Assembly: GCA_949299755.1 (NCBI GenBank)
Contig: CASGBA010000001.1
Location: forward strand, 186,001-250,000
DNA from: an uncultured Treponema sp.
GTDB lineage: Bacteria > Spirochaetota > Spirochaetia > Treponematales > Treponemataceae
Length of the DNA stretch: 64,000 bases
Reading direction: 5' to 3'
The notes under the pieces: model-generated
Seen by the model: the letters and a program-made list of their open reading frames with translations, nothing else
What the model was told of the DNA's origin: nothing
The model's database searches: none
Position numbers and translations under genes: made by a program
In this document: positions 1 through 64,000 of the stretch, one piece after another
Position numbering within the stretch: the stretch's first letter is position 1
How the letters are laid out: each line of letters starts with the position of its first letter

Positions 1-424
1 CAATAAACCGATTCATCAACGCGGTATCCATCTCACCAAAAATCAAACGGAAAATTGTACCCGCTACAACCACGGAAGTAAGGGCGGGAATAAACAATGA
101 TGATTTGAAAAATCCTGTTACAGTTCCTTTCGCAACCTTTGAGTTAACAAGGCAAGCCAACAGCAACGGAACCGGGATGAGAAGCAGCAAAGTAAACAAC
201 ATATATTTGAAGCTATTACCAACTGCAACCATAAACACCCGGTCACCCAGAAGCCGTCCAAAATTATAAAGGCCGGTAAACTGGATTTGACCGGGAAGAA
301 TTTTTTCTGTGCTCATAATCCCGGATTTAAAAAGAGGGACAATCCAAAAACCCGCGAATGTCAGTACAAACGGAAGGATAAATACGTATGGCGCGACTTT
401 TTTTGAATAGAGAAATCCTTTCAT
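1..424 (-). CDS. ABC transporter permease, sugar-type (MalF/UgpA-like), partial
   Basis: Minus-strand gene whose first 141 codons lie in the window; the rest runs off the left edge. The start ATG at 424 follows a strong AGGAGG ribosome site. The translation begins MKGFLYSKKVAPYVFILPFV, a first membrane segment. A periplasmic loop follows (GLYNFGRLLGDRVF), then a second hydrophobic segment and the beginning of the conserved permease core (SLFIPALTSVVVAGTIFRLIFG). This pattern is typical of the MalF/UgpA class of inner-membrane subunits that import sugars or glycerol phosphate with a binding protein and an ATPase. The substrate cannot be told. A promoter and a palindromic operator lie just upstream, so expression is probably controlled by a LacI-family repressor. 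Confidence 0.85.
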   Translation of the reverse strand, partial: MKGFLYSKKVAPYVFILPFVLTFAGFWIVPLFKSGIMSTEKILPGQIQFTGLYNFGRLLGDRVFMVAVGNSFKYMLFTLLLLIPVPLLLACLVNSKVAKGTVTGFFKSSLFIPALTSVVVAGTIFRLIFGEMDTALMNRFI

Positions 425-510
425 TTTTTCCTCCTGTCCCATGAACCGGTAAAAGACAACCCTATCCTATTTAGAACCAAAGTTGAAAAACAGAGGATAA
501 AGCATACCAT

Positions 511-530
511 TTAGTTAAACGTTTAACTAA
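511..530. promoter_or_regulatory. Perfect 20-bp palindrome, LacI-family-type operator
   Basis: The sequence TTAGTTAAACGTTTAACTAA equals its own reverse complement and has the central CG typical of LacI/GalR-family operators. It lies between the permease promoter (563-591) and the permease start (424), about 25 bases past the predicted transcription start, where a bound repressor would block elongation. The regulator is not in the window. Confidence 0.75.
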
Positions 531-562
531 AACCGGAAATTCATTCCTTTATTCTTTAATTA

Positions 563-591
563 TTTATAACACAGACATTGTATTTGTGCAA
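563..591 (-). promoter_or_regulatory. Sigma70-type promoter for the sugar permease gene
   Basis: On the minus strand there is a -35 TTGCAC (591-586), a 17-base spacer and a -10 TATAAA (568-563). Transcription would start near 555 and run through the palindrome at 511-530 into the permease gene. The rest of the interval 425-647 is A/T-rich with nothing else recognisable. Confidence 0.65.
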
Positions 592-647
592 ATAAAATAC
601 ATCCTCAATATTATCCGGTATCTTCCGGCAAGCGAAAAACACCGCCT

Positions 648-2672
648 CTATAAAAGTTTTTCCGAAATTTTTTCCCAATTTGAGGTTAATTCCCCGAGAA
701 GGTTGCGGCTTTTCTCAATTTCCAACTGAATTTCTCTGGATTTTTCCCGGTCCGAATAAACGGATGGCTGATTCAACTGTTCCTCAAGAAAAGAGATTCT
801 CTTTTCCTGCTCTTCAATGAGGGAAAGAAGCCTCTGCTCCTCCCTTTCAAGCTTCCGCTGGGCGGCCTTCTGCTTTTTTTCCTCGAAATAGGAAGAAGAT
901 GCCGGGGAAGCAGGCGGGTTTTCCTTGGGGGACGTCTGGGAGGAATCCTCCGTCCGGGACGCGGGTCTGCCGGGACAGGAGCCGTCATTCCGGGGGCTTG
1001 AATTCAAGCGGTAAAGGTAATCACCGTAACTGCCGGGGAAATTCCGCACCACCGAAGGCTGGCCGTTTTCGCCGGCGGTCAACTCCAGCACCCGGGTAGC
1101 CAGGCCTTCGATAAAACCACGGTCATGGGAAACGAAAATCACTGAACCGTCAAAGCGCCGGAGGGTATCAAGAAGGACATCCTTGGCATGGATATCAAGA
1201 TGGTTGGTAGGTTCATCCAGAATGAGCAGGTTGAGGGGTTTGAATAGGAGTCTGAGCAGGGCAAGCCTGTTTCTTTCACCGCCGGATAAAACGGATACAG
1301 CCTTAAAAACATCATCTCCCCGGAAAAGAAATGCGCCCAGCATATCACGGAGGCGGGGAATAACAGAAGAAGGAGCCTCATCTTCCAGCATATCGATTAT
1401 GCTTTTATCCGTACTGATACCGTCGGAAAGAGCCTCCGCACTGTCCTGGGAAAAATATCCGGCACAAACACCGGCGCCGTTGGTTACCGTACCGGAGAAA
1501 TCCTCATCAGCTCCGGAGAGAATGCGCAGAAGGGTACTTTTCCCTGCCCCGTTCCGTCCGACCACAACAACCTTCTCGCCTTTTTCCAGAACAAAGTCCA
1601 CATCTTTAAGCACACATTTCCCGCCGGAAGACCCGGCGTAAACCTTGGTGATTTTTTCAGCGGTTAAAACAATACGGCCGCAGTGGGGGGCGGGAGGAAA
1701 ACTGAAATGAACTTTTTTAAGCGATTCCGGGATTTCAATACGCTCCATTTTTTCCAGCTGCTTTATACGGCTCTGCACTGCGGCGGCTTTTGTACCCTTA
1801 TACCGGAACCGGCGTATGAAAATTTCCTGTTTGGCTATTTCATCCTGCTGTTCTTTATAACGCTTGATTAAAAGCTTCAGTTCTTCTTCCCGGCGCTTCT
1901 CGTACCCGGAATAGGTGCAGGACGGATAGCGGTTCAGTTTTCCGTCAAAAAGCTCGTAAATTTCATTTACAGTATTGTCCAAGAAAAACCTGTCATGACT
2001 TACAACAATAAAACCGCCGGAAAAATCCGACAGCCAGTCTTCAAGCCACTGGCGGGCTTCAAGATCCAGATAATTTGTGGGTTCATCCAAAAGAAGGATA
2101 TCAGGCTTTTCCAGGAGGATTTTTGCCAGGGCGATACGCATCTGCCATCCGCCGGAAAATTCGCCTGTTAACCGCAGGAAATCCTCCGGAACAAATCCAA
2201 GGCCGGTAAGGGTTTGCCTGGTAAGGGCTTCACGCTGAAACCACCTTGACTCTTCCAGTTCCTGCTGCAACCGTTCCCTTTCCTCCGAAAGCTTTTCAAT
2301 CCGTTTTCCGGTGTTTTCTTCCGATAGACCTGCGGTTGAAACTTCAGCGATTTCCCCTCCCAGCCTTTCGATTTTTTCCAAAAGAACAAAACCTGGGGAA
2401 AAAGCGGAAAGGGCTTCTTCCATAAGGGTTTTACCGGAATGGACTATGCCGGACTGGGGAAGGTATGAAACCCGTGTCCCCTTTTCGACAGCCCTGACAC
2501 CGGAATCCGGCTGTATAACCCCGGCCAGGATTTTCATCAGGGTTGATTTGCCAGAACCATTGGCACCGGTCAGGGCTGCCTTCATCCCGGAAGCGAAATT
2601 TAAGGAAACATCTTTCAAAATATCCCTGTCACCGAAGGACAGGGAAACCTTTGAAAATTGGACAAAGGCCAT
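648..2672 (-). CDS. ABC-F family ATPase (Uup/YdiF-like)
   Basis: A 674-residue soluble protein with two ABC ATPase domains and no membrane segments, as in the ABC-F translation-factor/antibiotic-resistance family that acts on ribosomes. Domain 1 has Walker A GANGSGKST, signature FSGGWQMRIALA and Walker B ILLLDEPTNYLD. The charged interdomain linker (about residues 235-310, KRYKEQQDEIAKQEIFIRRF) is typical of ABC-F. Domain 2 has GRNGAGKST, LSGGERNRLALL and LILDEPTNHLD. The C-terminal tail is a Lys/Glu-rich coiled coil, as in Uup. Its ATG overlaps the TGA of the upstream lipoprotein gene by one base, so the two are translationally coupled. Exact subfamily is unclear. Confidence 0.9.
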   Translation of the reverse strand: MAFVQFSKVSLSFGDRDILKDVSLNFASGMKAALTGANGSGKSTLMKILAGVIQPDSGVRAVEKGTRVSYLPQSGIVHSGKTLMEEALSAFSPGFVLLEKIERLGGEIAEVSTAGLSEENTGKRIEKLSEERERLQQELEESRWFQREALTRQTLTGLGFVPEDFLRLTGEFSGGWQMRIALAKILLEKPDILLLDEPTNYLDLEARQWLEDWLSDFSGGFIVVSHDRFFLDNTVNEIYELFDGKLNRYPSCTYSGYEKRREEELKLLIKRYKEQQDEIAKQEIFIRRFRYKGTKAAAVQSRIKQLEKMERIEIPESLKKVHFSFPPAPHCGRIVLTAEKITKVYAGSSGGKCVLKDVDFVLEKGEKVVVVGRNGAGKSTLLRILSGADEDFSGTVTNGAGVCAGYFSQDSAEALSDGISTDKSIIDMLEDEAPSSVIPRLRDMLGAFLFRGDDVFKAVSVLSGGERNRLALLRLLFKPLNLLILDEPTNHLDIHAKDVLLDTLRRFDGSVIFVSHDRGFIEGLATRVLELTAGENGQPSVVRNFPGSYGDYLYRLNSSPRNDGSCPGRPASRTEDSSQTSPKENPPASPASSSYFEEKKQKAAQRKLEREEQRLLSLIEEQEKRISFLEEQLNQPSVYSDREKSREIQLEIEKSRNLLGELTSNWEKISEKLL

Positions 2673-4039
2673 CAGTCTTCCCCGCTGTCCTCGGAATAGA
2701 AAAACATAACAGTCGGGGATATATCCCTGGAAACCACAGTGTTATCGGAAATGTTGGCGGCGGAAACAGGCTCGAATTTTATTCCGCCGTCCGAGAATGT
2801 GTACATGAAAACAAGACGCCTGTTTAATCCCTCAAAATAAAGGGAAAGAACACCGTCATAAACGGAACTCATTTGTCTGGAAAGGAAACAATCCATTTCC
2901 ACCCGTCCCCTGCCTCCTGCCCCTTCAGGAATAACAGAGGGCACAAGAATCCCATAGCCACTCCACAGGAAATTCCCGTCCACGGCAAATTGAATCACTC
3001 CGTAACTGGAGGATGAGAACCGTGGACCAGCCTTAACTATGCGGTCCAGTTCTTCCGTCCGGCGGTCCAGCTCGTTTTCAATCATTTGGGCAGGGGTAAC
3101 ATCCAAACTGGTGAAATATTTAACCGCTGGCATTCCGTTTTCATCGGTATACTGCACCACCAGAGTATTCCCTCGGCGCAATTCAACCGCAAGAGAGGAA
3201 TCTTCAAAGTTGTAGGCACCAAAAGAATTCTGGACAATATTTGTGTACGGGAAAGTTATCACACCGTTATCATCTTCAATTCTGGCAATTTTAGAATCAG
3301 TCCCGGGAAAGAAACCCCAGGAGGAATTTATGCGGTTGATATCCACGGTCCCCGATTCAAGCATGGTTTTATAAACCGAAGGATACCAAGTCCTGGAAAG
3401 AATGTATTCCAGATTACTGTCCGGAATAAAGCTGTCCGCTTCAACTTTTTCCGGAACGGTCCCATCCCTATCATCAAACAAAGTCAAATTATACGAAAAA
3501 CACCATCCTGTGGTACCTTCTTCCGTCATAACCTTGTACCACTTTCCTTCCAAGGGAGAATTCCCGGCAAAAACGGGAGCCCCTTCCCCCTCTCCGGTGA
3601 TTCTAATTATTTCGGACTGGCGCAACCGGTAAACCTGACGGGCTGTATTATCCGGTTCATCCCGTATGGGAAGTCCGTCGGTTTTCACAGAAGCGTATAT
3701 ATGGCGGAATTCTTTCAATTCATCGGCGGCTTTTTTTGCCTTTGCCTTTGAAGAATAAAAATCAATTTGCCACAGGGGAATTTCTTTCCGCTCATAGCCC
3801 TTGTCTGTTTTAATTTCAATCACATACAGGTTGGATATATTCGACCGGATACGGACAGGGACCACATCACCGGCGGAAAGACCGAATTCAGGCACAGACC
3901 AATTCATGACCCCATAACCGATATATTTCGAACAGGATAAAATTAAAAAGCATGAAAGCAAAAGCCATGCAGCCGCTGCCCGGCAAACAGGAAGCCCTGA
4001 TTTTTTTTTCGTAAAAAGCATTGTACTCTTCATATCCAT
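2672..4039 (-). CDS. Predicted lipoprotein with bacterial SH3 domain
   Basis: A 455-residue protein with an N-terminal signal ending in a lipobox-like FLILSC (Cys near residue 36), so probably a membrane-anchored lipoprotein. An SH3b-like module is visible around residues 110-195 (SVKTDGLPIRDEPDNTARQV ... GKWYKVMTEEGTTGWCFSYN), the kind of fold that binds peptidoglycan or protein ligands. The C-terminal half has no family I recognise. The start ATG (4039) is only 16 bases from the divergent pepF start. A minus-strand -10-like TAGAAT (4050-4045) sits right upstream with no Shine-Dalgarno, so the mRNA may be leaderless. First gene of a two-gene unit with the ABC-F ATPase. Confidence 0.75.
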   Translation of the reverse strand: MDMKSTMLFTKKKSGLPVCRAAAAWLLLSCFLILSCSKYIGYGVMNWSVPEFGLSAGDVVPVRIRSNISNLYVIEIKTDKGYERKEIPLWQIDFYSSKAKAKKAADELKEFRHIYASVKTDGLPIRDEPDNTARQVYRLRQSEIIRITGEGEGAPVFAGNSPLEGKWYKVMTEEGTTGWCFSYNLTLFDDRDGTVPEKVEADSFIPDSNLEYILSRTWYPSVYKTMLESGTVDINRINSSWGFFPGTDSKIARIEDDNGVITFPYTNIVQNSFGAYNFEDSSLAVELRRGNTLVVQYTDENGMPAVKYFTSLDVTPAQMIENELDRRTEELDRIVKAGPRFSSSSYGVIQFAVDGNFLWSGYGILVPSVIPEGAGGRGRVEMDCFLSRQMSSVYDGVLSLYFEGLNRRLVFMYTFSDGGIKFEPVSAANISDNTVVSRDISPTVMFFYSEDSGED

Positions 4040-4049
4040 AATGTATTCT
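4021..4049 (+). promoter_or_regulatory. pepF promoter, predicted leaderless start
   Basis: -35 TTGTAC (4021-4026), 17-base spacer and -10 TATTCT (4044-4049). The predicted start of transcription, about 7 bases on, coincides with the pepF ATG at 4056, and no ribosome-binding site exists. The -10 overlaps a minus-strand TAGAAT (4050-4045) serving the divergent lipoprotein gene. Confidence 0.6.
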
Positions 4050-4055
4050 ATATAA

Positions 4056-5897
4056 ATGAAACAAACAAGTATACCATCCAGAGACGAAATAAATCCTGCC
4101 GACTGCTGGGATCTTTCCTCCCTCTATGCCGGCGACAAGGAATGGGAAGAAGATTTAAAAGCTTTTTCAGCCTTGAAAGATAAAATCCCGGACTTAAAAA
4201 AGAATTTCAATGAAAAAGAGCTTGCATCCGGAGAAAAAGGCACGGAGATTTTCCGGGAATGCCTGGATTTTTACAGTATGTCCAGCCAAAAACTGGAAAA
4301 ACTGTATGTTTACGCCCATCTGAAACAATCGGCGGATGAAAGCAATCCTGAAAACATAGACAGAACCGGACGGGTTTTGATGGCTTATTCGGCATTTGAG
4401 GCGGAATTCAGTTGGTTCATTCCGGAGATTCAGAAAATACCGGAAGCTGAAATACGCTCCATGATTTCACAAATCCCTGAAGGCGAAAAACTGTACGGAG
4501 TATGGAGTGAAAAACTCATCAGACAAAGGCCCCACATCCTCGGCAGCGGGGAAGAGAAAATCCTGGCCTTGATGCAGTCAAGCTCCCACACACCGCAGCA
4601 AACTTTTTCGGTTTTGACAAACACCGACATGAATTTCGGCACCATCGAGACGGAGGAAGGGCCAGTCCCCTTGACCCAGACAACCTGGTCAAAACTGATG
4701 GAAAATCCTTCCAGGGAAATACGCAAAACAGCCTACAAGCAGTTTTACGGAAATTTTAATTCACTCCAGAGGACAATCGCTTCTCTTTACTCGGGGAGCG
4801 TGAATCAGGATGTGGCCCGCGCGCGCATACGGGGTTATTCGTCCGCCAGAGCCGCCGCCCTTTTCCCGGACAAGGTGGACGAAAGCGTATACGACAATTT
4901 AATAAAAGTCATAAACAGCAACCTGAAGCCACTCCACCGCTATTATTCCTTGAGGAAGAAATTCCTCAAACTGGATGAATTAAGGCACTATGATGTTTAT
5001 GTGCCTTTGGTAAAAGAAATAAAACGCCGCACCTCCTATGAAGAAGCGGTGGAAATAATCAAAAATGCCCTTACTCCCCTGGGGGAAGAATACACGGATA
5101 CAATTTCCAAAGGCTTGCTCGGCGGATGGGTGGACAAATACGAAAACAAGGGGAAAAGATCCGGAGCTTTTTCTTCCGGCGCTTATACCGGATATCCTTA
5201 CATTCTTCTCAATTATAAAGAGGATGTCCTGCGGGATGTTTTCACCCTGGCCCATGAAGGCGGTCATTCCATGCACAGCTTTTATTCCGCAAAAAACAAC
5301 CCGTATTTGTCGTATGAATACACTATCTTTGAAGCGGAAGTGGCATCAACCTTCAACGAAGATATGCTTTTCAGGTATTTGTTTAAGGAAACGGATAACC
5401 CGGAAATGAAAGCCTTCCTTTTAAGCCACAGGGTGGCGGACATTGTGGCAACCCTTTACAGGCAGACAATGTTTGCGGAATATGAGCACAGGGCCCATGT
5501 CCTTGTGGAAGAAGACACACCCTTGACGGCGGAACTTCTAAGGAGCGAATACAGGAAGCTTTTGGAGAAATATTTCGGTCCGGAAATGGTGTTTGAAGAA
5601 GAAAGCGACCTGGAAGGATTGAGGATTCCTCATTTTTACAATGCTTATTATGTTTATAAATACGCCACTGGAATTTCAGCTTCCCTGGCTTTAGCCGAAA
5701 GGGTTTATTCCGGCGGAAAACAGGAAAGGGAAGATTATTTCCGTTTCCTGAAATCCGGGGGATCCAGATATCCTATTGAAGCCCTTAAGGTGGCCGGTGT
5801 AGACATGAGCAAGCCCGATCCGGTGGAAGCCGCCTGCAAAACTTTCGCCTCGCTTGTGGATGAATTGGAGAGGGTTCTGGACAAAACCGGGAATTAA
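4056..5897 (+). CDS. pepF: Oligoendopeptidase F (M3 family zinc metallopeptidase)
   Basis: A 613-residue cytoplasmic peptidase of the M3B (PepF) family, which cleaves short oligopeptides. The zinc-binding HExxH is present as LAHEGGHSMHSF (about residues 398-409). The downstream third ligand region is seen in YEYTIFEAEVASTFNE. Length matches the family (about 600). N-terminal helical repeats (DCWDLSSLYAGDKEWEEDL) match the start of PepF proteins, which supports the ATG at 4056. It is monocistronic, convergent with the XRE/S24 repressor gene. No intrinsic terminator is obvious in the 23 bases between the two stops. Confidence 0.93.
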   Translation: MKQTSIPSRDEINPADCWDLSSLYAGDKEWEEDLKAFSALKDKIPDLKKNFNEKELASGEKGTEIFRECLDFYSMSSQKLEKLYVYAHLKQSADESNPENIDRTGRVLMAYSAFEAEFSWFIPEIQKIPEAEIRSMISQIPEGEKLYGVWSEKLIRQRPHILGSGEEKILALMQSSSHTPQQTFSVLTNTDMNFGTIETEEGPVPLTQTTWSKLMENPSREIRKTAYKQFYGNFNSLQRTIASLYSGSVNQDVARARIRGYSSARAAALFPDKVDESVYDNLIKVINSNLKPLHRYYSLRKKFLKLDELRHYDVYVPLVKEIKRRTSYEEAVEIIKNALTPLGEEYTDTISKGLLGGWVDKYENKGKRSGAFSSGAYTGYPYILLNYKEDVLRDVFTLAHEGGHSMHSFYSAKNNPYLSYEYTIFEAEVASTFNEDMLFRYLFKETDNPEMKAFLLSHRVADIVATLYRQTMFAEYEHRAHVLVEEDTPLTAELLRSEYRKLLEKYFGPEMVFEEESDLEGLRIPHFYNAYYVYKYATGISASLALAERVYSGGKQEREDYFRFLKSGGSRYPIEALKVAGVDMSKPDPVEAACKTFASLVDELERVLDKTGN

Positions 5898-5920
5898 AGC
5901 CAGAACCTTGAACCTCCGGA

Positions 5921-6601
5921 TTAACAGCGGTGAAGCCATCCTATAACCCGGCCGCCAACGGTAAAGGAAAGAAGGCTGTCTCCGGAAAGCACTACAGGCT
6001 CATACCGGGGGTTTTCGCTTATAATCCGGACACAGAAATTGGAAGGCTCAAACTGTATTCTTTTTACAAGAAGGCGGTTTTCTATGGACACCACAAAAAT
6101 TCCGTCACCTTCCTTTTCTTTGGGCGAAAACAAAACCACATCACCGTCAAAAAGACCGATCCCGGTCATGGAATCTCCCCGGGTTGTGACTGCCCGTATA
6201 TTTTCCGGCCGTCGGGGCGCAATCATAAATTCCGGCACAGCGATTTCCGTTGAAGAAGCATTGTCCTCCACTTCAATTCCGTACCCCGCCGCCACCTGCT
6301 GATCCAATAATTTTATTAAGGCGGTGGAATCTTCTCCGCCATCAGAAAAATTCCTGGAAGCCGGATTCCCCGTAAGAAGCCAGTTTATATCCACACCGTA
6401 AATCTTTGCCAACCGTACAAGAACATCCCGGGAAGGATCCCTTTTTCCCAGCTCAATGTCACCTGAAACCACGGGATGGATTCCCAGACTTTCAGCAAAA
6501 TCCTTTTTTGAAAGTCCCGCATGGGATCTGACAAAGGCATATCGGTCTGCAACCGTTAAACCGGAAAGGGGAAAAGCTTCAGTTTTTTGGAAAAAGGCCA
6601 T
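5921..6601 (-). CDS. XRE-family/S24 self-cleaving repressor (LexA/CI-like)
   Basis: A 226-residue repressor with two domains. Residues 15-80 are an XRE helix-turn-helix (LSKKDFAESLGIHPVVSGDI ... VDINWLLTGN). Residues 100-226 are an S24 autoprotease domain with an Ala105-Gly106 cleavage site (QQVAAGYG), Ser144 (RGDSM) and Lys180 (LLVKR) at the usual spacing, so the catalytic dyad is intact. Such proteins bind operators as dimers and inactivate themselves on RecA filaments. It is divergent from the UmuD'-like gene and separated by 117 bases holding two matched operators, so it most likely represses that operon and probably itself. Start ATG 6601 follows GAGGAAAAC. Not classical LexA: the N-domain is XRE, not winged helix. 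Confidence 0.88.
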   Translation of the reverse strand: MAFFQKTEAFPLSGLTVADRYAFVRSHAGLSKKDFAESLGIHPVVSGDIELGKRDPSRDVLVRLAKIYGVDINWLLTGNPASRNFSDGGEDSTALIKLLDQQVAAGYGIEVEDNASSTEIAVPEFMIAPRRPENIRAVTTRGDSMTGIGLFDGDVVLFSPKEKEGDGIFVVSIENRLLVKRIQFEPSNFCVRIISENPRYEPVVLSGDSLLSFTVGGRVIGWLHRC

Positions 6602-6628
6602 GTTTTCCTCATCATTTAAATAAATTAT

Positions 6629-6667
6629 TTGCTTGACAAATAAGCATATTGCTTATAGAATAAGCAT
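6629..6667. promoter_or_regulatory. Twin operators TTGCTT-N7-AAGCAT, 20 bp apart
   Basis: Copy 1 is TTGCTT (6629-6634), N7, AAGCAT (6642-6647). Copy 2 is TTGCTT (6649-6654), N7, AAGCAT (6662-6667). Both have the same dyad geometry and are spaced exactly 20 bases, two helical turns, so two dimers would sit on one DNA face. Copy 1 covers the -35 and copy 2 covers the -10 of the promoter at 6633-6661. These are the obvious targets of the XRE/S24 repressor encoded next door (inference). Confidence 0.75.
6633..6661 (+). promoter_or_regulatory. Promoter of the UmuD'-like/mini-UmuC operon
   Basis: -35 TTGACA (6633-6638), 17-base spacer and -10 TAGAAT (6656-6661): a near-consensus sigma70-type promoter. 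Each hexamer lies inside one of the twin operators, the arrangement expected of a tightly repressed, strong inducible promoter. Transcription would begin near 6668 and give a 50-base leader with a GGAG ribosome site. Confidence 0.75.
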
Positions 6668-6718
6668 ATCATCAATTTTTCACTTTGTCCATGATTTTAT
6701 ACTTATTTTGGAGAAAAG

Positions 6719-7039
6719 ATGAAAGAAAATTTAACGGCAGGAATTGATTTAAACGAAATCATTGTATCCAATCCGGCTTCCACTTATTTTATGAGAATAA
6801 AGGGAAACAGTCTGCGGCACAGGCATATTCTGGAGGATGATATGCTTGCCGTGGACAGATCCAGGCCTCCGCTGCCGGGATGTCTTACGGTTTTTTGCAG
6901 GAACGGGGAGTTTTTATGCAGGGAGCTCGTCAGGAATGGAGAAGGTCTAGCCCTTAAAGACAGTTCTGACTACATAATTGCTGTGGATGACAGCATAGAA
7001 ATTTTCGGCGTGGTAACAGGAGTTGTAAGAAAAATATGA
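6719..7039 (+). CDS. UmuD'-like S24-fold protein, no protease arm, catalytic Lys lost
   Basis: A 106-residue protein that aligns with E. coli UmuD from about residue 33 onward (IDLNEIIVSNPASTYFMRIKG; end IEIFGVVTGVV). It therefore lacks the N-terminal arm with the Cys-Gly cleavage site and corresponds to already processed UmuD'. The nucleophile Ser is kept (Ser31, KGNSL). The catalytic Lys of UmuD is Arg68 here (EFLCREL against EFTVKKL), exactly 37 residues after the Ser as in UmuD. It should not be able to cleave itself and has nothing to cleave. Phage P1 HumD is a known UmuD'-like precedent. ATG with GGAGAAAAG site; its stop overlaps the next ATG (ATGA). Confidence 0.82.
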   Translation: MKENLTAGIDLNEIIVSNPASTYFMRIKGNSLRHRHILEDDMLAVDRSRPPLPGCLTVFCRNGEFLCRELVRNGEGLALKDSSDYIIAVDDSIEIFGVVTGVVRKI

Positions 7040-7632
7040 CATTATGTTTTTATTCAGAAGATTTTTTTTCAAAATGTGAAACTCTTTTCCGTCCGGACTT
7101 GGCGGACAAGGCTGTCCTGGTGATTTCAAAAACAAAATCTCTCCTGTCCCGGAAGAAAATAGTCTCTGCGAATAAAATAGCAAAAAACGCCGGGTTTTTG
7201 CCCGGAAATTTTCTCCACAGGAATTCAATATTACCGGAGGGAACCTCCATTTTTTATGAAAATCCCGGCCTCTATGAGGATATAGGCAAAAGAATGATAT
7301 GTGTTTGCCGGCGTTTTTCAGACAAGGTTTGTTTTGATGATAAAGGAAACATAACCATTTCTTTTTCAAATTCCGGAACAAGGGATTTTCTAAGTCTTTC
7401 TTCCAGAATTGCCAAATGTATAAAAAAAGAAACCGGAATAGATGTCAATGTGGAAATTACCGACAAAGACGGGGAAACCGGAAAAAAAGACAGACATAAC
7501 TTTAATCTGAAAGTTAATTCCATGGTTGAAAGATATGGAAGAACATTCGTAAAAATGCGTAAAGACATATTCCCCGTAAAATATTCCCCGTTGTATACAA
7601 CAGACACCTCGGCCCTGCCGGTTGTAAGATAA
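7036..7632 (+). CDS. Miniature UmuC-like protein (palm fragment plus UmuC C-terminal tail)
   Basis: A 198-residue intact reading frame, coupled to the UmuD'-like gene by ATGA. Residues 1-145 follow the UmuC palm/fingers: FSKCETLFRPDLADKAVLVIS matches the SCETVFRPDL region, GLYEDIGKRM matches ELYADMSNRV, and SSRIAKCIKKETGIDVNVEI matches the palm helix and strand. Residues 160-198 match the UmuC C-terminal tail (KDIFPVKYSPLYTTDTSALP against KREMLSPRYTTRRSDLL). The thumb and little-finger domains, about 220 residues, are missing. The first catalytic Asp (position 6 in UmuC) is Tyr6, and the SIDEAF motif is not recognisable (only D101-D102 nearby). It should not be a polymerase. It is either a deletion derivative under decay or a repurposed UmuD' partner; the open frame and coupling favour the latter. 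Confidence 0.75.
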   Translation: MTLCFYSEDFFSKCETLFRPDLADKAVLVISKTKSLLSRKKIVSANKIAKNAGFLPGNFLHRNSILPEGTSIFYENPGLYEDIGKRMICVCRRFSDKVCFDDKGNITISFSNSGTRDFLSLSSRIAKCIKKETGIDVNVEITDKDGETGKKDRHNFNLKVNSMVERYGRTFVKMRKDIFPVKYSPLYTTDTSALPVVR

Positions 7633-7676
7633 ACGAAGGGCAGGCCACAACCGCAGTTTTCCGGTATATAGGAATT

Positions 7677-9353
7677 ATGGACACAATTTCAAATTCCTTA
7701 CCGGAATACGATCCGTATACCTGTTTTTTGACACCGGAAAACGAAAGCCCCCTTTTCCCCGACGAGGCCGATGCACCGGAAAACAACTGTTGCCGGGATC
7801 CTGTAGCTGATGTGGCGAAAAAGTTTTTTTCCCTTCCCTACCTGTATCCATGGCAACGGATTGTCATAGCAAATATCCTAGATGCCGCGTATTCTGCCAC
7901 CACTGAAGAATATGCGAAAAACCACTTTCCGGAATCCGGCGGTGAGCAAAAGGTTATTTTCCGGGACGAAGACGGATTTCTGCGGGGCAGGCAAATAGTC
8001 ATCCTGCCCACAGGAGCGGGAAAATCAATGTGCTTTCAGATTCCTGCAATGATGCTTCCCGGTCCCACACTGGTAATTTATCCTCTACTGGCACTGATGC
8101 ATGACCAGGTGGCTAAACTCAGGGCTGTTGGAATAGAGCCTGTGTTATTCAAAGGAGGACAAACAGATGAAGAAAGAAACAGTCAGTTTCAAAGGCTTGA
8201 AAACAAAGACGCATCCATAATCATTGCAAATCCGGAAATACTGGCTGACAAATATATATTGGGAAAAATCAAGGAAAGCGGTTTATCCCACATAGCCATA
8301 GACGAAGCTCACTGCGTATCGGAATGGGGTGACACATTCAGGCCGGCATATTTGAATCTGGGAAACATAATCGGAGAACTTTCCCCACAGGTTGTTACAG
8401 CTTTTACAGCCACAGCATCACCTGATGTGTTGGAACGTATCACAGAGGTTCTTTTTAACGGGAAGACACGCCTGATAAGAGGAAGCTCAGACAGAGAAAA
8501 TATTATTTACAGCGTAAAACGTTGTACTGCCAAAGATCCCGCCCTAATAAAGCTAATAGCGGAATCGGAACGACCTGCCGTAATATTCTGTGGAACCCGT
8601 GGAAGAACCCAAAGATTGGCAGCTCTTTTACAGGAATACTTTCAGGATGATAATATAAAATACTACCATGCGGGTTTATTACGGGAAGAAAAAATAAAAA
8701 CGGAAAACTGGTTCAGCCAAGCCGCCTCAGGAATCCTTTGCTCGACCTGTGCCTGGGGAATGGGGGTAGACATAAAAAATATAAGGACAGTTATACATTA
8801 TGACAGTCCACCGACAGTGGAGGCATATATACAAGAAGCAGGGCGCGGAGGAAGAGACGGTTTACAGTCAAAAGCCATATTACTTTGGAATGACGATGAC
8901 AGAAAAAAAATAGAAACCCTTCAGGAACCGGCAAAAAGCCGGGCATCGGTTTTAACAACTTATGCTGAAAGTGGCCGGTGCCGGCGGTCAGTACTTTTGG
9001 AAGCGCTGGGGGAATGTAAATCAGGAGAACCTTCCGCCTTGGAAGGCGAAAAGGAAAAAGCCTGCGCAGGATGTGATGTGTGCAATGGGAATGCTGTCTT
9101 TTTCCCCAAGGAAGAAGCCCTGGCTGAAATTTTTGTGAGGAGAAACAAAAGGCGGTATACTATCCTGGAATCCTCCCAAATCCTATGTGAAAAAGCCAAT
9201 TTGTATACCAGAAATCATTACGGGAAGAACATTTGGCAAACAAAAGATTTTATGGATATTTTAAAAAAACTGCAGAAAGAAAATAAAATCATATTCTCGT
9301 CTTTTGTTTGGAAAGGAAAACTGACAGTTCCCTCCATTAAGCGTCATAGCTGA
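7677..9353 (+). CDS. RecQ-family ATP-dependent DNA helicase
   Basis: A 558-residue superfamily 2 helicase. Motif I is LPTGAGKSMCFQ, motif II DEAH (AIDEAHCVSEWG), motif III TAFTATAS and motif VI EAGRGGRDG. The RecQ aromatic-rich loop is seen in HCVSEWGDTFRPAY. A C-terminal zinc site is suggested by GRCRRSVLLEALGEC ... CAGCDVCNG, followed by a short winged-helix-like tail. No HRDC domain. A long N-terminal extension (about 100 residues) precedes motif I. Not certain to be RecQ itself rather than a RecQ-like paralogue. It starts 44 bases after the mini-UmuC stop, with AGGAATT before the ATG, and may share that operon's damage-inducible promoter. Confidence 0.85.
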   Translation: MDTISNSLPEYDPYTCFLTPENESPLFPDEADAPENNCCRDPVADVAKKFFSLPYLYPWQRIVIANILDAAYSATTEEYAKNHFPESGGEQKVIFRDEDGFLRGRQIVILPTGAGKSMCFQIPAMMLPGPTLVIYPLLALMHDQVAKLRAVGIEPVLFKGGQTDEERNSQFQRLENKDASIIIANPEILADKYILGKIKESGLSHIAIDEAHCVSEWGDTFRPAYLNLGNIIGELSPQVVTAFTATASPDVLERITEVLFNGKTRLIRGSSDRENIIYSVKRCTAKDPALIKLIAESERPAVIFCGTRGRTQRLAALLQEYFQDDNIKYYHAGLLREEKIKTENWFSQAASGILCSTCAWGMGVDIKNIRTVIHYDSPPTVEAYIQEAGRGGRDGLQSKAILLWNDDDRKKIETLQEPAKSRASVLTTYAESGRCRRSVLLEALGECKSGEPSALEGEKEKACAGCDVCNGNAVFFPKEEALAEIFVRRNKRRYTILESSQILCEKANLYTRNHYGKNIWQTKDFMDILKKLQKENKIIFSSFVWKGKLTVPSIKRHS

Positions 9354-9660
9354 CATTCCCTCCACCGGTAGCATTCGCGGAATTATCCACGGAGGAAGAT
9401 GTTGTGGGCGTTGAAGATGTTTTAGGCAATGAAAAACTGCCGACAGGACGTTTTTTCCTTTTTTTCACGGGATGTTTTTTATAGGATACAATGTAGAATA
9501 CCATATTTAAAATAAGGATAATTATAATTGTGGTTCCCAGTACTTCCTTGGAAAGAATCACTGTTTTTATGAGGTTTAAAAGTTCATCAAGAGTCATGTC
9601 CATAATGAAAATATCGGACAAGGTTTTGTTAAAATTAAGTTTCCGCATAAATACTGTCAT
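9337..9660 (-). CDS. Small single-pass membrane protein, unknown
   Basis: About 107 residues, convergent with and overlapping the helicase gene by 17 bases. It has one clear hydrophobic segment (LGTTIIIILILNMVFYIVSY), then a basic stretch (KKHPVKKRKKRP) and a Ser/Thr/Asn-rich tail. The topology is probably N-out with a cytoplasmic basic patch. The start is uncertain: ATG at 9660 has GGAG-CAGG upstream, TTG at 9666 and ATG at 9603 are alternatives. I do not recognise the family. Confidence 0.5.
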   Translation of the reverse strand: MTVFMRKLNFNKTLSDIFIMDMTLDELLNLIKTVILSKEVLGTTIIIILILNMVFYIVSYKKHPVKKRKKRPVGSFSLPKTSSTPTTSSSVDNSANATGGGNVSYDA

Positions 9661-9686
9661 ATACAAACCTGCTCCAATTCACACTA

Positions 9687-9716
9687 TTGACTAGGGGTTA
9701 AATATGTCTGTACGAT
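9687..9716 (+). promoter_or_regulatory. hisH promoter
   Basis: -35 TTGACT (9687-9692), 18-base spacer and -10 TACGAT (9711-9716). The hisH ATG at 9726 lies only nine bases beyond the -10, so the leader would be nearly absent and no Shine-Dalgarno is seen. Confidence 0.5.
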
Positions 9717-9725
9717 GTTCATAAT

Positions 9726-10439
9726 ATGACAGGAATAATTGATTACAATGCAGGAAATATAAAAAGCGTGGAAAGAGCCTGCCGGGCAATAGGAGCGGAA
9801 TATGTTATATCAAGGAACCCCAAAGATTTAAGGAACGCCGACAGACTGATTTTTCCTGGAGTGGGAGAAGCCCGCTATGCGATGGGACAGTTAAAAAAAT
9901 CAGGCTTTGAGTCATTCATAAAAGACCAAGTGGCGGCAGGGATTCCCCTTTTGGGTATATGCCTTGGAGCCCAGATCGTCTTTGATTATTCCGAAGAGGG
10001 CGGTATACAATGTTTGGGGTTAATCCACGGCAGCATTAAACTTTTTTCCAGGGAAATGACTGTCCGTGGTTTTAAAACCCCACACATGGGTTGGAACAAT
10101 ATCATCTTTCCCCTGCAGGATTCCACTTCTCCGAACCGGAAACTGAAAGAAAAAGAAATGAATATTTTTGAGGGTATAAAGGAAGGCACGGATTTTTATT
10201 TTGTCCATTCATATTATATGGCACCGGAGGAGGAATCCTGCGTAACAGCCTTCGCAGATTACGGGGGGAAATTCGCAGCAGCCGTCAAAAAAGAAAGTGT
10301 TCAGGCTGTACAATTCCATCCTGAAAAGTCAGGACAACCCGGATTAAGAATGCTGGCCAATTTTACGCTGACAAAGGCCGGACTTAATTTATCCGGCGCA
10401 AAAGAGTCCGTAAGAGACAGGGGAACCCAAAATGCTTAA
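9726..10439 (+). CDS. hisH: Imidazole glycerol phosphate synthase, glutaminase subunit
   Basis: A 237-residue class I glutamine amidotransferase that supplies ammonia to HisF. The catalytic Cys is in GICLGAQ (about residue 81), and the His-Glu pair is in QFHPEKSG. It overlaps hisF by 8 bases. Together they convert PRFAR and glutamine into imidazole glycerol phosphate and AICAR for histidine. No other his gene is in the window, so the pair could instead serve another amidotransfer pathway, as HisH/HisF homologues do in some surface-sugar clusters. All catalytic residues look intact. Confidence 0.88.
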   Translation: MTGIIDYNAGNIKSVERACRAIGAEYVISRNPKDLRNADRLIFPGVGEARYAMGQLKKSGFESFIKDQVAAGIPLLGICLGAQIVFDYSEEGGIQCLGLIHGSIKLFSREMTVRGFKTPHMGWNNIIFPLQDSTSPNRKLKEKEMNIFEGIKEGTDFYFVHSYYMAPEEESCVTAFADYGGKFAAAVKKESVQAVQFHPEKSGQPGLRMLANFTLTKAGLNLSGAKESVRDRGTQNA

Positions 10440-11199
10440 AAAACGGATAGTCATCTGTCTTGACGTGAAAGACGGCAGAACAACAAAAGGGGTGAATTTC
10501 CTTAACAATATTGATATTGGTGATCCGGTGGAAATGGCGGAAAAATACTACCGGCAAGGTGTTGATGAACTTGTTTTTTACGACATAATGGCATCCCACC
10601 AGGGGAGGGGGCCAATTCTGGATTTAATATCAAAGGTGGCGGCAAAGGTTTTCATTCCATTTTGTGTCGGTGGGGGAATCGGTTCTGTGGAAGACATCCG
10701 CGCCACAATAGCCGCCGGGGCTGAAAAAGTCAGCTTGAATTCCCAGGCGGTGAAAAATCCGTCAATCATAACTGAAGGAGCCGCTATTTTCGGGAAACAA
10801 TGCATTGTTTTGGGAATGGATGCGGCAAGGGATTCATCATCTCCGTCCGGCTACAGGGTTTTTATAAACGGCGGACGTACAAAAACAGATTTGGACGCCC
10901 TGGAATGGGCAAAAAAAGCCGTCAGCCTTGGAGCCGGGGAGATCGTGCTTAATTCAATTGACGGGGACGGACGGAAAACCGGATATGAAATACCCCTCAC
11001 GAAAATGATAGCTGAAAACGTCAGTGTACCCGTGATAGCCTCCGGGGGCGGAGGCAAACCGGAACATCTGGCGGAAGTTTTAACCACCGGCAAGTCGGAT
11101 GCGGCTTTAATAGCGTCAATGGTTCATTCCGGCGAATACACGGTGGAGAAAATAAAAAAAAGCCTCGCCGCATCAGGTGTTCCCGTAAGGTTTTCCTGA
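10432..11199 (+). CDS. hisF: Imidazole glycerol phosphate synthase, cyclase subunit
   Basis: A 255-residue TIM barrel. The first catalytic Asp is in CLDVKDGR, the second in GMDAARD, and the phosphate-binding loops are GGGIGSVED and [11 protein letters not shown]. It looks like true HisF rather than the divergent HisF2/WbuZ type. Translationally coupled to hisH. After the stop, 250 bases without a gene contain a stem-loop (11317-11359) and the leader of the next operon. Confidence 0.88.
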
Positions 11200-11316
11200 A
11201 ATTCGGTTCCCAAACATACCGCTTATCAGGGAGAAAGGTTCCATCAGCCGGAAAGGGAACGAAGCATAATACACGGAATAAAAGCCGCGGAAACCGGATT
11301 CCCCTCAAAAAACGAA

Positions 11317-11359
11317 AAAATGCCGAAAAAAACACAATATAAAACTTTTTCGGCATTTT
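11317..11359. terminator. Symmetric A/T-flanked stem-loop between hisF and dat
   Basis: AAAATGCCGAAAAA (11317-11330) pairs perfectly with TTTTTCGGCATTTT (11346-11359) around a 15-base loop. The A/T-rich flanks make it a possible terminator in either direction. It is the only structured element I see in 11200-11450. Confidence 0.55.
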
Positions 11360-11450
11360 AGGCTCTTTTGAGCTTGTGCATAACGGAAATATGGTATATC
11401 CTTTGCCCACATTTAAACCGATAAGGTTATCCCAGTAATGGAGAACGTAG

Positions 11451-12815
11451 ATGATTCAGAAAACAGCTTCTGAAAGCACCAATCAGTATTACATTACAAG
11501 GCAGGATTCAACCGAATCAAATGCTCGCTCATACCCCAGAAAGTTTCCCTTTGCGTTGGCAAAGGCGCAGGGTTCTTGGGTTGAAGATGTTGAGGGCAAT
11601 AAATACCTTGATTTTTTGTGCGGTGCCGGTACCTTGGCGCTAGGCCACAATGATCCGGAAATCAACAATGCAATGATTGAAATGTTGTCGCAGAATTACC
11701 CTCTGCACACATTGGATATAATGACACCTGTGAAAGAAGCTTTTATGGAAAAAGTTTTTTCACTTCTTCCTCAGGAGATGCAGGACAATACGAAAATACA
11801 GTTTTGCAGCCCTGCAGGTTCGGATGCCTTTGATGCGGCACTGAAATTATGTAAAACAGCTACAGGTCGTTCTTCCGTCATCGCCTTCCAAGGCGGATAC
11901 CATGGTATGGGACATGGCGCCTTGTCCTGCACTGGGAACCTGACAGCCAAAGAAAAAATTAACGGCCTTATGCCGGGAGTCCAGTTTTTCCCCTTTCCGT
12001 ACACATACAGATGTCCTTTCGGTTTGGGGGGTGAAGCCGGAGTGGACGCCGCCTGCTCGTTTTTTGAACGCTCCCTCAAAGACCCGGAGTCGGGGATAAC
12101 AAAACCCGCCGCCGTTATAATTGAGCCCATACAGGGTGAAGGAGGAGTTATTCCGGCTCCTCCTAAATTCCTTCAAACAATCCGGCGGGTAACAAAGGAA
12201 ATGGGGATTCCCCTTATCGTGGATGAAATACAATGCGGGATAGGACGTTCAGGAAAATTCTTTGCCTTCGAATATTCCGGCATTATACCTGATGTGATTT
12301 TAGCGTCAAAAGCTGTCGGAGGAAGCCAACCTTTGGCAATCGTAATTTACAACAAGGAACTGGATAAATGGACTCAAGGAGCCCATGCGGGAACCTTCCG
12401 GGGAAACCAGCTGGCAATGAAAGCAGGTACTGTTTTAATGTCCAGGGTATCCCAGCCGGAGTTTCTGGCGGAAGTAACCGAAAAAGGGAACTACCTGAAA
12501 GAGCGGGTTCTTGCCATAAAAGCGAAAACATCCATCATCGGGGATGTTAGGGGCAAAGGCTTGATGCTGGGAACGGAATTCATCAATCCAAAGGAAAAGC
12601 CCGATACCTTGGGAACATATCCCGCTTCCGGGGAAATAGCCACAGCTGTACAGCGGAAATGTTTTGAAAAACGCCTAATAGTGGAAAAGGGGGGAAGATG
12701 CGGTGCAGTCATGCGCTGCCTGTGCGCCCTGAACATAACAAGGGAAGACCTGAAAACCGCGGCGGATATTTTTGAACAGGCAGTCGTTGAAGTTGACAAC
12801 GATGTATCAAAATAA
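11451..12815 (+). CDS. dat: Diaminobutyrate-2-oxoglutarate aminotransferase (class III)
   Basis: A 454-residue PLP-dependent class III aminotransferase that makes L-2,4-diaminobutyrate from aspartate semialdehyde and glutamate. It resembles the Haemophilus/Acinetobacter Dat enzymes closely: ESNARSYPRKFP near the N-terminus, GAGTLALGHN, FQGGYHGMGHGAL, FPYTYRCPFGLGGEAG and IVDEIQCGIGRSGK. The PLP lysine is in ILASKAVGG. EctB of ectoine synthesis is a relative, but the decarboxylase gene that follows points to 1,3-diaminopropane rather than ectoine. GGAG precedes the ATG by ten bases. Twenty bases separate it from ddc. Confidence 0.85.
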   Translation: MIQKTASESTNQYYITRQDSTESNARSYPRKFPFALAKAQGSWVEDVEGNKYLDFLCGAGTLALGHNDPEINNAMIEMLSQNYPLHTLDIMTPVKEAFMEKVFSLLPQEMQDNTKIQFCSPAGSDAFDAALKLCKTATGRSSVIAFQGGYHGMGHGALSCTGNLTAKEKINGLMPGVQFFPFPYTYRCPFGLGGEAGVDAACSFFERSLKDPESGITKPAAVIIEPIQGEGGVIPAPPKFLQTIRRVTKEMGIPLIVDEIQCGIGRSGKFFAFEYSGIIPDVILASKAVGGSQPLAIVIYNKELDKWTQGAHAGTFRGNQLAMKAGTVLMSRVSQPEFLAEVTEKGNYLKERVLAIKAKTSIIGDVRGKGLMLGTEFINPKEKPDTLGTYPASGEIATAVQRKCFEKRLIVEKGGRCGAVMRCLCALNITREDLKTAADIFEQAVVEVDNDVSK

Positions 12816-12835
12816 AAGGCGATAGCCGGCCACCT

Positions 12836-14350
12836 ATGACGGAAAAATTTTTTCTTACAAACCAAAAGGATTCCAGGGAAGCATTTTTCCATGTGATTGA
12901 ATCTGTATGCAAAGCGGCGGCAGATACAATTTCAGACGCAGCCGGGGAAAATAAAACCGATTCAAACGTAAATTCCGTTTCAGCCTATTCAGGACTTCCG
13001 CCACTGGATTTAAGGCGTTTATTGAATTCACAGACAATACTTCCGGAAGAAGGCAAAGGCTTCGATGTCATAATAAGCAAAATGACAACGGACATACTGC
13101 CCAATCTGGTGAGAACAGTATCTCCAGGCTATATGGCGCATCTTCACAGTCCCGTTTTACTGGAAAGTCTGGCGGCAGAATTGATTATCTCTATTTTCAA
13201 TCAATCGATGGATTCCTGGGATCAATCTCCGGCGGCTACGGAAATAGAAGTTCTTGTTATTAAAGAACTGTGCAGGCTTTTCGGTTACGGCGAAAAATCA
13301 GACGGCGTGTTTACTTCCGGAGGTTCCCAATCAAATACAACTGCCATTCTGTTGGCAAGGGACTACCTTTGTAAAACAAAATTGAAACATGATGTCAAAA
13401 AACTGGGGTTACCTTCTGAATACAGGAAATTTAAAATGTACGCTTCGGAAGTTTCCCATTTCTCAATGGAAAAAAGCGCCCACCTTTTGGGCTTGGGTTA
13501 CACTGCAGTGGAAAAAGTTCCTGTAGATAAACAAAGAAAAATGGATGCGGAAAAACTGGAAGAGCTCATTAAAAAGGATATTTCCGCCGGCTTCATTCCT
13601 TTTTGTACTGCAGTTACAATAGGAACCACCGATTACGGAAGCATAGACCCGGTAAAGGAAGCGGCTGCTCTTTGTAAAAAATACGGAATGTGGCTCCATG
13701 CTGATGCGGCTTACGGTTCCGGACTGATCATGTCGCAAAACTATAAATCCAGAATTGACGGAATAAATTTGTGTGATTCCATTACAGTTGACTTTCACAA
13801 AATGTTCCTTCAACCTATAAGCTGCGGTGCCCTTCTCATAAAAAACGCGGAAAATTTTTCTCCCCTTGAACTCCATGCGGATTACTTGAACCGGGAAGAA
13901 GATGAAGAGGACGGGTACATCAATCTCGTGGGAAAATCATTGCAAACAACCCGCCGTTTCGACGCACTGAAAATCTGGACATCGTTCCAGGTCAGGGGTC
14001 AAAAAGGTTGGGACAATATTATAAACACCTGTGTTGAAAATGCAGCCTATGTTTATGAAAAACTTTCCTGCAGTACGGACTTTGAAACAATTTCTAAACC
14101 GGAAATCAGTTCTGTTGTATTCAGGATTCTCCCGTCCGAAAAGAAAAGCGAAGCCTTTACCGATGGAATGAATAAATCCATCCGACGGACCCTTCTCCAT
14201 AAAAAAGGAGTTGTTATAGGGCAGACAGTAGACTGCGGTCGGGTTTTCCTGAAATTTACATTGCTCAATCCGTCTGTAACAAAAGAGTATTTGGATCAAT
14301 TGCTTACACTCATCCTATCCCTTAGGGATGAATATCAGGCTCAATCATAA
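12836..14350 (+). CDS. ddc: L-2,4-diaminobutyrate decarboxylase (PLP group II)
   Basis: A 504-residue PLP-dependent group II decarboxylase. It has the substrate/PLP motifs SPGYMAHLHSP, FTSGGSQSNTTA and HADAAYGSG, and the PLP lysine in SITVDFHKMFLQP. Next to dat it most likely converts diaminobutyrate to 1,3-diaminopropane, a polyamine or norspermidine precursor. Other group II substrates (aspartate, tyrosine, glutamate) are possible from sequence alone. Its stop overlaps that of the convergent comF-like gene by ten bases. Confidence 0.8.
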   Translation: MTEKFFLTNQKDSREAFFHVIESVCKAAADTISDAAGENKTDSNVNSVSAYSGLPPLDLRRLLNSQTILPEEGKGFDVIISKMTTDILPNLVRTVSPGYMAHLHSPVLLESLAAELIISIFNQSMDSWDQSPAATEIEVLVIKELCRLFGYGEKSDGVFTSGGSQSNTTAILLARDYLCKTKLKHDVKKLGLPSEYRKFKMYASEVSHFSMEKSAHLLGLGYTAVEKVPVDKQRKMDAEKLEELIKKDISAGFIPFCTAVTIGTTDYGSIDPVKEAAALCKKYGMWLHADAAYGSGLIMSQNYKSRIDGINLCDSITVDFHKMFLQPISCGALLIKNAENFSPLELHADYLNREEDEEDGYINLVGKSLQTTRRFDALKIWTSFQVRGQKGWDNIINTCVENAAYVYEKLSCSTDFETISKPEISSVVFRILPSEKKSEAFTDGMNKSIRRTLLHKKGVVIGQTVDCGRVFLKFTLLNPSVTKEYLDQLLTLILSLRDEYQAQS

Positions 14351-15114
14351 AACAGAGTTAAACCCACGGCACGGGTGCATCCCCCGGCTTTTAAAACTTC
14401 AGCACAATTCTCCAAAGTGGATCCCGTCGTAATAATATCATCAAGTATAATTGATACATCCGGTGGAGCATATCCTTTTTTTATGAGAATATGACCTTTA
14501 AGATTCATTTTTCTGGCGGCTTTTCCCAACTGCTTTTGCTGGATTTTTGTTGTCCTAACGAGACAATTTGACACAGGAATATGCCAATACCGCTTCAGCA
14601 AGCGGCAAACCTCTTCTATTTGATCCCATCCCTTTTTCCGTATTTTTCCCGGTCTGGGCGGAACCGGAACCACCGCGGTTTTAAGTTGCGGGATGGTATC
14701 CGGTTTCCCGGCCCTGGCGCCGACTGAATTTGCATTAAGAACCGTTGCGAAAATTTCAGCGAAAGCCCGGGAAAAAAGCCTTTCCCCGTTTATTTTCCAA
14801 CCTGTCAGCAATCCCTTGTTTTCCGGAGAGTAAGGGAAAAGGGCACAAACCTTATCCAAAAAAACAAAATCAACGGACTCCCTGCATTCAGGGCAGTATT
14901 TATCTGCGGAAACGAGACGGTGACCGCATTTACTGCACCAGTCTTTCTCATCAGTAAAAAGCATTCTACTTTCCGCCCGATGCAATAAATTTTTCATGCA
15001 ATCAGTGCAAAACATATTTCCGTCAAAAATCTGCTTCCCGCACAGGGAACAAAAAAGGGGGAAGGCGACAGCGGAAAAAAAACGCACCACCGGTTTGCAA
15101 AAGTCGATTTTCAT
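14341..15114 (-). CDS. ComF-family phosphoribosyltransferase-like protein
   Basis: A 257-residue protein. The N-terminal half has zinc-finger cysteines (CSLCGKQI ... CTDCMKN, then CSKCGHRL ... CPECRE). The C-terminal half is a type I phosphoribosyltransferase fold with the PRPP loop VSIILDDIITTGST. This is the ComF/GntX architecture. ComF works in DNA uptake in competent bacteria; in others the role is unknown. It is the last gene of the tamB-bamA-skp-mutS group, 56 bases after mutS. Confidence 0.85.
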   Translation of the reverse strand: MKIDFCKPVVRFFSAVAFPLFCSLCGKQIFDGNMFCTDCMKNLLHRAESRMLFTDEKDWCSKCGHRLVSADKYCPECRESVDFVFLDKVCALFPYSPENKGLLTGWKINGERLFSRAFAEIFATVLNANSVGARAGKPDTIPQLKTAVVPVPPRPGKIRKKGWDQIEEVCRLLKRYWHIPVSNCLVRTTKIQQKQLGKAARKMNLKGHILIKKGYAPPDVSIILDDIITTGSTLENCAEVLKAGGCTRAVGLTLFYD

Positions 15115-15170
15115 ATAATTTTCTATACTGGAAAAAATAAAAAACGGCCGGAATTAAATTAAAAATCCTG

Positions 15171-17828
15171 TCACTTATTTTCAGGATAGAGGGCTTTTTT
15201 CCACCTTTCAATCAATTGGAGGGCTTGCATGGGCGTCATGTTATCCGGTTCGGAAGAAACAATCTCATTCAGAATCAGCTCTTCTTTGGAAAACAACAGT
15301 GGTGCACCGGAATTGCCGGCAGTTTTTTCCGGGACAAGCTGTTTTTTTTCTCCGCCAGAAGAAACAGTCCCCTTGTGGCTTTCATATTCCTTGAGCAATA
15401 CCTTCGCTCTTTCAATTACTGGAAACGGAAGCCCTGCCAGTTTTGCCACATGAATCCCGTAAGAGCCTGCACTTGCCCCCTGCACCACTTTTTTCAAAAA
15501 AACCACATCCCCTTCTGTTTCCAAAACATCAAGACAAAAATCCGCAAGCAGGGGATGCTCAAATTGGGCAAGCTCATGGTAATGGGTGGCAAACAAGGTC
15601 TTTGAACCATTTACTTCCAAAAGATATTCAGTGACAGCACGGGCTATGGCAAAACCGTCCTCCGTTGATGTTCCCCGTCCCACTTCATCCATTATGACTA
15701 AACTTGACTTTGTGGCGGCCCGGAGAATGTGGGCTGTCTCCGTCATTTCCACAAGGAAGGTTGATTCCCCGTGGGCAAGATTATCGGAAGCACCCACCCG
15801 GCAGAAAATTTTGTCCACAGGAGTTATTAAAGCCGAAGAAGCAGGCACAAAGGAACCGGTTTGTGCCATAAGCACAATCAAAGCTGTCTGGCGCAAAAAA
15901 GTGCTTTTACCGGCCATGTTGGGTCCCGTAATCAAGGCGAAAGCAGGGGGAAGGTTACCCGTGTCCGTTTCCTTTTCCGCAGAAGAAAGCCGTATACTGT
16001 TCGGCACGAATTCGCCGTCCGGGAAATGGACTTCCACAACAGGATGACGCCCTTCCTCTATGGATAACTCCCCGGTATCCGTAAAGCAAGGTTTATTCCA
16101 ACCATGGAGGACAGCGGCATATGCGAAAGACTGGAGTGTATCCAGACAGCCAATCCCATGGGATATTTTCATAAGCGTATAACAGAAAGAAGCGATTTGT
16201 GAACGCACTCCGTTAAACAGCTTTTGCTCGCATTCTATAATTCCCGCATGGACACCATTCAATTCTGTTTCGAGTTCCGCAAGGCGTTCCGTGCTGAATC
16301 TGTCTCCATTAGTGAGGGAGCGTCTCCTTATAAAATGTTCAGGAACTGACTTTAAATTTCCCTTTGAAACCTCAAGGTAATACCCGATCAACCTGTTATA
16401 TTTTATTTTAAGGTTTTGGATCCCCGTCCGTTCCCGCTCTTCCATCAAGTACTTTTCAAGGACAGCGTTAGAATTATCCCGGAGGGAACGCAATTCATCC
16501 AATTCCTTAGACCAGCCGTTCTTTATCAAACCGCCTTCATTTAAAACGACAGGACAGTCTTCCAAAATGGAAGCATCGATAATTTCAAAAACCTTTACGG
16601 CACAGTCCTTCTCTTCCCGCGTGAAAAATTGTTTTTCAGGGATTTCCTCAGACAGTTTTGATTCCAACGACAGGAAAGAATTCATGCTTTGCCGCAAGGC
16701 AATCAAATCCTTTCCGTTGGCTTTTTCCATGGAAATCCTTCCAGCCAAACGTTCCACATCCAAAACAGAGGACAAATCCGCACGGATTGAAGACAACAGA
16801 TTCTGGTGGTTGTACAAAATTTCAGTGACGGAAAGCCTGTGCAAAATATCTTCCGTTTTTATCAGTGGACGCAAAAGCCAGCTTCTAAGGGTACGGGCCC
16901 CCATGGAAGTCCTTGTTTCATCCATCACACTGAAAAGGGTGAAATCCTGGCCTGCATCCTGGAGATTCCTGTCAATTTCAAGGTTCTTTCTGGTGGATTC
17001 ATCGATGGAAACGAATTCATCCCCGCCGTAAATCTTGATGCCGTCAATATGCTGCAAGGGGGTTGCGGCGGTTTTATCAAGGTATTCCAGAAGAAGGGCT
17101 GCGGGAGGAAGTTCCGGAGAATCTGCCTTAAGGGAAAAAGCCTGGAGATTAACGGCAGAAAAAGCCGCTGCCAGCCTGCGGTAAGCCGCTTCCCGGTTGA
17201 AGCTCCAATCCGGATATGGATTCCGCATTATGGAAGGCCATGTATCCAAAACAGAAGCAACTTCCGGATGGGAGGAAAAAAGAGACTGTTGGATTAAAAT
17301 TTCCCGGGGATTTATTTGACCCAATTCCTTCCTGAATCTTTCAACACCGTCTTCTTCCGGAAAGGATGTGGCGGCAAATTCCCCTGTCGTAACATCAATA
17401 TATGCAAAGGCAAACCTACCCCGGCTTTTTGCCGACGACCCGCTGTCAAACCAAAAGGCTGCCAAATAGTTATTCACATTCTTTTCCAGATAGTCATCGT
17501 CAACAGCGGTACCGGGCGTAATTATCTCTACTATTTTGCGTTCAGCCAGCCCTTTTCCCGGGGCGTTGATGGTTATCTGCTCACAGACAGCCACCTTTTT
17601 CCCCATACGCAAAAGGCGGGCAATGTAAACACGTGAAGCATGGTATGGAACTCCACACATGGGATTCCCCGCCCGGCTCGTAAGGGTCAGATTTAGGAGA
17701 CGGCTTATTTCAACCGCATCCTCATTGAACATCTCGTAAAAATCCCCGAGCCGGAAGAACAAAACCGCATCCCGGCATTGTTCTTTCATCTTGAGGTATT
17801 GGGTCATCATCGGTGTTTGATCAGCCAT
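15171..17828 (-). CDS. mutS: DNA mismatch repair protein MutS
   Basis: An 885-residue mismatch-recognition ATPase, normal length for the family. The mismatch-probing FYEMF motif is at residues 30-34. The ATPase has Walker A GPNMAGKST, Walker B MDEVGRGTSTEDG and the signature region VGASDNLAHGESTFLVEM. The extreme C-terminus (PDNMTPMQALQLIERWK) is the conserved tetramer/MutL-contact tail. It lies downstream of skp in the order I recall for T. pallidum, and 18 bases separate the genes. Confidence 0.97.
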   Translation of the reverse strand: MADQTPMMTQYLKMKEQCRDAVLFFRLGDFYEMFNEDAVEISRLLNLTLTSRAGNPMCGVPYHASRVYIARLLRMGKKVAVCEQITINAPGKGLAERKIVEIITPGTAVDDDYLEKNVNNYLAAFWFDSGSSAKSRGRFAFAYIDVTTGEFAATSFPEEDGVERFRKELGQINPREILIQQSLFSSHPEVASVLDTWPSIMRNPYPDWSFNREAAYRRLAAAFSAVNLQAFSLKADSPELPPAALLLEYLDKTAATPLQHIDGIKIYGGDEFVSIDESTRKNLEIDRNLQDAGQDFTLFSVMDETRTSMGARTLRSWLLRPLIKTEDILHRLSVTEILYNHQNLLSSIRADLSSVLDVERLAGRISMEKANGKDLIALRQSMNSFLSLESKLSEEIPEKQFFTREEKDCAVKVFEIIDASILEDCPVVLNEGGLIKNGWSKELDELRSLRDNSNAVLEKYLMEERERTGIQNLKIKYNRLIGYYLEVSKGNLKSVPEHFIRRRSLTNGDRFSTERLAELETELNGVHAGIIECEQKLFNGVRSQIASFCYTLMKISHGIGCLDTLQSFAYAAVLHGWNKPCFTDTGELSIEEGRHPVVEVHFPDGEFVPNSIRLSSAEKETDTGNLPPAFALITGPNMAGKSTFLRQTALIVLMAQTGSFVPASSALITPVDKIFCRVGASDNLAHGESTFLVEMTETAHILRAATKSSLVIMDEVGRGTSTEDGFAIARAVTEYLLEVNGSKTLFATHYHELAQFEHPLLADFCLDVLETEGDVVFLKKVVQGASAGSYGIHVAKLAGLPFPVIERAKVLLKEYESHKGTVSSGGEKKQLVPEKTAGNSGAPLLFSKEELILNEIVSSEPDNMTPMQALQLIERWKKALYPENK

Positions 17829-17846
17829 GGCAGCACACCAGAATCA

Positions 17847-18380
17847 TTAATTCGAGGAAATCATGCTCCGGATAACTTTGTCAGTAATATCAACGGTAGG
17901 ACTATACCAGATTATGGAGTTACCTTCCTGGAGACTTAAAACCATGCTGTATCCGTCAGCTTCGCTTATCTTCCGTATCTGTTCATAGAGCATGGAATAA
18001 AATTCGTCATCTGTTGTCAGCTTCTTTTTAAGCTGGTCAAGCTCCGCGTTTTTCGCCTTTGAATAATCCAGAAGAAAATTTGTTTTACTGTTTATCTGGG
18101 CTTCCAGTCTGGTTACCTTTGCGGTTTCACCCAAAGCTTCCGCATCAACTTTCTGCTGCCTCAGGGATTTTATCTCTTCTGAAAGGCGCTCAATTTCTTT
18201 TTGGTAACGGAGACGCTTTGATTCAAAATCCCTGACGCTCCTGGAATCCCGGTAAAATGTTGTATAAATACGGGCTGTGTCTATAACCGCAAAACGGGTT
18301 ATCTGTTGGGCGGAAACAAAGGAGCTGATTACAAAAAGACAAAAAGCCACCGCCGTTAATTTCATAATTCCGGTTTTCAT
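17847..18380 (-). CDS. skp: OmpH/Skp-family periplasmic chaperone
   Basis: A 177-residue protein with a signal peptide (cleavage after VSA, about residue 24). A long Lys/Glu-rich coiled coil follows (residues 45-120, KRLRYQKEIERLSEEIKSL), as in Skp, which holds unfolded outer-membrane proteins in the periplasm. It is directly downstream of bamA, its usual partner. A 61-base gap separates them and no clear terminator is seen there. Confidence 0.85.
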   Translation of the reverse strand: MKTGIMKLTAVAFCLFVISSFVSAQQITRFAVIDTARIYTTFYRDSRSVRDFESKRLRYQKEIERLSEEIKSLRQQKVDAEALGETAKVTRLEAQINSKTNFLLDYSKAKNAELDQLKKKLTTDDEFYSMLYEQIRKISEADGYSMVLSLQEGNSIIWYSPTVDITDKVIRSMISSN

Positions 18381-18441
18381 ATTCCCTCCGAAAATCTTTA
18401 TAACAATATATCAAAATACCAAAACATCCACAATTACAGTA

Positions 18442-21159
18442 CTACTGGCTTGTCATGTTGAACGAAAGGACGAAAGCCCATTCGGGTTTGCTGGAACGCC
18501 CGTCTTCACCCCAAAGGACCTGACCATCCTGTACCCGGAAAACATTCGTAAACAGGAGGCGCAGGGGGAATTGGGGAATGGAGAACCTCAAGCCGGGTCC
18601 GAAGCTGAAATAGAAATCATCCAAGGTTGAGGTTTTCACCATCGACAAGTCTTTCTGCATCAACACCGCGTCAAAGAAGAAGTCCAGGGCAAGTACACCT
18701 TTTATGACAGGCATACGCATTTCCACACTGTTGCTCCACATAAAGTTTCCCTTGGCGGAAGATCTGGAATAAATATCCGTCCACCCTCGGCCTATGAACA
18801 TACCGTCAATGTAAAGCTTACTGGTTTCGCTGATTGGCTTATCGGTCACAGGTGTCTGAACGGTCAATGTGGAGAACCCTGCCAGAACAAACTTCAGGTT
18901 CCAGGAATCCGTAACCGGCAAATCAAGGAGAGTAAGGTATCCTTCAAGCTTTGTTTCGGATCTGAGGAAGTAATCAGTCTCTATTACCGGGAACAATCCA
19001 TAATAGGAAATCTGTTCACTGGCGAACCAACCCTTTGAGGGGTCATAACTGATATCCCTGTCGTCCAGGGACAAACGGAGCCATATTGAATTTTCCCATG
19101 TCCAGCGTTCATTCCTTGCCCGGATGGCAGGATCGGCAGGACGGTAAATCTGGGCATCATACAGGTTTTTAACAACACCGAACCTTATACCGCCCCGGAG
19201 GGTTAAAGGGGCAATTACAGGATACCAACGGTAACCGGTTGAAGTTGAAAAGGAGAAATACCATTGCTCGTACCTCATCCTGTAGGAATCATCAATAAAA
19301 TCCGCATCCTCATATTCCTCGCGGGAATGGAAGGGGTCAGGCACAATACCCCACTCGTTTGTATAATCCTCATCAAAAATAGGATAAAGGGAATCCTGGT
19401 AGGTATAAAGATATCTGTGGGCGGCGGACAGGGCAAAGGTGACTGAAAGAGGCGATCCCAGGAACCAATTCTGGGTATAGCCAAGCGTCACGCTTTGGAT
19501 GTCAGTGGAAGCGGTTATTCCGGCGGAAACATCCAGCCCCAATCCGAGGAAGTTCATGTCCTGCCATTGGACAAAGGCTGAAAGGGGGAAAGTGTCGGAG
19601 TCAGTTACCCCGGAAAAGGTGACACCAAACTGGAAAGAAGCGGTTGACTGCTCCTCAAGGTTCACAACCACATCTATAAGATTTTGTTCGGAGCCCTGGT
19701 CTATCTGCGGTACAACGGTGGAAAAGTATCTGAGGTTGTAAAGATTCCTGATTGTATTCATCAGTTTTGTTTTTGAGAAAATATCGCCTTCCTCAAAAAG
19801 GAATTCCCTCTTGATAACGTCTTCCTTTGTTTTTTCGTTCCCGACAATTACAATGCTTTCCACATGGCTGCGGTCACTTTCCACAATTGTAATCAAATAT
19901 GAAATTGAACGCTGCTCGGTATCCCTCATTTCACTTTGGTTTATAATGGCGGAGGTATATCCGTTTTCATAATACACATCCGCAATAGCCTGGAAACCTT
20001 CTTCCACCCGGCTTAAATTCAAAATGTCGCCCTGTTTTATTTTGATATTACTCAAAAGTTCTTCGGAAGAAAAAATATGGTTACCTTCTATTTCTGTACC
20101 GCCATAGGTGTAGCGTTCCCCTTCCCTGATGACGAAAGTTAATTCCAACAGGTTCCTTTCCGGATCCGACTCGGAGTCAATATTGCGGATTACATTTTCC
20201 ACCATTGCATCCACATAACCCTGCTGGACATAGTACTGCCTGATGGCGTTTCTGTCGGCGACCAGTGCGGATTCAGTGAAGGCGCCCGAAGAAAGGAATC
20301 GGGCTTCCTTCAACTCCATTTTCCGCTTCAGGGTCTTGGCGGTGACAAGCTGGTTTCCTTCAAACATTATTTTTGAAATAACGGTGGGACGACCTTCATT
20401 TATCACAAACCTGACTGTCACAGATCCGTCCGGATTTTCCTCTACCGCCCTGGAAACAGTAACAGTGTCATAACCCTTTGACAGGTAAAAATTGCGCAAA
20501 TTTCTTTCGTCAATGGCAAGGGTGGACTCATTATATATATCCCCTTCCTTCACCGTTATATTTTCCAAAAGAGCCCCAGGACGGAAGGATGTATTCCCCA
20601 CAAAAATGATTCTACGGACGACAGGCCTTTCAATAACCGTAAAAGTAAGCAATATTTTTTCCAGGGAAGAATCCACCGGTAAAACTTCCGTAACTATATC
20701 GCTGAAGTATTCAAGACCGTAAAGTTTTTGGAGAATGTCAGCGTAAAGTTCATCGGTAAAGGGTTTTCCCACATAGGATGAAAAAATCCCGTCCATTTCC
20801 TCCTGGGTGATAGTCTTAAGACCGTAAAAAGGAATGGATGAAATCACCTTGTTTTGATACCATCCGTCCGGTAAATTGGAGGCAGCGGTCTGTTCCTGTG
20901 CGGGAGATTCTTCCTGAACAGACTGTTCCGGCAAAGGTTCCTCCGCCTGGTTTTCTTCAGGTAAAGGGGATGGAGCCTGAATGGCATCTTCCTGAAGAGA
21001 GCCTTCATCCTGAATGGGGATTTCTGTCTGCGTCTGCCCGGCGTTTTCCTGTGCAAAAAGACAGGGAACACAGAAAAACAGCAATACACAATAAAACATG
21101 AAAAAAGCGCTGAAACGCGTTATTTTTTTATTAGAAACAGCCAAAATTTTCTCCGTCAT
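18442..21159 (-). CDS. bamA: Outer-membrane assembly factor BamA (Tp92-like)
   Basis: A 905-residue protein of the Omp85 family. After the signal peptide (ends CLFAQ, about residue 37) comes a roughly 65-residue acidic Gln/Glu/Pro-rich linker. POTRA domains begin near residue 103 (DGWYQNKVISSIPFYGLKTI) and continue to about residue 500. The C-terminal beta-barrel includes the lid-loop motif RSSAKGNFMWSN (about residue 795, in the VRGF/Y region) and ends WAFVLSFNMTSQ. BamA inserts beta-barrel proteins into the outer membrane. The linker between signal peptide and POTRA1 is absent from proteobacterial BamA. Confidence 0.93.
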   Translation of the reverse strand: MTEKILAVSNKKITRFSAFFMFYCVLLFFCVPCLFAQENAGQTQTEIPIQDEGSLQEDAIQAPSPLPEENQAEEPLPEQSVQEESPAQEQTAASNLPDGWYQNKVISSIPFYGLKTITQEEMDGIFSSYVGKPFTDELYADILQKLYGLEYFSDIVTEVLPVDSSLEKILLTFTVIERPVVRRIIFVGNTSFRPGALLENITVKEGDIYNESTLAIDERNLRNFYLSKGYDTVTVSRAVEENPDGSVTVRFVINEGRPTVISKIMFEGNQLVTAKTLKRKMELKEARFLSSGAFTESALVADRNAIRQYYVQQGYVDAMVENVIRNIDSESDPERNLLELTFVIREGERYTYGGTEIEGNHIFSSEELLSNIKIKQGDILNLSRVEEGFQAIADVYYENGYTSAIINQSEMRDTEQRSISYLITIVESDRSHVESIVIVGNEKTKEDVIKREFLFEEGDIFSKTKLMNTIRNLYNLRYFSTVVPQIDQGSEQNLIDVVVNLEEQSTASFQFGVTFSGVTDSDTFPLSAFVQWQDMNFLGLGLDVSAGITASTDIQSVTLGYTQNWFLGSPLSVTFALSAAHRYLYTYQDSLYPIFDEDYTNEWGIVPDPFHSREEYEDADFIDDSYRMRYEQWYFSFSTSTGYRWYPVIAPLTLRGGIRFGVVKNLYDAQIYRPADPAIRARNERWTWENSIWLRLSLDDRDISYDPSKGWFASEQISYYGLFPVIETDYFLRSETKLEGYLTLLDLPVTDSWNLKFVLAGFSTLTVQTPVTDKPISETSKLYIDGMFIGRGWTDIYSRSSAKGNFMWSNSVEMRMPVIKGVLALDFFFDAVLMQKDLSMVKTSTLDDFYFSFGPGLRFSIPQFPLRLLFTNVFRVQDGQVLWGEDGRSSKPEWAFVLSFNMTSQ

Positions 21160-21188
21160 ACATGCCCGAACAATATATCAAAAATCGT

Positions 21189-24100
21189 TTAATATGAAAA
21201 CCTCCAGGACAGTGTAACTGTATTATCTTCCGGCACAGGACTTATTCCCCACCTGATAAGGGCAAAGGGACTGGCAAGTTCAAGGCCTATTTCCGGAAGG
21301 AACAGCATATTCCCAAAAACAGCCGGGAACATTGTATTTTTGTATACACGCTCCTGATACACATTCCTGTCGTAATAACTGAAATGAAGCAATGCATCCA
21401 CATACAAAGCTGAGCCGAAATACTTACCCATATAAACAGTTGTATTGTCCAAAAAGTTACCGGCTGTCCACCGGGAAGATGAATCCACACTCTGAACAGA
21501 GTTTCCGAAAACCACATTCTGTAAAGCCAGGGTACGCAAGGAGAAAATATCGAGGTGAAGGGTATCACGGATAAGGTTTTCAGCGTTACGGAACACACCC
21601 ATTTGGGTTAAAAGATCAGTACCGGTAACGGCCAAATCCCTTAAGGCGTTTTCGGAAGAAGTGTCAGCGCTGGCGATCTGTCCAAGAATCTCCATGATTT
21701 CAAACTGGCTTCTCAATGGATCCGATGAAAATTGCGGATTAAAAGAACTCAGGGGATCGTCATCGACGGTCATTATAATACGCACCGCATTACCGTCCTC
21801 ATCCCGTTCCCTGACCTCTGCCCGTAGGGTTATGCGCGGGTCAAAATGGTCCTGGGTTTCATCAAACACAATATTTCCCTGTCTGAGGTAAAAATTACGC
21901 TTAAAGTAGAAGAATTCACCACCTTTTAAGGCCGCTTTTCCCTTGAAAGAGTATGTGCCTGCTCCCGTATCCGCCGCAAAATGCAGCGGTTCATCAGCCT
22001 GCAGAAGCCCCCGAAGAATTGGGAAGGTACCGGAGGGCCAATGGAATTCCACCTTTTGCCCCATATATACGTCCAAATCAACATTCACATTATAAGTTTT
22101 TTTGGCTGTCTCGGTCTCATCTCCGATATTTTCAAATTTTATGGCAAAATTCCCCCTTTCAAAACCCGCATTTCCTGTAACTTCCATCAAATCGGGAGTC
22201 CAAAGGAATTTTATGTCACAGAATACATCACCTTGGGCGCGAACATACTTGTTGTCAGCGGAAGCTTTTATCCTGCTGGAATTAATATTATTGACCAGCA
22301 ACTCCACTTCATCAGGAATCCATCTATTGAAGGAACAGAAAGCCTCCACCCGGCAGGCGCCCCCGTTTCCGGTTAAAATAAAGGCAGGGGTAAAAATTTC
22401 CTTCCCGTTTGCAATAAAAGAAAAAGAAACAGGATCAAAAGGCGTAGGGAAATAATCCGGGGAACGTACCACAATCCCATCAGACCGCAGGGTTCCGTCA
22501 AATTCCGGATCAGTGAAATATCCGCCTATATGGAAACTTCCGGTAATTTGTCCATCGTCAAAAGCCACTATCTGATGACCGATAACCGGCCACAATCTGC
22601 TTATGTCCACATCCACATCGGAAACTTCCACATCAAGGATACCTGCGGAGGCGGAACCATCAGCCATAAAGTGCACTGGGAATTCACCGGACAAAGACAG
22701 AGTGAAAGTGCCGTCATCAAGCAAAAGGCCGCTTAATGCGTCATCCTTGCCACCATACACCACAGTTACACCGGGTTCACGCTCTATGGAACATGAAAGA
22801 GGATCGGTGAATTTCAAATCCCTCCAGCTTATATTAGCGAAGGAAATTTCAGAGGAAAAGCGTCTGGTGATTGATTTAAACGCTTCAACCCAATCTGAAA
22901 AACCTCCAGTTTTTCCGGGAACAGTTACAGTTTCCGCCCCATCCTGGGAATCAGTTTCCGAAAAAGAGGCCTGCTCAATTCCGGAGTCCAAGCCATAATC
23001 CAAACCGGGATTTTCATTCCCATCCCTGATACCCTGAATTTGTGCCGATAAGTCGGCTGCAAAGGAGGATCTTACAAAAATGCCGGAAAATTCAGCGTCG
23101 ATGGAAGCTTTTAAGTCTTCCACCGAAAAATCCGCTTGGACTCCGGAAAGCCGGATTCCCCTCCAGGCAGCGGAAGCATCGTGGATTGAAAAAAGACCAT
23201 CTTCATAAAGGAAAATACCGTTGGTATTTAAATTGGCACCGGCGATACGGCAGGAAGCATCGGAAATATTGGCGGATGCAAAAAGCATATCCGGGGAACC
23301 GGAAATAGAAATATCGGCGGAAACAAGATTATCCGTCTGCTGATTTTTATTAACCCGCATAAGAGGAAAATTTTTAACGGTGCACAAACCCTCAAAAAGA
23401 AGGTCACCCATACCGGAAGTGACGGAACCGTCAATTTCAATAATTTCCTTACCGGCAAAATCCCCCAGGTTAAGTTCCATCGTTGCCCGCCGGATTCCTG
23501 AAACATCGTCAGACATTACAGCCAAGGAAGCGAAACCATTCAAAACTGAATAAGAATCCGACAAACTGACATCGTGGAGAAAAACTCCGGATGAATCAAA
23601 GGTTCCGGAAGCGGAAAGAATTGTATTCAGGAAAGTCATACCGGTGGCTTCTTCAGCCCGGAAAAAATTAATATTTCCGCCCCATTTTTCATTATATCCA
23701 CGGGAAAAATCCGCATCCATGGAAAAAGTAAAGACAGCTGATCCGGCTTGAACCGGCAGACTACTAAAGAAAATATTCCCGCTGCCGTTTTCATTTTCTC
23801 CGGGTAACCTGAAAATAAACGAAAAACCATAATCCCCGGAAGCGGAAATCATCCGGTCAGAATACATACCGGACACAGCGTAAGGAATTCCCCCGGCAGA
23901 AAAATCCGAGGTAAAAAGGACTCCTCCTGATTCATCGAAAACAGTATAAACATTTCCCCGAAGCTGGATTCCCGCCGGGGCACTGGAAATATCCACCACA
24001 TCGAATCCGGCTTCCGTTCCGGTTACGGAAGCAATAACATAAAGACCACCGCTTTCAGCGGAAGCCAAAATCAAACGGGGGCTGTTATAAGAAAACCTGT

Positions 24101-25748
24101 CAAAGTTCGTTGAAAAATATACTTCCGTGGTCAAGGCGTAAGACTGGAATGTTTCCGCCAAGGAAGAAAAAGTTTCGTCTTTAAGCAAAATCCCGGGAAT
24201 TCCTCCAAGACCATTTGCCACACTCACAGAGTCAAAAGCTCCGTAAATTTGCAGGAATTTATCGGGATTGGGGGAAAAAGAGGCTTCCCCCACAAAACGT
24301 CCCGAAGAATCTTCCGCGGAAAGGGAAAATTCATACTGCCGTGAAACCGAAAAATCAGCATCCGCGCGCACATTGGAAAAAACCGCCCTGTTCACATACA
24401 AAAGGGGAACTGTGCAAACCAGTTTTTTCTCCCTGGAAGAAAGGGTGAAATCTCCGGCGAAATCAAGCTTATCGTTGAATAGCGTGAATTTACGCACAGA
24501 AAGGAGTCCATCCGGAAGTTTTGTTTCCCAATTAAAAACCCCGGAAAAATCCGCGTCAAAATCATTTCCTTTAAGTTTTAGACAGGAAATATCCGCTTTT
24601 TCCTGGTTTCCTGAAAAATCAAAGGACAACTCCCCGCCGCTGTAAAATCCCGGGGAAAATTCCGCACTTCCACTGGCGGAATAAAGGAAGCCAGTCTCTT
24701 CGGAATAGGAAAAGGAGCTGTTTCCGCTGATAAGGGTATTCTGCAAGCTTGAAAGAGTCCCGTTCCTCCTGTCCGATGCCAGCCACCGGAAAAGGAGGAG
24801 TTTTTCGCAGGAAAAACTGGCAGAAGCGGTTTTATTCACCTGGTCAAGGGTCATGGAAATTGAAAGGGGCTGACCTTCCTGCAATGAGGTGACGGAAATA
24901 ACACCGTCTTTCAAACCGGCAACAAGGCCTATCCGAGAAAGATAAAAGCCTCCTGACTCAACGGAATCCACAAACAAACTTGCGAAACCGGAAGTAAAAT
25001 CCGAGGAAAGCTCCCCTTTAAGGGTTATTTCGGCAGAAAGGGAGCCGAAAAGTCCCCGTCCGGAACGCATCCAGGTTATGCGGCTGTTTGTGTCCACGCT
25101 TAAACGCTGGGAATTCATTTCCGCCTCGGCGGCTCCCACATGCACTGAAAAAGATTCGGAACCACTGTTAATTAAAAATGAAAAATTCCGCATATTGAAT
25201 AAAACGCCGCTTTCAAACAAACCTTTCAATCCGGAAAGGGCCTCTTCCAGAGGCAATCCCTCTCCGGAAAATACAGTTTCCGGAGCGAAAGCCACGGAGG
25301 ATGTGCCGGAATCCTCTTTTTCTGAATCCTGGTCCTTACGGAATATCAATGCATTAAGGGCGTTATCCTCTGTGGCATCCAGCAGACATTCTCCGCTTTC
25401 TATCCTTATTTCTTTCAGACAATCAAGGAAATCCCCTGATAAAATTTTCAATAACCTGAAAGAAACAGCCACCCGCGCCGCGGAAAATATTTGTTGTCCG
25501 CTGGAAGAATCATAAACAGACACATTAAAAAATGTAAGATTACGGAAAATATTCGGTGAAGCGGAATCAAAGGAAACATCAAGTCCCACTTTATTGCGAA
25601 TTTCAACCCGAAGAAAGTTTTCAAAAGAGGAAAAGGAATGTTGAATATACCGGTGCGCCGGTAATAAACATACCGCTATCGCAGCCATAATGCAGAGGAA
25701 AATAAAAATTTCTTTTACATACCTATAACGGCGTGAAAGTTGAAACAT
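21189..25748 (-). CDS. tamB: TamB-like translocation and assembly module protein
   Basis: A 1519-residue protein with one N-terminal membrane anchor (IFIFLCIMAAIAVCLLPAHRY). A very long beta-rich body of repeating short strands follows, ending in the conserved DUF490 region (FYLRQGNIVFDE, PLSSFNPQFSSDPLRSQFEI, LARDLAVTG-like, WTAGNFLDNTTVYMGKYFG). This is the TamB/AsmA-like fold, a groove that bridges the inner and outer membranes and moves lipids or helps barrel assembly. First gene of a unit with bamA 29 bases downstream. The start is 43 bases from the divergent tmk start. Confidence 0.9.
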   Translation of the reverse strand: MFQLSRRYRYVKEIFIFLCIMAAIAVCLLPAHRYIQHSFSSFENFLRVEIRNKVGLDVSFDSASPNIFRNLTFFNVSVYDSSSGQQIFSAARVAVSFRLLKILSGDFLDCLKEIRIESGECLLDATEDNALNALIFRKDQDSEKEDSGTSSVAFAPETVFSGEGLPLEEALSGLKGLFESGVLFNMRNFSFLINSGSESFSVHVGAAEAEMNSQRLSVDTNSRITWMRSGRGLFGSLSAEITLKGELSSDFTSGFASLFVDSVESGGFYLSRIGLVAGLKDGVISVTSLQEGQPLSISMTLDQVNKTASASFSCEKLLLFRWLASDRRNGTLSSLQNTLISGNSSFSYSEETGFLYSASGSAEFSPGFYSGGELSFDFSGNQEKADISCLKLKGNDFDADFSGVFNWETKLPDGLLSVRKFTLFNDKLDFAGDFTLSSREKKLVCTVPLLYVNRAVFSNVRADADFSVSRQYEFSLSAEDSSGRFVGEASFSPNPDKFLQIYGAFDSVSVANGLGGIPGILLKDETFSSLAETFQSYALTTEVYFSTNFDRFSYNSPRLILASAESGGLYVIASVTGTEAGFDVVDISSAPAGIQLRGNVYTVFDESGGVLFTSDFSAGGIPYAVSGMYSDRMISASGDYGFSFIFRLPGENENGSGNIFFSSLPVQAGSAVFTFSMDADFSRGYNEKWGGNINFFRAEEATGMTFLNTILSASGTFDSSGVFLHDVSLSDSYSVLNGFASLAVMSDDVSGIRRATMELNLGDFAGKEIIEIDGSVTSGMGDLLFEGLCTVKNFPLMRVNKNQQTDNLVSADISISGSPDMLFASANISDASCRIAGANLNTNGIFLYEDGLFSIHDASAAWRGIRLSGVQADFSVEDLKASIDAEFSGIFVRSSFAADLSAQIQGIRDGNENPGLDYGLDSGIEQASFSETDSQDGAETVTVPGKTGGFSDWVEAFKSITRRFSSEISFANISWRDLKFTDPLSCSIEREPGVTVVYGGKDDALSGLLLDDGTFTLSLSGEFPVHFMADGSASAGILDVEVSDVDVDISRLWPVIGHQIVAFDDGQITGSFHIGGYFTDPEFDGTLRSDGIVVRSPDYFPTPFDPVSFSFIANGKEIFTPAFILTGNGGACRVEAFCSFNRWIPDEVELLVNNINSSRIKASADNKYVRAQGDVFCDIKFLWTPDLMEVTGNAGFERGNFAIKFENIGDETETAKKTYNVNVDLDVYMGQKVEFHWPSGTFPILRGLLQADEPLHFAADTGAGTYSFKGKAALKGGEFFYFKRNFYLRQGNIVFDETQDHFDPRITLRAEVRERDEDGNAVRIIMTVDDDPLSSFNPQFSSDPLRSQFEIMEILGQIASADTSSENALRDLAVTGTDLLTQMGVFRNAENLIRDTLHLDIFSLRTLALQNVVFGNSVQSVDSSSRWTAGNFLDNTTVYMGKYFGSALYVDALLHFSYYDRNVYQERVYKNTMFPAVFGNMLFLPEIGLELASPFALIRWGISPVPEDNTVTLSWRFSY

Positions 25749-25791
25749 TCCAGTCTAGAATCATAGCAGAAAAATATATATATTTACACAC

Positions 25792-26433
25792 ATGATTCTA
25801 AAGAATTTCATTGTTTTTGAAGGAATTGACGGTACAGGAACAACCACCCAAATGAATAATTTGGGGAAACGATTTTCAGCGGAAGGAAACAACAGGATAT
25901 GCTTCACTTGCGAGCCTACAGAAGGAGAAACAGGGAAACTTATCCGGCGTATCCTTTCAGGGGAAGTCCGTGTAACAGCGGACACGCTGGCTTATCTTTT
26001 TGCCGCGGACAGAAATGAGCATATTTCAGGGAAAAATGGAATCCTGCGCCTGTTGGAAACAGGATACGCGGTTTTTTCAGACAGGTACCTCTTCTCAAGT
26101 CTCGTTTACCAGGGGGAATCAGGAAGTCCTGATCTTCCGGAGAAGCTGAATAAGGATTTCCCGCTGCCTGAATACCTGTTCCTTTTTGATATAAATCCGG
26201 AAACGGCCATGGAGAGGGTTTTGTCCCGGGCGGCAGAAAAAAAATCCGGTACGGAAATTTTTGAAAAAGCGGAATTCCAAAAGAAAATACGGGAAAAATA
26301 CAAAACCGTAATCGAATGGTACAAACGTCAGGAACCGGACATGAACATAATAACGGTTGACGCTTCCCTTCCTCCGGAAGAAATAACGGAAAAAATCTGG
26401 ACTGTTGTTAAAAATATGCCGAAAATAATGTAA
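25792..26433 (+). CDS. tmk: Thymidylate kinase with altered P-loop
   Basis: A 213-residue dTMP kinase. It has FEGIDGTGTTTQ (residues 9-20), the substrate-binding ACEPTEGE-like segment TCEPTEGETG, the DR(Y/H) motif SDRYLFSSLVYQG and the LID region. The P-loop lysine of the usual GSGKTTQ is Thr17 here (GTGTTTQ). The rest of the fold looks normal, and I suspect related spirochaetes share the change. Its TAA overlaps the next ATG by one base. The upstream 43 bases are A/T-rich without a clear promoter. Confidence 0.9.
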   Translation: MILKNFIVFEGIDGTGTTTQMNNLGKRFSAEGNNRICFTCEPTEGETGKLIRRILSGEVRVTADTLAYLFAADRNEHISGKNGILRLLETGYAVFSDRYLFSSLVYQGESGSPDLPEKLNKDFPLPEYLFLFDINPETAMERVLSRAAEKKSGTEIFEKAEFQKKIREKYKTVIEWYKRQEPDMNIITVDASLPPEEITEKIWTVVKNMPKIM

Positions 26434-27089
26434 TGGTATCATTCTTTTCATTTCGAAGTGCAAATCCGCTTAAATCCCCGGGAATGCGGGCCGCAATATT
26501 TTCCATGATATTGATATTAACCGCGGTTTTTCCCTTGTATTCATACACAGTGAAATACAAAGAACAGTTTTATAAACTTTACCATATCCATTATAACCAG
26601 TATCCGGACGATACGATGGAGAACATCTACTGGCTGGAACGGGCTGTGGAAGCCGACTTCTGCAACCCCCTCTACGCCCTGGGCAAAATCAACGACAAGG
26701 ATGAATGGGAAAAATACCGCTACATGTTTATGATGCACCTGAATCTGAAGCTTGTGGAGCAACACCTCAGACTGGGAATGAAGTGGGACAAACAGGTCGC
26801 ATATTTTTACAACGCACCCTGGAAAGAGCAGAACCTGGACAGCTTGAACACGGCTGAAACCTGTTACAAAACCGCCCTTCATTATTGGAACGAAGCAAAA
26901 CTTTGGGGCGAAAAGGCCAACACCAAGAAATTCAAATTCCTGTTTTTAACAGACCTCCAGTTTTGGGAGGACGAAAGGGAGAGAATTGCCACCGGGGAGT
27001 TGGATTATGAGCGCACAATTTCCCGTGAACTCGAACGTCTTGAAAAAGTACGGGCAGAGTTTCTTGCAATGGATGAAAATACCTACTAA
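26433..27089 (+). CDS. Conserved hypothetical exported protein
   Basis: A 218-residue protein of unknown function with an N-terminal hydrophobic signal or anchor (AAIFSMILILTAVFPLYSY). It is rich in Tyr, Trp and Glu and looks mostly helical, with TPR-like patterns (YNQYPDDTMENIYWLERAVE, AETCYKTALHYWNEAKLWGE). It is coupled to tmk by TAATG and followed ten bases later by aroB. I recall a similar uncharacterised gene beside tmk in T. pallidum, but cannot check. Confidence 0.7.
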   Translation: MVSFFSFRSANPLKSPGMRAAIFSMILILTAVFPLYSYTVKYKEQFYKLYHIHYNQYPDDTMENIYWLERAVEADFCNPLYALGKINDKDEWEKYRYMFMMHLNLKLVEQHLRLGMKWDKQVAYFYNAPWKEQNLDSLNTAETCYKTALHYWNEAKLWGEKANTKKFKFLFLTDLQFWEDERERIATGELDYERTISRELERLEKVRAEFLAMDENTY

Positions 27090-27098
27090 TATGTCCCT

Positions 27099-28154
27099 AT
27101 GAATTATTTCATATATAAAACTCCGGCAGGACAATCGGAGGTTTTTTTTCATGACCGCATAACAGTTCCCGCAGCCCCCCCGGCAGGTGCCATATATGTG
27201 GCGGACAGCAACACGGTCCCCCTGTTAAAAACGGCGGCAGGGTTTTCCGGGGATGTTCCCCTGGTGGAAATCCCTGCCGGGGAAAATGAAAAAAAGTTGG
27301 ATACAATCGCCGTTATTCTGGATAAGGCCCTGAAAGCGGGTCTGGCACGGGACAGCCTTTTTATCGGTTTCGGGGGAGGTGTTATTACAGACATGACGGC
27401 TTTCGCAGCCTCCATTTATATGCGGGGAGCTCCGGTGGAGCTTGTCCCCACAACTCTGCTGGCGATGGTCGATGCTTCCGTCGGAGGGAAAACCGGCGTT
27501 GATTTCGGTTCCTTTAAAAATTCCGTGGGCTCCTTTTACCCTGCGGAAAAAATCCACATTTCCACAAAGCTCCTGGACACTCTGAATGAAAAAGAATTTT
27601 ATTCAGGTTTGGCTGAAGTTCTTAAAACCGCAATGTTGTACAATCCCGGGCTTTTCAATCTTTTTGCCGAGAAAAAAGACAAAATCATTTCCAGAACCCC
27701 GGAGTCCCTTTTACAAATCGTAAAACTCTGCGTCCAGGCTAAAGCTTCGGTTGTGGAAAAAGACGTTTATGAAAAAGGTGAACGGGCATTCTTGAATTTG
27801 GGACACACTTTCGGCCACGCCCTTGAATCCACTGTGGGATTCGGCAAAATAAGCCACGGGGAAGCGGTGGCCTGGGGAATAGGCAGGGCCATGGCCCTCG
27901 GGGAAAGGCTGGGAATAACAGATCCGGCTTACCGGCAGAAGGTTTCTTCCATTCTTACCGGTTACGGCTGGGAGGATTCCCCTGTTCATTCCTCATTGTC
28001 ATTGGAAGGAAATCCGGCGGAAAAATTGTTGTCCGCCATGAGGGGAGACAAAAAGAAAAAGAACGGGGCACTGCGCTTTATCCTCCAAAAAACCATAAAC
28101 TCCACATTGATAAGGGAAGTTTCAGACAATGACATTCTGGCAGTTCTCAGGTGA
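27099..28154 (+). CDS. aroB: 3-dehydroquinate synthase
   Basis: A 351-residue NAD- and metal-dependent cyclase, the second step of the shikimate pathway (DAHP to 3-dehydroquinate). It has NAD-binding GFGGGVITDMTAFAAS, the substrate segment TTLLAMVDASVGGKTGVD and metal ligands in NLGHTFGHALE and KISHGEAVAWG. Length is typical. No ribosome site of note precedes the ATG at 27099; translation probably couples to the gene ending ten bases earlier. Confidence 0.95.
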   Translation: MNYFIYKTPAGQSEVFFHDRITVPAAPPAGAIYVADSNTVPLLKTAAGFSGDVPLVEIPAGENEKKLDTIAVILDKALKAGLARDSLFIGFGGGVITDMTAFAASIYMRGAPVELVPTTLLAMVDASVGGKTGVDFGSFKNSVGSFYPAEKIHISTKLLDTLNEKEFYSGLAEVLKTAMLYNPGLFNLFAEKKDKIISRTPESLLQIVKLCVQAKASVVEKDVYEKGERAFLNLGHTFGHALESTVGFGKISHGEAVAWGIGRAMALGERLGITDPAYRQKVSSILTGYGWEDSPVHSSLSLEGNPAEKLLSAMRGDKKKKNGALRFILQKTINSTLIREVSDNDILAVLR

Positions 28155-28163
28155 GGTTTCCGG

Positions 28164-29309
28164 ATGAATAATATGAAAGGATATTTCGACTGGGCCGCGA
28201 CCTCCCCTCCAGATCCGGAAATACACAGCCTTGCCTCGCAAAAGGCGGCGAAAACCTGGGGAAACCCTTCAAGTTTGTATTCTCTCGGGAAAAAAGCCGC
28301 AGAATCCTTGGAAGAAGCCAGGGGAAAATGCGCCGCCGTTCTGGGGGTTCCGGCGGATTCCCTTTTTTTTACCTCCGGCGGAACTGAATCAGATTATCTT
28401 CCCCTCCTTTCCCTGCTGAGGCGGCCGGTAAAAGGCAGCCTGATTGTAAGCGCTGTCGAGCATTCCGCTGTCATAAACCAGGCGAAAATGCTGGAGTCCT
28501 GCGGCTGGAAGGTCATAACGGTCAGACCTGACGGGAACGGCATTGTCAAACCGGAATCAGTTGTATCAGCTTTGCAGGAAGACACGGTTTTTGTGGCTGT
28601 AATGACCGTGAACAACGAAACAGGGGCAATCCAGCCTGTAAAAGAAATCGCCGCCGCCCTTTCAAAAAACTCACGCCGGCACATACATTTTCATACAGAC
28701 GCAGTGCAGGGTGCGGGGAAAATCCTTTTCAGCCTGAAAGAAACCGGCGTGGATTCAGCGGCATTCAGCGGCCACAAACTGGGAGGAGCAAGGGGTGCCG
28801 GGCTTTTATACTGTCCCCGGCAACCGGAAGCTTTTATTTCGGGCGGCGGACAGGAAAGGGGGTTCCGCCCCGGAACGGAAAACCTTTACGGAGCCTGGGC
28901 CACAGCCCTGGCACTTGAAAAGGCGTACAACCATCTGAAGTCTTCTGAGACCCGTGGGAAAGCGGAGGAAACCTCAAAGCTCCTGTTCAACAGCTTAACC
29001 TCAATTCCGGGAATCCGCCCGCTGCCTGCCGGCAGGACTGAAAGCGACACCAGGTTTTCCCCATTTATTTTCCAGTTTACGAATCCGGTTATGCCGGGGG
29101 AAGTCCTTGTGCGTGCCCTTTCCGACAAGGGGGTTTTTATCTCCACTGGTTCCGCCTGTTCCGCCAGGAAAAAAACAAGGCCGGTTTTGCAGGCGATGGG
29201 AATAGCCGAAAAGGACATTTTAAACGCTTTCCGAGTCTCCACTGGTTACGAGACTACGGAGGAAGACATCGGCCTCCTGTGTAAATCCCTTTCCGAAATT
29301 ATATCCTGA
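28164..29309 (+). CDS. Cysteine desulfurase (NifS/IscS-like)
   Basis: A 381-residue PLP enzyme of class V that removes sulfur from cysteine. The PLP lysine is in AFSGHKLGGARGAG, and the active-site Cys is in STGSACSARKKT (about residue 330). It lacks the long Cys loop and C-terminal extension of classical IscS. It sits directly before thiI, 12 bases away, so it is probably the dedicated sulfur donor for tRNA 4-thiouridine, like B. subtilis NifZ. GAGG precedes the ATG. Confidence 0.9.
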   Translation: MNNMKGYFDWAATSPPDPEIHSLASQKAAKTWGNPSSLYSLGKKAAESLEEARGKCAAVLGVPADSLFFTSGGTESDYLPLLSLLRRPVKGSLIVSAVEHSAVINQAKMLESCGWKVITVRPDGNGIVKPESVVSALQEDTVFVAVMTVNNETGAIQPVKEIAAALSKNSRRHIHFHTDAVQGAGKILFSLKETGVDSAAFSGHKLGGARGAGLLYCPRQPEAFISGGGQERGFRPGTENLYGAWATALALEKAYNHLKSSETRGKAEETSKLLFNSLTSIPGIRPLPAGRTESDTRFSPFIFQFTNPVMPGEVLVRALSDKGVFISTGSACSARKKTRPVLQAMGIAEKDILNAFRVSTGYETTEEDIGLLCKSLSEIIS

Positions 29310-29321
29310 AAGAAGGTCAGA

Positions 29322-30512
29322 ATGAAAAACGAAGTTTTATACCTTGCCCGGATTGGGGAGCTGTCCCTCAAGTGCGGGAACCGGGATGACTTTGAACAAC
29401 GCCTCGTCCAGAACGCCCAGCTTTTCCTTGAAGGAAGCAAAGCGAAAGTGAGGCTGTCCGCAGGACGTATGTACATAAGATGCCCGGAAGAAAATGCCTC
29501 CGCAGCGGAATTCGCCCTCTCACACCTTTCCGGTATAGCCGGCTGGGCAAAGGCGGAAACCACGGGGAAAGAGCTGGAAGCCATAAAGGCTGCCGTCATG
29601 AAGGCGGCGGAAAAAGCCGCCGGGGAAGGCTGCAGGACTTTCAAAATAGAGGCCCGCCGTTCTGATAAAAACTTTCCTCTCAACTCCTTTGAAATTGCAA
29701 GGGAAACCGGTGCGGAGGTTTTCAACTCGGGGCTTATGAAAGTGGATGTCCACAATCCGGATCTTGTAATAACCGTGGAAATCCGGGAAGAAGCCTTTGT
29801 TTATGGAAAGGAAAACGAAGCGCCCCGGGGACTTCCCTGCGGAACCGGCGGACGCGGGCTTCTGCTCCTTTCAGGCGGGATTGATTCACCGGTAGCAGGC
29901 TACAGAATGATTTGCAGGGGGATGAAGGTCGATTCAATTTATTTCCATTCCCACCCCTACACTTCACCGGAAGCCAGAAAAAAGGTGGAGGATTTGGCAT
30001 CCATACTCGCCACATACAACCTGGGCGGCCATTTGAATATCATATCCTTCACGGAAGTCCAGCGGCACATAAAGATGCATTGCCCGGAGGCTTTCACCAC
30101 TGTAATACTCCGGGTTTGCATGATGAAAACAGCTGTTATGCTTGCGGAAAAAATAGGTTCCCAAGCCATCATCACCGGGGAAAGTCTCGGACAGGTTGCA
30201 AGCCAGACTATAGAAAACATAAATGCGGTGAATGCTTACTCGCCGCTTCCGGTTATACGTCCTCTTATCGGCATGGACAAGGAAGAAATAACATCCACCG
30301 CAAAAAAAACCGGTTCATACAAAATATCAATTTTACCCTATGAAGACTGTTGCGTCATTTTTTCACCGAAACATCCCGTGCTGAAAGCAACCCGGGAAGA
30401 AGTCACCTCGATAATGGATAAAATGGATATAGAGCCATTGCTGGAAAAAGCTTTGACAGAAAGGGAACATCTGAGGATATCCAGATTCGGGGAAATTTTA
30501 TCAGGCAAATAA
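29322..30512 (+). CDS. thiI: tRNA 4-thiouridine synthetase ThiI (short form)
   Basis: A 396-residue enzyme that adenylates and thiolates U8 of tRNA. It has the N-terminal ferredoxin-like and THUMP regions, and the PP-loop LLLSGGIDSPVAGY (about residue 185). The CCVIFSPKHP segment near the end marks the catalytic domain. It has no C-terminal rhodanese domain, like the Bacillus form, so sulfur must come straight from a desulfurase, which is encoded just upstream. AAGGTC precedes the ATG. Confidence 0.93.
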   Translation: MKNEVLYLARIGELSLKCGNRDDFEQRLVQNAQLFLEGSKAKVRLSAGRMYIRCPEENASAAEFALSHLSGIAGWAKAETTGKELEAIKAAVMKAAEKAAGEGCRTFKIEARRSDKNFPLNSFEIARETGAEVFNSGLMKVDVHNPDLVITVEIREEAFVYGKENEAPRGLPCGTGGRGLLLLSGGIDSPVAGYRMICRGMKVDSIYFHSHPYTSPEARKKVEDLASILATYNLGGHLNIISFTEVQRHIKMHCPEAFTTVILRVCMMKTAVMLAEKIGSQAIITGESLGQVASQTIENINAVNAYSPLPVIRPLIGMDKEEITSTAKKTGSYKISILPYEDCCVIFSPKHPVLKATREEVTSIMDKMDIEPLLEKALTEREHLRISRFGEILSGK

Positions 30513-30537
30513 GCCTTGGGAACATCCAAACCAGGAA

Positions 30538-31224
30538 CTACCCTGCCGTATCCCCTTCAACAGCGGATGTTCCGTTGCCTTCAGTACCGCCTGCGGTTTC
30601 CCCGGTAGTATCCCCAGGGGAGAGGATTTTATCCTGAGCTTCCGGTTCTTTTCCCTCCTCCCGGGCTTTTAGGGCCTCATCAATACGCCGCTCAATATCA
30701 GCCAAGGAAGCTACCTCCGGATTATCCGGGAAACGCTCTTCCAAGGCAGCGGTTTCCTGCCGGACTTCATCGTAAAGTCCGGCAACAAACAAAAGCTCCA
30801 CATAATCAACCGCAAAACGCGCATCATCCGGATGTTTTTCCATTATCACCCTGTAAACAGGAAGAGCCTTATCCACATCTCCGGAAGCCGCCAAAGCATA
30901 AGCATACGAGGAAATTAAAATCTCGTTTTCCGGTTCCATTTCATAGAGTGAGGCAAAAACCTTTGCGGCGTCTTTCCAGTTTCCTGTCAGGGCATATATC
31001 CTGCCTATACCATATTCCGCAGCGTTTTTGTATGAAGGTTCCATCGCGGCTTTCCGGTAGAAAAACAAAGCCTGATCATACTTTTCCAACCCGGCGTAGC
31101 CCTCCGCAAGAATCATATATTCCGCGGCGATGGACTCCCTGTCAGGGGCGGACAAACAGGAAATGCAGGTAAAGACCATTACGGCGGTAATAAATATTCT
31201 GAAAAAAACACGGCGGGGAAACAC
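30538..31224 (-). CDS. TPR-repeat lipoprotein
   Basis: A 228-residue protein with a signal peptide and lipobox (FTCISC, Cys about residue 23). At least four tetratricopeptide-like repeats span residues 35-165 (AEGYAGLEKYDQALFFYRKA; YGIGRIYALTGNWKDAAKVF). A Gly/Thr/Glu-rich tail follows. TPR lipoproteins usually scaffold envelope complexes; the partner is unknown. It starts with GTG that overlaps the upp TAG stop (TAGTG), so it is coupled to upp. Convergent with thiI. Confidence 0.8.
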   Translation of the reverse strand: MFPRRVFFRIFITAVMVFTCISCLSAPDRESIAAEYMILAEGYAGLEKYDQALFFYRKAAMEPSYKNAAEYGIGRIYALTGNWKDAAKVFASLYEMEPENEILISSYAYALAASGDVDKALPVYRVIMEKHPDDARFAVDYVELLFVAGLYDEVRQETAALEERFPDNPEVASLADIERRIDEALKAREEGKEPEAQDKILSPGDTTGETAGGTEGNGTSAVEGDTAG

Positions 31225-32294
31225 TAGCGGTGATCCCCCAGAACAGTCCTTTCAATCTGCCGTAACTGGGAACGGTACAGACTATTCACATCGGAACCAT
31301 AATCTGCCACCAGCTGTATTATATTCCGCGGGGTTTCATCCTGGTCTTTACCGTTAATCCGGTCACCGGCATCTCCCAGTCCAGGCATTATGTAAGCGGA
31401 GGAATTTAAAACAGGATCCATCCAAAGGGTATATACACTGCAATTCTCCAAAGCACGCACAACGCGGAGGGCTCCTTTAAGGGCGGAAATAACATTGAAG
31501 AATTTTATGGATTTTGGCTTTACACCGTGCTCGGTGATGTATTTTACAACGGTGACAAGACTTCCTCCGGTGGCATTCATTGGATCCGCAAAAATCAAAT
31601 CTTTGCCGTCCAATTCCTCCAGATTGAAAAAGGATCTGTCCAAATCAAGGATGTATTCCATGTCATCCTCTTTTTTTGAATCATCCCTTTTTATCTTAAA
31701 AAGGGCAAAGGGCGTTACGTAGCCGTGGGAGGAATATTCTTCAACCTCTTTCGACATAATCATTGAAGGTAAAAGAGCGCCCCGGAGCATAACACACATG
31801 ACGGAATTTTCAATTTTGTAATCGATATCCGGAATTTTATGAACAGCATAATTTTGAACAGGGAAAGTAACAGGTGTTTTTACCACAAGATAATTTTTGT
31901 TCTCCGAATGATTCTGGTTGAAAGCAAGCCTGAAAAGCATTTCATAGGCACGCTGTATGTAATAAACAAATTCCCGGTGTCCTGTACGGATATCCCGAAG
32001 TTTCGCTATAACCCGGCTGGCTTCCGCATGGGATTCTTCCTCTGTTTCAAAGGAATATACACTTATGGACGGAGATTCCCTACATATATCCTGCATGATA
32101 TGCCCCATCTCATTGTAAATATCTATAACCTTTTTTTCTTCATTTGCCAGGGAAGTTGAAAAGCCTCCGGCAGAAAGCACTTTGAAAGAATCCATGGCAC
32201 GCGCATAAAGCGCATCCATCTTTTCAAGATAAGCCGCATCTTTTTCCGTTAAAAAACCATCAAGGGCAGATGCACCCACAACCACTTTACTCAT
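31224..32294 (-). CDS. upp: Uracil phosphoribosyltransferase with N-terminal extension
   Basis: About 356 residues from the ATG at 32294, which follows GGAGG. The C-terminal 200 residues form the UPRTase: PRPP-binding [16 protein letters not shown] and uracil-binding [10 protein letters not shown], the salvage route from uracil to UMP. The usual enzyme is about 210 residues; here about 140 N-terminal residues of helical, Glu/Ala-rich sequence are added, function unknown. An intrinsic terminator sits 17 bases upstream of the start (32311-32340), which may act as an attenuator. Confidence 0.85.
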
Positions 32295-32310
32295 ATAATC
32301 CTCCGTATTC

Positions 32311-32340
32311 AAAAAAAAACCGCCCCGGAAGGACGGTTTT
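32311..32340 (-). terminator. Intrinsic terminator between the outer-membrane protein gene and upp
   Basis: On the minus strand AAAACCGTCC, loop TTCC, GGGGCGGTTTT, then an unbroken T run. It closes the outer-membrane protein gene. It lies so near the upp ribosome site that it could also regulate read-through into upp. Confidence 0.85.
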
Positions 32341-32354
32341 GCGAATATAAAATA

Positions 32355-32834
32355 TCAGAACCAAAAACGAAGACCATAATTAATGGGAATCACAAAATCA
32401 GGATGAATCCCATTCCCTATACCGATGCCAAGTCCCGGTGCAACCTGAAGATACACTTCAAACCTGTCATCAGCAAAAAACAAGTTAAGCCCCACAGGAA
32501 CACGGACACCGCCGAAAAATCCGGCGTCAAAATGTTCGTCATCATCCGTATAAAGCTGGGCGAAAAGCCCCGCTCCTATATACCAATTCAGAGGACCCAC
32601 CAAATTGTTATTCAAAATCCAGTAATCAGCTGTAACACCTACTGCCAGGGGACTAAAACTGGGAATACCAACCGCAAAAACAAAAGGCACAGAATCAAGC
32701 TTAAAGGTAATGTCTATGCCTGTTTTTCCACCGGCAGCCACATCAGTACCGCCCTGGATACCTATCCCTGCGGCAAACACTCCTGAGCCCACAAAAAAAA
32801 CCATAATCAGAATAACAGGAATTTTTTTATTCAT
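32355..32834 (-). CDS. Small predicted outer-membrane beta-barrel protein
   Basis: A 159-residue protein with a clean signal peptide (ends VFAAG, about residue 22). Alternating Gly-rich amphipathic strands follow (WYIGAGLFAQLY, AGFFGGVRVPVGLNLFF, INYGLRFWF), and the last residue is Phe, the BamA-recognised signature. The size suggests an eight-stranded barrel. Similar small barrels occur in Borrelia and Treponema; function unknown. It has its own promoter (32856-32884) and a terminator, so it is transcribed alone. Confidence 0.75.
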   Translation of the reverse strand: MNKKIPVILIMVFFVGSGVFAAGIGIQGGTDVAAGGKTGIDITFKLDSVPFVFAVGIPSFSPLAVGVTADYWILNNNLVGPLNWYIGAGLFAQLYTDDDEHFDAGFFGGVRVPVGLNLFFADDRFEVYLQVAPGLGIGIGNGIHPDFVIPINYGLRFWF

Positions 32835-32855
32835 AATTTATCTCTCCAGTCCGTT

Positions 32856-32884
32856 ACTTTATCCCATTAGACCATTTAAAACAA
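32856..32884 (-). promoter_or_regulatory. Promoter of the small outer-membrane protein gene
   Basis: Minus strand -35 TTGTTT (32884-32879), 17-base spacer and -10 TAAAGT (32861-32856). A GGAGAG ribosome site follows before the ATG at 32834. The same -10 hexamer appears before gap. Confidence 0.55.
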
Positions 32885-32960
32885 GTACGAAATGAATAGA
32901 TATCCCCAGGGAAATCCCATTTGAAAAGAGAGCCTCCAAAAGAAACAAAACAGGGACAGT

Positions 32961-33563
32961 TTAAGGTTTTTCAGGAAAAACAGGAGAACTCTGACCGGCA
33001 GTAAAATCCTGAATCTCTGCGGTGAATTTCCCGGAAAAACAGAGGGGAACATAACCTTCAATCACTGCGGAGGAACCGAAAGACCGGGAAGTAATTTCAA
33101 TGTCCGCATTATCCGCATACCGCTTAAACCATCCAAAGGCATCATAGGGTAATTCCAGAATAAAACGCAGCCTGGGCACCAATTCACAGGTTTCCACCAC
33201 GGAAAGTACAGCTTTGGCAGCGTTGCTGTAAGCTTTCACCAACCCCCCTGTTCCAAGCAGTATTCCACCGAACCAACGGGTAACTGTTATAATGCAGCCT
33301 GTAAGCCCGCTTCCCTTCAACACTTCCAGCACAGGCCGTCCCGCAGTCCCGGAAGGCTCACCGTCATCCGAGCAACCACAGACACCTCCATCCGGACCGG
33401 TAACAAAGGCGTGGACGATGTGGGTTGAATCAGCATATTTTTCTTTCTGTGATTTAAGCAAAACCCGGGCATCCTTTTGGGACTCCACAGGAAAGATTTC
33501 AGCTAAAAACCTTGATTTCTTCACCTCGGTTTCAACCGAGGCAGGGGATTTTATATACAGCAT
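32961..33563 (-). CDS. IMPACT/YigZ-family protein
   Basis: A 200-residue protein of the YigZ/IMPACT family. The N-terminal domain has KKSRFLAEIFPV, DSTHIVHAF, CSDDGEPSGTAGRPVLEVL and TVTRWFGGILLGTGGLVKAY, which are the family signatures. The C-terminal ferredoxin-like domain binds nucleic acid or ribosomes in characterised members. Bacterial role is uncertain. A hairpin (33571-33602) ends eight bases before the ATG and no Shine-Dalgarno is evident. Confidence 0.9.
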   Translation of the reverse strand: MLYIKSPASVETEVKKSRFLAEIFPVESQKDARVLLKSQKEKYADSTHIVHAFVTGPDGGVCGCSDDGEPSGTAGRPVLEVLKGSGLTGCIITVTRWFGGILLGTGGLVKAYSNAAKAVLSVVETCELVPRLRFILELPYDAFGWFKRYADNADIEITSRSFGSSAVIEGYVPLCFSGKFTAEIQDFTAGQSSPVFPEKP

Positions 33564-33570
33564 ATAAATT

Positions 33571-33602
33571 AAAATAGCGGAGAAAGAAACCCCCGCTATT
33601 TT
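33571..33602. terminator. Hairpin upstream of the yigZ-like gene
   Basis: AAAATAGCGG (33571-33580) pairs with CCGCTATTTT (33593-33602) around a 12-base loop. It follows the gap terminator on the minus strand and may be a second terminator or a structure in the yigZ leader. Confidence 0.5.
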
Positions 33603-33605
33603 GCA

Positions 33606-33648
33606 AAAACCGCATCCGTCAACTTCAACTATCCGTCAAGGGATGCGG
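33606..33648 (-). terminator. Terminator of gap
   Basis: On the minus strand CCGCATCC (33648-33641) pairs with GGATGCGG (33617-33610) across a 23-base loop that can itself fold, followed by TTTTT. It lies 28 bases after the gap stop. Confidence 0.7.
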
Positions 33649-33675
33649 AATTATGATTTTTGAACCGTAAACACC

Positions 33676-34689
<1,014 letters not shown>

Positions 34690-34720
34690 CTAAGAATTTT
34701 ATGGTTATAACACTTCTTAT

Positions 34721-34749
34721 ACTTTACGCATTTGCAGCCCAGCTGTCAA
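34721..34749 (-). promoter_or_regulatory. gap promoter
   Basis: Minus strand -35 TTGACA (34749-34744), 17-base spacer and -10 TAAAGT (34726-34721), giving a leader of about 40 bases with AGGAG. Confidence 0.65.
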
Positions 34750-34755
34750 TATTCA

Positions 34756-35277
34756 CTAAATATTCAGTTTGGACAAATCATAATAATCCAGAATCCCGGC
34801 CCTCCATTCCGGACGGATATTCCTGTCCTCCCATTCTATAAGCCGGACAATCTTGAATTTTTTTGTGTCTAAAGGATTTTCATAGGATATAACAGCGAAA
34901 TTCCCGTGGCCCACATAAACAATTTTTTCATTTTCCGCATGGGATTCGGTTTCCTCAAGATGATTCAATACACAATCAAAGTGAACAGGCTCACCGGTAT
35001 TCTTATCAGCGATTGCCCCTGTAATGTCCTTGATGGGTTCCCCGCAACGTGGACAAACAAGGGAAGAAAATTTTGAAATCTGGGAAACATTGGGCAAATC
35101 ATTCTGTCCTTTTGAAAATCCGGAATTCCGCTGGTACCGGGACGGCCTGCCATCCTGTTGTCCACGGGAATACTGGTAGCGTCCGCTGTCCCTTCCCCTT
35201 TCCTGGGGACGTGACGTGCTGCGTCTCCTGTCCCTGTCATAACGTTTACGGCTGTCACTGCGGCTGTATTCTCCCAT
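34756..35277 (-). CDS. Arg/Gly-rich protein with zinc-ribbon, unknown
   Basis: A 173-residue protein in two parts. Residues 1-60 are very basic, with repeated Arg, Ser, Gly and Gln (RDRRRSTSRPQERGRDSGRY), resembling RGG-type nucleic-acid-binding tails. Residues 70-173 hold a zinc-ribbon-like CPRCGEPI ... HFDCV and a compact domain (VYVGHGNFAVISYENPL, VRLIEWEDRNIRPEW). It looks like an RNA-binding or ribosome-associated accessory protein (inference). GGAAGG precedes the ATG. I recall similar spirochaete hypotheticals but no function. Confidence 0.65.
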   Translation of the reverse strand: MGEYSRSDSRKRYDRDRRRSTSRPQERGRDSGRYQYSRGQQDGRPSRYQRNSGFSKGQNDLPNVSQISKFSSLVCPRCGEPIKDITGAIADKNTGEPVHFDCVLNHLEETESHAENEKIVYVGHGNFAVISYENPLDTKKFKIVRLIEWEDRNIRPEWRAGILDYYDLSKLNI

Positions 35278-35323
35278 CTTTCACCTTCCTGAAACTACAT
35301 AACCAGTATACATTACCTCTGTA

Positions 35324-35719
35324 TCAGATTTCTGTAAATGCATTCCTCAAATGTATTATTTCCCCCGGGGCGGTTTCCCCCGGCCGTATTTCCCCAGGAT
35401 TAAATCCAGTGAAAATCACATCAAACCTGACCAGCTTGTCTCCGTACCCAGGATTCCCATTGATAAAACATTCCGCAAGTTTAATCATCCTGCGACGTTT
35501 TACCGGGTTTATGACATATTCCAAATCCTCCCGCCAACCACAGGGCCAGGTTTTCACTTCCACAAAAACAAGGGTATCACCGTCAAGGGCGATTATATCG
35601 ATTTCCCCTTCCCTCCGGCGCCAGTTACGTACAAGTATCTCCCATCCATCGGAAACAAGCTTTTCCGCAATAAAGTCCTCTCCGGTTTTTCCTGTATTCT
35701 TGCGGTAAAAATCATTCAC
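35324..35719 (-). CDS. yraN: UPF0102/YraN-family endonuclease-like protein
   Basis: About 131 residues from a GTG at 35719, eight bases after the HD-GYP stop. This start gives the family's usual length and begins NDFYRKNTGKTGEDFIAEKL. A longer reading back to 35797 would overlap the upstream gene by 71 bases and adds sequence unlike the family. The PD-(D/E)XK-like core is present: GEIDIIALD and VFVEVKT. The role is unknown; a link to Holliday junctions or recombination is suspected from the fold. Confidence 0.85.
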   Translation of the reverse strand: MNDFYRKNTGKTGEDFIAEKLVSDGWEILVRNWRRREGEIDIIALDGDTLVFVEVKTWPCGWREDLEYVINPVKRRRMIKLAECFINGNPGYGDKLVRFDVIFTGFNPGEIRPGETAPGEIIHLRNAFTEI

Positions 35720-35726
35720 AGGAAAC

Positions 35727-36992
35727 TCATTTTCCTGAATCCAGGTTTTCCCCGTTCTCCTGGTGCCGGGACTCTGAAGGATTGACAGCCCTGACAATAA
35801 AAAGGGTTCTGTTCGTTTTCAGATCTATTAAATCCCCTTTATTGTCGGGAAAAACCTGTCCGAATTCATCAATGAGCACTTTTATCTTAGGACGCAAGGG
35901 TGTCTGAGGACAAGCTTCAACTACACGGGCTATCACCGAGTTATTCATCAATACAATGGAACCAATCGGATAAATACCCATATTTTGAATCATAGCCTTG
36001 ACTATATCCGGATCGAAACGCCGGGCATTGTCCGCAACCAGATTCTTCATGGCATCATAGCCAAGAAGCCTGCCACGATAAATCCGGGGGGAAACCATTG
36101 CCTCAAAGGCATCGGCGGCGGAGACTATTCTGGAAGCAATATCAATCTGTTTTCCGGAAATTCCCGACGGATATCCTTTTCCGTCCCAACGTTCATGATG
36201 GCGGGCAGCAATAAGCCCCACTTCTTCCGGATAAAATAAATTATTGACTATGATTTTATATCCGTATGTCGTATGGGCTTGGATAAGGGTTGTTTCACTC
36301 TCGGACAATTTCCCTTCTTTATTCAGAATGGAATCGTCAATCCTCAACATTCCCACATCATGAAGGAGGGCTCCGGTTATAATCTGCATGAGATGCACAT
36401 CCGGGATATGAAGACTTTCAGCTATTATCATCGAAATAATCGCGGAATTAACCCCGTTTTTTGCCAAATCCTTTCCAGCCACGGAACCACCCAAAATGTA
36501 GCCGACCATGGAAACCCTTTCATTTTTAACAAGATTGAAAAGGTCATTAACAATTCCGTCAACAGCCCGAGCCTTTATTTCCTGCTGTTTTTTTATCATG
36601 GAAAAAACCACATCAAGCTTGTTTATGAGCCCTTCATAGGCTGAATAAAGGGAGGATTTTTTCAATACCTCAGGCAGTTTTATAATTTGTTCACCGGTCA
36701 AAGGATTCCGTTTTTCAATGCCGGATCTGTTGTCGTTGTAGGTTTCAGAATTTTCAAAATTGTCGTCAACAAGTTCTTCCATCTCCTCCGGCTCGGGTAA
36801 TTCTTCCCCTTCCTTCATTTCAAAACCGGAAGTTAATACATAAGGTATATCCCAACGGGCCAGAGCGTCCAGTTCCTTTTTGTTAAGAGGCACACCCTCG
36901 TTGACGAGCATATATTCCCCGTCATCAAAAAAAACGGGGGCGGAGAAACGCATATTTTCTTTAAGGGCAGACCTTTCAATTTTTTTCAGCAT
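35727..36992 (-). CDS. HD-GYP domain protein, probable c-di-GMP phosphodiesterase
   Basis: A 421-residue protein. The N-terminal 130 residues are a DUF3391-like or unclassified domain. The HD-GYP domain follows with ALLHDVGMLRID, ARHHERWDGKGYPSG and ASRIVSAADAFEAM. These are the metal ligands and GYP motif of enzymes that hydrolyse cyclic di-GMP. No receiver or membrane segment is present, so it is likely soluble. C-di-GMP controls motility and attachment in Treponema. Monocistronic or leading yraN. Confidence 0.88.
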   Translation of the reverse strand: MLKKIERSALKENMRFSAPVFFDDGEYMLVNEGVPLNKKELDALARWDIPYVLTSGFEMKEGEELPEPEEMEELVDDNFENSETYNDNRSGIEKRNPLTGEQIIKLPEVLKKSSLYSAYEGLINKLDVVFSMIKKQQEIKARAVDGIVNDLFNLVKNERVSMVGYILGGSVAGKDLAKNGVNSAIISMIIAESLHIPDVHLMQIITGALLHDVGMLRIDDSILNKEGKLSESETTLIQAHTTYGYKIIVNNLFYPEEVGLIAARHHERWDGKGYPSGISGKQIDIASRIVSAADAFEAMVSPRIYRGRLLGYDAMKNLVADNARRFDPDIVKAMIQNMGIYPIGSIVLMNNSVIARVVEACPQTPLRPKIKVLIDEFGQVFPDNKGDLIDLKTNRTLFIVRAVNPSESRHQENGENLDSGK

Positions 36993-37070
36993 TGATATTC
37001 ACCCGGGATTATAAATTCCTTTTAAAAAATATACGCATATTTTATCACATTTAACAAATTTTTTAAAACC

Positions 37071-37391
37071 TTAAAACCATTTTTCTTTTTTTGTCCGTTC
37101 CAAAAAAGAGAAAATGACTGCCACTGCCCGGTAAGTTTTTTCAGGAATAAAGGATCCCACAGGACTCCTTTCCAATATATCTGCGAGAAAAGAATCCTCC
37201 ACCACGGTCACTCCGTTCTCAACGGCGGTTGCCATAATACGTTCCGCAGTCCGTCCCTTTCCGGAAGCGGTTATCCTGGGAGCGGGCATCCCAGCCTCAT
37301 AGGAAAGGGCGGCGGCTGTTTTCAGCGGTGTTCCAGCCCTGCCGGATTCTTTCCCGGATTTTTTTTCATCCTGTGTTTCCATTGTTTCCAT
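37071..37391 (-). CDS. FlhB C-terminal-domain-like protein (YlqH/FlhB2 type)
   Basis: A 106-residue protein with the cytoplasmic FlhB fold: AAALSYEAGMPAPRITASGKG, AERIMATAVENGVTVVED and VGSFIPEKTYRAVAVIFSFL. It lacks the membrane part of FlhB and the self-cleaving NPTH (here MPAPRIT). Such small proteins, as B. subtilis YlqH, sit in the rpsP-trmD-rplS region and may replace FlhB's C-terminal domain in flagellar export switching. It is the last gene of that operon. The N-terminus starts with a METMET repeat. Confidence 0.8.
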   Translation of the reverse strand: METMETQDEKKSGKESGRAGTPLKTAAALSYEAGMPAPRITASGKGRTAERIMATAVENGVTVVEDSFLADILERSPVGSFIPEKTYRAVAVIFSFLERTKKEKWF

Positions 37392-37416
37392 GTGCCGGAC
37401 ACCTCACTGCAACGGC

Positions 37417-38343
37417 TTAAACCTCAATATCCACGGTTCCACCCCCGGGAAGGGTTTCATCGAACCCGTAAAAAACATCCATATCCAACCCGGAAGCCAT
37501 CATCATCTTTTTTATTTCCCCCGTGAATTTTTCTAAAAGGCGGGGGGCGGAACCGGGATAAATTTCAAAACGGCAGGCATCACCGGTCAGTATGAAATCA
37601 GCGGAAGAGGGACCGTCCACAAAGGTCAGCCGGCTTTCCTTTTCAATGCGGGAAAGCCTGTCAAAAAGGAACCGCAGGGAACCGCTGCAGACCTGCCCGG
37701 CAAAATCCCGCCGGTAGGGGTAAATATACCAGACATAATCACTTTCGTAGTCCCCGGAGACAAAACGCCTGGAAAATTCCCAGCCGGACGGATTCCCCTT
37801 TTTTTCCGGTTCCCCTCCACCGCTTCCCTCCCGGCTGTTTCCATAGCCTCCGGCTCCGGAATCCTCCCCCTCCAGGGAATCCCTTACCGACTCCACAAGG
37901 GGCATATCCCTGCCTTCCAGAATTTCCAGTGCGATCCTGAGATTTTCCGCTGTAAGGGGAATACCCTTTTGGGAAAGGAGGGAAGCGGCCTCACAGGCGC
38001 GGAATTCTTTTCCGGGAAAATCTCCCGCAAGGGAAACAATCCTTTTTATTTCGGCGGGGACAAGCCGTTTCCCGGAGGCATAGAAAAAAGAAGCGGTAAA
38101 AACCGCCGGAGGGGATTCAGGCAGCCCGTTGGAGGCAAGAAAGGAGAAAATAGGGGATTCAGGCCGGAGGGAACCGGGAAGGAGCTTGATGTAAATCCTC
38201 CCGTCCTCAAAGGAAACAATGCCTTTTAACAGGGAACCAGGAGCCACGTTAAAACCGCCGGGCATTTCCGACCTGGCGGTGATATCGGCGCCTGCGATTT
38301 GAATACGCAAAGTTCCGTCAGCATTGACGGAACGTACATACAT
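37417..38343 (-). CDS. Hypothetical protein beside FlhB-like gene, possibly YlqG/FliK-like
   Basis: At least 308 residues of no certain family. The middle (residues 160-190) is Gly/Ser/Glu-rich and low complexity. The C-terminal 120 residues look folded (SDYVWYIYPYRRDFAGQV, KKMMMASGLDMDVFYGF). By position, between rplS and an FlhB-like gene, it resembles YlqG (FliK-related) in Bacillus. The first ATG (38343) is probably not the true start: the frame stays open with coding-like sequence (RLLKNGQSVSMYVRS) to a CTG at 38430 overlapping the end of rplS, with no ATG, GTG or TTG in between. Confidence 0.6.
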   Translation of the reverse strand: MYVRSVNADGTLRIQIAGADITARSEMPGGFNVAPGSLLKGIVSFEDGRIYIKLLPGSLRPESPIFSFLASNGLPESPPAVFTASFFYASGKRLVPAEIKRIVSLAGDFPGKEFRACEAASLLSQKGIPLTAENLRIALEILEGRDMPLVESVRDSLEGEDSGAGGYGNSREGSGGGEPEKKGNPSGWEFSRRFVSGDYESDYVWYIYPYRRDFAGQVCSGSLRFLFDRLSRIEKESRLTFVDGPSSADFILTGDACRFEIYPGSAPRLLEKFTGEIKKMMMASGLDMDVFYGFDETLPGGGTVDIEV

Positions 38344-38422
38344 GGAAACACTCTGCCCGTTTTTTAAAAGCCGGGTATATTCAGCAGTACCGGAAAGCTT
38401 AAAAGAAACGGGCTGGAAGGAA

Positions 38423-38791
38423 TTACTCAGAAGGCTTTGCTTCCTTGCGGGAAATAAGGGTCTTTATCTTGGCTGCCTTACCGATTTTCTGGCGGATGTA
38501 GTACAGTTTCGCGCGGCGGACTTTTCCTGGGCGGACAAGCTCCACATTGGCAATACGTGGTGAATGAAGGGGGAAAACCCTTTCCACGCCGACTCCGTAA
38601 GAATTCTTACGGACTGTGAAAGTCCTTCCCACTCCTGAATTCTTAAAGCAAATAACCAAGCCTTCGTAAACCTGGATACGCTCTGTTTTACCTTCAATAA
38701 TCTTAAAATGAACCTTTACAGTGTCACCAACGCCGAAAGCGGGGACTTCGGCTTTTTTCTGTCCTTCCTCGATTGTTTTAATCAAGTCCAT
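38423..38791 (-). CDS. rplS: 50S ribosomal protein L19
   Basis: A 122-residue ribosomal protein at the interface of the subunits. Family sequence is clear: [57 protein letters not shown]. Its start overlaps the end of trmD by 14 bases, giving tight coupling. Confidence 0.97.
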
Positions 38792-39560
38792 TTTTCATCT
38801 CCTCTATCAAAGCTGCCGTTTCTTCCGGATACACACCCTTTTTCAGTGAAGCTTCCACAAGATCCGGCCTGACACGCAGCGTTTTCTCGACACGTTTCCG
38901 TAAACGCCACAGCCGTATTTTTTCATGGTGCCCCGAAAGAAGCACCTCCGGAACCTTTTCGCCCCGGAATATTTCAGGTCTCGTGTATTGGGGATATTCC
39001 AACAAACCATCGGAAAAGCTTTCCTCATCCAAGGACTCACTGGAAATAACCCCCGGAATAAGGCGGTACACTGCGTCGATAATAACAGCTGCCGCCAGCT
39101 CCCCTGATGAAGTGACATAATCCCCGATGGAAATCTCGTCGTCCACATAAAGGTCTATTATCCGCTGGTCTATGCCTTCATATCGACCGCAAACGAAAAC
39201 AAGTTCTTCTTCCCGGGAAAGTTCATAGGCATAAGCCTGGGAAAAGGGTTTCCCGGAAGGGGTCGGAAAAACAACCCTCTGTCTCCGTTTTATTTCTCCG
39301 CCGGAACCAGCCGGATTCCCCTCCTTCCGGGTGACACCGGCTGACTCAAGGGCCGCGGACAAAGGTTCCGGCAGCATAAGCATACCGGCGCCCCCTCCAT
39401 AGGTTGAATCATCACAGGATTTATGCTTGTCAAAGGCAAAATCCCGGATATTTATCAGAGAACAGTCAATAATTCCCCTTTCAACTGCCTTGGCCATTAT
39501 TGAATTCTCAAAAAAAGCCCTGGGTATTTCGGGAAATAAGGTAAGCACATGGATTTTCAT
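38778..39560 (-). CDS. trmD: tRNA (guanine37-N1)-methyltransferase
   Basis: A 260-residue SPOUT-class knotted methyltransferase that methylates G37 next to the anticodon. Key stretches are [25 protein letters not shown] and [20 protein letters not shown]. It has an insertion around residues 80-95 ([17 protein letters not shown]). Two bases separate it from rimM; it is in the standard ribosomal order. Confidence 0.97.
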
Positions 39561-39562
39561 AA

Positions 39563-40105
39563 TTACTCCAGAATCCAGCGGTGCAGCAACCGGACTGTCT
39601 TAAGACCTAAATCGATGTCTCCTATAAAGGCATCTTTGAAAGGAACAAGGCAAACCCGGCCTTCGGGGAGAGCAACTTCGAGCAAGTCGCCTCCGCCGCC
39701 TTCTGTAACTCCGACAATTCTACCTACGGAAGAACCGTCATACACAAGAACACACTGACAAAGATCACCGACATAGAACTCACCCTCATTCAGGGGACAA
39801 GCCTTGTCTCTGGGAACAAGAATCTCGGCTCCGGCCAAAACCTTCGCCTCTTCAGGATTATTTATTCCCGTAAATTTCAAAAGAAAAGCCGACGGAGACC
39901 CGGCGGTCTTTTCAATATCGTATTCAAAAACCTCGCTGTTATCCCTGTTGAAACGGACGAAAACCGAGGAAAGAACCGCTATATGGTCAACTTCCCCGGA
40001 GGTACTCTCAACTTTCACAAATCCATTCAACCCATGGGGGGAACGGATAACAGCGGTGACCAACTCATCACCGGAAAGACAGGCTCTTTTTCCCGCGCCC
40101 AACAT
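39563..40105 (-). CDS. rimM: 16S rRNA processing protein RimM
   Basis: A 180-residue 30S maturation factor. N-terminal IRSPHGLNGFVKVES and the PRC-barrel (EGEFYVGDLCQCVLV, SVGRIVGVTEGGGGDLLEV, LVPFKDAFIGDIDL) are clear. It follows the KH-domain gene by seven bases. Confidence 0.95.
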   Translation of the reverse strand: MLGAGKRACLSGDELVTAVIRSPHGLNGFVKVESTSGEVDHIAVLSSVFVRFNRDNSEVFEYDIEKTAGSPSAFLLKFTGINNPEEAKVLAGAEILVPRDKACPLNEGEFYVGDLCQCVLVYDGSSVGRIVGVTEGGGGDLLEVALPEGRVCLVPFKDAFIGDIDLGLKTVRLLHRWILE

Positions 40106-40112
40106 ACCGGAC

Positions 40113-40346
40113 TCAGTCCAGAATCTCCAGAAAAACCCTCTTTCCGGTTTTACCGGCGGAAGCGGCGATTACAGTACGCATGGCCTTGGCTATACGGCCA
40201 TACTTGCCGATAACTTTTCCAATGTCGCCGGATGCAACCTTCAATTCGAGAACAATGCCACGGTCATCTTCCACTTCCTGGACAGAAACGGCGGCAGGAT
40301 CATCGACGAGGGACTTAGCTATGTATTCAACCAATTCCTTTTCCAC
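40113..40346 (-). CDS. khpA: KH-domain RNA-binding protein (KhpA/YlqC)
   Basis: A 77-residue single KH domain with the GxxG loop IGKYGR and the family start EKELVEYIAKSLVDDP. KhpA binds RNA broadly and in Gram-positive bacteria pairs with KhpB in cell-size control. Conserved position between rpsP and rimM. Confidence 0.93.
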   Translation of the reverse strand: MEKELVEYIAKSLVDDPAAVSVQEVEDDRGIVLELKVASGDIGKVIGKYGRIAKAMRTVIAASAGKTGKRVFLEILD

Positions 40347-40358
40347 TGCCGCACCTGC

Positions 40359-40607
40359 TTACAGTGAAAAATTCTTGTGGTTGAGTATACGCCTTACAGT
40401 ATCTGAAGGCTGGGCTCCCTTATCAAGCCAATAACGAACCTTGTCGGCGTCGAAAGCAATCTGTCTTTCTTCCGCTTCGATGGGATGATAAATGCCGAGT
40501 TCTTCGATAGCACGGCCGTCACGGGGCTCCCTGGCATCCTGAACAACGATGCGGTAATAGGGACGCTTTTTACTGCCGAACTTTTTCAGTCTGATTTTTA
40601 CACTCAC
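40359..40607 (-). CDS. rpsP: 30S ribosomal protein S16
   Basis: An 82-residue ribosomal protein from the GTG at 40607, which follows GGAGGAATTTGCA and begins [20 protein letters not shown], the normal start of S16. A longer frame would read through the promoter. First gene of rpsP-khpA-rimM-trmD-rplS and two flagellar-like genes. Confidence 0.96.
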
Positions 40608-40638
40608 TGCAAATTCCTCCAAAGATATACGAAGGGCA

Positions 40639-40667
40639 ATTGTAAATGAAAAGACAAAATAGGTCAA
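40639..40667 (-). promoter_or_regulatory. Promoter of the rpsP-rplS operon
   Basis: Minus strand -35 TTGACC (40667-40662), 17-base spacer and -10 TACAAT (40644-40639), with a short leader and GGAGG before the rpsP GTG. Confidence 0.7.
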
Positions 40668-40697
40668 TATTCAGAGGCATCTTATATGATTTTTAAC

Positions 40698-40726
40698 TTG
40701 CCTTGCCATCGTTTTTTCTGTATACT
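40698..40726 (+). promoter_or_regulatory. Promoter of the corA leader transcript
   Basis: -35 TTGCCT (40698-40703), 17-base spacer and -10 TATACT (40721-40726). Transcription would start near 40733 and give a leader of about 220 bases before corA. Within that leader a small ORF (40769-40873) is visible. Confidence 0.65.
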
Positions 40727-40768
40727 CCTTGTAGTAATTTACACCGGAATTTTATCAGGAGGAAGCCC

Positions 40769-40873
40769 ATGGATGCGGATCCTGGCAGTAGTAGATGCCA
40801 TAAAAACAAAAACAATCCTGTAAGCCTTCCTGAATACGGATGTCCGGCTGTATGTTTCGGTGACCCAATGTAA
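40769..40873 (+). CDS. 34-codon leader ORF upstream of corA
   Basis: ATG preceded by a perfect AGGAGGAAG site eight bases away. It encodes 34 residues rich in Pro, Cys, Asn and Lys (MDADPGSSRCHKNKNNPVSL, then PEYGCPAVCFGDPM). It ends 81 bases before corA. The strong ribosome site, the promoter upstream and five prolines suggest a regulatory leader peptide, as MgtL is for mgtA in Salmonella (an analogy, not homology). It could instead be a small protein. No Mg-sensing M-box structure is recognisable. Confidence 0.5.
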   Translation: MDADPGSSRCHKNKNNPVSLPEYGCPAVCFGDPM

Positions 40874-40954
40874 GGTGTTAATCCGGCAATTCATCCAACC
40901 GCCTGCGTTTTCCGGAAGACTTCTATGACAACCATTTGATGGAAGGGAAGCGCT

Positions 40955-41944
40955 ATGATTAAAATCTGGAAACAGGAAAACAAGAAACTGGTTGAAGCGG
41001 AAGAAACAGACAATCCCGCCTGGCCCGTATGGGTTGACGCACGGAATGTGACCCGGGAAGACATTAAAATACTCGAAAACACCTATAAAATACAGACGGA
41101 AACAATCGTTGATATCCTTGACCAGGACGAGCTTTCACGTTTGGACTGGGAGGACAGTTACACGGTTATAATCGTAAGACTTCCTATTTTTATAGCGGAA
41201 AACGACATAAGCTATTTCACCATACCGTTGGGCATCATCCTGTATCCGAACATGGTAATCACCATATGCTGGGCTGATTGTGAAGTCCTCCATGACATGG
41301 CGGCCAACAGGGTGAGGAATCTTTCCCTGAATGACCTGCCCGCCTTTGTCTTGCAGGTCTTGGCCCGGGCGGATTTAATCTTCCTGCGGTATTTGAAAGC
41401 CATAAACAGGAGTTCCAATTCCATACAGCTTGCCCTCCAAAAATCAGTCAGGAACCTGGAGCTAATCCAGCTTTTGAATCTGGAAAAATCCCTGGTTTAC
41501 TTTACAACCTCATTGAAAAGCAACCAGCTTCTGTTTGAGAAACTGATGAAAACAAAGCTCATCCAGCTGGATGAGGAGGACAGGGACTGGCTGGAGGACG
41601 TGGCCATAGACAACAAACAGGCCATAGAAATGGCAGACATTTACACCAACATCATGTCCGGCACAATGGATGCCTTCGCTTCGGTTATTTCCAACAACCT
41701 GAGCATTGTAATGAAAAAACTGACGGTTATTTCCCTTGTGCTCATGATTCCCACAATGATTACCAGCTTTTTCGGCATGAACATACCGCTGCCGATGGAC
41801 AGTTGGGAAGGGAGCGTCCCCCTTCTTGTCATCATTTTGGCCTGTATCATATCCTCGGGAGCGGCTTCCATCATGCTGAGGGATAAAAAACACAAGGACA
41901 ACCAGGACAGAAAGCACAGGGGTTTATTCCGGCACAGGAAATAA
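40955..41944 (+). CDS. corA: CorA-family magnesium/metal transporter
   Basis: A 329-residue membrane protein. The long cytoplasmic N-terminal domain of alpha/beta and helical sequence (KIWKQENKKLVEAEETDN) precedes two C-terminal membrane segments. The GMN selectivity motif is in TSFFGMNIPLP (about residue 275). Such channels import Mg2+ (some Co2+ or Ni2+). The C-terminus is basic and cytoplasmic. GGAAGGGAAG precedes the ATG. Convergent with mnmG. Confidence 0.93.
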   Translation: MIKIWKQENKKLVEAEETDNPAWPVWVDARNVTREDIKILENTYKIQTETIVDILDQDELSRLDWEDSYTVIIVRLPIFIAENDISYFTIPLGIILYPNMVITICWADCEVLHDMAANRVRNLSLNDLPAFVLQVLARADLIFLRYLKAINRSSNSIQLALQKSVRNLELIQLLNLEKSLVYFTTSLKSNQLLFEKLMKTKLIQLDEEDRDWLEDVAIDNKQAIEMADIYTNIMSGTMDAFASVISNNLSIVMKKLTVISLVLMIPTMITSFFGMNIPLPMDSWEGSVPLLVIILACIISSGAASIMLRDKKHKDNQDRKHRGLFRHRK

Positions 41945-41964
41945 GTCCTTAGGTTTGCATTATA

Positions 41965-43893
41965 TCAACGCAAATGGAGCATTAAAAGCATTATATCCGA
42001 CTGCCTTATTCCTGAAATGCGGGAAGCTTGTCCCAGGGTGGACGGACGGACATTATTAAGCTTAGTCCTGGACTCGGAGGAAAGACCGGGCATAGAGTCA
42101 TAATCGATGGAAGAGGGGATTTTAACTCCGTCCATTTTCTTGAGCTTTTCCACGTGCCTGTCCTGGGAACGTATATAATGCTCATACCGGATTTCCAGAA
42201 TAGCGGCTTCTATGATTTCCCTGGGATAAGCCGCCAAAGAGGGGACAAGGCTTTCTATTTCTCCGGCCGGCACCAGGGGATCCCTCAGGGCATCAGCACA
42301 GGTTTTTCCGCAATGTTTCCGCAGGGGGGAACCCGCCGGGATTTCCTCCCCGAATGCGGCAGGGGATCCGGGAACCCTGGAGGAAGCGAGCAGGGAAGTA
42401 ACTTCTTCCCGGGCTTTCAGTTTTTCCCTAAGCCGGGCGGCGGTGGCAGGATTCTGCAACCCCACAGCCAAAGCTTTTTCCGTCAAACGTTCATCCGCAG
42501 TATCATGGCGCAAACGAAGCCGGTATTCCGCCCGGGCGGTGAACATTCTGTAAGGTTCCTTTGTTCCCAGAGTGACTAAATCATCTATTAAAACACCTAT
42601 GTACGCATCCGCCCGGCCCAGAACAAAGGGCTCATAAACAGCAGCCCCGGAAGAATCCGTCCTGCCCTCCCTTAAAGCGCGGGCATAGAGCGCAGCGTTT
42701 ATTCCCGCTATAAGACCCTGACCGCCGGCTTCCTCATACCCGGATGTTCCGTTAATCTGGCCGGCGGTGAAAAGTCCGCGGATCCGCTTCAATTCCAAGG
42801 CGGATGTCAGCTGGGTGGGATCGATATAATCGTATTCCACGGCATATCCGGGGCGGGAAACTTCCGCGTCCCTCAACCCCGGAATTGTACGCATAAAACT
42901 GTCCTGGACTTCCTCCGGAAGTGAAGAAGAAAGGCCGTTTATGTACATCTCCTCCGTGTCCATGCCCTCCGGCTCAATGAAAAGCTGGTGCCGTTCACGG
43001 GAGGCGAACCGCATAACCTTGTCTTCAATCGAAGGGCAGTAACGGGGCCCCACCCCCTTTATCCTTCCGGAAAACAACGGTGACCGGTTTATGTTGGCAC
43101 GGATTATTTTATGGGTTTCTTCGTTTGTGTATGTTATCCAGCAGGAAACAGAGGGCCGGTCGATTTTTTTATCCTCAAAAGAAAAGGGCAGCGGTTCAGC
43201 GTCCCCCGGCTGTTCTTCCATCAGGGAAAAGTCTATGGAGCTGCGGAGAATCCGTGGCGGGGTTCCCGTTTTAAGCCGTCCCACGGTGAGACCCAGCCTC
43301 CGTAGGGAAGAGCCCAAGCCTATGGCGGCCTGCTCCCCCAGCCTTCCGGCGGAAGCCTCGTATTCGCCGATAAAGACCTTGCCTTCCATGAAGGTGCCCG
43401 TGGTCAATACAACCGAATCCCCGTAAATTTTCCTGCCCCGGGAAGTCACGACACCCCGGAACAAGCCGTAATCCACACGGCCTGTTTCATCCGCACCGGA
43501 AATCTCAAAGTCCACAACGGTGTCCTGATATATGCAGAGATTTTTTTCCAATTCCAGGGTGTGTTTCGCCAGCATGGAGTAGCGGAATTTATCAGCCTGA
43601 ATCCGTGGAGCCTGCACGGCGGGACCCCGGCTCCGGTTCAAAAGTCTGTACTGAATCATTGAGGCATCAGCCAGCCTGGCCATTTCGCCACCCAGGGCGT
43701 CTATTTCCCGGACTATATTTCCTTTTGAAACCCCGCCTATGGACGGATTGCAGGACATTTTTCCTATGGTATCCAAACTCTGGGTAATCAAAATTGTGGA
43801 AAGCCCCATCCTGGCACAGGCAAGGGCAGCCTCTATACCCGCATGACCTCCGCCGACTACAATCACATTGTAATCTGAAAATCTAAAACCCAT
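41965..43893 (-). CDS. mnmG: tRNA uridine-5-carboxymethylaminomethyl enzyme MnmG
   Basis: A FAD enzyme of about 642 residues from the ATG at 43893, which places the FAD-binding [14 protein letters not shown] near the N-terminus as usual. A GTG at 43929 would add 12 residues. It has [23 protein letters not shown] and the substrate motif GTPPRI. With MnmE it modifies U34 of several tRNAs. The C-terminal helical domain (residues 540-640) is present. No Shine-Dalgarno is clear at either start. Confidence 0.95.
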
Positions 43894-43998
43894 TTCTTTA
43901 CTATAATGAAAACCATCTTCCTTGTACACGCTATATACAGAAAAACCGCATTGGTTTATATTTGGATGGGAAATACAAGATCGAAGGATTATAAATAA

Positions 43999-44478
43999 AT
44001 GAAAAAAAGGGAAACAAAAATTGAAATCCCGGTGCTGGTTCTTTTATGCCTGGCAGGTTTGTGCGTCATAATAATTGCCGCCGGAACCCTTTTTGCCATT
44101 ACAAACGGAACCGGTAAAGCAGGGGCTACGGAATCCGGGGAAAACACACAGAAAGAGACCGGAACAAGGTCTTTTCTGGAAACAGGAAGACTACGCATAG
44201 AGCTTGAGGCCCCGGAAGGAGGAGGCTCTTCCGTTCTTGTGGTAAAAGCGTCCATCCCCTACACTAAAGAGGATACAGCTTTCCAGGAAGAGCTGGTAAA
44301 AAACTTACCGGAAATTAAAAATATAATAACCGGAACATTTTCTTCCCTAAATTATGAAGAAATCCAAAGCATAGGGGAAAAAAAACTTAAGAAGGAAATT
44401 ATAGATAAAATCAACGGGATTTTAGTTCTGGAAAAACTGAAAGAAATTTATTTTGAGGAATTCATTTTTTTTGAATAG
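43999..44478 (+). CDS. FliL-like membrane protein
   Basis: A 159-residue protein with one N-terminal membrane segment ([20 protein letters not shown]), a Gly/Thr-rich linker and a periplasmic FliL-like domain ([20 protein letters not shown] ... [20 protein letters not shown]). FliL supports the flagellar stator. This copy is outside a motility operon and precedes a membrane protein and an ECF sigma factor, so it may be a FliL paralogue with another task. GAAGGA precedes the ATG. Confidence 0.75.
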
Positions 44479-44486
44479 GAGGAAAT

Positions 44487-44843
44487 ATGTCCCAAACAGT
44501 TACACCGGCGGCCCAAATTATCATTTCCGTGATTCCGATAGTGGGAATAGTCATGGGAGCGGTTGTGGTTTTCTTTTATTTGTTGTGGCATCACAAACAA
44601 ATAATGAAGCAGCTTGAAACAGGCGTATACCGCAGACCGTCTTTTTCAGTGCCGATGTTCTGTCTTCTTGCAGGAGCCCTGCTGACAGGAGTGGGCATCG
44701 TTCTCTCCCTTCTTTTTTTATGTGTGGACGGCTGGAGTTATCCCCTTTTGGGGGGACTTATTCCTCTTTCCCTCGGAATAAGTTTGCTTTTTGTCTACTC
44801 AAAACTAAACCGGGCCGGAAGACATGATTCTTCCACTGACTGA
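44487..44843 (+). CDS. Small membrane protein (DUF6249-like), unknown
   Basis: A 118-residue protein with three likely membrane segments (IIISVIPIVGIVMGAVVVFF; VPMFCLLAGALLTGVGIVLS; YPLLGGLIPLSLGISLLFVY). The loop after the first segment (HHKQIMKQLETGVYRRP) matches a small family often encoded next to ECF sigma factors. It overlaps the sigma gene by 20 bases, so they are coupled. AGGAGG precedes the ATG. Confidence 0.7.
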   Translation: MSQTVTPAAQIIISVIPIVGIVMGAVVVFFYLLWHHKQIMKQLETGVYRRPSFSVPMFCLLAGALLTGVGIVLSLLFLCVDGWSYPLLGGLIPLSLGISLLFVYSKLNRAGRHDSSTD

Positions 44844-45456
44844 GGAACAGAGCGCCAGCCTCAAAGAGGATGAAAAGCTCTGTAAAAAAATACTTGAAGG
44901 TGACACAGACTCTTTTTCACTTTTAGCAGAAAAATACCGCAGGCGGATTTTTTCCCTGGGGATGGGTTTCTTTAAAAACTCCGAAGACACCGAGGATTTT
45001 TTGCAGGAAGTTCTGGTTAAGGTTTACCTTTCACTGAAAAAATTCCGCGGGGAAGCCAGGTTTTCAACATGGCTTACACGTATAGCATACAATACCGCCA
45101 TAAATTCCATGAAAAGACGGAAAAACTATATATCCCTGGCAGAAGTGCAGGAAAACGTTCCTGGATTTGACGGCAACGCAGGTTTGGATTTTTTCACAGG
45201 CACTACCCGCAATGAAACCCCCGAAGATGTGGCCGTAAAAAAAGCCACAATTTCGGCCATAAGGGAGGCTGTCAGGAATTTACCTGAACCTTACCGGATA
45301 TGCATTGACTTTTTCTTTTTCTACGACATGTCCTATAAGGAAATATCAGAAACCGCCGGAATTCCGTTAAACACAATCCGTTCCCATATTTTCAGGGCAA
45401 AAAAAATATTGCGCAAATATTTGGATGAAACAGATACAGGAGAAATCGATGAATAA
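44824..45456 (+). CDS. ECF-type RNA polymerase sigma factor
   Basis: A 210-residue sigma70-family factor of extracytoplasmic function type. Region 2 is at residues 25-95 (LAEKYRRRIFSLGMGFFKNS, FLQEVLVKVYLSLKKFRGE) and region 4 at 145-205 (LPEPYRICIDFFFFYDMSYK, GIPLNTIRSHIFRAKKIL). The anti-sigma factor is encoded directly after, overlapping by eight bases. The target genes and stimulus are not evident. Confidence 0.92.
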   Translation: MILPLTEEQSASLKEDEKLCKKILEGDTDSFSLLAEKYRRRIFSLGMGFFKNSEDTEDFLQEVLVKVYLSLKKFRGEARFSTWLTRIAYNTAINSMKRRKNYISLAEVQENVPGFDGNAGLDFFTGTTRNETPEDVAVKKATISAIREAVRNLPEPYRICIDFFFFYDMSYKEISETAGIPLNTIRSHIFRAKKILRKYLDETDTGEIDE

Positions 45457-46036
45457 AAAAAACAAAAAATGCGAGAAATACTTCGACAGGTTTCTTTCCC
45501 TCGATAAAAATGAAATAATCCCTCTGTCCGTTTCAATACACCTCCTTTTGTGCGCAAAATGCAGGACAGCGGTCAGAAGCATGAGTATTGCGGAAGATTT
45601 GCTACAACAGAATATGAATGAAACGGTGTGGAGTCAAAATGACGGTCTGATACAAAAGACAGAAAAAAAAGATTCCCCAAGACAGAAAATAAAAGATCCT
45701 GTGGTGGAAGCCGCCCTGGCACAAATCGCAAATGCCGGCCTGGTTTATCCCCAGGAACCGGTAACGGGTAGAGTTTCTCTGGGTAAATGGACTTTGGGGG
45801 GGATCATCCTTATTTTGTGCCTGACCTTTTTCCCTTTTACCTCCCTGGGGAAATGGGCAGAGGAAGTTCTCGGGAAAAGATTTTCAATCTCCTTTTATAT
45901 TTTGACGGGAACAGCTGTTGCGGTTTATACAAGCTTCTTCATAGGCTCCAACATTGACTTTTTTGTAAAAAAAATCAAAAGCCTTAAAGAGATGAAAATA
46001 AAAAAACACGTAAAAAACAATAACGGAAAGATTTAA
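45449..46036 (+). CDS. Probable membrane-bound anti-sigma factor (zinc-finger type)
   Basis: About 195 residues from the ATG at 45449, which follows GGAGAAATCG. It has an N-terminal ZAS-like HLLLCAKCRTAV (His-x3-Cys-x2-Cys, about residue 32) that binds zinc and the sigma factor. Two membrane segments follow (LGGIILILCLTFFPF; ISFYILTGTAVAVYTSFFI), and the tail is basic. Typical of the sigma-anti-sigma pair just upstream. Convergent with the M23 peptidase gene, overlapping by four bases. Confidence 0.75.
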   Translation: MNKKNKKCEKYFDRFLSLDKNEIIPLSVSIHLLLCAKCRTAVRSMSIAEDLLQQNMNETVWSQNDGLIQKTEKKDSPRQKIKDPVVEAALAQIANAGLVYPQEPVTGRVSLGKWTLGGIILILCLTFFPFTSLGKWAEEVLGKRFSISFYILTGTAVAVYTSFFIGSNIDFFVKKIKSLKEMKIKKHVKNNNGKI

Positions 46037-47013
46037 TTCCAAAGCCTGGACGGATTCGTGGAAGACCTGTTCTTGTAAACCGTAAAATGGAGATGGGGAC
46101 CGGTACTCTGCCCGGTACTTCCCACAAGCCCTATTTTTGTGTTTGTTGTAACATACTTCCCGCTGGAAGTAAGGATTTTGCTCATGTGGGCATACATTGT
46201 CTGGTAACCGGAATGGTGCCTTACAGTGACATAATTGCCGTAAGTGGGACTGAATCCGGTGGCGATTACAGTTCCGTCCATAGCCGCATAAATAGGCGTT
46301 CCGGAAGAACAGGCCATGTCTATGCCATTGTGGAAGGTGCGGTTACCGGTAAAGGGATTGTCCCTCCAGCCATACCTGGAAGAAATGTAGTATCCCTGGC
46401 GCAGGGGTTTCCTGAACAAATCACCGTTGATTTCCTGAAGTGTCACCCAGTCCAGACGGGCATCGGGAAGGAAGAGCTGGACTCCGGCTTCAATTTTATT
46501 GTCGGAAATATTGTTTACAATGGCGATTTTTTCAAGTGAAATACTGTATTTATCCGCAATTGAAGCGGGGGAATCATTTTCTTTTGTTGTATAAAGTATT
46601 CCGTCAATGGTCGGTATTTTAAGTATTTGCCCGACTTGAAGGGAGCGTGTGTTCCGCAGTTTATTCAAACTTATAATGGCATCCTGGCTTACACCGAAGC
46701 TTTCCGCAATTTTACCTACAATGTCGCCCTTTTGGACCGTATAAAGAACATAAAAAAGCTCCGGAATTATTTCGGGTCTTTCCAGGATACCGTCAACCTG
46801 GTCGGAGGAAAGAGCCGTATCCACACCACCCTTTCCGTCATATTCCGGGTGGACATTTTTAAGACCGGAATCCGTGGCCGTACCGGAAATTTCCCGGGAA
46901 ACAGCAGAAGCTGACTTCTCATCTGTTTTTGAAGAACAGGAAAATACAAAAAAAATAAAACAAAAAAAAGCTGTATATAACGCAATTCTGCGGATAATTG
47001 TTGAGATTTTCAT
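46033..47013 (-). CDS. LysM/M23 peptidoglycan endopeptidase lipoprotein
   Basis: About 326 residues from the ATG at 47013, preceded by an inner-membrane-type signal with lipobox FVFSC (about residue 26). Two LysM domains (VLYTVQKGDIVGKIAESFGV and LYTTKENDSPASIADKYSIS) bind peptidoglycan. The C-terminal M23 domain has HNGIDMACSSGTPIYA and the HLHF motif, so the zinc site is intact. Likely cuts cross-links or activates amidases in the cell envelope. Confidence 0.88.
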   Translation of the reverse strand: MKISTIIRRIALYTAFFCFIFFVFSCSSKTDEKSASAVSREISGTATDSGLKNVHPEYDGKGGVDTALSSDQVDGILERPEIIPELFYVLYTVQKGDIVGKIAESFGVSQDAIISLNKLRNTRSLQVGQILKIPTIDGILYTTKENDSPASIADKYSISLEKIAIVNNISDNKIEAGVQLFLPDARLDWVTLQEINGDLFRKPLRQGYYISSRYGWRDNPFTGNRTFHNGIDMACSSGTPIYAAMDGTVIATGFSPTYGNYVTVRHHSGYQTMYAHMSKILTSSGKYVTTNTKIGLVGSTGQSTGPHLHFTVYKNRSSTNPSRLWN

Positions 47014-47137
47014 ATTTGCGGCATTATACCAAAATAAACACATTATGCCAGTATCTTCGGCAAAAAAATAAAAGTATTTTAGGGAATTCAATACAAAAAT
47101 GATGAAAATAAAATAAAATTCCTCAAAATTATATCAT

Positions 47138-47734
47138 TTATTTGAAGTTTAATCCGACAAGATAGGTCTCAAAGCTTTCCCGGCGGCAAGCTTCCGGCTT
47201 GAAAGCCCTGGCGGAAACAAAAAGCCCCTTCATTTTTGCCAACAGATTACGTTCTCCGCCACCCTGGAAAATTTTAACCGCAAAATTGCCCCCCTTGTCC
47301 AGCATTTCCTCACCGTAAGAAAGAGCCAATTCTGCCAAACCTTCACTTCTGAGGGAATCCACAGTACGGTTTCCGGTGGTCGCCGGTGCGGCATCGCAAA
47401 TCACCAGTGAATAGGGACCACGGATTTTTACTTCCCGGCGTATTTCCGGGGAATAAAGGTCGCCCTGGAAAAAACAAAGCCTTTCCGAATTGACCGCACC
47501 GGCAAGAGGGGATAAATCCACCGAAACAACCCTTCCTGACTTTCCGCAGTGTTCCAGGGCATACATCGTCCAGCTTCCCGGGGCGGCACCCAAATCCAGG
47601 ACGGAAACACCATCTTTGAATAGAAGGAATTTCCTGTCCATTTCCTCCAGTTTCCATACAGACCGGGCCGGATACCCCTGCGCAAAGGCTTTTTTACTCC
47701 AAAAATCAGGTTTTTTATAGCTATTTGACGGCAC
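47138..47734 (-). CDS. rlmE: 23S rRNA (uridine-2'-O)-methyltransferase family (RlmE/FtsJ)
   Basis: About 198 residues from the GTG at 47734, which follows GGAGAAGTCT. The N-terminal FWSKKAFAQGYPARSVWKLE and the SAM motif VLDLGAAPGSWTMYAL are the FtsJ signature, with catalytic K-D-K (core KKA-like, SLVICDAAPATTG, NFAVKIFQ). It methylates U2552 of 23S rRNA. A longer frame to 47899 would overlap the divergent polyprenyl synthase gene and is not likely. Confidence 0.88.
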   Translation of the reverse strand: MPSNSYKKPDFWSKKAFAQGYPARSVWKLEEMDRKFLLFKDGVSVLDLGAAPGSWTMYALEHCGKSGRVVSVDLSPLAGAVNSERLCFFQGDLYSPEIRREVKIRGPYSLVICDAAPATTGNRTVDSLRSEGLAELALSYGEEMLDKGGNFAVKIFQGGGERNLLAKMKGLFVSARAFKPEACRRESFETYLVGLNFK

Positions 47735-47761
47735 AGACTTCTCCGAAAATAAAACGTGCAG

Positions 47762-47767
47762 TATAAT
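47762..47767 (+). promoter_or_regulatory. -10 element (TATAAT) immediately before the polyprenyl synthase gene
   Basis: Perfect TATAAT ends four bases before the ATG at 47772 and seven before an alternative ATG at 47775. The -35 (TTCTCC at 47739-47744, 17 bases away) is weak. No Shine-Dalgarno is present, so the mRNA is probably leaderless. Confidence 0.5.
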
Positions 47768-47771
47768 TAGT

Positions 47772-48806
47772 ATGATGAATATAGAATATAAACGAAGACT
47801 TGAAAAGATTGAATCTGTCCTCCGTGGAGCCCTGCCGGAAAAACCGGACAAAACCTGGGCAAAGGAAGTGTTTTCAACCCTTCCGGATGGAGTGGACACG
47901 GATCATTTAAATCAGCTTACGGAACCTTGCAGAAACCTGCTTTTACGTGGAGGGAAACGGTGGAGACCGCTGTTGTTGGTATTATCCTGCGAGCTTGCCG
48001 GTTCAGATCCGGAAACAGCCTACCCTCTGGTACCCGCAGTGGAATTCACCCATACGGCAAGTTTAATCCACGATGACATAGAAGACAATGGGGAAGAACG
48101 GCGCGGAGATAAATGCATACATCTCCTGTACGGTGAGGATGCGGCCATCAATTCCGCATCCTGGCTTTATTTTCATGCCCAAAGTTGTATAGCCGCTTAT
48201 GAAGCGGCTCCTGGATTAAAACTACGTTTGTTCTCGATTCTGAACCGGGAGCTCCGACGGCTCCATCTGGGACAATCGATGGACATTATGTGGCACAGGA
48301 ACCACAACTTTATACCTTCCCGTAAACAATACGAGGCGATGGTCAGACTGAAAACCGGAACCCTGTCCAGTTTGGCGGCGGAAATCGGAATGGCGGCAGG
48401 CGGAGCCGAAGATGACAGCATTTCCTCAATGGGGAAAGCGGCCGCGGAAATAGGAGCCGCTTTTCAGATTCTGGACGATGTTAAAAACCTGACGGAAGGA
48501 AATCCGGGAAAAAACCGGGGAGATGACATTGTGGAAGGAAAAAAAAGCCTTCCGGTAGTAATCCACGAAGAAAGGGGAGGAAAAAATTTGAGGCCTCTTT
48601 TCGAAAAAGCCGGGGTGGAAGGGATAAACTCTCCGGCTGTGGAACAGGCTATTTCACTTCTTAAAGAATCCGGAGCCGTACAGCAGGCTTCGGAATACGG
48701 AAAAAACCTAGCTGAAAACTGTATTAAAACCATAAGAAAACGGTGGAACGGAAACTCCGCGGCGGATTTAATCGCAGGACTTTTTGAAGCCATGCTTTTA
48801 GGGTGA
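47772..48806 (+). CDS. Polyprenyl synthetase (trans-isoprenyl diphosphate synthase)
   Basis: A 344-residue enzyme. The first Asp-rich motif is LIHDDIEDNGEERRG and the second is FQILDDVKNLTEGNPGKN. These bind Mg-diphosphate and place it in the E-isoprenyl diphosphate synthase family. The long-chain (quinone, undecaprenyl) or farnesyl choice cannot be told. ATG at 47772 or 47775. Coupled to the TPR gene downstream. Confidence 0.9.
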   Translation: MMNIEYKRRLEKIESVLRGALPEKPDKTWAKEVFSTLPDGVDTDHLNQLTEPCRNLLLRGGKRWRPLLLVLSCELAGSDPETAYPLVPAVEFTHTASLIHDDIEDNGEERRGDKCIHLLYGEDAAINSASWLYFHAQSCIAAYEAAPGLKLRLFSILNRELRRLHLGQSMDIMWHRNHNFIPSRKQYEAMVRLKTGTLSSLAAEIGMAAGGAEDDSISSMGKAAAEIGAAFQILDDVKNLTEGNPGKNRGDDIVEGKKSLPVVIHEERGGKNLRPLFEKAGVEGINSPAVEQAISLLKESGAVQQASEYGKNLAENCIKTIRKRWNGNSAADLIAGLFEAMLLG

Positions 48807-48829
48807 TGTTATGGAACAGGAGAAAAATC

Positions 48830-49366
48830 ATGCTTAACCATTCAGATTCCCCTGCATTTCTTAATGCCAATGCCATAATTCTGGCGTCGGAAGGAAAACA
48901 CAGGGAAGCTATTTCATGCTTTTTTCAAGGGCTGCGGCTTGATCCGGAAAACCCTACCCTGTGGTATAATCTTGCCCTGAGTTACAGGGCCATAGGGGAA
49001 TTGGCAAAGGCAAAAGAAGCCCTTATAAATTCCATCGAATTTGACTCCTCAGATCCCGATGTACTTGATTCCATGGGCGTGATCCTGCACGAAATCGGGG
49101 AAGACTTAACGTCTGAATTTTGTTTCAAAAAAGCAATTGAAATTGATCCGGGTAACGGACGGATATGGAATAACTTCGGGGTTTTGTCTTTCGACAGAAA
49201 AAACTACAAGGAAGCGGCCCGGGCATTTGAAACAGCTGTTTCACTGTTGAAAGAGGATGAATCCGGAGATTCGTTGGTTAACCTCCGGGACACTTACAAC
49301 GAACTTGGGGAAACAGAAAAAGAAGAGAAATGCAGCATGTTGATTCAAAAACTGGGAATAAAATAA
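48830..49366 (+). CDS. TPR-repeat protein
   Basis: About 178 residues from the ATG at 48830, preceded by AGGAG. No signal peptide. It contains four or so tetratricopeptide repeats (AIILASEGKHREAISCFFQG; LWYNLALSYRAIGELAKAKE; IWNNFGVLSFDRKNYKEAAR). Likely a cytoplasmic scaffold; the partner is unknown. Confidence 0.75.
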   Translation: MLNHSDSPAFLNANAIILASEGKHREAISCFFQGLRLDPENPTLWYNLALSYRAIGELAKAKEALINSIEFDSSDPDVLDSMGVILHEIGEDLTSEFCFKKAIEIDPGNGRIWNNFGVLSFDRKNYKEAARAFETAVSLLKEDESGDSLVNLRDTYNELGETEKEEKCSMLIQKLGIK

Positions 49367-49372
49367 CCTGCA

Positions 49373-50236
49373 ATGATATTTTTATATATATCTGAAATTG
49401 TAGGCAAACCCGGTATTTGGTGCATTAAAACAATGATTCCCTTTTTAAAAAGGGAATTCAATCCGGATTTAACCGTCATAAACGTAAACAGCGCAACCGG
49501 AGGAAACGGCATAGGGAAACAACACGCGGGATACCTGCATAAACTGGGCGGGGATGTTTTAACCTCAGGTTACTCGGTTTTTTTGAAAAAGGATTTATGC
49601 GGAAACATCGACAAGATTCCATATCTTATAAGACCGGCGAATCTTCCGGACAACACTCCAGGAAAAGGTTTTATTATAAAACATACTGAAAACAGACAGG
49701 AAGCGGCGGTAATTTCCTTTACCGGAACATTTTCGCCATCACGCCTTCATGGGGAAAACCCCTTTTCCTGTTTTTCCAAAATCATTGGAATTGTCAAAAA
49801 AAGAACACCTTTTATTCTGGTGGATTTACACGCCCTGATGACGGCGGAAAAAAGGGCTTTCTTTTACCATGCTGAAGGAAAGGTTTCCGCTGTAATAGGC
49901 TCCGGCGGAAAAATACAAACCACAGACGGAGAAATACTCCCCGGAGGGACCGCAGTTATTACGGACGCAGGAAGGACAGGAAGCCAGATTTCCGTTGGAG
50001 GTAATTCACCGGAGCCGAAAATTTTTGAATACCTGACCGGGGTACCTGACTGGACAAGGGAGTGCTGGACAAAACCTGCTGTCCAAGGCGTATGTGTTAC
50101 AACCGATGGAAATGGCAAGGCGGTACATATACAAACTTTTACACGTAAACCGGAAGACTTTTCGTTTTTTCCCTGTACAGGGGATAAACCGGATTCCGAC
50201 CGGGAATTCCGAAGGGAAACACAAGGAAATGAATAA
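49373..50236 (+). CDS. Degenerate YmdB-family metallophosphoesterase homologue
   Basis: A 287-residue protein clearly related to YmdB (2',3'-cyclic-nucleotide phosphodiesterase): IRPANLPDNTPGKGF, PFILVDLHALMTAEKRA, IQTTDGEILPGGTAVITDAG. Nearly all metal ligands are changed at matching positions: D8 is E8, the E39-N40 pair is N39-S40, N67-H68 is Y67-S68, and the THTH motif is SGGK (177-180). Only the middle His (H153) remains. It is therefore probably not a phosphoesterase. The C-terminal 40 residues are an extra charged tail. Function unknown. It sits six bases after the TPR gene. Confidence 0.8.
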   Translation: MIFLYISEIVGKPGIWCIKTMIPFLKREFNPDLTVINVNSATGGNGIGKQHAGYLHKLGGDVLTSGYSVFLKKDLCGNIDKIPYLIRPANLPDNTPGKGFIIKHTENRQEAAVISFTGTFSPSRLHGENPFSCFSKIIGIVKKRTPFILVDLHALMTAEKRAFFYHAEGKVSAVIGSGGKIQTTDGEILPGGTAVITDAGRTGSQISVGGNSPEPKIFEYLTGVPDWTRECWTKPAVQGVCVTTDGNGKAVHIQTFTRKPEDFSFFPCTGDKPDSDREFRRETQGNE

Positions 50237-50260
50237 AACAAGGCGGAAAAACACAGTATC

Positions 50261-50695
50261 ATGAAAATCAAGGCTGTTGTCGCGAAAATTGAAAAAGAGA
50301 AAATATGGCTTGGACGTATCGACGGCGGTGAAAATTCCTGCCGGGGATGTTCCGGTTGCGGCGGTGCGGATAAATGCGGTTTTAAAACCGGTCCGCTTTT
50401 TCCTGCATCCAACCCTTCAGGATATCCCGTAAAAACCGGAATGATAGTAACGGCATCCTGTTCCGCTTTAAAAACAGTTTTCCAAATTTTAATATCCCTT
50501 GTATTTCCTGTAGCCGCCGCAACCGCTGCATATATTTACGCTCCGACCGGAGAAACCGGCGGAATAAAAATAGCGGCAATGTTGGCTGCATTTACAATCG
50601 CTTCCGTTACCGTTATTTTTATGGCGGAATGGAAAAAAAAAGCCGGCGGATCCGGCTCAGGAGGGGAAATGGAAATAACGGAAATTCTGTATTAA
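50261..50695 (+). CDS. RseC/SoxR-reducing-system family membrane protein
   Basis: A 144-residue protein. An N-terminal domain with CRGCSGCGGADKC is followed by two membrane segments (VFQILISLVFPVAAATAAY; IAAMLAAFTIASVTVIFM). This is the RseC layout, which in Proteobacteria links envelope stress and the Rsx/Rnf electron-transfer complex. Here no rse or rnf gene is near. Cys residues may carry a metal or be redox-active. Confidence 0.8.
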   Translation: MKIKAVVAKIEKEKIWLGRIDGGENSCRGCSGCGGADKCGFKTGPLFPASNPSGYPVKTGMIVTASCSALKTVFQILISLVFPVAAATAAYIYAPTGETGGIKIAAMLAAFTIASVTVIFMAEWKKKAGGSGSGGEMEITEILY

Positions 50696-50725
50696 TAACG
50701 GGGTAAAACAATCAGGGCGGAACCG

Positions 50726-51925
50726 TCAGCCAAACTCCATGGCGTAACGGTTAATTGTATCCGCCATATCGTCCAGGGAAACCTGTTCATCAATGGCACC
50801 CAACTCCATGGCCGCCCTGGGCATTCCGTAAACAATACTGCTTTTTTCATCCTGTCCAAGAGTACGGCTTCCGGCTTCATACAGGGAAGCCAGCTCAACA
50901 GCCCCGTCCCGGCCCATACCGGTCATAATAATCCCAAGAGCCCGGTTTCCGTATTCATTTTTTATTGACTCAAACAGTATGTCAGCGGAAGGTCTATGAC
51001 CGTTCCTCAAAGGTGCATCCGAAAGATGGGCTACGGCTGCAAGAGGTCTTTTTTCGACAGTCAAATGTTTGTCCCCTGGCGCTATTAAAATACGGCCGGG
51101 CTTTAACAAATCCCCCTCGTGGGCTTCCCGTACTTCCAGCCGGCATATTTTATTCAAACTGTTTGCGAATTCTTCTGTAAATCCCGGAGGCATATGCTGG
51201 ACAACCACAATGGGCTGCTTTATGTCAGGATTCAGTTTCGGAAAAACAGTGCGCAAAGCATTCGGTCCCCCTGTGGAAATGCCGATGGCGATAATCTCGA
51301 TTTTTCCCGGTTCCGCCAACCTTCGCAGTTTTCCTCGGGTTACCATGTGCTGAACAGGTTTGGAAAAAGAAGGTTCATTGTGGGAGAATGGAATTTCCTC
51401 CCGTTCCTGCACAGGATGGACGGTTCCATGGGCATCAAGGGGAGAGGAAACATATTCCTTTAACAAATCCAGGGGGATGGGTTTTGTTTTTCCGCTTTTC
51501 TTTAATTCATGGTACTTTCTGCCGAACCCCACAAGGAGGGAAATAAGTCTGTCCGCCACGGTATGTAAATCCGCGGATTCAGAACCGGAAGGCTTGGTGA
51601 CAAAATCCGAAGCTCCTTTCTCAAGGCATTCCATGGTGATGGAAGCCCCCCGCTTCGCAATACTGGAAAGAATTATCACCGGAGTTTCAAACCCTGCCTT
51701 ACGGCGCACTTCCAAAAACTCAAGTCCGTTCATTTCCGGCATTTCAATATCAAGGACTATCACGTCCGGTTCCTCAATACACAATCTCTGGAGAGCGAAC
51801 CGTCCATTCATCACTTTGTCCATCACCCTCATGGAAGGCTCGCTTTCAACTATTTTTGAAATAAGTGAACGCATTAATGCGGAATCATCAACAATAAGTA
51901 CAGAAATTTTATCACTTTGATTCAT
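50726..51925 (-). CDS. cheB: Chemotaxis methylesterase/glutaminase CheB
   Basis: About 399 residues from the ATG at 51925 (GGGGAGACAA upstream). The receiver domain has the phospho-acceptor Asp in VIVLDIEMPEMNG. The methylesterase has ISTGGPNALRTVF, VQHMPPGFTEEFA and MTGMGRDGAVE, the Ser-His-Asp triad. It removes methyl groups from chemoreceptors. Directly follows cheR. Confidence 0.95.
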   Translation of the reverse strand: MNQSDKISVLIVDDSALMRSLISKIVESEPSMRVMDKVMNGRFALQRLCIEEPDVIVLDIEMPEMNGLEFLEVRRKAGFETPVIILSSIAKRGASITMECLEKGASDFVTKPSGSESADLHTVADRLISLLVGFGRKYHELKKSGKTKPIPLDLLKEYVSSPLDAHGTVHPVQEREEIPFSHNEPSFSKPVQHMVTRGKLRRLAEPGKIEIIAIGISTGGPNALRTVFPKLNPDIKQPIVVVQHMPPGFTEEFANSLNKICRLEVREAHEGDLLKPGRILIAPGDKHLTVEKRPLAAVAHLSDAPLRNGHRPSADILFESIKNEYGNRALGIIMTGMGRDGAVELASLYEAGSRTLGQDEKSSIVYGMPRAAMELGAIDEQVSLDDMADTINRYAMEFG

Positions 51926-51950
51926 TTGTCTCCCCGCCAATCCAGGCCGC

Positions 51951-52766
51951 TCAAATATTCTTTTGATAGAGGCAGGCCCAGTCTGTTTTTAAGAAAACGA
52001 ATTTAGTGTCCATGCCGAAAAGGGATTCGGAATGACCTATGAACAGGTAGGATTTCGGAGACATGGCCCGCCAAAAGCTGTCTATCACGGATTTTTGCGC
52101 TGCTTCATCAAAATAAATAAGAACATTCCTGCAAAAAACTATATCCACATTTGAAAGATTTGACTCATGGGCAAGGTTATGATAGTCAAAACGTATCATA
52201 TCCATAAGTTCTTTTTTAACCTGCCAACCTTCCGCCTTCCTTTCAAAAAAACGGCTGAGATAAGCCTCAGGAACACCGGACATTTTTGAATCGGCATAAA
52301 AACCGGCCTTAGCCACCATCAGGCATTTAAGGGAAATATCAGAGGCTATTATTTCGGTTTGAAAAGAGGATGGCACCTTGTCTTTCAATATCATTGCAAT
52401 TGTATAGGGTTCTTCACCGGTGGAACAACCGGCACTCCAAACCCTGATTCGCTTGTCAATGGAAGAGCTTTTACGCTTAATGATTTCCGGAAGAATATAA
52501 TTCGTCAGGGCGTCAAAATGGGCTTGATTCCGGAAAAATCTGGTTAAATTCGTTGTGACGGAATCCAACATGGCGGTAAGCTCATTTTTGTCAGAAGAAA
52601 CGAGCTTAAAATACTCATCGACAGAATTAAGCTTTTTTATGCGCAGGGTCTCACGTATACGGCTTTCCAAAACAGAACGGTTGGTGTCGGAAAAGGTTAT
52701 TCCGCTTTCAGCATAAATGAGTTTTCGGAATTGCTCAAATTCCGCATCCGTGAGAAAAACAGGCAT
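51951..52766 (-). CDS. cheR: Chemotaxis protein methyltransferase CheR
   Basis: A 271-residue SAM-dependent enzyme that methylates receptor glutamates. The SAM site is WSAGCSTGEEPYTIAM, and VFCRNVLIYFDEAAQK is characteristic. The N-terminal helical domain is present (DAEFEQFRKLIYAESGITF). AGGAG precedes the ATG. Coupled with cheB 25 bases downstream. Confidence 0.95.
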   Translation of the reverse strand: MPVFLTDAEFEQFRKLIYAESGITFSDTNRSVLESRIRETLRIKKLNSVDEYFKLVSSDKNELTAMLDSVTTNLTRFFRNQAHFDALTNYILPEIIKRKSSSIDKRIRVWSAGCSTGEEPYTIAMILKDKVPSSFQTEIIASDISLKCLMVAKAGFYADSKMSGVPEAYLSRFFERKAEGWQVKKELMDMIRFDYHNLAHESNLSNVDIVFCRNVLIYFDEAAQKSVIDSFWRAMSPKSYLFIGHSESLFGMDTKFVFLKTDWACLYQKNI

Positions 52767-52813
52767 AGGAACTCCTCGTATACATATATTTTTTTCAATA
52801 TGTATTTTGAAAA

Positions 52814-52842
52814 GAATAAATCCTCTTTGCCCCCGATGTCAA
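52814..52842 (-). promoter_or_regulatory. cheR promoter candidate
   Basis: Minus strand -35 TTGACA (52842-52837), 17-base spacer and a weak -10 TTATTC (52819-52814). An inverted repeat ATACATA (52780-52786)/TATGTAT (52799-52805) lies between it and the cheR ribosome site and could be an operator or leader hairpin. Confidence 0.4.
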
Positions 52843-52866
52843 TTAAAGTGAATAAAAAACTGACTT

Positions 52867-52895
52867 TTGACTAAAGTTGAGAATGTCTGTATAGT
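52867..52895 (+). promoter_or_regulatory. lptC promoter, predicted leaderless start
   Basis: -35 TTGACT (52867-52872), 17-base spacer and -10 TATAGT (52890-52895). The GTG at 52903 falls at the expected transcription start. Confidence 0.6.
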
Positions 52896-52902
52896 TATTG
52901 CT

Positions 52903-53454
52903 GTGGAAGGTTTGGTATATCAAGCTTTTAAGAAACCGTTTTCAGCCCTTTTATGCGTTTTTTTTACATTGACGGCATGTAGTTTCAACTATTCAGAAGG
53001 CTCAGGTTCATCGGTTCCACCAGACATGACTTTTTCCAGAACAAAGGCAACACGCTACAGTGACGGGAAAAAAACGATGGAAATAACAGCCGAAAGCCTG
53101 GAAATTTACAACCCGGAGAAAATATGGGCCGGAGAGCGGATTTCCTTCACAGAATACCAGGAAAACGGGAAGGAACCGAATTCATCGTCGGCGGGGCTTA
53201 TGCTTCTGGATGAAAAAAATGAAGTATACACCCTTGGAGACGGGGTGGTTTTCAACCTGCCGGAAGACAACATGAAAGTGAAAGCCGGTGACCTGCGTTG
53301 GAATAAAAAAGAAGGTTTTCTTTCTTCCCCGGTTGACGGTTCAGTGGAAATTGAAAGCGGCGGAATCACAGCGGGAGGGACCGGCTTTTTTGCGGATACA
53401 AAAGACAGAACATACAGGTTCTCCAGAGCAGTTTCCGGAAAAATGACAGACTGA
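52903..53454 (+). CDS. lptC: LptC-like lipoprotein of the lipopolysaccharide/lipid export bridge
   Basis: About 183 residues with an N-terminal membrane/lipobox region (FSALLCVFFTLTACSF, Cys about residue 26) and a periplasmic beta-jellyroll pattern of short strands (MEITAESLEIYNPEKIWAGE, YTLGDGVVFNLPEDNMKVKA). This is LptC-like, the inner-membrane part of the Lpt bridge, next to lptA and lptB. Start uncertain: GTG 52903 (perhaps leaderless) or TTG 52912. A Treponema without classical LPS would use the bridge for another glycolipid (inference). Confidence 0.75.
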   Translation: MEGLVYQAFKKPFSALLCVFFTLTACSFNYSEGSGSSVPPDMTFSRTKATRYSDGKKTMEITAESLEIYNPEKIWAGERISFTEYQENGKEPNSSSAGLMLLDEKNEVYTLGDGVVFNLPEDNMKVKAGDLRWNKKEGFLSSPVDGSVEIESGGITAGGTGFFADTKDRTYRFSRAVSGKMTD

Positions 53455-53479
53455 AACCGGAGACAGGACAGGAAAACAA

Positions 53480-54196
53480 GTGATAAAAAAGAAATCGGTT
53501 CCCGCGGCCTTCATATTAAAAAAAGCGGTTTTTTTCATGTTTCTCATTCCGGTATTTTTTTCCGGACTTTCAGCCCAGGAAAGGAAAAAAGAAGACATTG
53601 TTTTTTCCGCCGATTCAATGAGTGGTGCAGCCGGTAAAAAAAACGCTTCCGCAATTTTAAAAGGCAATGCGAAGGTAACCATAGGAAAACTTGTAATTAA
53701 AAGCGACTCCATGGAAATTTCCGGGGAAGATTACCGTTATGTAAATGCCACTGGAGAAGTTACGGGGGAAGACGCGGAGAGGGGATTTTCTTTTTCAGCT
53801 TCCAGTATGAATTATGACAGGGAAAAAGAGATTTCGGTTTTCCACGGGCCCCTGTCTTTCAGTGATACGGAAAACGGGGTTGAAATTTCGGCCGGAATGC
53901 TTTCATATGACAGAAACTCTGAAACTATCTTTATTCAAATTGATGTGGTCCTGAAAAAAGATGATATGGTTTGTTCCGCGGCCTTTGCCCTGTACCGAAG
54001 GGACCAGTCACTGTTGGAACTATCCGGAATGCCTTCGGTGGTGAATGATGATAACGAATTCCAGGCGGATAGAATTTTTGTAAACCTTGATACGGAACGC
54101 ATAACCCTGGACGGATCCGTAAGCGGAAACATAAAGGATTCCGTAAAAAAAGAAAAGGAAGGGACTTCCACTGAAACAGAGGATGTCTCCAGATAA
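53480..54196 (+). CDS. lptA: LptA/OstA-like periplasmic protein
   Basis: A 238-residue protein with a signal peptide (ends GLSAQ, about residue 32) and the OstA/LptA beta-strand pattern (IVFSADSMSGAAGKKNASAI, KGNAKVTIGKLVIKSDSMEI, GEVTGEDAERGFSFSASSM). It carries lipid across the periplasm from LptC to the outer membrane. It starts with GTG after AGGACAGGAAAACAA. Longer than E. coli LptA (185 residues) with a Lys/Glu-rich tail. Confidence 0.8.
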   Translation: MIKKKSVPAAFILKKAVFFMFLIPVFFSGLSAQERKKEDIVFSADSMSGAAGKKNASAILKGNAKVTIGKLVIKSDSMEISGEDYRYVNATGEVTGEDAERGFSFSASSMNYDREKEISVFHGPLSFSDTENGVEISAGMLSYDRNSETIFIQIDVVLKKDDMVCSAAFALYRRDQSLLELSGMPSVVNDDNEFQADRIFVNLDTERITLDGSVSGNIKDSVKKEKEGTSTETEDVSR

Positions 54197-54220
54197 AACA
54201 GTCGATTATGGAAATTTTAT

Positions 54221-55042
54221 ATGCTTAAAATCGGGAAATTCACAATACCAATACCTGAAAAATTCACGGCAAAAGAGCTCCGGTCTTCCCCGGAGGAGGA
54301 AGTTAAACGGGACGGCCCCCATATCCTTACCATTGATTGTGTAAACAAATATTTCCGGAAAAAACACGCGGTAAGGGATGTCTCCTTTTCTTTTTCTTCC
54401 GGTGAAATAATGGGCTTGCTCGGCCCCAACGGCGCAGGGAAAACCACAATTTTCTATATTGTTGTCGGATTCCTGAAACCTAATTCCGGGGATGTGCTCC
54501 TTAACGGAAAATCTGTCACAAAGTTGCCCATGTACAAACGGGCACGGGCGGGTATTTCATATCTCGCCCAGGAAGCATCGGTTTTCCGGAAAATGACGGT
54601 GGAAGACAACATAATGTCTGTGCTGGAAACCAGGAATGACCTTACTCCCGCCGGCAGGAAACAAACACTGGAACAACTCATGGAAGAATTCGGTATTTCA
54701 AATGTGGCAAAACAACAGGCTTATACTCTTTCCGGGGGAGAAAGACGCAGGACGGAAATAGCCCGTTCCCTGGCCATAGAACCCCTCTTCCTGCTGTTGG
54801 ACGAACCCTTTGCGGGGATTGACCCGATAGCCGTACACGATATAAAACAAATTGTCAGGCGTCTTGCCTCAAAGAACATAGGAATTTTAATAACAGACCA
54901 CAATGTCCGGGATACGCTGGAAATCACCGACAGGGCGTGTATCATCAACAGAGGTGAAATTGTGGAGGAAGGTTCCAAGGACATTATCCTGGAATCGGAT
55001 GTGGCCCGGAAAGTTTATCTCGGTGAAGAATTCAGAATGTAG
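54221..55042 (+). CDS. lptB: LPS-export ABC ATPase LptB
   Basis: A 273-residue ABC ATPase. Walker A GPNGAGKTT, signature LSGGERRRTEIARSLA, Walker B LLLDEPFAGIDP, with the LptB-specific YLAQEASVFRKMTVEDNI. An extra N-terminal segment of about 32 residues (KFTAKELRSSPEEEVKRDG) precedes the usual start. It powers the lipid extraction by the LptFG permease, which is not in the window. Confidence 0.93.
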   Translation: MLKIGKFTIPIPEKFTAKELRSSPEEEVKRDGPHILTIDCVNKYFRKKHAVRDVSFSFSSGEIMGLLGPNGAGKTTIFYIVVGFLKPNSGDVLLNGKSVTKLPMYKRARAGISYLAQEASVFRKMTVEDNIMSVLETRNDLTPAGRKQTLEQLMEEFGISNVAKQQAYTLSGGERRRTEIARSLAIEPLFLLLDEPFAGIDPIAVHDIKQIVRRLASKNIGILITDHNVRDTLEITDRACIINRGEIVEEGSKDIILESDVARKVYLGEEFRM

Positions 55043-55057
55043 GAGCAGGAGATTAAA

Positions 55058-56140
55058 ATGAAAATACTTGTCGCCGCCGGAGGGTTAAGCCCGGAAAGGG
55101 ATGTTTCCCTTACATCAGGAACCTTGATAGCCAACGCCTTGATGGAGAACGGGCATTCCGTTGCCTTTGCCGACATATATGAAGGGATTCCTGAAGAAAG
55201 CCTGGGGAAAGGTCCGGACGGGATTTATTTTAACAAAGAAAGCGGAAAACATTTTTCATACAAGGTTCCAGGGACTGAACCGGACATAGAGGCAATAATC
55301 CGGGCCAATGGGAACCGCCGTGACCAGGTAGGCCCCGGCTTTCTGGAGCTGTGCAAAAGCGCCGACACGGTTTTTGTGGCCCTCCACGGCGGCATAGGCG
55401 AAAACGGCGTTTTCCAAGCCCTGCTGGAAACCTACGGGATAAAGCACACCGGTTCCGGCAGCGAAGGCTGTTCCCTTTCCATGGACAAATCCATAGCGAA
55501 AACCATTGCAGCCGCGGCAGGAATAAAAACCCCCGCTTGGGAATACTTTCCCCAGGAGATTCCTGTGGAAGAAGTTGTCACAAAGACGGAACAAAAGATA
55601 GGCTTCCCATGTGTCATAAAACCTTGCGGTTGCGGCTCAAGCATAGGAGTCACCATTGCGGCCGGAAAAACGGAGGCGGAAGAGGCTGTGGAAAAAGCAC
55701 GCCAATATGGTACCGCTTGTATGGCGGAAAAACTGATACGGGGAAGGGAATTCAGCTGCGGCGTTCTTGAAGAAGAAAGCCCGGACGGAGAGCGGATAAT
55801 AACAGCCCTTCCTCCGGTGGAAATAATCCCCAAAAGCGGCTTTTACGGTTACGCGGATAAATACCAGGCGGGCTTAACCCGGGAAATTTGCCCTGCGGAA
55901 ATTCCCCCTGAATACACAGAAAAACTGCAAAAAGCCGCGGCCACTGCCCACAAGGTTTTAAGGTTAAAAACCTATTCCCGCAGCGATTTTATACTGGACA
56001 AAAACGGGAATCCCTGGTGGCTGGAAATAAATTCCCTTCCGGGGATGACCCCCACAAGCCTTGTCCCCCAGGAAGCCGCAGCCATAGGAATAAACTACAA
56101 CGAATTGTGTGAAAGAATTATTAAGGCCTCCCTCCGGTAA
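55058..56140 (+). CDS. ddl: D-alanine--D-alanine ligase
   Basis: A 360-residue ATP-grasp ligase of peptidoglycan synthesis. N-terminal ILVAAGGLSPERDVSLTSG, ATP-grasp core FPCVIKPCGCGSSIGVTI and the metal/substrate end EINSLPGMTPTSLVPQEAAA. AGGAGCAGGAG before the ATG. An insertion around residues 60-85 (GKHFSYKVPGTEPDIEAIIR). Transcribed with lptB, 15 bases apart. Confidence 0.93.
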   Translation: MKILVAAGGLSPERDVSLTSGTLIANALMENGHSVAFADIYEGIPEESLGKGPDGIYFNKESGKHFSYKVPGTEPDIEAIIRANGNRRDQVGPGFLELCKSADTVFVALHGGIGENGVFQALLETYGIKHTGSGSEGCSLSMDKSIAKTIAAAAGIKTPAWEYFPQEIPVEEVVTKTEQKIGFPCVIKPCGCGSSIGVTIAAGKTEAEEAVEKARQYGTACMAEKLIRGREFSCGVLEEESPDGERIITALPPVEIIPKSGFYGYADKYQAGLTREICPAEIPPEYTEKLQKAAATAHKVLRLKTYSRSDFILDKNGNPWWLEINSLPGMTPTSLVPQEAAAIGINYNELCERIIKASLR

Positions 56141-56236
56141 TGATAAAATTTGAGTTTTTTTCATCTCCCCCGGTTCCTGAAAACAGAATGTTTTTCAGGT
56201 GGTTTCAGGAATTTACATGTGAAAATTGACATTTTC

Positions 56237-56265
56237 TTGACAATTAACTTCTTTCCTATTACATT
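56237..56265 (+). promoter_or_regulatory. rny promoter
   Basis: -35 TTGACA (56237-56242), 17-base spacer and -10 TACATT (56260-56265), with a leader of about 35 bases and AAAGGGG before the ATG. A hairpin (CCTGAAAA 56176-56183, TTTTCAGG 56192-56199) upstream may end ddl transcription but lacks a T run. Confidence 0.6.
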
Positions 56266-56306
56266 GAAGATGACAGCGTTTAAGCTTTTAAATAAAGGGG
56301 TTTGCT

Positions 56307-57836
56307 ATGAACATGATTCTGTACATCATACTCCCCGCTGCCGGATTGATTCTTGGATGGTCTATTCGCTGGCTGTATGCCAGATTTCAGTTGTCTGCGT
56401 CAGAACAAAGAGCTAAAAGGGTCTTGGAAGATGCAGTTAAGGAAGCAGAAGCACAAAAGAAGGAAATTCTTTTAGAAGCAAAAGAACAGCTAATTCGGGA
56501 AAGAAATCAGCAGGAACGGGAAAACCGGGAACGTCGTAATGAATTACAGCGTTACGAACGTAGACTCACTCAAAAAGAAGAGACCTTGGACCGCCGGGTT
56601 GAAGGTTTGAATAAACAGGAAAAAGCCATAGGCGAACAGGAGAAGGTTCTTGCTGAACGGGAACAGTTTCTCGAAGGAGAAGAGCTGAGATACAGGCAGG
56701 AACTGGAGCGAATTTCAGAGCTTTCAGCTGAGGAAGCTAAGAATTTAATCATCAAAGATTTGGAAAATGACGCCCGTCACGATGCGCAGGTAATCCTCAA
56801 CAAAATTGAACAGGAGGCCCAGCTTTCATCAGAAAAAAAAGCCCGGGAAATCCTTGTTTCCACAATCCAGAGAATTGCCACGGAAACAACCGGTGATGTG
56901 ACGGTCGCCACAGTCAGTCTCCCCAGCGATGAAATGAAGGGCCGTATAATCGGACGCGAAGGCCGGAATATCAGAACATTGGAAACAATGACAGGCGTGG
57001 ATATCATTATCGATGATACGCCGGAAGCTGTTGTCATTTCCTGCTTTGACCCGGTCCGGAAGGAAATAGCCAAACTTTCCCTCGAAAGACTTGTCCTTGA
57101 CGGACGCATTCATCCTGCAAGGATTGAAGAAATCGTACAAAAAGTGACCAGGGAAATCAACCAGAAAATTTACGAGGAGGGGGAACAAGTCCTTTTCGAA
57201 CTGGGAATCCATAACATGAGCCAGGACGGTGTAAGGGCGTTGGGCCGGCTGTTTTTCCGGACAAGCTATGGACAGAATGTCCTTACCCATTCAAAAGAAG
57301 TGGCCATGATAGCCAGTATGCTGGCGGCGGAAGTAGGCGCAAACAGGGAAATAGCAAAACGCGCCGCACTTCTTCATGATATCGGCAAGGGTGTGGAAAA
57401 TGATTCGGATCAGAACCATGCGGAAGCCGGCATGGAAATAGTCCGAAAAATGAATGAAGATCCCAAGGTGATAAACGCGGTTGGCGCCCACCATAACGAT
57501 ATCGAAGCCACAAGCATTGAGGCTGTGATTGTACAGATTGCGGATGCCATTTCCGCGGCACGACCCGGAGCCAGACGTGAGACCCTGGACAACTACGTCA
57601 AACGGCTGGAAAACCTGGAACAAATCGCCGAACAATTTGACGGGGTTGAAAAAGCTTATGCCATCCAGGCAGGCCGGGAACTGAGGGTAATCGTGGACAG
57701 CGATAAAATCCCTGATGCGAACGTTAAAAATCTGAGCAGAGATATTGCGAAAAAAATTGAATCGGATCTCCGCTATCCTGGAAGAATTCGTGTCACCTTA
57801 ATCCGGGAAACCAGGATTGTGGAATACGCCCGCTAA
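56307..57836 (+). CDS. rny: Ribonuclease Y
   Basis: A 509-residue endoribonuclease of mRNA turnover. It has an N-terminal membrane anchor (MILYIILPAAGLILGWSIRW), a long coiled coil (residues 30-160), a KH domain (GRIIGREGRNIRTLETMTGV) and an HD domain (ALLHDIGKGVENDSDQNHAE). Length and order match the family. In Bacillus the neighbour is ymdB; here the only YmdB homologue is the degenerate copy 6 kb away. Confidence 0.96.
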   Translation: MNMILYIILPAAGLILGWSIRWLYARFQLSASEQRAKRVLEDAVKEAEAQKKEILLEAKEQLIRERNQQERENRERRNELQRYERRLTQKEETLDRRVEGLNKQEKAIGEQEKVLAEREQFLEGEELRYRQELERISELSAEEAKNLIIKDLENDARHDAQVILNKIEQEAQLSSEKKAREILVSTIQRIATETTGDVTVATVSLPSDEMKGRIIGREGRNIRTLETMTGVDIIIDDTPEAVVISCFDPVRKEIAKLSLERLVLDGRIHPARIEEIVQKVTREINQKIYEEGEQVLFELGIHNMSQDGVRALGRLFFRTSYGQNVLTHSKEVAMIASMLAAEVGANREIAKRAALLHDIGKGVENDSDQNHAEAGMEIVRKMNEDPKVINAVGAHHNDIEATSIEAVIVQIADAISAARPGARRETLDNYVKRLENLEQIAEQFDGVEKAYAIQAGRELRVIVDSDKIPDANVKNLSRDIAKKIESDLRYPGRIRVTLIRETRIVEYAR

Positions 57837-57866
57837 AACCGAATTACACAGGGTTTAATTTATATT

Positions 57867-57896
57867 GAAAAAGCAGCCTTTCCAGGTTGCTTTTTC
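57867..57896 (+). terminator. Terminator of rny
   Basis: GAAAAAGCAGCCT (57867-57879) pairs with AGGTTGCTTTTTC (57884-57896) around TTCC, with the T run within the 3' arm. Confidence 0.75.
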
Positions 57897-57931
57897 ACAT
57901 TTTAAATAAATATTTGACGGTGATTGAACTG

Positions 57932-58222
57932 AAAAAAAGAGCCGGCTTAAAGCCGGCCGTTACAGATCCTTGTGACTACCCGAGTCATGCAGGTGTATAT
58001 AAACCATACCGCACGGATCACTTCATGTTTATACCGCCTATGCGGTTTATTGTCTGGTTAAACTGCCCTCCCCGGGGCTTTCCTTTCAGGCGGATTTTCC
58101 ATAGTCTCCTCCTCGATTCAGAAAGGAACAAATAAAGGTTCATCCTTTATTCCCAAACCGGATTTTCCGATTCTACCCTAACAGCGGACTCTCATCAGCC
58201 GCCTTTTATTCCCTCTCTTTCT
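57932..58222 (-). ncRNA. Candidate structured small RNA, about 290 nt, unknown class
   Basis: The interval 57900-58340 holds no convincing protein gene but has complete transcription signals on the minus strand. It contains a promoter (58256-58229) with an A-tract UP-like element upstream, and an intrinsic terminator (GCCGGC-TTTAA-GCCGGC then CTCTTTTTTT, 57957-57932). Between are several hairpins: AATCGGA/TCCGGTT, GGAATAAAGG/CCTTTATT..TTCC, ACCGC/GCGGT (58046-58033) and TGACT/AGTCA. A 14-codon ORF with GAGGAGGAG (58102-58058) lies inside. It does not match 6S, tmRNA, RNase P, SRP or riboswitch signatures I know. Confidence 0.6.
58058..58102 (-). CDS. 14-codon micro-ORF within the candidate small RNA
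   Basis: ATG at 58102 preceded by GAGGAGGAGACT, a very strong ribosome site. It encodes MENPPERKAPGRAV. It could be a regulatory peptide or show the RNA is dual-function; it may equally be chance. Confidence 0.3.
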   Translation of the reverse strand: MENPPERKAPGRAV

Positions 58223-58228
58223 AATTTA

Positions 58229-58256
58229 ATGATACCACAGTTTACGGATAATGCAA
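58229..58256 (-). promoter_or_regulatory. Promoter of the candidate small RNA with A-tract UP element
   Basis: Minus strand -35 TTGCAT (58256-58251), 16-base spacer and -10 TATCAT (58234-58229). Immediately upstream are two runs of nine A residues split by one T (58280-58258), a typical UP element, implying a strong promoter. Confidence 0.65.
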
Positions 58257-58290
58257 GCTTTTTTTTTATTTTTTTTTAATTCATAATAAA

Positions 58291-58308
58291 TTTACATGTT
58301 TATGTAAA
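58291..58308. promoter_or_regulatory. 18-bp palindrome, possible ARG box
   Basis: TTTACAT-GTTT-ATGTAAA, arms perfectly inverted. Length and spacing resemble an 18-bp ArgR/AhrC operator (two mismatches to the common AAT/ATT core). It lies between the argR promoter and the small RNA promoter, so an ArgR hexamer could control both (inference). Confidence 0.5.
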
Positions 58309-58339
58309 TCAAACGAACAAAGACAAAAATGCCTCTATC

Positions 58340-58367
58340 TTGACAATTCCCGGCTTTCATTCATAAT
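58340..58367 (+). promoter_or_regulatory. argR promoter
   Basis: -35 TTGACA (58340-58345), 16-base spacer and -10 CATAAT (58362-58367). A leader of about 23 bases with AGGTGGG follows. Confidence 0.55.
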
Positions 58368-58396
58368 TGAAGTATACCATTACAGGTGGGATAAAA

Positions 58397-58870
58397 GTGA
58401 AAGAACGGTTGTCGCGCCTTCAGGCTATAAAAAAAATTATAAAAACAAGCAGAATCAGTTCCCACGAATCCCTGCTGGAAAAACTCCAGGAGGAAGGCTT
58501 TCCTGTTACATTGACAACCTTATCCCGGGATTTGAAGCTTTTGAAGGTCGGACGGATTCCTGACAACAACGGAACATATACTTACATCCTCCCTAACGAA
58601 GAAACAACCCAAACGGCGGCTTATTCTTTTTCCCAGGATTTTGCCCGGGGATGCGCCGGAATAGCCTGCTCAGGAAACATGCTGGTTATAAAAACCTATT
58701 CAGGATATTCCGATATCGTGGCCCATGCCTTGGACAAAATGAATTTTGATGAAATCCTGGGCACAATTTCCGGAAGGGATAACTGTGTTTTTGCCTGCCT
58801 GAAAGAAGGTGTTCACGGGAAAAAATTCATTTCGGTTTTAAAAGGGAAAATCCCTGACCTGGACATTTAA
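58397..58870 (+). CDS. argR: Arginine repressor family regulator
   Basis: About 157 residues from the GTG at 58397 (AGGTGGG upstream). N-terminal winged helix (RLQAIKKIIKTSRISSHESL, VTLTTLSRDLKLLKV) and C-terminal arginine-binding hexamer domain with DNCVFACLKEGVHGKKF in place of the usual GDDT. The changed ligand loop (GRDN for GDDT) means arginine sensing should not be assumed. A palindrome upstream suggests autoregulation. Confidence 0.88.
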   Translation: MKERLSRLQAIKKIIKTSRISSHESLLEKLQEEGFPVTLTTLSRDLKLLKVGRIPDNNGTYTYILPNEETTQTAAYSFSQDFARGCAGIACSGNMLVIKTYSGYSDIVAHALDKMNFDEILGTISGRDNCVFACLKEGVHGKKFISVLKGKIPDLDI

Positions 58871-58921
58871 AACCCCGGGACAACCGGGAAATTTTATATT
58901 TTATTTTGCAAGGAGAAAAAA

Positions 58922-60493
58922 ATGGTTTCATGGAGAAATCTGGACACGCTTGAAGCTTACAAAAAGCTTTTAACCTTGAAAGATTCAGTCAGTTTAAGAG
59001 ATGTTTTGAATGGAGCCAGGATCGCTGAATATTCAGTTCCAATGGCGGCAGGCTTGACGTACAATTATGCGGCAAAAAAAGTTGACAAGAGGGTTTTGCA
59101 AATCCTGCAGGAACTGGCCGATGAACAGGGGCTGATTGAAAAGTACAAAGCCCTGTTGAACGGCGAAATAATCAATACGGGAGAAAACCGTAAGGTCTTG
59201 CATCATCTTGCCCGGGGCCAACAAGCCGGAGATGTGGTCTATAACGGAAAAAATATGCGTGGCTTTTATGAAGAACAGCGCCTTAAAATAGCGGATTTTG
59301 CGGCCAAGGTTCATTCCGGGGAAATAAAAGGAAGCACCGGAAAGAAATTCACGGCGGTAACCCAGATTGGCATCGGAGGTTCCGACCTGGGGCCCAGGGC
59401 CATATACCTTGCCCTGGAAAAATGGGCGGAAAAAAACAACAAGAAAAAAATGGACGCCCATTTCATTTCAAATGTGGATCCAGATGATGCCGCCGGTGTT
59501 GTTTCTTCCCTCAACCTGGAAGAAACACTTTTCATCCTTGTTTCAAAAAGCGGTGTAACCCAGGAAACCCTTGCGAACGAGCTTTTCGTAAAATCCTTCC
59601 TGAAAAAAGCGGGCTTGAATCCTTCAAAACACATGATTGCGGTTACAAGCGAAACAAGCCCCCTTGCCGGGAATCCGGAATATCTGGCATCCTTTTACAT
59701 GGACGACTTTATCGGGGGACGTTTTTCCTCTTCTTCCGCTGTGGGCGGAGCGGTGATTTCCCTGGCATTCGGACCGGAGGTCTTTGAATGCTTCCTATCC
59801 GGAGCCGCCGAAGCAGATAAAACCGCCTTGGAGCAGAACATCCTGAAAAACCCTGCGCTTCTTGACGCGTTAATCGGTGTGTATGAAAGGAATGTTCTGA
59901 ATCTGCCGGCTACAGCGGTACTACCCTACAGCCAGGCTTTAAACCGTTTTCCAGCCCATCTCCAGCAGGCGGACATGGAATCAAACGGTAAACAGGTAAA
60001 CAGGAACGGCGAACCCCTGTCCTATGCTACAGGGCCGGTAGTGTTCGGGGAACCGGGGACAAACGGCCAGCATTCCTTCTACCAGCTTTTGCACCAGGGA
60101 ACAGACATTGTGCCCCTCCAGTTTATCGGTTTTACCGAGAACCAAACCGGCGAAGATGTGACCGTGGACGGCTCCACAAGCCAGATGAAGCTTTGCGCGA
60201 ATCTGGCGGCACAGATTGTGGCGTTTGCCAAGGGGAAGGATGACGAAAATCCGAACAAACGGTTCCCCGGCGAAAGACCGTCCAGCTTGATTTACGGTAA
60301 AAAGCTGACTCCCAATTCACTGGGGGCATTGCTTTCGCATTTTGAAAACAAGATAATGTTCCAGGGTTTTACATGGAATGTGAATAGTTTTGACCAGGAA
60401 GGAGTTCAACTAGGTAAAAAACTGACGAAGGAAGTCCTCTCCGGGAAAATGGACGAAACCCTTTCGTCCTACGCAAAACTCCTCGGAATTTGA
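58922..60493 (+). CDS. pgi: Glucose-6-phosphate isomerase
   Basis: A 523-residue glycolytic isomerase. It has IGIGGSDLGPRAIYLAL, SKSGVTQETLANE, DDFIGGRFSSSSAVG and ESNGKQVNRNGEPL with GTNGQHSFYQLLHQGTD, the full set of active-site regions. AAGGAG before the ATG. Two terminators follow. Transcribed alone or with argR; a weak CCCGG/CCGGG hairpin lies between them. Confidence 0.97.
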   Translation: MVSWRNLDTLEAYKKLLTLKDSVSLRDVLNGARIAEYSVPMAAGLTYNYAAKKVDKRVLQILQELADEQGLIEKYKALLNGEIINTGENRKVLHHLARGQQAGDVVYNGKNMRGFYEEQRLKIADFAAKVHSGEIKGSTGKKFTAVTQIGIGGSDLGPRAIYLALEKWAEKNNKKKMDAHFISNVDPDDAAGVVSSLNLEETLFILVSKSGVTQETLANELFVKSFLKKAGLNPSKHMIAVTSETSPLAGNPEYLASFYMDDFIGGRFSSSSAVGGAVISLAFGPEVFECFLSGAAEADKTALEQNILKNPALLDALIGVYERNVLNLPATAVLPYSQALNRFPAHLQQADMESNGKQVNRNGEPLSYATGPVVFGEPGTNGQHSFYQLLHQGTDIVPLQFIGFTENQTGEDVTVDGSTSQMKLCANLAAQIVAFAKGKDDENPNKRFPGERPSSLIYGKKLTPNSLGALLSHFENKIMFQGFTWNVNSFDQEGVQLGKKLTKEVLSGKMDETLSSYAKLLGI

Positions 60494-60509
60494 CAACGAG
60501 CATACATAT

Positions 60510-60542
60510 CGCAGCCAGGCTACGGTACATCCCATGGCTGCG
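60510..60542 (+). terminator. First hairpin after pgi
   Basis: CGCAGCCA (60510-60517) pairs with TGGCTGCG (60535-60542). It lacks a good T run and may be a stabilising 3' structure. Confidence 0.5.
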
Positions 60543-60556
60543 GTTTGTCACGGGAA

Positions 60557-60586
60557 ACGGACGGTTTTTGCACCGTCCGTTTTTTA
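60557..60586. terminator. Bidirectional terminator between pgi and mntP
   Basis: ACGGACGGT (60557-60565), loop TTTTGC, ACCGTCCGT (60572-60580), then TTTTTT. It serves pgi on the plus strand and lies at the end of the convergent mntP gene. Confidence 0.85.
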
Positions 60587-61207
60587 TTCAGCCAGCAGAT
60601 GACTTATAAGAATCCTTACACCCAAAAGCACCAGCACAAAACCGCCGGCAAGCTGGGCGTATTTACCGAAAAAGGCGCCGGCTTTCTTCCCGGCGAAAAA
60701 ACCGAAGGAACACACAACGAAGGTAACCAAGCCTATAATCAATGAGGGAATAAATATCGGTTCATTCATTGAGGCATAAACAATACCGATTGTGAGGGCA
60801 TCTATACTTGTAGCCACCGCCAGGGCAAAAAGGTTTTTCATGGATTCCAGGCCTGAAGCAACCTGACAAGAAGATGTCATCTCTTTTACGTCATCATCCG
60901 AACCATCGTGAAACACTGCGGCTTTTTTTTCCTCCCTCATTTCGGACAAAGTTTGGAATATGGTTTTGCCGCCGACAAAGGCAAGCAGAAAAAAAGCCAG
61001 CCAGTGGTCAAACACGGAGGCGTATTTTATAAAAAAGGAAGAACCGAACCAACCCAACATGGGCATGGCGAATTGAAAAAAACCGAAGGTAAAAGCAGCC
61101 CGAAACATGGTTCCCGGCTTTAAAGCTGCGGAACAAGCGGCGGCTGATACGGAAACTGCCAGAGCATCCATGGACAGGGAGAGGGCAACCAAAAGGGTCT
61201 GTACCAT
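60584..61207 (-). CDS. mntP: Manganese efflux pump MntP
   Basis: A 207-residue inner-membrane protein with about six membrane segments. The conserved acidic sites are SLSMDALAVSVSAA near the N-terminus and VATSIDALTIGIVYA in the second half. MntP exports excess Mn2+. A Glu/Asp/Lys-rich loop lies in the middle (about residues 85-110). Its ATG overlaps the purB TGA by one base. No manganese riboswitch is visible because it shares the purB transcript. Confidence 0.9.
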   Translation of the reverse strand: MVQTLLVALSLSMDALAVSVSAAACSAALKPGTMFRAAFTFGFFQFAMPMLGWFGSSFFIKYASVFDHWLAFFLLAFVGGKTIFQTLSEMREEKKAAVFHDGSDDDVKEMTSSCQVASGLESMKNLFALAVATSIDALTIGIVYASMNEPIFIPSLIIGLVTFVVCSFGFFAGKKAGAFFGKYAQLAGGFVLVLLGVRILISHLLAE

Positions 61208-62640
61208 CAGTCGGGAACACCTTCCATAAGCTTGGAATATTTTTCGGCAAGGGTTTTCGCTTTTTCAGCGGCAAGTCCCCTGTAACGTGCCGGATCAGAG
61301 AAAAAACCGTCAGCATCGGAAATTCCAAGGGTTTCAAGCTGCGACCGTATCTTTGAAAAAACTCCGGCATCCCGGCTGAGTACAGCGTAAAAAGTTTCCC
61401 CGGTTTTTTCAGCTTCCAGCGTTATTTTCCGGATAACCTCGTGGGCATCGGAAACGCCGGCTTCCGCAAGCAAAATATAAGCGGGCTCGGCAAGAACGCC
61501 GCCTTTCACCTTTCCGCCTGCACCGGCCAAGTTCCTCATCATTGCTTCCCGGTCAGCCTGAAGTCCAGCTACAACGGAGCTCATGCGGGAAACCGCCATG
61601 GCGAAGCCGGCTACATAATCCGCAATAAAGCGTTGGCTGGCGGAATTGGATAAATCCCTCTGGTGTTCAGAAATTTGATCCATGTAAAAAGTTATGACTC
61701 TGGGAGAAAAAGTTTTCCATAAACTCTTCACGTGTTCGGAATTCCAAGGATTTCTTTTTTGAGGCATTGTGGAAGAACCCACTTGGGATGAACCGAAATA
61801 TTCAAACACCTCCCCTATTTCCGAACGTTGCAGATTACGCAAATCATCAGCGAGGTTGGCAATGACACCGAAGGCCACATTGCATTCAAGCAAAAGCCGT
61901 AAAAGATATTCCGGTTCCACAAGCTGGGTGGAATGTTCCGAAGGTGTCAAACCAAGATAAGCCAGATAACGCCGCTCCAAATCCTCCGGGTCTTTCACTA
62001 TCATGCTCGGACCGTTATAGGCTCCAACGGGACCGGCAAGTTTTCCCTTCAGGGAACCGGAAAGCCGCTGGATTTCCAAAATGGATTTACCCAGCCGGGA
62101 AACATATTCCGCAACGGCGAACCCAAAGGTGATGGGAACCGCATGCTGCCCGTGGGTTCTTCCCACCTGGGGTGTTTCGGCTTCCCTCGATGCGACGGCG
62201 CACAGGGACAACTCCAAACCCTTCAAAAGCGGCAGAAGGACAAAGCGGACACAGTCCCGCATACGGACGGAAAGGGCGGTATCCAGAATGTCAACGCTGG
62301 TAGCGCCCAAATGCACAAGAGGCGCGACTTCCGCAGGCACCATGGTTTTCATCACATTCACCAGGGCTCGTATATTATGTCGGGTTTTCTCTTCTTCGGC
62401 GTAAACAGCAGCCGGATCAATTTCATCGGCCACCTTGTCGAGACAGGCTTCCATATCCGGGGAAAGGACACCGCGCACGGAAAGATGGGCCTTTATCAGG
62501 GCGATTTCCGCCCGGGCACAGGAAAGGACGGCGGCCTGCTCGGAAATATATGTCGAAAGTTTATCAAAAACATCCGCTTCGGAAATGGAATACCGGTGAT
62601 CCAACGGGGAGATATTTTGGAATATATTTCTTGCATTCAT
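61207..62640 (-). CDS. purB: Adenylosuccinate lyase
   Basis: A 477-residue enzyme of the fumarase/aspartase superfamily, two steps of purine synthesis. Signature GSSTMPQKRNPWNSEHVKSL (about residue 268) contains the catalytic loop, and GRTHGQHAVPITFG holds the general acid His. The C-terminal domain is slightly long. Promoter directly before the ATG, which is probably leaderless. Confidence 0.95.
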   Translation of the reverse strand: MNARNIFQNISPLDHRYSISEADVFDKLSTYISEQAAVLSCARAEIALIKAHLSVRGVLSPDMEACLDKVADEIDPAAVYAEEEKTRHNIRALVNVMKTMVPAEVAPLVHLGATSVDILDTALSVRMRDCVRFVLLPLLKGLELSLCAVASREAETPQVGRTHGQHAVPITFGFAVAEYVSRLGKSILEIQRLSGSLKGKLAGPVGAYNGPSMIVKDPEDLERRYLAYLGLTPSEHSTQLVEPEYLLRLLLECNVAFGVIANLADDLRNLQRSEIGEVFEYFGSSQVGSSTMPQKRNPWNSEHVKSLWKTFSPRVITFYMDQISEHQRDLSNSASQRFIADYVAGFAMAVSRMSSVVAGLQADREAMMRNLAGAGGKVKGGVLAEPAYILLAEAGVSDAHEVIRKITLEAEKTGETFYAVLSRDAGVFSKIRSQLETLGISDADGFFSDPARYRGLAAEKAKTLAEKYSKLMEGVPD

Positions 62641-62646
62641 TCGGGA

Positions 62647-62675
62647 ATAATATCAATTCCGGTACGGATTTTCAA
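62647..62675 (-). promoter_or_regulatory. purB promoter, predicted leaderless start
   Basis: Minus strand -35 TTGAAA (62675-62670), 17-base spacer and -10 TATTAT (62652-62647). The ATG at 62640 follows six bases later. Confidence 0.6.
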
Positions 62676-62735
62676 TATACCGGCATGAGTCTTTCTTTTT
62701 CATGACGGCACGCCGGCGGAAAGCCGGAGGCCGGG

Positions 62736-63317
62736 TCAGAGGCGTATTTCAATTTCTTTCAAAAGTTCCATCCTGCCGGTTTTCTTTAAGGCGGAGGAAA
62801 AAATGATTTTTTCAGGGGCAAGGTCAAAAAATGCGGACAAGTTTTTTTTCGATGATGAGCGCATGGAATTATTCAACTTGTCGGATTTGGTGGAGACCAG
62901 AATGACATCGATACCCAGATTTGAAAAATATTCCACCGAATCTTTTTCAACCTGAGCCGGCGGACGGCGGGAATCCATCAGGAAAAAAAAAGCCCGGAGC
63001 TGGGAGCGGGAAGATGAATAATCCGCAAGCATCCTGTCAAAAGCCGCTGTTTCCGCGGCAGACCGGCGGGCGAAACCGTATCCGGGCAAATCGGTTAAAA
63101 CGAAGGAATCATTTATCCTGAAAAAGTTTATCAGCCGGGTCATACCCGGAGTTGAGCCGGTTTTCACCAGGGATTTGCGCCCGGTAATCATATTTATAAG
63201 GGAGGACTTGCCCGCATTCGACCTGCCGAAAAAAGCGAACTCCGGCAAATTACCTCCGGGGTAATCCCTGGGCAAAGCGGCACTTTTTATGAATTCTGCT
63301 TTAACAATTTCAATCAC
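62736..63317 (-). CDS. engB: Ribosome biogenesis GTPase EngB (YsxC/YihA)
   Basis: About 193 residues from the GTG at 63317. G1 FGRSNAGKSS, G3 LTDLPGYGFA and G4 VSTKSDK are intact. It assists 50S subunit assembly. A longer frame to 63380 reads through a promoter (TTGACA 63352-63347, TATTTT 63329-63324) that would start transcription at this GTG, so that start is preferred. No Shine-Dalgarno. Confidence 0.9.
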   Translation of the reverse strand: MIEIVKAEFIKSAALPRDYPGGNLPEFAFFGRSNAGKSSLINMITGRKSLVKTGSTPGMTRLINFFRINDSFVLTDLPGYGFARRSAAETAAFDRMLADYSSSRSQLRAFFFLMDSRRPPAQVEKDSVEYFSNLGIDVILVSTKSDKLNNSMRSSSKKNLSAFFDLAPEKIIFSSALKKTGRMELLKEIEIRL

Positions 63318-63418
63318 AATAGAAAAATATATTAAACCGGAAACTTTGTCAAAGACACATAAAAGGCACATAAATAACACAGCTTGAAAGACAGCGTTTT
63401 TTCCTGTATCCTTTCCCC

Positions 63419-64000
63419 ATGATTACAGTTACAGATCTTAGCCTTGCATTCAGCGATAAACCGCTTTTTAAAGATGTAAATTTAAAGTTCACGCCCGGAA
63501 ATTGTTACGGTGTAATCGGTGCCAACGGGGCCGGAAAATCCACCTTTCTGAAAATCCTTTCCGGGGAAATTGAACACGACAAGGGTGAAATCATAATACC
63601 CCCGGGACAGCGGATGGCGACCTTGAAACAGGATCACTTTGCCTTTGATTCCTACAGCGTGAAAGATACCGTTATGAGCGGTTTTCCGAAATTGTATTCA
63701 ATAATGAAAGAACGGGAAGCAATTTACGAAAAAGAGGATTTTTCGGAAGAGGACGGTCTGCGGGCTTCGGAACTTGAAGGGGAATTCTCTGAGATAGGCG
63801 GTTGGGAAGCTGAAAACCAAATAGAGCAGATTCTGTCAGGTTTGGGACTTGAGGAAAATTTCCACGACAAGCAGATGGCCGATTTGGATGAAGGGCAGAA
63901 AGTACGGGTTCTGTTGGCGCAAGCCCTTTTCGGAAATCCAGATGTCCTTCTTCTGGACGAACCCACGAACGGTTTGGATTTGGAATCCATAAGTTGGCTG
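63419..64000 (+). CDS. ABC-F family ATPase (YbiT-like), partial
   Basis: The first 194 codons of a second ABC-F protein, running off the right edge. Walker A GANGAGKSTFLK, signature-like LDEGQKVRVLLAQALF and Walker B VLLLDEPTNGLD. The run LKQDHFAFDSYSVKDTVMSG matches YbiT-type proteins. It differs from the first ABC-F gene (648-2672) and is a different subfamily. ATG at 63419 falls seven bases after a -10 (TATCCT, 63407-63412) with -35 TTGAAA (63384-63389), no ribosome site. Confidence 0.88.
   Translation, partial: MITVTDLSLAFSDKPLFKDVNLKFTPGNCYGVIGANGAGKSTFLKILSGEIEHDKGEIIIPPGQRMATLKQDHFAFDSYSVKDTVMSGFPKLYSIMKEREAIYEKEDFSEEDGLRASELEGEFSEIGGWEAENQIEQILSGLGLEENFHDKQMADLDEGQKVRVLLAQALFGNPDVLLLDEPTNGLDLESISWL

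Follow-up and report, generated by a model that had tools for sequence, protein, structure and literature searches.

The locus and its regulator

How is a near-consensus promoter in front of an error-prone repair cassette controlled in a bacterium that has no LexA? The window (the whole 64-kb stretch of DNA that was analysed) comes from a member of the Treponema family with a genome of 2.35 Mb (G000), and Brucepastera parasyntrophica is the nearest cultured relative with the same locus; its strain RmG11 also shares the operator described below. A literature search on LexA or UmuD in Treponema found nothing directly relevant. An earlier note on this DNA had proposed two operators, one on each promoter hexamer. 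The genes concerned are:

5921–6601, minus strand: rep, a 226-aa XRE helix-turn-helix plus S24 repressor (Pfam HTH_19/HTH_3 and Peptidase_S24)
6719–7039, plus strand: umuD'-like gene, 106 aa, with its start close to the UmuD cleavage point and Arg instead of the catalytic Lys
7036–7632, plus strand: umuC stub of 198 aa, comprising an N-terminal IMS part and a short C-terminal tail
7677–9353, plus strand: recQ-like helicase gene, 558 aa, an older neighbour now downstream of the cassette

Like canonical LexA, rep possesses an S24 domain (PF00717, E 1.6e-17) with an Ala-Gly cleavage site and a Ser-Lys dyad, and A105-G106, S144 and K180 are invariant in 9 repressors. Its N-terminus is of the HTH_19/HTH_3 type, and the fusion of an XRE-type HTH to S24 is a feature of phage-type (CI/HdiR-like) SOS repressors. 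The predicted structure matched the folds of the lambda/186 repressor and LexA, with the XRE HTH close to the domains of P22 c2, 434, DdrO and ImmR. Full-length superpositions were poor, as might be expected should the relative position of the two domains vary. A search of viral contigs found no relative of the repressor.

The lineage had been described as one usually thought to lack LexA, which does not hold for the family, since the LexA DNA-binding domain scored above the cut-off in 216 of 274 genomes; it does hold for the subclade of the window. No protein of G000 matched the LexA winged-HTH domain (PF01726), and its S24 proteins are just rep and the UmuD'-like protein, in agreement with the earlier note. 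Among the 14 genomes with a strong rep orthologue (E < 1e-60), a LexA-domain match was found in G063 alone, and a marginal one (E 7.9e-4). The LexA pattern follows phylogeny: LexA was replaced or lost in a single subclade and not excluded repeatedly.

A pair of repeats and the palindrome between them

The regulatory features between rep and the umuD'-like gene are:

6629–6647, plus strand: site 1, TTGCTT-N7-AAGCAT; the left arm is peculiar to this species and the right one is identical with the left arm of O1
6633–6638, plus strand: umuD promoter -35, TTGACA, from the promoter scan; TTGAC in 12/12 loci
6640–6656, no strand: candidate operator O1, ATAAGCA-TAT-TGCTTAT, a perfect 7-N3-7 inverted repeat of 17 bp
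6649–6667, plus strand: site 2, TTGCTT-N7-AAGCAT; left arm identical with the right arm of O1, right arm overlapping the rep -10
6656–6661, plus strand: umuD promoter -10, TAGAAT, from the promoter scan; the T, the A and the last T do not vary among the 12 loci
6663–6668, minus strand: predicted rep promoter -10, TATGCT, with extended TG (TGATATGCT, 6663–6671), from the promoter scan
6686–6691, minus strand: predicted rep promoter -35, TGGACA; 17 bp from the -10 in 11/12 loci

The two copies of TTGCTT-N7-AAGCAT reported earlier are exact and lie 20 bp apart, with TTGACA inside the first and TAGAAT inside the second. The sigma-70 promoter formed by these hexamers reads toward umuD and matches 11 of 12 consensus bases with a 17-bp spacer, as expected of a strong promoter. 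A genome scan for the core, which had been suggested as a route to the rest of a regulon, yielded little: the strict form TGCTT-N7-AAGCA occurs at four places in the 2.35-Mb genome, namely the locus pair and two single sites in coding sequence, and a reversed-pattern control gave 1 match. With four such cores genome-wide against one in the control, the pair 20 bp apart is not a product of chance. The same bases also form the perfect inverted repeat at 6640–6656, which had gone unnamed; it occupies the whole spacer between the two umuD promoter hexamers and covers the predicted rep start site, which falls at its right edge. Predicted transcript 5' ends are near 6656 for rep (minus strand) and near 6668 for umuD (plus strand).

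A search for rep orthologues covered 274 genomes of the family plus named genome contigs, and 12 loci from three genera (window included) were compared; these are not fully independent because the genera are related. All 12 keep the divergent rep/umuD-umuC layout and the same intergenic design, in which the invariant block is TTGAC-NN-RTAAGCA-NNN-TGCTTAT-A...T. Within it RTAAGCA-N3-TGCTTAT is the invariant unit: 13 of the 14 arm positions are identical in the 12 species, the remaining (first) one being A or G, and the flanks of the arms have decayed to about 0.5 bit. When the operator was slid along the alignment, it scored 13.75/14 at offset 0 against a background of 3.4 +/- 0.7.

This comparison bears directly on the proposal of two repressor dimers, each on an N7 operator of its own, the first covering the -35 and the second the -10. 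In the window genome both copies match exactly, and site 2 scores 9–11/12 in nine relatives. However, the upstream arm of site 1 is missing in 11 of 11 orthologous loci, the TTGCTT over the -35 being confined to the window genome among the 12 compared, and the 8–10/12 matches that site 1 attains in the others consist of the -35 and of the arm that also belongs to O1. Absence of the motif at orthologous operons was what the earlier note itself had named as refuting, and site 1 does not pass that test. The downstream arm of site 2, moreover, falls on the divergent rep promoter's -10, which explains it better than an operator half does. The spacing also speaks for the palindrome: its inner dyad is AAGC-N5-GCTT, the same dyad-N5-dyad spacing as in CTAA-N5-TTAG and TTAC-N5-GTAA, sites of phage-type SOS repressors proven by gel shift (PMC8565304), and N7 does not fit it. 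We therefore consider two N7 operators improbable. The repeat pair is real and its parse into two N7 sites is wrong; a single operator, lying within two divergent promoters that overlap, should take the place of 'two operators, one per hexamer'.

Two facing promoters

The second promoter was called by consensus on the minus strand (6691–6663) as TGGACA-N17-TATGCT preceded by TG. Its position is unchanged in 10 of 12 loci; in G066 its -35 and -10 have moved together by 1, and in G004, alone of the 12, the consensus scan did not find it. Its mean score is 10.5, versus 7.6 +/- 0.3 in shuffles, and the extended -10 (TGaTATGCT) is conserved in 11 of 12 loci. Since this putative promoter is kept in 11 of 12 loci and scores above shuffles, the conserved AAGCAT/TAGCAT is most simply read as the rep -10.

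The same observation weakens a further reading, in which two or three dimers bind in the N3 register, strongly at 6648, weakly at 6668 and perhaps at 6628, cooperating as lambda CI does at OR1/OR2. In this reading the centres are 20 bp apart, on the same helix face; the second-best match in the alignment falls exactly at offset +20 (7.7/14, z 6), weak as it is, leaving room for a second dimer, and the -20 and +20 positions each score 9/14 in the window genome. Yet the +20 signal is mostly AGCATATCA, already explained by the extended -10 of rep, the other +20 arm is poorly conserved with palindromy near background, and the -20 match is limited to the window genus. We regard additional dimers as rather unlikely, though as a reading to be kept in mind beside that of a single dimer on O1.

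The operator follows the recognition helix

The recognition helix IHPVV[SA]GDIELGKR is nearly identical, with small changes only, in the 12 repressors whose loci bear the operator, and homologues with another recognition helix are without O1. Several more distant S24 repressors have other 17-bp 7-N3-7 palindromes directly after TTGAC: ATCGGCA-AAA-TGCCGAT (p 0.001), ATCACCA-AAA-TGGTGAT (p 0.0015) and AATTACA-TTA-TGTAATT (p 0.0065). A clear palindrome of this kind behind TTGAC was absent in 14 of the 20 more distant repressors tested. That the repeat co-varies with the recognition helix, and that different palindromes stand at the same place beside other repressors, argues against its serving another purpose, such as an RNA hairpin or a site for another regulator. 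A perfect inverted repeat could in principle do so; however, the predicted umuD transcript begins downstream of it, and the rep transcript would include it, if at all, at its extreme 5' end, and we consider such a role very improbable.

Two observations on the distant homologues may be recorded here. L079 is a short contig whose repressor is 31% identical; on its reverse strand, a TTGACA/TATACT promoter that faces phage-like genes has the perfect palindrome ATCGGCA-AAA-TGCCGAT (825–841 of the reverse complement) in its spacer. In G048 and G037, homologous XRE-S24 repressors (L043, L044, L045, L046 and L047) adjoin genes for a restriction-type helicase/nuclease, an AAA ATPase, a Vsr-like protein and a DNA methyltransferase, as if these repressors also served defence loci.

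One site per genome

The exact operator has one match each in G000, G002, G004, G019 and G023, which have a close rep orthologue, and none in G001, G034 and G048, which do not. In G000, a pattern search allowing up to 2 mismatches gave 10 sites, and the reversed control gave 12. Of the nine sites besides O1, eight lie inside open frames; upstream of recA no site was found. The wider regulon anticipated earlier thus did not materialise, and the canonical LexA arrangement, a multi-gene regulon comprising recA and the regulator itself, is not seen here. Since the genome has no further exact operator, rep would act as a single-locus switch.

The ninth, ATAAGGTTTATGCTTAT (G000:C3:59035–59051, L126), is an operator-like two-mismatch site that is intergenic and lies upstream of a tsaE-like gene.

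A cassette with a truncated polymerase

In this group the UmuD-like protein starts where the UmuD cleavage product does, i.e. it is encoded as UmuD'. Its Ser-Lys dyad is missing, with Arg for the catalytic Lys in every aligned member. Because the UmuD' form is already encoded and the dyad is missing, a post-translational activation step would not be expected.

UmuC is full length in other genera. In the window genus it is a 198-aa stub that keeps the N-terminal part and a C-terminal SPLYTTDTSALPVVR tail, having lost the catalytic acids and about 200 residues, so that the catalytic carboxylates and the thumb and little-finger parts of active UmuD'2C (pol V) are not found in it. The stub recurs in G002 with 70% identity. 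Between G000 and G002, dN/dS is 0.07 for Rep, 0.09 for UmuD' and 0.19 for the UmuC stub, neighbouring genes giving 0.05–0.10. These ratios indicate purifying selection on all three, with the stub the least constrained of the set; the stub is therefore neither an assembly error nor a fresh pseudogene.

The rep-umuD'-umuC cassette (5921–7632) stands between an M3 peptidase gene and recQ, which adjoin without it in G001 (of the window genus) and in G004. So either it entered this position by insertion in the line of G000 and G002, or G001 has lost it. A umu-recQ operon as the ancestral unit was considered and rejected, because the order M3 peptidase-recQ-hisH-hisF, which is the ancestral one, occurs without rep-umuDC in G001 and G004.

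In the window genus, the switch and its strong promoter may have stayed under selection while the polymerase decayed to a dead UmuC stub beside a pre-cut, non-catalytic UmuD', the cassette being repurposed to a damage response other than a polymerase. We offer this tentatively, at rather less than even odds; such a response could involve binding to RecA or to the sliding clamp, or damage-dependent control of recQ.

Proposed mechanism

We propose, with a probability of about 80%, that one 17-bp operator (ATAAGCATATTGCTTAT, 6640–6656) bound by one repressor dimer silences both face-to-face promoters and that RecA-stimulated self-cleavage releases them. Of the two overlapping promoters, that of umuD'-umuC(stub)-recQ would be strong, and that of rep, with an extended -10, weaker. 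In the undamaged cell a dimer of the 226-aa repressor would sit on O1, in the umuD promoter spacer and over the rep start site, keeping the cassette silent and rep synthesis self-limited. Upon DNA damage, RecA filaments would stimulate S24 self-cleavage at Ala105-Gly106, the dimer would fall off and both promoters would fire. Repressor binding, autorepression, RecA-dependent cleavage and damage induction are thus what we infer from the operator, the promoters and the intact cleavage site and dyad. The central idea of the earlier note, a switch built into the promoter, is borne out, and control of this promoter by the 226-residue repressor appears, judging from the sequence, the most likely arrangement.

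Comparison with known systems

The XRE HTH and S24 (CI) fold of rep are common to lambda CI, P22 c2 and 434. Lambda has 17-bp two-fold operators inside divergent promoters, as O1 is. Unlike these phages, the window locus is without lytic genes, Cro or multiple strong operators. Acinetobacter UmuDAb/DdrR resembles rep in combining an S24 repressor, a LexA-less genus, error-prone polymerase genes and a shared promoter region, but it has a larger, different operator with a GTnAC core, and UmuDAb is a UmuD homologue that needs DdrR. SetR of SXT/R391 ICEs is, like rep, a CI-like repressor over a umuDC homologue, rumAB (PMC9578287); it works together with LexA and CroS and belongs to a conjugative element, and none of these was seen at the window locus.

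Closer is HdiR of Lactococcus and Streptococcus (including the S. uberis mutagenic cassette), a phage-type HTH plus S24 repressor of a LexA-less group which, according to PMC8565304, controls its own gene, a umuC-type cassette and hardly anything more. Rep shares the repressor type, the LexA-less setting and a palindromic predicted operator in its own and its target promoter, so that self and a umuC-type cassette would be the targets here too; phylum and operator sequence differ, umuD' is divergent from rep in the window, and UmuC is gutted in the genus. Non-canonical LexA of Bacteroidetes likewise has a CI-like N-terminus with S24 and dyad-N5-dyad sites (PMC8565304), and shares with rep the regulator/polymerase pair, the palindrome in the regulator promoter and a motif that diverges between paralogues. 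It runs a multi-gene SOS regulon, whereas rep has one site per genome and recA stands outside.

The analysis also illustrates how, when only a single genome is considered, promoter elements of two facing genes can pass for additional operator half-sites. It provides a precise, testable predicted operator for a LexA-less takeover of error-prone repair genes by a phage-type repressor, apparently a further case after Streptococcaceae and Bacteroidetes, within a family that mostly keeps LexA.

Follow-up and report, generated by a model that had tools for sequence, protein, structure and literature searches.

The YmdB-like gene and its surroundings

The window analysed here is a stretch of 64,000 nucleotides from an uncultured Treponema species, and the subject of this analysis is an ATG-start open reading frame on its forward strand (49373-50236) that encodes a protein of 287 amino acids. 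We refer to this protein and its orthologues as W, the window-type YmdB paralogue, and to the canonical YmdB copy as C. The gene lies in the following surroundings.

47772-48806, forward strand: polyprenyl synthetase (ispA-like), upstream in the W cluster
48803-49366, forward strand: TPR-repeat protein, ending 6 bp before W
49373-50236, forward strand: W, a YmdB-fold paralogue without the canonical metal and catalytic residues, identified by Pfam, 4b2o alignment, AlphaFold and structure comparison
50261-50695, forward strand: RseC/MucC-like Cys-rich protein, the next gene after W, placed by its homologues
56307-57836, forward strand: RNase Y (rny), about 6 kb downstream of W

The match of the RseC-like protein (50261-50695) to PF04246 itself has an E value of only 0.0016, below the cut-off. 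The genes cheB and cheR are found on the minus strand between the W-RseC pair and lptCAB (50726-52766), a placement that recurs in other families (L186, L137). At the other end of the cluster an FtsJ-like methyltransferase gene (47138-47899) and the polyprenyl synthetase gene (47772-48806) are divergent and their listed starts overlap, which probably places the true start of the FtsJ gene further inside.

By sequence W is a member of the Pfam family PF13277 (YmdB), matching positions 1-252 of the 253 in the profile with 234.9 bits (E 1.2e-69) and so covering the full domain well above the curated cut-off of 27. Comparison with the sequence of Bacillus subtilis YmdB (4b2o) gives an E value of 1.9e-45 and an alignment that is free of gaps over residues 3 to 104. 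The AlphaFold (AF2) model, built from a 59-row alignment of relatives, has a pLDDT of 92.1 and a pTM of 0.88, with low confidence around residues 260-287. A Foldseek search with this model returned 4b2o as the top match (E 5.9e-27), and VIA-align superposed the two structures with a Z score of 39.6 at 2.1 Å over 262 residues, with 36% identity. The predicted structure of W is an intact YmdB fold. In the long W frames L130 and L132, where a fusion to another domain was considered, YmdB is the only domain detected. The locus-relative search for the window found one close relative only.

The NCBIfam model TIGR00282 has a curated cut-off of 254.15 bits that W does not reach (168.4 bits). The scores are 153-226 for three other W of the class, 215 for a W-like copy found outside it, and 258-404 for five C. 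The cut-off fails as a clean divider between W and C, since the canonical copy of the window genome also falls short of it at 222.5 bits.

Metal and catalytic positions

The YmdB site is described in the MslH study as consisting of Asp8, Glu39, Asn40, Asn67, His150, His175 and His177, with an acid/base dyad formed by His68 and Asp71 (PMC10406935). Alignment places the corresponding codons of W, together with two positions that distinguish the group, as follows.

49394-49396, forward strand: codon 8, E for the metal ligand D8 (E in 82/84 W; D in 52/52 C)
49487-49492, forward strand: codons 39-40, N-S for E39-N40
49523-49525, forward strand: codon 51, H51, a signature of the W group (81/84; no H among the C residues listed there)
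49571-49576, forward strand: codons 67-68, Y-S for N67-H68 (H68 in 0/84 W)
49583-49585, forward strand: codon 71, L for the dyad partner D71
49829-49831, forward strand: codon 153, H equivalent to YmdB H150, the sole unchanged ligand
49901-49912, forward strand: codons 177-180, SGGK for THTH (H175 becomes G178, H177 becomes K180)
49973-49975, forward strand: codon 201, R for the canonical M of DxGMTG (R in 81/84 W; M in 48/52 C)

The window protein therefore lacks the bimetal centre as it is known from YmdB, with one of the seven ligands unchanged (H150), the conservative exchange of D8 for E, and no H, D or E at the positions equivalent to 39, 40, 67, 175 and 177. The dyad is replaced by S68 and L71, and no other conserved histidine cluster was seen in the alignment of W relatives. 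Chance is excluded as the source of this pattern, because the fold is intact along with the flanking motifs, and an orthologous group of 84 sequences has the core changes in common. We infer that phosphodiesterase activity would be gone in W.

An earlier note, made from the DNA sequence of the window, had reported the replacement of D8, E39, N40, N67 and H68 by E, N, S, Y and S and of THTH by SGGK, within an alignment free of gaps through residue 70 and with the surrounding fold motifs kept. The 4b2o alignment bears out each of these substitutions, its gap-free part runs beyond residue 70, the flanking motifs are intact, and the proposed structure prediction and superposition lead to the same family. 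The retention of H150 and the loss of D71 were absent from that note. Its description of nearly all ligands as lost is correct for the window gene but does not extend to the group, and the conservation that it suggested examining divides in the same way, the core changes (E8, loss of H68) being group-wide and the losses at the second metal site not.

This division emerges from an alignment of 84 W from the class, 3 W-like sequences from outside the class and 52 C, with sequences shorter than 240 amino acids left out. All eight of the residues D8, E39, N40, N67, H68, H150, H175 and H177 are present in 52/52 C. Among the 84 class W, E occupies position 8 in 82, D in one and Q in one, H68 is present in none (one row is gapped there), and H68 together with D or E at position 71 is absent from 83, the remaining row being the one gapped at 68. 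Position 177 is never H but R (51), K (27), G (5) or L (1). The group has a conserved set of its own, comprising K57 (83 of 84), R201, H51 and T42 (81 each) and K12 (74).

The pattern at the second metal site is more varied, with H150 present in 61/84 W and H175 in 52/84. When a possible site 2 is counted as E/D39, E/D/N67, H150 and H175, all four candidate residues are found in 46/84 W and one at most in 24/84 (21 with one and 3 with none; the 24 include L079, an incomplete frame whose row has gaps). Over 80 W rows H150 and H175 co-vary, both being present in 52, neither in 17, H150 only in 11 and H175 only in 0. The strongly depleted state requires at least four changes on the W tree and is found in Borrelia-like genomes, two genomes of family f4, genome G016 and a set that joins genera g15 and g20 to the window genus. 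The losses at the core (the dyad, H177 and D8 to E) therefore look ancestral to W, and the window gene looks like a late extreme. The candidate site-2 ligands were, on this alignment, dropped later and repeatedly, in the window lineage among others, and many W relatives may still hold one metal. A loss peculiar to the window gene is rejected, the core substitutions being common to the group; W is a class-wide paralogue with old key substitutions rather than the product of a recent loss in one gene. The W of genus g20 (L070, L071, L073) carry some 30-35 extra residues just before the TAYITDAGRTG motif.

Distribution, neighbourhood and selection

The window genome encodes a second YmdB that has all the canonical ligands (G000:C8:10511-11323). 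This C begins inside the end of a gene for a Metallophos_2 calcineurin-like phosphoesterase (L080:5709-6467), the two forming a tandem of metallophosphoesterases on contig C8 of that genome. YmdB occurs in 40/145 genomes of the window family, with W and C together in 38 (one copy being a fragment in some incomplete genomes), W only in 2 (G022 and G057) and C only in 0; neither copy is found in 105/145. Matches to the W alignment are present in 161/241 genomes of the order and 265/297 of the class, a single match being found in 29/265 class genomes, most of them incomplete drafts. A search of the phylum, restricted to genomes at least 90% complete (n = 246), gave matches in 160, 87 within the class and 73 outside it. 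Of the 87 in the class, 85 carry at least two matches and 2 a single one; of the 73 outside, 69 carry a single match and 4 carry two. Inspection of ten of the single copies found outside the class showed every one of them to be canonical, and families f47 and f59, likewise outside it, include three genomes that have a W-like copy in addition. Retention of W is class-wide and includes genomes of 0.9 Mb.

In a tree of 127 sequences, calculated by a quick method after near-duplicate and short rows had been removed, one branch with an SH-aLRT of 99 parts W (81 rows, 3 of them from outside the class) from C (46 rows). Judged by this tree and the residue pattern, W is an ancient YmdB paralogue kept across the class Spirochaetia beside the canonical C. 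Broken copies of either kind were observed: in the single-contig genome G018 the canonical ymdB is split into two overlapping frames (L074) and W is intact, and in G070 it is W that is split (L079).

The two copies are found in different neighbourhoods. A TPR gene lies immediately upstream at 44/85 W loci and 0/51 C loci, and an RseC-like gene immediately downstream at 64/86 W loci and 0/50 C loci; the window itself is outside these counts, and the RseC model was made from three sequences, two of them within the count. A cluster in the order ispA-TPR-W-RseC-CheB/CheR-LptC-LptA-LptB is found in much of the window family. In Bacillus, ymdB directly follows rny. The same position is occupied by C at 10/10 loci outside the class and at 3/3 long-flank loci of the class outside the window's order, and none of the C loci examined within that order has rny beside it. 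W is not the gene directly after rny and is near rny in part of the treponemes only. RNase Y is weakened as a positional partner of W, rny being followed by C outside the order, and RseC is weakened as an obligate partner by its persistence in most genomes without W; in position W is nevertheless closer to RseC than to C. In the Borrelia-type genome G426 the order, assigned by eye, is an lspA-like gene, a small gene, W and a murA-like gene, and by gene order this W would presumably be BB_0471. One report gives BB_0471 as a hypothetical protein (PMC6711536).

W is under purifying selection and is not decaying. Between the window gene and its G005 orthologue (NG86) dN is 0.14 and dS 1.60, a ratio of about 0.09, and for the corresponding C pair dN is 0.17 and dS 1.53, a ratio of about 0.11, both ratios being approximate because dS is near saturation. 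For pairs within g20 the same method gives dN 0.056 and dS 0.36 for W, and dN 0.010 and dS 0.14 for C. The ratio of about 0.09 and the class-wide retention rule out a recent pseudogene.

RNase Y is encoded in 143/145 genomes of the family and RseC in 120/145, whereas W is found in only 40/145, and at least two treponeme lineages have lost both W and C but retain rny. Mapped on an rny tree with 35 genomes of the family and 5 outgroup rows, the presence of the pair requires three changes, two of them forced by well-supported branches, which leaves two or three events only; one loss leads to a 1.1-Mb genome whose genus elsewhere retains the pair. The evolutionary distances of W and C are correlated when rny is taken into account (partial r 0.61, 0/3000 permutations) in a test of 13 genomes with few controls, in which the shared constraint of two paralogues could add to the correlation. 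The controls are lower, at 0.40 for W-TPR, 0.37 for C-TPR, 0.41 for C-ispA and 0.12 for W-ispA (the last two from 9 genomes). A 16-genome version gives 0.60 for W-C, yet W-rny given C is also 0.52. The W-C correlation beyond rny, with its lower controls, fits a functional tie of W to C more than to its neighbours.

Possible functions of W

The presence of a normal and an altered copy in nearly all spirochaetes of the class that have YmdB suggests that W retained a job without the original chemistry. W has the properties of a conserved pseudoenzyme, in that the catalytic residues are lost, the fold is conserved, selection is purifying and a paralogue with intact residues exists. The explanation that we favour, at about even chances for the whole, is that W is an ancient pseudo-phosphodiesterase, one that probably partners or regulates C without being catalytic itself. 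The two site-1 residues are replaced jointly, D8 by E and H177 by R/K, which suggests that a salt bridge between E8 and R/K177 may stand where metal 1 sat. The pocket would be kept, with W-specific positive residues holding a nucleotide or phosphate without cutting it, and W would act via C, either in mixed oligomers or by competition, the same ligand being held in a dead pocket, in the service of RNA or nucleotide turnover. The least certain part of this explanation is the step that makes W a binding partner. Against it stand the 46/84 W with four potential site-2 ligands, part of which may be metal enzymes, the separate neighbourhoods of W and C, the positional bond between W and RseC, the two genomes with W and no C (G022 and G057) and the broken C of G018.

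The earlier note had proposed a pseudoenzyme with a binding or structural role, and the first half of this proposal is sustained by the group-wide loss of the dyad and H177, the intact fold and the purifying selection. It had also named a second, intact ymdB beside a decaying gene as grounds for abandoning the idea; the intact copy exists, but W is not decaying. The link to RNase Y that it drew belongs in the first place to C, which is the rny-linked copy, though rny does lie some 6 kb downstream of W.

A more elaborate form of the favoured explanation, which we regard as possible but on balance doubtful, would have a homomeric YmdB turned into an obligate pair of a catalytic and a dead subunit. 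The E8-R/K177 bridge would substitute for metal 1, H51, K57 and R201 would form a class-specific surface, W would determine how active the RNase Y-linked YmdB is or which targets it chooses, and the residual metal site would have been dropped several times independently. Inactive metallophosphoesterase folds serve as structural or regulatory subunits in VPS29 and the B-subunits of eukaryotic DNA polymerases. These differ from W in being eukaryotic and from other subfamilies, and we know of no YmdB case of a non-catalytic calcineurin-fold subunit.

B. subtilis YmdB shares with W the fold of the whole domain and the Pfam family, and differs from it in the metal ligands and the H68/D71 dyad that W has replaced, in its neighbourhood, and in that W has a canonical copy alongside. 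The spirochaete C is found in the same genomes as W, on the other side of one tree branch, and differs in keeping all eight residues and in following rny outside the order. According to one study, the phosphodiesterase activity of B. subtilis YmdB is required for biofilm control, and a link to the RNase Y-controlled sinR mRNA has been proposed, the target being unsettled (PMC6123443). No description of a second or inactive spirochaete YmdB was found in the literature searched, the coverage of which leaves most subscription journals outside.

An alternative that we consider rather unlikely is that W is an enzyme with new chemistry, built on an ancestral one-metal site 2 (E/D39, E/D67, H150, H175) together with R201, R/K177, H51 and K12, the window lineage having become metal-free. 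The retention of all four candidate site-2 ligands in 46/84 W and the near invariance of R201, H51, T42 and K57 would agree with this, and there is a precedent in the lasso-peptide epimerase MslH, which is described as nearest to YmdB, with a YmdB-like calcineurin fold and a single metal, Ca(II) (PMC10406935). MslH is also among the fold matches of the W model, and its one-metal site shows that the fold can serve another use. However, MslH is only about 13% identical to W and keeps both its Ca(II) site and the acid/base dyad (H88/D91, equivalent to H68/D71), whereas H68 is found in 0/84 W, and the site-2 ligands have been lost in several lineages in which the gene was kept.

The neighbourhood points to another alternative, unlikely in our estimate, in which W serves the cell envelope or redox control together with RseC, LptCAB and the TPR protein and without involvement of C. 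The RseC-like gene after W (64/86, against 0/50 after C), the TPR gene before it (44/85) and the proximity of LptC-LptA-LptB in many families are what this reading would predict. Against this, RseC is present in 120/145 family genomes and W in only 40, W vanishes with C and not with RseC or rny, and LptCAB and ispA are housekeeping genes, so that the neighbourhood may be passive.

It is very unlikely that W is an ordinary YmdB phosphodiesterase with ligands supplied from other positions: E8 and D/E67 could bind metal in many W, and H51 and D74 are conserved, but the window protein has neither the dyad nor any H, D or E at the five positions given above, and no other conserved histidine cluster was seen in the alignment. 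Decay of a redundant duplicate towards loss would account for the intact canonical copy elsewhere in the window genome, the individual broken W of G070 and the loss of both copies in some treponemes, but is hardly credible, since what is known of selection and retention (dN/dS of about 0.09, persistence in 0.9-Mb genomes) contradicts it already, as do the invariant residues specific to the group.

A class-wide YmdB twin without catalytic residues would amount to a natural separation of binding from catalysis, and comparison of W with C would tell which surfaces matter. For annotation, W falls in a family named for metallophosphoesterases yet is without the catalytic residues. The three W-like copies from outside the class (L171, L172 and L173; families f47 and f59) have E8, D67 and R/K177 and no H68, and are missing the R201 and H51 signature; they form the basal branches of W in the tree and may show how W arose.
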